Under the pieces are notes generated by a model. It searched no databases. It saw nothing but the letters and a program-made list of their open reading frames with translations, and was not told where the DNA came from. The position numbers and the translations under genes are program-made. Source: an uncultured Bacillus sp. (GTDB lineage: Bacteria; Bacillota; Bacilli; Bacillales; DSM-1321). From it: DNA of 12,296 bases. Positions 1 to 12,296 of this stretch are shown in pieces (positions within the stretch are counted from its first letter, which is position 1; the number at the start of each line of letters is the position of its first letter). The stretch spans positions 1-12,296 of the forward strand of contig CAKQBC010000039.1 in the NCBI GenBank assembly GCA_934215995.1. The letters run 5' to 3'.

Positions 1-22
1 CTGGATGTACAGGTATGTAAAG

Positions 23-49
23 AAGAGGCTGTTTCAGCCTCTTTTTTTT
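23..49 (+). terminator. Rho-independent terminator of an upstream gene
   Basis: A 9-bp stem, AAGAGGCTG / CAGCCTCTT (23-31 with 35-43), closes a TTT loop and runs into a T tract ending at 49. The T tract follows the hairpin on the plus strand, so it ends a plus-strand transcript entering from the left. One frame (GGA TGT ACA GGT ATG TAA) stops at 18-20, three bases before the stem, and may be the tail of that gene. Too little is present to annotate it. Confidence 0.85.
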
Positions 50-354
50 GCGCTTCAATTTCAAAGTACATATAGTGCTTTAAGGTTAACTGGCATAAAA
101 AACGGTACATTAACAGGCTTTAAGGATCCAGGATTAAACTTCTGAATAACAGTCCGTAGAACGTCCCTGCATTTCGCCTTTGCTCATGAGAAAAACTCTG
201 CTTTTGAAGTTTCACTTTATCTTCATAAGGATTCGGGATTATGAGAAACATAAAGTAACTGACCGATTTTTTATGTATGGCGGAAGGGCGGTTTCATACA
301 GTTGCCTTGTGGAAGGCCGTCCTAGAATGGGAAAGAAGAGGGTGACTGAAGATC
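50..354. other. Gene-free upstream region of the ABC transporter
   Basis: About 300 bases between the terminator and the ABC transporter start. I see no convincing gene; the open frame crossing it from 180 is a shadow of the transporter gene. A 9-base direct repeat, GCTTTAAGG, occurs at 77-85 and 117-125, exactly 40 bases apart. No good -35/-10 pair was found, so the promoter for the transporter remains unplaced. The stretch ends with the ribosome binding site AGAGGGTGA at 337-345. Confidence 0.5.
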
Positions 355-2331
355 ATGAATATGGTGGAGTTATGCGGAATCCGGAAAGAGTATACCGTGG
401 CCGGCGGCGGTTCTTTTATGGCTCTGGACGATATAAACGCCGTCTTCGCACAGGGAGAGCTCGTATCTCTGATAGGGGAGTCCGGGAGCGGGAAATCTAC
501 GTTAATGAACGTAATCGGGGGATTGGATACGCACTATAGCGGGAGCATTTTGGCGGAAGGGGAAAACATCAGCGAATATACAGAGAATGAGTTGGATTCT
601 TACAGAAAGCAGAAAATCGGGTTTGTTTTCCAAAGCTTCAATTTGATTCCCCATTTGACCGTGCTCGATAATGTGGCATTAGCCATGGCCATATCTGATA
701 TCTCAAGAAATGAACGTGTCAACAGGGCCGTAACATTGCTTCGGCAAGTGGGATTGGAAAGCCAGCTGAACAAAAAGCCGGATCAATTATCCGGTGGCCA
801 GAAACAGAGGGTGGCCATCGCAAGGGCATTGATGAATGACCCTGATACTATTTTGGCGGATGAGCCGACTGGAGCACTTGATGAAGAAACTTCCGAACAG
901 ATTTTGACCATATTCAAAGAGATAGCGGAGAGAGGAAAACTAGTCATCATTGTCACCCATTCCGAAAAAGTTGCCGCAAAGTCATCGAGGATCATTGAGA
1001 TTTCCGACGGGAAGATCATTCGCGATTCCGGTACAGCGACACGCGGGCCAGGGAAGATGCATGTTTCTGGACCGAATCAGAGGAAGGAAAAAAAACAGCA
1101 TTTAAGCTTCCTTTCTGCGGTGAGGCTTGCTTTGCTGAATATGAGGGAGAAGCTTGGCAGGAATATATGGGTCTCCTTTGGAACGGGAATCGGGATAATG
1201 AGCGTTGTTTTGATGCTCTCGTTAGGCAATGGAATGAAGGATTATTTCAGGGAATCGATGAACAGCATGCTCAATCCATTGGTGATTGAAGTCAATATGC
1301 CGAAAGAGATGCCGAAAACGGATGAGGAATTCGATTTCGATTCCCCGCCGGATCACATGCTCGATCTAATGGGGCTCCGTACACCTTTTGGCGAAAAGGA
1401 TATAGAAAGGTTGTCTTCTATTCATAATGTAGTTTCAGTTGAGCGTGCATTCAATCTATTTTCTTTCGGGACTAACACAGTGAAGTATAAGGACAGACAG
1501 AGTTCAATCATGATGCTCGGCACTGTATCCTCCAATCTGGCGGAATCCAACATCAAGGAGGGAACTTTTCCGAAACGGAATGAAGTGCTTCTGACAGAGA
1601 GGACGGCTGATGAACTGGGCGGGGGCCTGGTTGGGGAGATGGTCACGCTCAGCGTCTATGTAAATGAACAGGTGCTGACAGGACAGTTTAAAGTGAGCGG
1701 GATTACGGCAACAGAGGATGTATCTGCACCGCCTATGGAAATGACGTATGTAAATTATGAAGACCTTAAGCAGCTGGCTGAAGAAAATGCATTCGACTTT
1801 GCGCCGACGACCGTCTACCTGGTGACTGACGATGAGGATCATGTTGATTCCATCAAAACCAATGTGAAGAAACTCGGCTTCAGCGGTTCAACTTCCGAAG
1901 CGATGTCTGCCATTTTTGCAGAAATGCTTGATACATTGACAATCGTCCTGGCTGGTGTATCAGCAGTCTCCCTTTTGGTTTCAGCCATTATGATACTGGT
2001 GGTGCTGCATATCAGCGTGTCTGAACGGAATAAAGAAATCGGGATTCTGAAGGCGATTGGGGCAAGAAGAAAAGATATCAAAAGGATTTTTGTTTCAGAG
2101 TCTTTTCTGCTCGGCGTCGCCAGCGGGATATTCGGGATTGTGATGGCTTCAATAATTGCTTTGGCGGCGAACAGCATCTCCGAGAGGCATCTGGATGTCC
2201 CGATGGTCATCATGGACCCTGCCTATATTCTATTCGGGCTGGCAATAAGTGTCCTGATCAGCATGCTGGCAGGCATTCTTCCTGCAGGAAAGGCGGCCAA
2301 GCTTGATCCGGTCGAATCTTTAAGAAGATGA
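355..2331 (+). CDS. Fused ABC transporter ATP-binding/permease protein, MacB/FtsX type
   Basis: A 658-residue half-transporter with its ATPase and permease in one chain. ATPase, residues 1-230: Walker A GESGSGKST (41-49), Q-loop Q93, signature LSGGQ (145-149), Walker B with catalytic E170, H-loop H202. A basic linker (241-250) leads to TM1 (about 270-292), a large extracytoplasmic domain (about 293-527) and TM2-TM4 (about 528-552, 583-607, 622-644). It ends with AAKLDPVESLRR, a typical FtsX/MacB tail. The family works as dimers that use ATP on the cytoplasmic side to drive export or extraction of peptides, antibiotics or lipoproteins. ATG 355 is chosen because AGAGGGTGA lies 9 nt upstream; ATG 361 would be too far from it. 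No adaptor protein, two-component regulator or second permease lies beside it, so the substrate cannot be inferred. Confidence 0.92.
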   Translation: MNMVELCGIRKEYTVAGGGSFMALDDINAVFAQGELVSLIGESGSGKSTLMNVIGGLDTHYSGSILAEGENISEYTENELDSYRKQKIGFVFQSFNLIPHLTVLDNVALAMAISDISRNERVNRAVTLLRQVGLESQLNKKPDQLSGGQKQRVAIARALMNDPDTILADEPTGALDEETSEQILTIFKEIAERGKLVIIVTHSEKVAAKSSRIIEISDGKIIRDSGTATRGPGKMHVSGPNQRKEKKQHLSFLSAVRLALLNMREKLGRNIWVSFGTGIGIMSVVLMLSLGNGMKDYFRESMNSMLNPLVIEVNMPKEMPKTDEEFDFDSPPDHMLDLMGLRTPFGEKDIERLSSIHNVVSVERAFNLFSFGTNTVKYKDRQSSIMMLGTVSSNLAESNIKEGTFPKRNEVLLTERTADELGGGLVGEMVTLSVYVNEQVLTGQFKVSGITATEDVSAPPMEMTYVNYEDLKQLAEENAFDFAPTTVYLVTDDEDHVDSIKTNVKKLGFSGSTSEAMSAIFAEMLDTLTIVLAGVSAVSLLVSAIMILVVLHISVSERNKEIGILKAIGARRKDIKRIFVSESFLLGVASGIFGIVMASIIALAANSISERHLDVPMVIMDPAYILFGLAISVLISMLAGILPAGKAAKLDPVESLRR

Positions 2332-2352
2332 GCCCTATTGCCACTGAAAAAT

Positions 2353-2400
2353 AAGCCGATTCCTTCTTTGGCGAGAATGGAATCGGCTTTTGCATTTTTT
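2353..2400. terminator. Bidirectional terminator between the ABC gene and the CmpB-like gene
   Basis: The 11-bp stem AAGCCGATTCC / GGAATCGGCTT (2353-2363 with 2379-2389) begins 22 bases after the ABC stop codon. T-rich sequence follows on the plus strand, up to 2400. On the minus strand the flank reads ATTTTTC, so it can also end the convergent gene, whose stop codon is at 2414-2416. Confidence 0.85.
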
Positions 2401-2413
2401 TGATCAAAAGTAT

Positions 2414-2836
2414 TCATATAAACCGGAACCGGGGCCTGTCCGATCGGAACAGCAAGTAATTCAGCCAGGCGTATAACATAATGGCTGCGAATGACAAAGG
2501 AAACCATAGCAGCATATAAGGAACACAGATTTGCCCATATAGGTTAAGTGGTTCATTGCTGTAGTCCCAGATGGCGAGATGCAGCCAGATGTTCAGGATG
2601 ATGCCGGCGATCAGTTCGACAGAGGTGACAAATAAGGTACCGACAGTTGCTTGTGCAAGCAGGGAGCTCCTGAGAGGGGCCCATTTGTTTATGGAGCCTA
2701 GCAGGACAAAGCAGATACCCCCTACAACGCCCATCGTCCAGTGGGTATATCCTCTCCAGGCAAGTTCGATCAATAAGTAAATGGAGCCGCCGATCGCCGC
2801 TAAATACAAAAGCCTGCCAATATTCGAGATAGCCAC
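2414..2836 (-). CDS. Four-helix membrane protein, putative ABC-transporter type IV (CmpB-like) family
   Basis: A 140-residue integral membrane protein with four hydrophobic segments (about 8-27, 35-50, 59-82, 103-128). From memory it matches the family Pfam names ABC_trans_CmpB (PF06541). The family hallmarks are GYTHWTMGVVGGICF (29-43), an acidic residue in a helix (E74 in SVELIAG), WDYSN (90-94) and GQIC (101-104) followed by W111. The biochemical role is not established, and despite the family name no ATPase partner is next to it. The start is GTG at 2836: AAGGAGGT sits 6 nt upstream. The ATG at 2840 is only 2 nt from that site and opens a different frame. It is probably transcribed alone, because the hairpin at 2902-2935 separates it from the next minus-strand gene upstream. 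Confidence 0.8.
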   Translation of the reverse strand: MAISNIGRLLYLAAIGGSIYLLIELAWRGYTHWTMGVVGGICFVLLGSINKWAPLRSSLLAQATVGTLFVTSVELIAGIILNIWLHLAIWDYSNEPLNLYGQICVPYMLLWFPLSFAAIMLYAWLNYLLFRSDRPRFRFI

Positions 2837-2901
2837 ACATATACCTCCTTATTTTTCGGATAAGGATAGTATCCCCGTGTGCTTAGGGGCTTATGATGCA
2901 A

Positions 2902-2935
2902 AAAGGAAAAGCGCCTAAACAGGCGCTTTTCCTTT
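2902..2935 (-). terminator. Terminator after the 58-residue membrane protein gene
   Basis: A 15-bp perfect stem, AAAGGAAAAGCGCCT / AGGCGCTTTTCCTTT (2902-2916 with 2921-2935), with an AAAC loop. On the minus strand the descending arm ends in a T-rich run, as expected for a gene transcribed leftward from 3161. Confidence 0.8.
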
Positions 2936-2984
2936 GATATGCGGTATCCATCGGTATGTAGGTTTGGTCATATTTTTTGATAAG

Positions 2985-3161
2985 CTATAAATTTAACACT
3001 AGGCTGACAATTAAGTAGACAATCAGAGTGACAATAATGCTTTCTAAATATGGATTTGGCCTTTTTTGATTTTGTTCATTTTCATTTTTGGTTAATGCGA
3101 CTGATCTGATTGCACCGTATAGGATACCTGCAATAATGGCTGCTGATAATGGTATGGTCAT
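2985..3161 (-). CDS. Small two-helix membrane protein of unknown function
   Basis: A 58-residue protein that I do not recognise. It has two hydrophobic segments (about 3-23 and 38-58) joined by a polar, Asn/Gln/Lys-rich loop (about 24-37), and the chain ends within or right after the second helix. The start is ATG 3161 because AAAGGGG (complement of 3169-3175) lies 7 nt upstream. A longer frame from 3215 has no ribosome binding site and lacks membrane-protein character in the added part. A strong terminator follows 50 bases beyond its stop. The good ribosome binding site and terminator argue that it is a real gene. It is divergent from the AlaX-L gene. Confidence 0.65.
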   Translation of the reverse strand: MTIPLSAAIIAGILYGAIRSVALTKNENEQNQKRPNPYLESIIVTLIVYLIVSLVLNL

Positions 3162-3249
3162 CGCTAAACCCCTTTCTATATATCCATCGTACCATATTGG
3201 CCTGTGTTGATACATGGAATGTGCATACAGCTTTTTCAGGCAAGCTTAT

Positions 3250-3278
3250 TTTACTTAGGGGTTCTTGTTCGGTAAAAT
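3250..3278 (+). promoter_or_regulatory. Candidate SigA promoter for the AlaX-L gene
   Basis: TTTACT (3250-3255, 4 of 6 to TTGACA) and TAAAAT (3273-3278, 5 of 6 to TATAAT) are separated by 17 bases. This places a transcription start about 25 bases before the TTG start codon. Sequence match only. Confidence 0.4.
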
Positions 3279-3310
3279 TTACGTAACCAGAAAGGGAAAG
3301 GAAGAATACT

Positions 3311-4492
3311 TTGACTGAAAAACTATATTATCATGATCCCCGTCTCAACCACTCGGAAACGGAAATAACCGAAACATATGAAAAGGATGGGAAGTTTTAT
3401 CTGATCCTTAAGGAGACAGCTTTTTATCCGGAAGGCGGAGGCCAGCCATCCGATTCAGGAACAATATCAGGGGCGAAAGTTCTCGATGTATCAATAGAGG
3501 AAGGGAACGTAATCCACCATGTTGATCGTTGGCCGGATGGAAAGCGTGTAAGGTGCTCGCTTGATTGGGAGAGGAGATTCGATCATATGCAGCAGCATAG
3601 CGGACAGCATTTGCTTTCATCTGTTTGTCTCGATCTGTATGGATATAAGACGGTCAGCTTCCACCTGGGTGAGGAATATGCCACGATCGACGTGGAAGCG
3701 GAGGATATTCCGGGAGAGCAAGTAAAGGCAATTGAGAATGAGGTTAATAAACGCATCTATGAAAATCGGGTAATTAAGAGCTATTTTGTGACAGAAGAGG
3801 AAATGAAGGGTTTACCGCTTGTCAAAAAGCCGAAAGTGAAGGATAACATCCGGATTGTTGAAATTGAAGGAATTGAATACAACGCCTGCGGAGGCACTCA
3901 TCTAAGCCGGACAGGAGAGTTGGGGATGGTCAAGCTGCTTCGGGCCGAGAAACGGAAGGATACGTTTCGGCTTTATTTCAAGTGTGGATACCGTGCTTTG
4001 CATGATTATCAGGATGCAACTGAATTAATCGGCAAAATCGGGCTGATGTACAATACCGGAAGAGCCGATATCATGGACCGGGCAGAAAAGCGCGAACAGG
4101 AATTGAAGAAGCTGGAATCTGAATTAAGGGCTGCCAAGGAAGAATTGGATGGTTATTTGGAGAGGGAGCTTTTACATAAGGCTGACGGCAAAGTGATTGT
4201 CCATTCGTTTAGAGACAAAACAATGAAAGACATGCAAAAATTGGCGTCAAAGCTGACACTTGCAAATGATGTGCTCGTTCTGTTCACATCCGATTCCGAA
4301 ATGAAAGTCATATGCATGCACAATGGTTCGGTCGCCCTGTCATGCGGCGCTTTATTCAAGGAGAACCTTCCCCGTTTCAATGGGCGAGGGGGAGGCAAGG
4401 ACGCATCTGCGCAGGCCGGTTTTTCCACTAAAGAAGAGATGGGTGCATTCCTTCAGTTCATGGCTGAGCAGCTGAAACAAGTGGCAGGCTAA
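3311..4492 (+). CDS. alaX: Alanyl-tRNA editing protein, AlaX-L type
   Basis: A 393-residue free-standing relative of the AlaRS editing half. It should hydrolyse Ser-tRNA(Ala), and possibly Gly-tRNA(Ala), to prevent mistranslation of alanine codons. The N-terminal barrel contains PEGGGQPSD (40-48). The zinc and editing site is formed by HSGQH (H96, H100) and CGGTH (C193, H197), so all four metal ligands are present. A charged coiled coil (about 255-288) leads to a C-terminal DHHA1-like domain with the glycine-rich GRGGGKDASAQAG (358-370). This long form with DHHA1 is AlaX-L. The aminoacylation domain of full AlaRS is absent, so it is not a fragment of alaS. The start is TTG 3311, with AAAGGA (3297-3302) 8 nt upstream; no nearer ATG fits. 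No terminator follows, so some transcripts may continue into the HAD gene. Confidence 0.92.
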   Translation: MTEKLYYHDPRLNHSETEITETYEKDGKFYLILKETAFYPEGGGQPSDSGTISGAKVLDVSIEEGNVIHHVDRWPDGKRVRCSLDWERRFDHMQQHSGQHLLSSVCLDLYGYKTVSFHLGEEYATIDVEAEDIPGEQVKAIENEVNKRIYENRVIKSYFVTEEEMKGLPLVKKPKVKDNIRIVEIEGIEYNACGGTHLSRTGELGMVKLLRAEKRKDTFRLYFKCGYRALHDYQDATELIGKIGLMYNTGRADIMDRAEKREQELKKLESELRAAKEELDGYLERELLHKADGKVIVHSFRDKTMKDMQKLASKLTLANDVLVLFTSDSEMKVICMHNGSVALSCGALFKENLPRFNGRGGGKDASAQAGFSTKEEMGAFLQFMAEQLKQVAG

Positions 4493-4517
4493 GATATGTT
4501 TGAATACTCTTTTACCT

Positions 4518-4565
4518 TTGCTGTTCTGTGCATGATGCTATAATTCTAATTAGAATAAAGCACAG
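4518..4565 (+). promoter_or_regulatory. Promoter with extended -10 and overlapping palindrome before the HAD gene
   Basis: A perfect TATAAT (4539-4544) preceded by TGC gives an extended -10. A weak TTG-containing -35 lies at 4518-4523 with a short 15-base spacer. The perfect 14-bp palindrome ATTCTAATTAGAAT (4543-4556) overlaps the end of the -10 and the expected transcription start, the usual place for a repressor operator. A second, non-concentric inverted repeat, CTGTGC / GCACAG (4526-4531 and 4560-4565), flanks it. The regulator is not identified. Confidence 0.65.
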
Positions 4566-4582
4566 CAGGGGGAGAACGGCAT

Positions 4583-5377
4583 ATGATTAAGTTGATAGCG
4601 ACAGATATGGATGGGACATTTCTGAATGAAAAGAACCAATTTCCATCTGACTTTCAGGAAGTCTACAGCCAGCTGAAGGAAAGAGGCATCATTTTTGGGG
4701 CTGCCAGCGGGCGGCAATATTATAATTTAGAGGGCCTCTTTCATGAGCAAAAGGAGGATATGTTTTTTATTGCGGAAAATGGCACGTACGTCGTTTACAA
4801 AGGCGAAGAGTTATTTTCCTGTACGCTTGATAAAAAATATGTATCCCGCTTGATCGAAATAGCCCGTACAATTGACGGTGTCCATATTGTCTTATGCAGC
4901 AAAAAGGCTGCCTATGTGGAGGATGCAGACGAAAAAGTCATGCATGAGGTACGGAAATACTATGCAAAAAGGGAAGTTGTGCAAGACCTGTTTGAAATTG
5001 AAGATGAGGTCTTAAAAATTGCCCTCCTTGATTTTAAAGGAGCGGAAAGCAACAGTCTGCACTATTTTAAAGAACTGCAGAATGAATTGAAAATTACTGT
5101 GAGCGGACTCGTATGGCTCGATATAATGCCTGCTGAGGCCAATAAGGGAATCGCTCTGCAGAAGGTCCAGGAATACTTTGGCGTCGATGCCCGGGGAACA
5201 ATGGTTTTCGGAGATTATATGAATGACATGGAAATGATGCAGAATGCTGAATATAATTACGCAATGGCGAATGCACATGAAGAAATCAAAAAGTCGGCCC
5301 GTTTCCACGCCAAGTCGAATAATGAATCCGGTGTGACAGCGGCAATCAAAGAATATCTGAAAACTGGACAAGCATAA
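4583..5377 (+). CDS. Cof-type HAD-superfamily phosphatase
   Basis: A 264-residue HAD hydrolase of the Cof/YidA-like class (subfamily IIB), usually sugar-phosphate or nucleotide phosphatases with broad substrate range. Motif I is DMDGT, with nucleophile D8 and acid D10. Motif II is S42 in AASGRQ, motif III is K188, and motif IV is GDYMND, with D211 and D215 binding magnesium. The region between motifs II and III (about 85-180) is the C2-type cap. All catalytic residues are present. ATG 4583 has AGGGGGAG (4567-4574) 8 nt upstream. It has its own promoter and converges on ldh. Its stop codon abuts the shared terminator. The substrate cannot be told from sequence. Confidence 0.9.
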   Translation: MIKLIATDMDGTFLNEKNQFPSDFQEVYSQLKERGIIFGAASGRQYYNLEGLFHEQKEDMFFIAENGTYVVYKGEELFSCTLDKKYVSRLIEIARTIDGVHIVLCSKKAAYVEDADEKVMHEVRKYYAKREVVQDLFEIEDEVLKIALLDFKGAESNSLHYFKELQNELKITVSGLVWLDIMPAEANKGIALQKVQEYFGVDARGTMVFGDYMNDMEMMQNAEYNYAMANAHEEIKKSARFHAKSNNESGVTAAIKEYLKTGQA

Positions 5378-5407
5378 AAAAACGAAGCGCAATGCTTCGT
5401 TTTTTTT
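5376..5407. terminator. Shared bidirectional terminator of the HAD gene and ldh
   Basis: The stem ACGAAGC / GCTTCGT (5382-5388 with 5394-5400) around a GCAAT loop is flanked by an A run (5376-5382) and a T run (5400-5407). It can therefore terminate both strands. It lies between the HAD stop codon (5375-5377) and the ldh stop codon (5412-5414). Confidence 0.9.
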
Positions 5408-5411
5408 ATGC

Positions 5412-6362
5412 TTACAGGACTGGCTTCATCGTTTCTTTCAGTACGCCGATTGAATGGTTCAGTTTTTGCATTTCTTCATCGGATAATGCAAGTTCAATAA
5501 CCTCTTCAATTCCTTTACGGGATACAACAGCCGGCGTGCTGGAATACACATCATTTTGGCCGTAGATTCCATCCATATACACTGATACAGGAAGGATGGC
5601 TCTTTCATTATTAAGGATTGCCTTTGTAATACGGGCTACGCACATACCGATTCCGAAGTAGGTTGCCCTTTTTCTCTCAATAATGTAGTAGGCAGCATCG
5701 CGTGCGCTGATAAATAAGTCTTCGAGGTCACTTAGATTATACTTGTTCCCGTGCTTAGCGATGTATTCCTGAACCGGCTGGGAAGCAATTGTGCAATGGC
5801 TCCAGGTAGGGAAAGACGTATCACCATGCTCACCCATAATATACGTATGTACATTGCGGGCATCCACATTGAAGTATTCGGAAAGGTTCGAGCGCAATCG
5901 GGCGGTATCAAGCGTCGTTCCGGAACCGATGACTCTTGAAGCCGGAAGCCCGGATTCTTTCATGGCGATATACGTAATGATGTCGACCGGATTGGAAGCC
6001 ACTACAAGGATTCCATCGAATCCTGAAGCCATAATCTGTTTGATGATGCTTTTGATGATGGCTGCATTTCGCTCAACGAGTGCAAGCCTGGTCTCGCCTG
6101 GCTGCTGGTTTACACCGGCAGTGATGACGATGACATTTGCGTTTCCGCATTCATCATATCCACCTGCACGCACTTTTGTCCTGCCCGGTCCGAAAGGAAT
6201 TCCGTGCCGCAGGTCGGCAGCTTCCCCCTCGGCTTTGTTCATATCAATATCAGTCAATACCAACTCTTCGGCAATACCTTGGTTCACGATTGAATAGGCG
6301 ATTGCTGTCCCAACGAATCCTGTTCCGACGATCACAACTTTTTTGCTTGGTTGTATACTCAT
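5412..6362 (-). CDS. ldh: L-lactate dehydrogenase
   Basis: A 316-residue NAD-dependent L-lactate dehydrogenase that interconverts pyruvate and L-lactate in the cytoplasm and regenerates NAD during fermentation. The NAD-binding turn is GTGFVGTA (13-20), with acidic residues D38/D40 at the end of strand 2. The substrate loop NQQPGETR (85-92) carries Q86, the residue that marks lactate rather than malate dehydrogenases, and R92. Further catalytic residues are N124 (SNPVD), D152 and R155 (LDTARLR) and H179 (GEHGDT). Length and residues are those of a normal, intact enzyme. ATG 6362 has AGGAGTG 8 nt upstream. Upstream DNA holds an inverted repeat, ACTAT-N5-ATAGT (6395-6409), but no clear Rex operator. 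It appears to be monocistronic. Confidence 0.96.
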   Translation of the reverse strand: MSIQPSKKVVIVGTGFVGTAIAYSIVNQGIAEELVLTDIDMNKAEGEAADLRHGIPFGPGRTKVRAGGYDECGNANVIVITAGVNQQPGETRLALVERNAAIIKSIIKQIMASGFDGILVVASNPVDIITYIAMKESGLPASRVIGSGTTLDTARLRSNLSEYFNVDARNVHTYIMGEHGDTSFPTWSHCTIASQPVQEYIAKHGNKYNLSDLEDLFISARDAAYYIIERKRATYFGIGMCVARITKAILNNERAILPVSVYMDGIYGQNDVYSSTPAVVSRKGIEEVIELALSDEEMQKLNHSIGVLKETMKPVL

Positions 6363-6490
6363 GGATTTAACACTCCTAACAAAAATTGAAATAGACTATC
6401 CGTAATAGTATTTTCACTTAGGGGTTTTTAATTCCGATAACTTTATAAAATGATTTGGCTGCTGCGGCAGGGCTGCCATCAGGCCAAAAA

Positions 6491-6521
6491 AAGAGAAAGA
6501 AGGACAGGCCTTCTTTCTCTT
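6491..6521 (-). terminator. Terminator of the YpzG-like gene
   Basis: A 13-bp perfect stem, AAGAGAAAGAAGG / CCTTCTTTCTCTT (6491-6503 with 6509-6521), loop ACAGG. On the minus strand it is followed by a T run (complement of the A run at 6486-6492). It starts 12 bases after the stop codon of the 50-residue gene and supports that gene being real. Confidence 0.88.
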
Positions 6522-6533
6522 GGATATCCGTTT

Positions 6534-6686
6534 TCACCATCTATGGGCTTTCGCATTGCTTCTTAAAATGATATTAGTCTGCGACATTTCAGTCTGGCCA
6601 TTCACTTGGGATTTCGACCGTTTCGGCCTTGTCCAATTCGTATGGAATTTTTGAGATTGCGGATCAAGATGATCTTTATAGCTCAT
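6534..6686 (-). CDS. Small YpzG-like protein (50 residues)
   Basis: A short, highly polar and basic ORF starting MSYKDHLDPQSQKFH and ending NAKAHRW, with no membrane segment and no cysteine. The central SQVNGQTEMSQT resembles, from memory, the conserved QVNG-type core of the uncharacterised YpzG family of Bacillaceae, whose members are about 50 residues. The function is unknown. The gene has a strong ribosome binding site (AGAGGTGAC, 5 nt before the ATG) and its own terminator 12 bases after the stop. A possible sporulation-type promoter lies 60 bases upstream. An alternative is a small acid-soluble spore protein of another class; the QVNG core makes YpzG more likely. Confidence 0.7.
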   Translation of the reverse strand: MSYKDHLDPQSQKFHTNWTRPKRSKSQVNGQTEMSQTNIILRSNAKAHRW

Positions 6687-6731
6687 GAATTGTCACCTCT
6701 CTAATAAAATAAGGAAGTAAACCCCGGTAAA

Positions 6732-6775
6732 AGGGATATCCCTATTAGTATTGGATGCGGTCCCTTTTCCCATAC
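6732..6775 (-). promoter_or_regulatory. Possible SigG-like promoter and palindrome before the YpzG-like gene
   Basis: On the minus strand GTATG (complement of 6771-6775) fits the SigG -35 pattern GHATR. AATACTA (complement of 6746-6752) fits 6 of 7 positions of the -10 CATWHTA, with an 18-base spacer. Just downstream lies the perfect 12-bp palindrome AGGGATATCCCT (6732-6743). The match is by consensus recalled from memory and could be chance. Confidence 0.3.
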
Positions 6776-6807
6776 ATGAAATGGGAGAGTATTCGTTCCC
6801 CACAAGA

Positions 6808-6838
6808 AAGGCGTTCCCCTGTTTTTAGGGAACGCCTT
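6808..6838 (-). terminator. Terminator of yidC
   Basis: An 11-bp stem, AAGGCGTTCCC / GGGAACGCCTT (6808-6818 with 6828-6838), starts 3 bases after the yidC stop codon (6842-6844). The T tract on the minus strand is short (CCTTTCTTG), so termination may be less complete than at the other hairpins here. Some readthrough into the YpzG-like gene is possible. Confidence 0.75.
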
Positions 6839-6841
6839 ATT

Positions 6842-7669
6842 TTATTTCGTGCTATTGATTTCTTGCAGGGCCGGTTTGCTGTTGAATAGCTTTTTGCTTA
6901 AATAGGACTGGAACATGAGGAAAATTCCCCCGACTGTCCAGTATAAAGGCAGGGCTGCCGGCGCACTGAATGAGATGAAACCCATCATGATCGGTGAGAT
7001 GTATCCCATTACAGCCATTTGTTTTTTCTGTTCTTCAGGCATATTCATCACGGACAGCTTGTATTGAAGCAAGTATACAAGTGCCGCAATCATCGCCAAT
7101 AAATAGTCGGGCTGTCCGAGGTTGAACCATAGGAAACTGTGTGACGCAATTTCAGGTGTATCGCGTATGGCATAGTAAAAGCCCATAAGGATCGGCATCT
7201 GCAGCAGGATTGGCAGGCAGCCCCCAAGAGATGACAACGGATTGACATCATGCTTCTGGTACAGTGCCATCACTTCCTGTTGCAGCTTTACCTGTTCTTC
7301 CTTCGTTGCACTCTTCATTTTAGCCTGTAAGGATTTCATTTCAGGCTGGATGACTTCCATTTTATCTTTCAGCTGAAGCTGCTGTTTCGTTTGTTTGAGC
7401 ATAAAGGGCATCAAAACCAGTCTGAGAACTAAAGTGACAAAGATAATGGAAAGGCCGTAATTGCCTTGAAATAATTGGGCGACCGTTTTCAATAATGCAG
7501 AAAATGGGTAAACAAAGTATTGTTGAAAGAAACTTGGCGAGACGCCCGTTTCGGTACCTGCAGCGAATGCATGCGGACCGCCTAATAGCTGGATTGCAGC
7601 TAGTATACCGGCAAAAAGAACCAGCTTTTTAAAGACAGGGGATACCGGCCGTTTGAATTTGATTGACAT
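6842..7669 (-). CDS. yidC: Membrane protein insertase YidC, YqjG (YidC2) type
   Basis: A 275-residue YidC/Oxa1/Alb3 insertase that places membrane proteins into the cytoplasmic membrane, alone or with Sec. A cleavable N-terminal signal (basic 4-15, hydrophobic 16-30, HAFAAG near 33-38) is followed by five helices (about 57-92, 150-168, 187-205, 217-233, 236-255). R83 in LVLRLVLMPF is the conserved arginine of the hydrophilic groove. A charged cytoplasmic hairpin spans about 93-143, and the family motif NPLSSLGGCLPILLQMPI spans 143-160. The lipobox cysteine found in many Gram-positive YidCs is absent. TPEIASHSFLWF (171-182) recalls B. subtilis YqjG. ATG 7669 has AGGAGG 6 nt upstream, but both are buried in a hairpin. 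An upstream MifM-like leader implies induction when membrane insertion is limiting. A second, constitutive YidC (SpoIIIJ type) would be expected elsewhere in the genome. Confidence 0.95.
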   Translation of the reverse strand: MSIKFKRPVSPVFKKLVLFAGILAAIQLLGGPHAFAAGTETGVSPSFFQQYFVYPFSALLKTVAQLFQGNYGLSIIFVTLVLRLVLMPFMLKQTKQQLQLKDKMEVIQPEMKSLQAKMKSATKEEQVKLQQEVMALYQKHDVNPLSSLGGCLPILLQMPILMGFYYAIRDTPEIASHSFLWFNLGQPDYLLAMIAALVYLLQYKLSVMNMPEEQKKQMAVMGYISPIMMGFISFSAPAALPLYWTVGGIFLMFQSYLSKKLFNSKPALQEINSTK

Positions 7670-7974
7670 GTGAAACCTCCTGTAAAATGTAAATTTTGCT
7701 TTTTAAGAGGTTTCACATGTGGGCCTTCGTCAGCAGCTTCCTTTCTTCTCACGCAGCGTGCTAGCCAAGTGGCGATTTGCAACCTTCCATTTCGCATATT
7801 CCGTGCTTGTGCGGGTAAAGCGATTGTATGGACGGTTTCAAAGCGCTTACTGGATTTGCTGGAGATGCTGATGTGCAGAAAATAAAAGATGCCGATTAAA
7901 GCTGCTGCCTTAAGAAGCAGGCCCGCTAACATCAGATAAGCAATAATATCATGTGATTCAAAAAGTTCAAGAAT
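7600..7974 (-). CDS. mifM: MifM-like nascent-chain arrest leader controlling yidC
   Basis: A 124-residue ORF if started at ATT 7974, or 110 from ATG 7932. I prefer ATT: AAAGGGGG (complement of 7983-7990) lies 8 nt upstream, whereas ATG 7932 has no ribosome binding site. ATT also places the arrest motif at residues 66-84, close to its position in B. subtilis MifM. In ATT numbering there is an acidic N-terminus, one hydrophobic segment (about 10-35), then a basic stretch, predicting N-out/C-in. The segment QIATWLARCVRRKEAADEG follows (I67, W70, D82-E83). It resembles the MifM arrest region RITTWIRKVFR with its acidic stall site DEED. After the acidic residues the frame enters the hairpin at 7720-7666 and overlaps yidC by 70 nt out of frame, stopping at TAG 7602-7600. 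Inferred role: a sensor that stalls its own ribosome when insertion is poor and so opens yidC translation. Homology is from memory. Confidence 0.75.
   Translation of the reverse strand: MLELFESHDIIAYLMLAGLLLKAAALIGIFYFLHISISSKSSKRFETVHTIALPAQARNMRNGRLQIATWLARCVRRKEAADEGPHVKPLKKQNLHFTGGFTCQSNSNGRYPLSLKSWFFLPVY
7666..7720 (-). promoter_or_regulatory. Translation-control hairpin sequestering the yidC ribosome binding site and start codon
   Basis: In the minus-strand transcript, ACATGTGAAACCTC (7720 to 7707) pairs perfectly with GAGGTTTCACATGT (7679 to 7666), giving a 14-bp stem. The stem can extend through 5 more A/T pairs (7701-7705 with 7683-7687) beyond a small internal loop. The downstream arm contains four of the six AGGAGG bases and the whole yidC AUG (7669-7667). 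The upstream arm begins within the leader codons that directly follow the acidic arrest-like residues. There is no T tract, so it is not a terminator. This is the arrangement known for mifM-yqjG. Confidence 0.85.
7838..7851 (+). promoter_or_regulatory. Cre-like sequence inside the leader ORF
   Basis: TCAAAGCGCTTACT matches 9 of 11 fixed positions of the cre consensus TGWAANCGNTNWCA and has the palindromic core AAGCGCTT. It lies in leader coding sequence (codons for KRFE), about 160 bases after the leader promoter and about 270 bases before glpF. It may be chance or a CcpA roadblock site. Confidence 0.25.
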
Positions 7975-8008
7975 GGCCGGTCCCCCCTTTCCGAGGTTTT
8001 CTATCTCT

Positions 8009-8038
8009 ATTGTATACGATTCAAAAACAAAAAGGTAA
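8009..8038 (-). promoter_or_regulatory. Candidate promoter of the leader-yidC transcript
   Basis: On the minus strand TACAAT (complement of 8009-8014) is 5 of 6 to the SigA -10. The -35 region (TTACCT, complement of 8033-8038, 18-base spacer) is poor. The predicted start, near 8002, leaves a leader of about 28 bases that contains the AAAGGGGG ribosome binding site. It lies back to back with the glpF promoter region. Confidence 0.4.
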
Positions 8039-8058
8039 CAACAGAAGAAATTTGCATG

Positions 8059-8087
8059 GATAATATTTTGGCAAAAAAACGGTTACA
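8059..8087 (+). promoter_or_regulatory. glpF promoter region with cre-like site
   Basis: GATAAT (8059-8064) is a candidate -10, with no good -35 upstream. Ten bases further, AAAAAACGGTTACA (8074-8087) matches 9 of the 11 fixed positions of the cre consensus, failing only at the first two. It would sit just after the transcription start, where CcpA commonly represses. Catabolite repression of glycerol genes is known in Bacillus; this site is a sequence match only. Confidence 0.4.
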
Positions 8088-8119
8088 GCAAAAATCAAGG
8101 TTTGAAAGGGGCCCGGGAG

Positions 8120-8950
8120 ATGACAGCGTTTTGGGGAGAAGTAATCGGGACAATGATTTTGATATTGATCGGCTGCGGGGTTGGTGCAGCTATGAATCTG
8201 AACAAAACCTTTTCGCAAAACGGCGGTTGGATCGTGACCACATTGGCATGGGGATTAGGGGTGACTCTTGGGATTTATGCGGTCGGTAATTTCAGCGGAG
8301 CCCATTTGAATCCGGCTGTCACAATATCCTTTGCCATAATCGGCGATTTTGAGTGGGGAAAAGTGCCTATGTATGTATTTGGACAATTGATAGGGGCAAT
8401 CGCTGGGGCGGCACTTATCTGGCTTCATTATCTCCCTCATTGGAAGGTAACAGACGATCAGGGGGTAAAGCTTGGCGTCTTTTCCACTAGCCCGGCAATC
8501 CCACATACATTCGCCAATTTACTGAGCGAGATGATCGGTACATTCGTACTTATTCTTGGGCTGCTGTTCATCGGAGCTAACCAATTTTCTGAAGGGTTGA
8601 ATCCGATGGCTGTCGGGCTGCTGATTGTCGCAATCGGCATGTCGCTTGGCGGGACTACCGGATATGCAATCAATCCGGCGAGGGACCTTGGCCCGCGGAT
8701 TGCCCACTTCATCCTTCCGATTGCGGGAAAGGGAAATTCGAACTGGGGCTATGCCTGGATTCCAATCGCAGGGCCGTTGATGGGAGGGGCGCTTGCGGCG
8801 GTATTTTATAAAATGGTTTTTGAAAATCAGGTGGAGACGGCTTATTTTTTCATAATCGGCATCATTTTCACTATCCTTTTAGGCGCTGGATTGTTGGGAA
8901 GGAAGCGAGTGCAACATAGAGAAAAGAATATACTCCAGTATAATAAATAA
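8120..8950 (+). CDS. glpF: Glycerol uptake facilitator (aquaglyceroporin) GlpF
   Basis: A 276-residue channel of the MIP family that lets glycerol diffuse into the cell, where GlpK traps it. The two half-helix signatures are present: GAHLNPAV (NPA at 64-66) and GYAINPARDLGPR (NPA at 185-187). NPARD, with R188 in the selectivity filter and D189, is typical of glycerol rather than water channels. Six helices plus two half-helices fit the family. A further hydrophobic segment (about 241-259) lies after the sixth helix, followed by a basic tail. The start is ATG 8120, with AAAGGGG (8105-8111) 8 nt upstream, giving MTAFWGE as in other Bacillus GlpF. An in-frame TTG at 8102 lacks a proper ribosome binding site. 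First gene of the glp cluster, 53 nt before glpK. Confidence 0.95.
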   Translation: MTAFWGEVIGTMILILIGCGVGAAMNLNKTFSQNGGWIVTTLAWGLGVTLGIYAVGNFSGAHLNPAVTISFAIIGDFEWGKVPMYVFGQLIGAIAGAALIWLHYLPHWKVTDDQGVKLGVFSTSPAIPHTFANLLSEMIGTFVLILGLLFIGANQFSEGLNPMAVGLLIVAIGMSLGGTTGYAINPARDLGPRIAHFILPIAGKGNSNWGYAWIPIAGPLMGGALAAVFYKMVFENQVETAYFFIIGIIFTILLGAGLLGRKRVQHREKNILQYNK

Positions 8951-9003
8951 TAAAGGCAATTATTAATTTGGCTGTTATTTCTAAGGAGCAGGAGGCAAAC
9001 TGA

Positions 9004-10500
<1,497 letters not shown>

Positions 10501-10597
10501 GAGCGGCTGGTCTAAGCCGGCAGCCATTACAGTTTCTCAAAAAGGAAGCGGGATAGATTCCAATAAGCAGCATAAGCTTACGTAGGAGGCGCATAGA
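10501..10597 (+). other. glpK-glpD intergenic region without terminator
   Basis: A 97-base gap. Only weak stems occur (CGGCT / AGCCG near 10504-10519), with no T tract and no convincing promoter. It ends with the ribosome binding site AGGAGG. I see no terminator or antiterminator like that described for B. subtilis glpD, so glpD is probably co-transcribed with glpFK. Confidence 0.5.
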
Positions 10598-12271
10598 ATG
10601 GCATTTAGCAATTTGGATCGTTCGAATACATTTCAAAGGATGCAGGGCAAGGAGTATGACCTGTTTGTGATCGGCGGGGGAATAACGGGCTGCGGCATCG
10701 CATTGGATGCAGCCACAAGGGGCATGTCTGTGTGTGTAGGGGAAATGCAGGACTTCGCTGAAGGTACGTCCAGCCGGTCGACGAAGCTTGTCCACGGGGG
10801 ACTTCGATATTTGAAGCAGTTGGAAGTGAAACTGGTGGCTGAAGTGGGGAAGGAAAGGGAAATCGTCTATGAGAACGGGCCCCATGTGACAGAACCGGAA
10901 TGGATGATGCTGCCGTTTTATGAAGGCGGTACTTTCGGGCCGTTTAGCACATCAGTCGGCCTGCGCGTCTATGACTTCCTTGCAGGCGTCAAAAAGGAAG
11001 AACGCAGGAGCATGCTGACGAAGGAAGAAGCAGTCAGAAAGGAGCCGCTTATCCGTAGAGAAGGGCTTAAAGGCGGCGGCTATTATGTTGAGTACAGGAC
11101 AGACGATGCCCGTCTGACGATTGAGGTGGCCAAGAAAGCGGCGGAATACGGAGCCGACCTGCAGAATTATGCCAAGGTGACAGAATTGCTATATGATAAT
11201 GGCAAAGTCAAAGGTGTGGTCCTACAAGACGTCCTGAGCGGGGAAGAATATCGGATAGCTGCCAGGAAAGTCATCAACGCGACAGGTCCTTGGGTGGATC
11301 GATTGCGAGAAATGGATCATTCAAAAGAAGGAAAAATAATGGCGCTGACGAAAGGGGTCCATGTTGTTATTGACCAGGCCCGCCTGCCGTTGAAGCAAGC
11401 TGTTTACTTTGATACAGAGGATGGCCGGATGATGTTCGCCATTCCGCGGGCAGGGAAAACATATGTGGGCACCTCCGATACATTTTATGAGGGAGACCCG
11501 GAAAAGCCGATGGCGGAAGAAAAAGACCGGCAATATATTATCGACGCGATCAATTATATATTTCCCGAGACCAATATTACTCTGTTTGACATTGAGTCAA
11601 GCTGGGCTGGTGTACGTCCGCTGATTCTTGAAGAAGGGAAGGATCCTTCCGAAATTTCCCGAAAGGATGAAATTTGGGTGTCCGGGTCGGGATTGATCAC
11701 AATAGCCGGAGGCAAGCTTACCGGCTACCGGAAGATGGCGGAGAATGTCGTGGATTTAGTGGCCAGGCAGTTCAAAAAGGAAGGGTATAAACTGTTTGAT
11801 GCATGCCAGACAAAGGATCTTCCGATTTCCGGCGGGGACATCGGCGGTTCGGGGAATATGGAGGGATTCATCCGGCTGCATGCCGCAAAGGGCAGTGAGT
11901 TGGGCTTATCCGAGAAAGCCGCCCGAAATCTGGTATGCATGTATGGATCCAATATCACGAAGCTGTTTGATATCATCCGTCAAAACGAAGACATAATTGA
12001 ACGGTATGGGTTTGATAAAGATGTATTTGCGAAACTCGAATATGCGATTCAGGAAGAAAAGGTTGCGACTCCGCTTGATTTCTTTTTCAGGCGGACAGGG
12101 GCTTTGCTGTTCGATATTATATCGGTCCAAATGTGGAAGGAACGTGTCATTGCCTATATGAAGGATGCGTTTGGCTGGGACGAGAAAACCGAGGAAAGCT
12201 ATAAGCTCCGTTTGGATAGGGAAATAGAGGAGGCAATGGGCAGGCAGGACAATGCCCAGAATGTGCATTGA
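10598..12271 (+). CDS. glpD: Aerobic glycerol-3-phosphate dehydrogenase GlpD
   Basis: A 557-residue FAD enzyme of the inner membrane surface. It oxidises sn-glycerol 3-phosphate to dihydroxyacetone phosphate and passes electrons to quinone, completing the route begun by GlpF and GlpK. The FAD-binding turn is VIGGGITGCGIALDAATRG (24-42). The conserved GTSSRSTKLVHGGLRYL (56-72) follows. ATGPW (228-232), the DAO-fold strand with TYVGTSD (288-294), AGVRPL (337-342) and TIAGGKLTGYRKMA (368-381) are all present. The C-terminal DAO_C domain runs from about 400 to the end. Length matches Bacillus GlpD (about 555). ATG 10598 has AGGAGG upstream. The motifs are intact, with no frameshift. It is the last complete gene in the window. 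Confidence 0.97.
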   Translation: MAFSNLDRSNTFQRMQGKEYDLFVIGGGITGCGIALDAATRGMSVCVGEMQDFAEGTSSRSTKLVHGGLRYLKQLEVKLVAEVGKEREIVYENGPHVTEPEWMMLPFYEGGTFGPFSTSVGLRVYDFLAGVKKEERRSMLTKEEAVRKEPLIRREGLKGGGYYVEYRTDDARLTIEVAKKAAEYGADLQNYAKVTELLYDNGKVKGVVLQDVLSGEEYRIAARKVINATGPWVDRLREMDHSKEGKIMALTKGVHVVIDQARLPLKQAVYFDTEDGRMMFAIPRAGKTYVGTSDTFYEGDPEKPMAEEKDRQYIIDAINYIFPETNITLFDIESSWAGVRPLILEEGKDPSEISRKDEIWVSGSGLITIAGGKLTGYRKMAENVVDLVARQFKKEGYKLFDACQTKDLPISGGDIGGSGNMEGFIRLHAAKGSELGLSEKAARNLVCMYGSNITKLFDIIRQNEDIIERYGFDKDVFAKLEYAIQEEKVATPLDFFFRRTGALLFDIISVQMWKERVIAYMKDAFGWDEKTEESYKLRLDREIEEAMGRQDNAQNVH

Positions 12272-12296
12272 CGGGTAAGGAGGCTGCAGCTTAGAC
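12272..12296 (+). other. Start of the region after glpD
   Basis: Twenty-five bases follow the glpD stop. AAGGAGG at 12277-12283 looks like a ribosome binding site, but no ATG, GTG or TTG follows at a usable distance before the window ends. Whether another gene of the operon begins beyond the window cannot be told. Confidence 0.3.

Follow-up and report, generated by a model that had tools for sequence, protein, structure and literature searches.

Does the short open reading frame in front of yidC2 in an uncultured Bacillus species encode an arrest peptide that monitors YidC as MifM does in Bacillus subtilis, and does its arrest sequence belong with that of MifM? The question is raised by a stretch of 12,296 nucleotides (contig CAKQBC010000039.1 of assembly GCA_934215995.1), here called the window, in which a leader ORF lies directly upstream of yidC2 on the same strand. 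According to the 2026 paper on CliM (PMC13183943), MifM and CliM are the only arrest peptides for which experiments have demonstrated a role in monitoring YidC. The original prediction, made from the letters of this DNA, had described a leader ORF on the yidC strand with a single hydrophobic segment followed by QIATWLARCVRRKEAADEG, and the sequence and its hydropathy confirm this description. We conclude that the leader is very probably a MifM-like YidC monitor with an arrest core of a distinct class, which is common to Paenibacillus-type leaders. Three points go beyond the prediction, namely an ATT start codon, an overlap of 70 nt with yidC2 and a stem over the yidC2 ribosome-binding site (Table 1).

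Table 1. Features of the leader and of yidC2 in the window, with strand and the basis of each assignment
Feature	Positions	Strand	Basis
Leader ORF, 124 codons + stop	7600..7974	-	in frame from ATT 7974-7972 to TAG 7602-7600; homologue P0002
Probable ATT (AUU) leader start codon	7972..7974	-	sole in-frame candidate at proper Shine-Dalgarno distance; P0002 start at same residue
Leader Shine-Dalgarno sequence AGGGGGGA	7981..7988	-	read from sequence; ends 6 nt before ATT
Hydrophobic segment, residues 10-33	7876..7947	-	hydropathy
Variable linker, residues 34-70	7765..7875	-	mean majority fraction 0.36 vs 0.82 in core
Conserved arrest core (putative) LARCVRRKEAADEG, residues 71-84	7723..7764	-	L71, R73, R77, K78, E79 and D82 invariant in 17/17
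Predicted stall codons, D82-P85 in P site	7720..7731	-	inferred from acidic cluster position and drop in stem-opening cost
Stem-loop burying yidC2 Shine-Dalgarno sequence and start codon	7666..7720	-	MFE -24.1 kcal/mol, z -4.55
yidC2 Shine-Dalgarno sequence AGGAGG, within stem 3' arm	7676..7681	-	read from sequence and fold
yidC2, YidC/Oxa1 family insertase, 275 aa	6842..7669	-	PF02096, 151.8 bits, E 2.1e-44
Possible terminator downstream of yidC2, stem of 12 pairs followed by TCTT	6808..6838	-	fold -20.8 kcal/mol; absent from terminator scanner's list

The leader probably starts with AUU, a rare start codon of which Escherichia coli infC is an example. The ATT at 7974 lies 7 nt after the last G of AGGGGGG (AGGGGGGA), no ATG, GTG or TTG occurs in the leader frame of the window between 7974 and 7932, and the first usual in-frame start, ATG 7932, has no Shine-Dalgarno sequence upstream. 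In the close relative P0002 the annotated start (M) falls on the residue matching the ATT. The annotated GTG starts of the leaders of Paenibacillus cellulosilyticus (L008) and Paenibacillus polymyxa (L009) were rejected as proof of the window start, as this GTG sits within AGGAGGTG and, three codons past it, an ATG (L008) or TTG (L009) is found at the usual distance; the ATT therefore draws its support from the spacing and P0002 only. The ATT may also stem from an error in sequencing or from variation at the strain level. Further upstream, between glpF and the leader, TATACAAT (8009-8016) is a possible -10 box, and no convincing -35 box lies 17 nt away from it. In a 19-residue hydropathy scan of the leader the best stretches are residues 10-28 and 11-29 (mean 2.17) and a second hydrophobic segment is absent, all stretches beginning after residue 40 scoring at or below -0.17. 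The segment is flanked by acidic residues on its N-terminal side (two E and one D within residues 1-9) and by basic residues on its C-terminal side, from which charges an N-out/C-in topology is expected.

To which leaders is it related? A search with the single sequence returned P0002 as its sole match (77% identity, E 1.5e-49), while a search with a four-row alignment returned 17 proteins, P0002 among them, of which the 10 that carry an organism name are all from Paenibacillus. One of these matches, P0011, was left out of the 17-row and 15-row alignments used below, whose rows are not independent. The window leader matches that of P. polymyxa pairwise over residues 4-83 (E 2e-7), and the profile of the window leader and P0002 aligns to 15 Paenibacillus-type rows with an hhalign E of 9.7e-11 and a probability of 97%, none of 200 column shuffles being as good. 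Judged by these comparisons, the clear relatives of the window leader are Paenibacillus-type leaders, a kinship absent from the original prediction, and not B. subtilis MifM; the protein-level conservation in relatives that the original prediction had named as its check is found in P0002 and in this group. All 17 rows share the core L-x-R-x-x-[RK]-R-K-E-[AS]-x-D-[DE], and the mean majority fraction is highest in the core, followed by the N-terminal part (0.63) and the linker. The rows being matches of a profile search, part of this core conservation is due to selection by the search itself; the loci of P. polymyxa and P. cellulosilyticus escape that bias because they were found through their YidC. 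The window core is identical to that of P. polymyxa at 10 of 14 residues, five of these by different codons, and to that of P. cellulosilyticus at 7 of 14, four by different codons. Between the window leader and P0002, differences number 2/32 in the transmembrane part, 4/22 in the arrest region, 11/29 in the linker, 6/14 behind the core and 1/15 in the overlap; transmembrane part plus arrest region differ from linker plus post-core part with a Fisher p of 0.0016 for regions drawn after the alignment had been viewed, and the arrest region against the linker alone is not significant (p 0.21).

The two Paenibacillus leaders before yidC (L009:1140-1469 and L008:1109-1468), which are annotated as hypothetical or not at all, are homologous to the window leader over the whole length, carry the same core, overlap yidC and have a stem of the same kind. 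They differ from it in linker sequence and length, in lacking a W before the core, in their usual start codons and in a P in place of A81. We define here a Paenibacillus-type RKEAPDED class by the core LxRxx[RK]RKE[AS]xD together with an ORF that runs through the yidC Shine-Dalgarno sequence, and the window leader has both. The leader had no match in the PDB, viral-contig scans revealed no relatives, and tblastn against plasmids returned 20 records with a best E of 0.3 and less than 60% identity, none with yidC there.

Like MifM (B. subtilis YqzJ; PDB 3j9w chain AZ), the window leader stands in front of yidC2 and has a single hydrophobic segment near its N-terminus and an acidic cluster in the 80s, and in both cases a stem covers the yidC2 Shine-Dalgarno sequence. 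The distance from the hydrophobic segment to the arrest site, for which a median of 54 residues is given for MifM in PMC10987492, is 50 residues in the window when counted to the last acidic residue, E83. According to the same source, MifM sequences are classified by a stretch of five residues, within residues 70-100, whose local charge is below -0.3; EAADE at residues 79-83 carries -3 over five residues, counted by hand and not with the authors' program. The core itself is different. From the MifM consensus RIxxWIxxxxxMNxxxxDEED, as given in PMC7897499, the window retains I and W, I74 is replaced by L, R69, M80 and N81 are absent, DEED is reduced to D-E and one more E stands at residue 79, so that LxRxx[RK]RKE[AS]xD[DE] takes the place of the consensus. 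The original prediction of a MifM-like regulatory chain whose arrest sequence clearly differs finds support in the conservation, the stem, the hydrophobic segment and a similar spacing to yidC2; the alignment on I-x-T-W that was offered in its favour is weak, as the I-x-T-W-L match reads IAIWL in P0002 and is absent from the 15 Paenibacillus-type rows, the conserved part being LxRxx[RK]RKE[AS]xD. A W before [IL], 12-13 residues ahead of the acidic cluster, is common to the B. subtilis group, Listeria and the window, and this resemblance may therefore be old; it is not a feature common to the window's own class.

Whether this likeness reflects common descent is the point on which the strongest alternative turns, namely that the leader, as an arrest peptide without kinship to MifM, reached the MifM layout independently, doing the same job with different ribosome contacts, a reading that we consider a real if minority possibility. 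Direct comparisons with MifM are consistent with it: the pairwise match of the window leader to MifM residues 9-92 (E 0.063) lies in the hydrophobic segment only, the profile of window and P0002 reaches E 0.16 against a 4-row MifM-type profile and E 0.071 against a 26-row one, there again in the hydrophobic part only, and the Paenibacillus-type profile reaches E 0.059 against the four rows. The match of window and P0002 to the 26 rows, which include Priestia, is not significant. The 26 rows cover the B. subtilis and Bacillus pumilus groups, Priestia, Listeria and Cytobacillus, with 9 of 34 matches (P0025, P0028, P0033, P0039, P0041, P0043, P0044, P0047 and P0052) left out for being short or incomplete, or as a construct or near-duplicate; the Cytobacillus row (L014) lacks its first nine bases in the 4-row alignment and has them in the 26-row one. 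All 26 rows contain the acidic cluster, and the residues before it differ. An independent origin is also in keeping with the tail that follows the acidic cluster, which at the protein level measures 28-46 residues in 17/17 rows of the window's class against 6-20 in 26/26 MifM-type rows (the window row is cut at 31 residues in this count, the ORF giving 41; the position of yidC is known from DNA at few loci). Other arrest peptides before yidC exist in CliM of Clostridia and ApcA of Actinobacteria (PMC13183943, PMC7897499), and their motifs, KYxIW and RAPG according to PMC10987492, are both other than that of the window. Against an independent origin, deeper profiles align core with core: the 17-row class profile matches the 26 MifM-type rows with E 8.4e-4 and a probability of 24%, its score of 25.7 lying above those of all 200 column shuffles, the best of which reached 20.8, and the 15 rows that remain when the window and P0002 are removed do so with E 5.4e-4 and a probability of 30%. 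A remote link to MifM-type leaders is seen only between these deeper profiles and may reflect either remote homology or convergence of the core.

The second difference from MifM concerns the layout. MifM arrests a few codons ahead of its stop and its stem is termed intergenic, as described in PMC6037786, whereas the window ORF runs through the yidC2 start and has 41 codons from E83 to its stop. The comparison covers 11 loci from the 73 plasmid records that matched the YidC2 protein, and five of these 11 have a leader of one or the other kind and are compared in detail below. At the three DNA-checked loci of the window's class leader and yidC2 share 70 nt (window), 58 nt (L008) and 35 nt (L009), and the leader reads through the ribosome-binding site; at three MifM-type loci it stops 36 nt (Listeria, L006), 29 nt (Priestia, L013) and 33 nt (Cytobacillus spongiae, L014) before yidC2. 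The Priestia and Listeria leaders resemble that of the window in position, hydrophobic segment, acidic cluster, spacing and stem, the Listeria stem being weak, and differ in this early stop; the Priestia leader (L013 1175-1456) also has HRQEAIGEQDDEGP, close to the window's RRKEAADEGP. The distance between the two start codons is 295 nt in L009, 305 nt in the window and 302 nt in L008. A programmed frameshift from leader into yidC2 was rejected, as the frame relation is +1 in L009 and +2 in the window and L008. L011 repeats the Listeria case (same species as L006), the fetched plasmid loci L007 and L016 have no such leader before yidC, and in L010, L012 (both annotated) and L015 (by ORF) rnpA precedes a primary-type yidC. 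At the Cytobacillus locus (L014 1456-2217) the yidC behind the MifM-type leader is annotated in two pieces, and the leader therefore persists beside an apparently broken target.

The strongest support for regulation is the stem, which the original prediction had overlooked. It comprises 16 pairs (7720-7705 with 7681-7666) spanning AGGAGG and the yidC2 ATG, and its MFE compares with a shuffle mean of -12.1 kcal/mol, none of 200 shuffles being as stable. The yidC2 Shine-Dalgarno sequence is paired in the predicted fold at all six leader loci, whose sequences differ. On 110-nt stretches the fold z is -3.87 for the window, -2.88 for P. cellulosilyticus, -3.70 for P. polymyxa, -3.39 for Priestia and -4.31 for Cytobacillus; that of Listeria is not significant (z -1.31, 22/200 shuffles as good), with about half of its Shine-Dalgarno sequence unpaired in the predicted fold. 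The yidC2 start follows the first base of the final acidic codon by 59 nt in the window and by 63, 68, 61, 59 and 57 nt at the five other loci, two of the six being Paenibacillus. The front of a ribosome lies at +15 from its P site. With the front so placed and the fold extended to 25 nt past the yidC2 start, opening the yidC2 site in the window costs 8.2, 3.8 and 3.3 kcal/mol with E83, G84 and P85 in the P site, respectively, down from 20.5 kcal/mol, and in L008 and L009 the main drop comes two codons past the last acidic codon. When 60 nt beyond the yidC2 start are folded, the window cost remains between 6.6 and 7.7 kcal/mol; the Shine-Dalgarno sequence goes from a mean unpaired probability of 0.08 to one of only 0.17, although the start codon goes from 0.00 to 0.62-0.94, a result that counts against easy opening of the site.

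From the computed features, i.e., the ORF, its conservation, the stem, the spacing and the fall in opening cost, we infer stalling and its release by insertion as follows. The leader would be translated from its AUU start and its N-terminal segment offered to YidC. If insertion is slow, the chain would hold the ribosome with the core LxRxxRRKEAADE in the tunnel and the P site at the final acidic codon or up to two codons beyond it; MifM stalls at D89 and the next three codons, as reported in PMC4423224, and multisite stalling would therefore fit the window leader too. The stalled ribosome would cover the 5' arm of the stem and free the yidC2 ribosome-binding site, the first base of codon E83 being 59 nt away from the yidC2 start, and YidC2 would be made. 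Upon normal insertion the pull would free the chain, the ribosome would proceed and the stem would close again. In the window's class the ORF runs through the yidC2 start and an un-arrested ribosome must therefore cross it, which would repress yidC2. We tentatively suggest, while regarding it as the less probable case, a second class of YidC monitor with its own core and its own switch, in which a parked ribosome turns yidC2 on and a crossing ribosome turns it off, because with the ORF extending through the ribosome-binding site the un-arrested ribosome would itself cover that site. If so, the AUU start in the window genome would further limit the entry of ribosomes.

An improbable alternative to arrest is plain translational coupling, in which translation of the leader as such controls yidC2 and ribosomes in the overlap open the stem. 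The overlaps at the three DNA-checked loci of the window's class are what coupling would lead one to expect, yet it requires no conserved peptide, and the core is the best conserved stretch of the leader and is kept through synonymous codon change. That the ORF is a chance frame over an RNA element whose stem alone regulates yidC2 would agree with the missing usual start codon and with the absence of any Pfam match and of any NCBIfam match above cut-off, but is already contradicted by the homologue (E 1.5e-49) and the profile match to the leaders of another lineage (E 9.7e-11) and is very unlikely to be right.

The history of the putative monitor may differ from that of its target. A tree of nine YidC rows was built without L016, L014 (annotated in two pieces) and L011, which is of the same species as L006. 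In this tree the window YidC2 forms a group with the Listeria YidC2 and a Lysinibacillus plasmid YidC (support 98/96, inner order open), and the Paenibacillus YidC2 pair falls outside this group, though the leader sides with Paenibacillus; the rows are few. The Paenibacillus-type leader may be old, or leaders may have been exchanged. The plasmid yidC of Lysinibacillus fusiformis (L007 1-1498), a tree neighbour of the window YidC2, has no such leader ORF upstream. A genome-contig scan with the window YidC2 returned four distant loci only (31-37% identity). The N-terminus of the window YidC2 (7558-7669, GGPHAFAAG) is without a lipobox cysteine, in contrast to the eight others in the comparison, which look like lipoproteins (LSGC, LTGC, LAGC).

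As far as we searched, the leader is ordinary in kind, as a MifM-like YidC monitor, and new in its arrest core and layout. In the literature searched, no paper links MifM, or YidC and an arrest peptide, with Paenibacillus, and for MifM with Listeria the match was on another subject only. The main text of PMC10987492 makes no mention of Paenibacillus, Listeria or Priestia; the cluster of 572 MifM-like sequences published there may contain the window's class. According to that source the survey was built on annotated genes, and leaders with an AUU start could therefore be missed. For the biology of these leaders, a core that is conserved and places other residues near the peptidyl transferase centre would serve as a natural experiment on the requirements of an arrest sequence, and the overlapping layout poses the testable question of how un-arrested ribosomes hold the target off.
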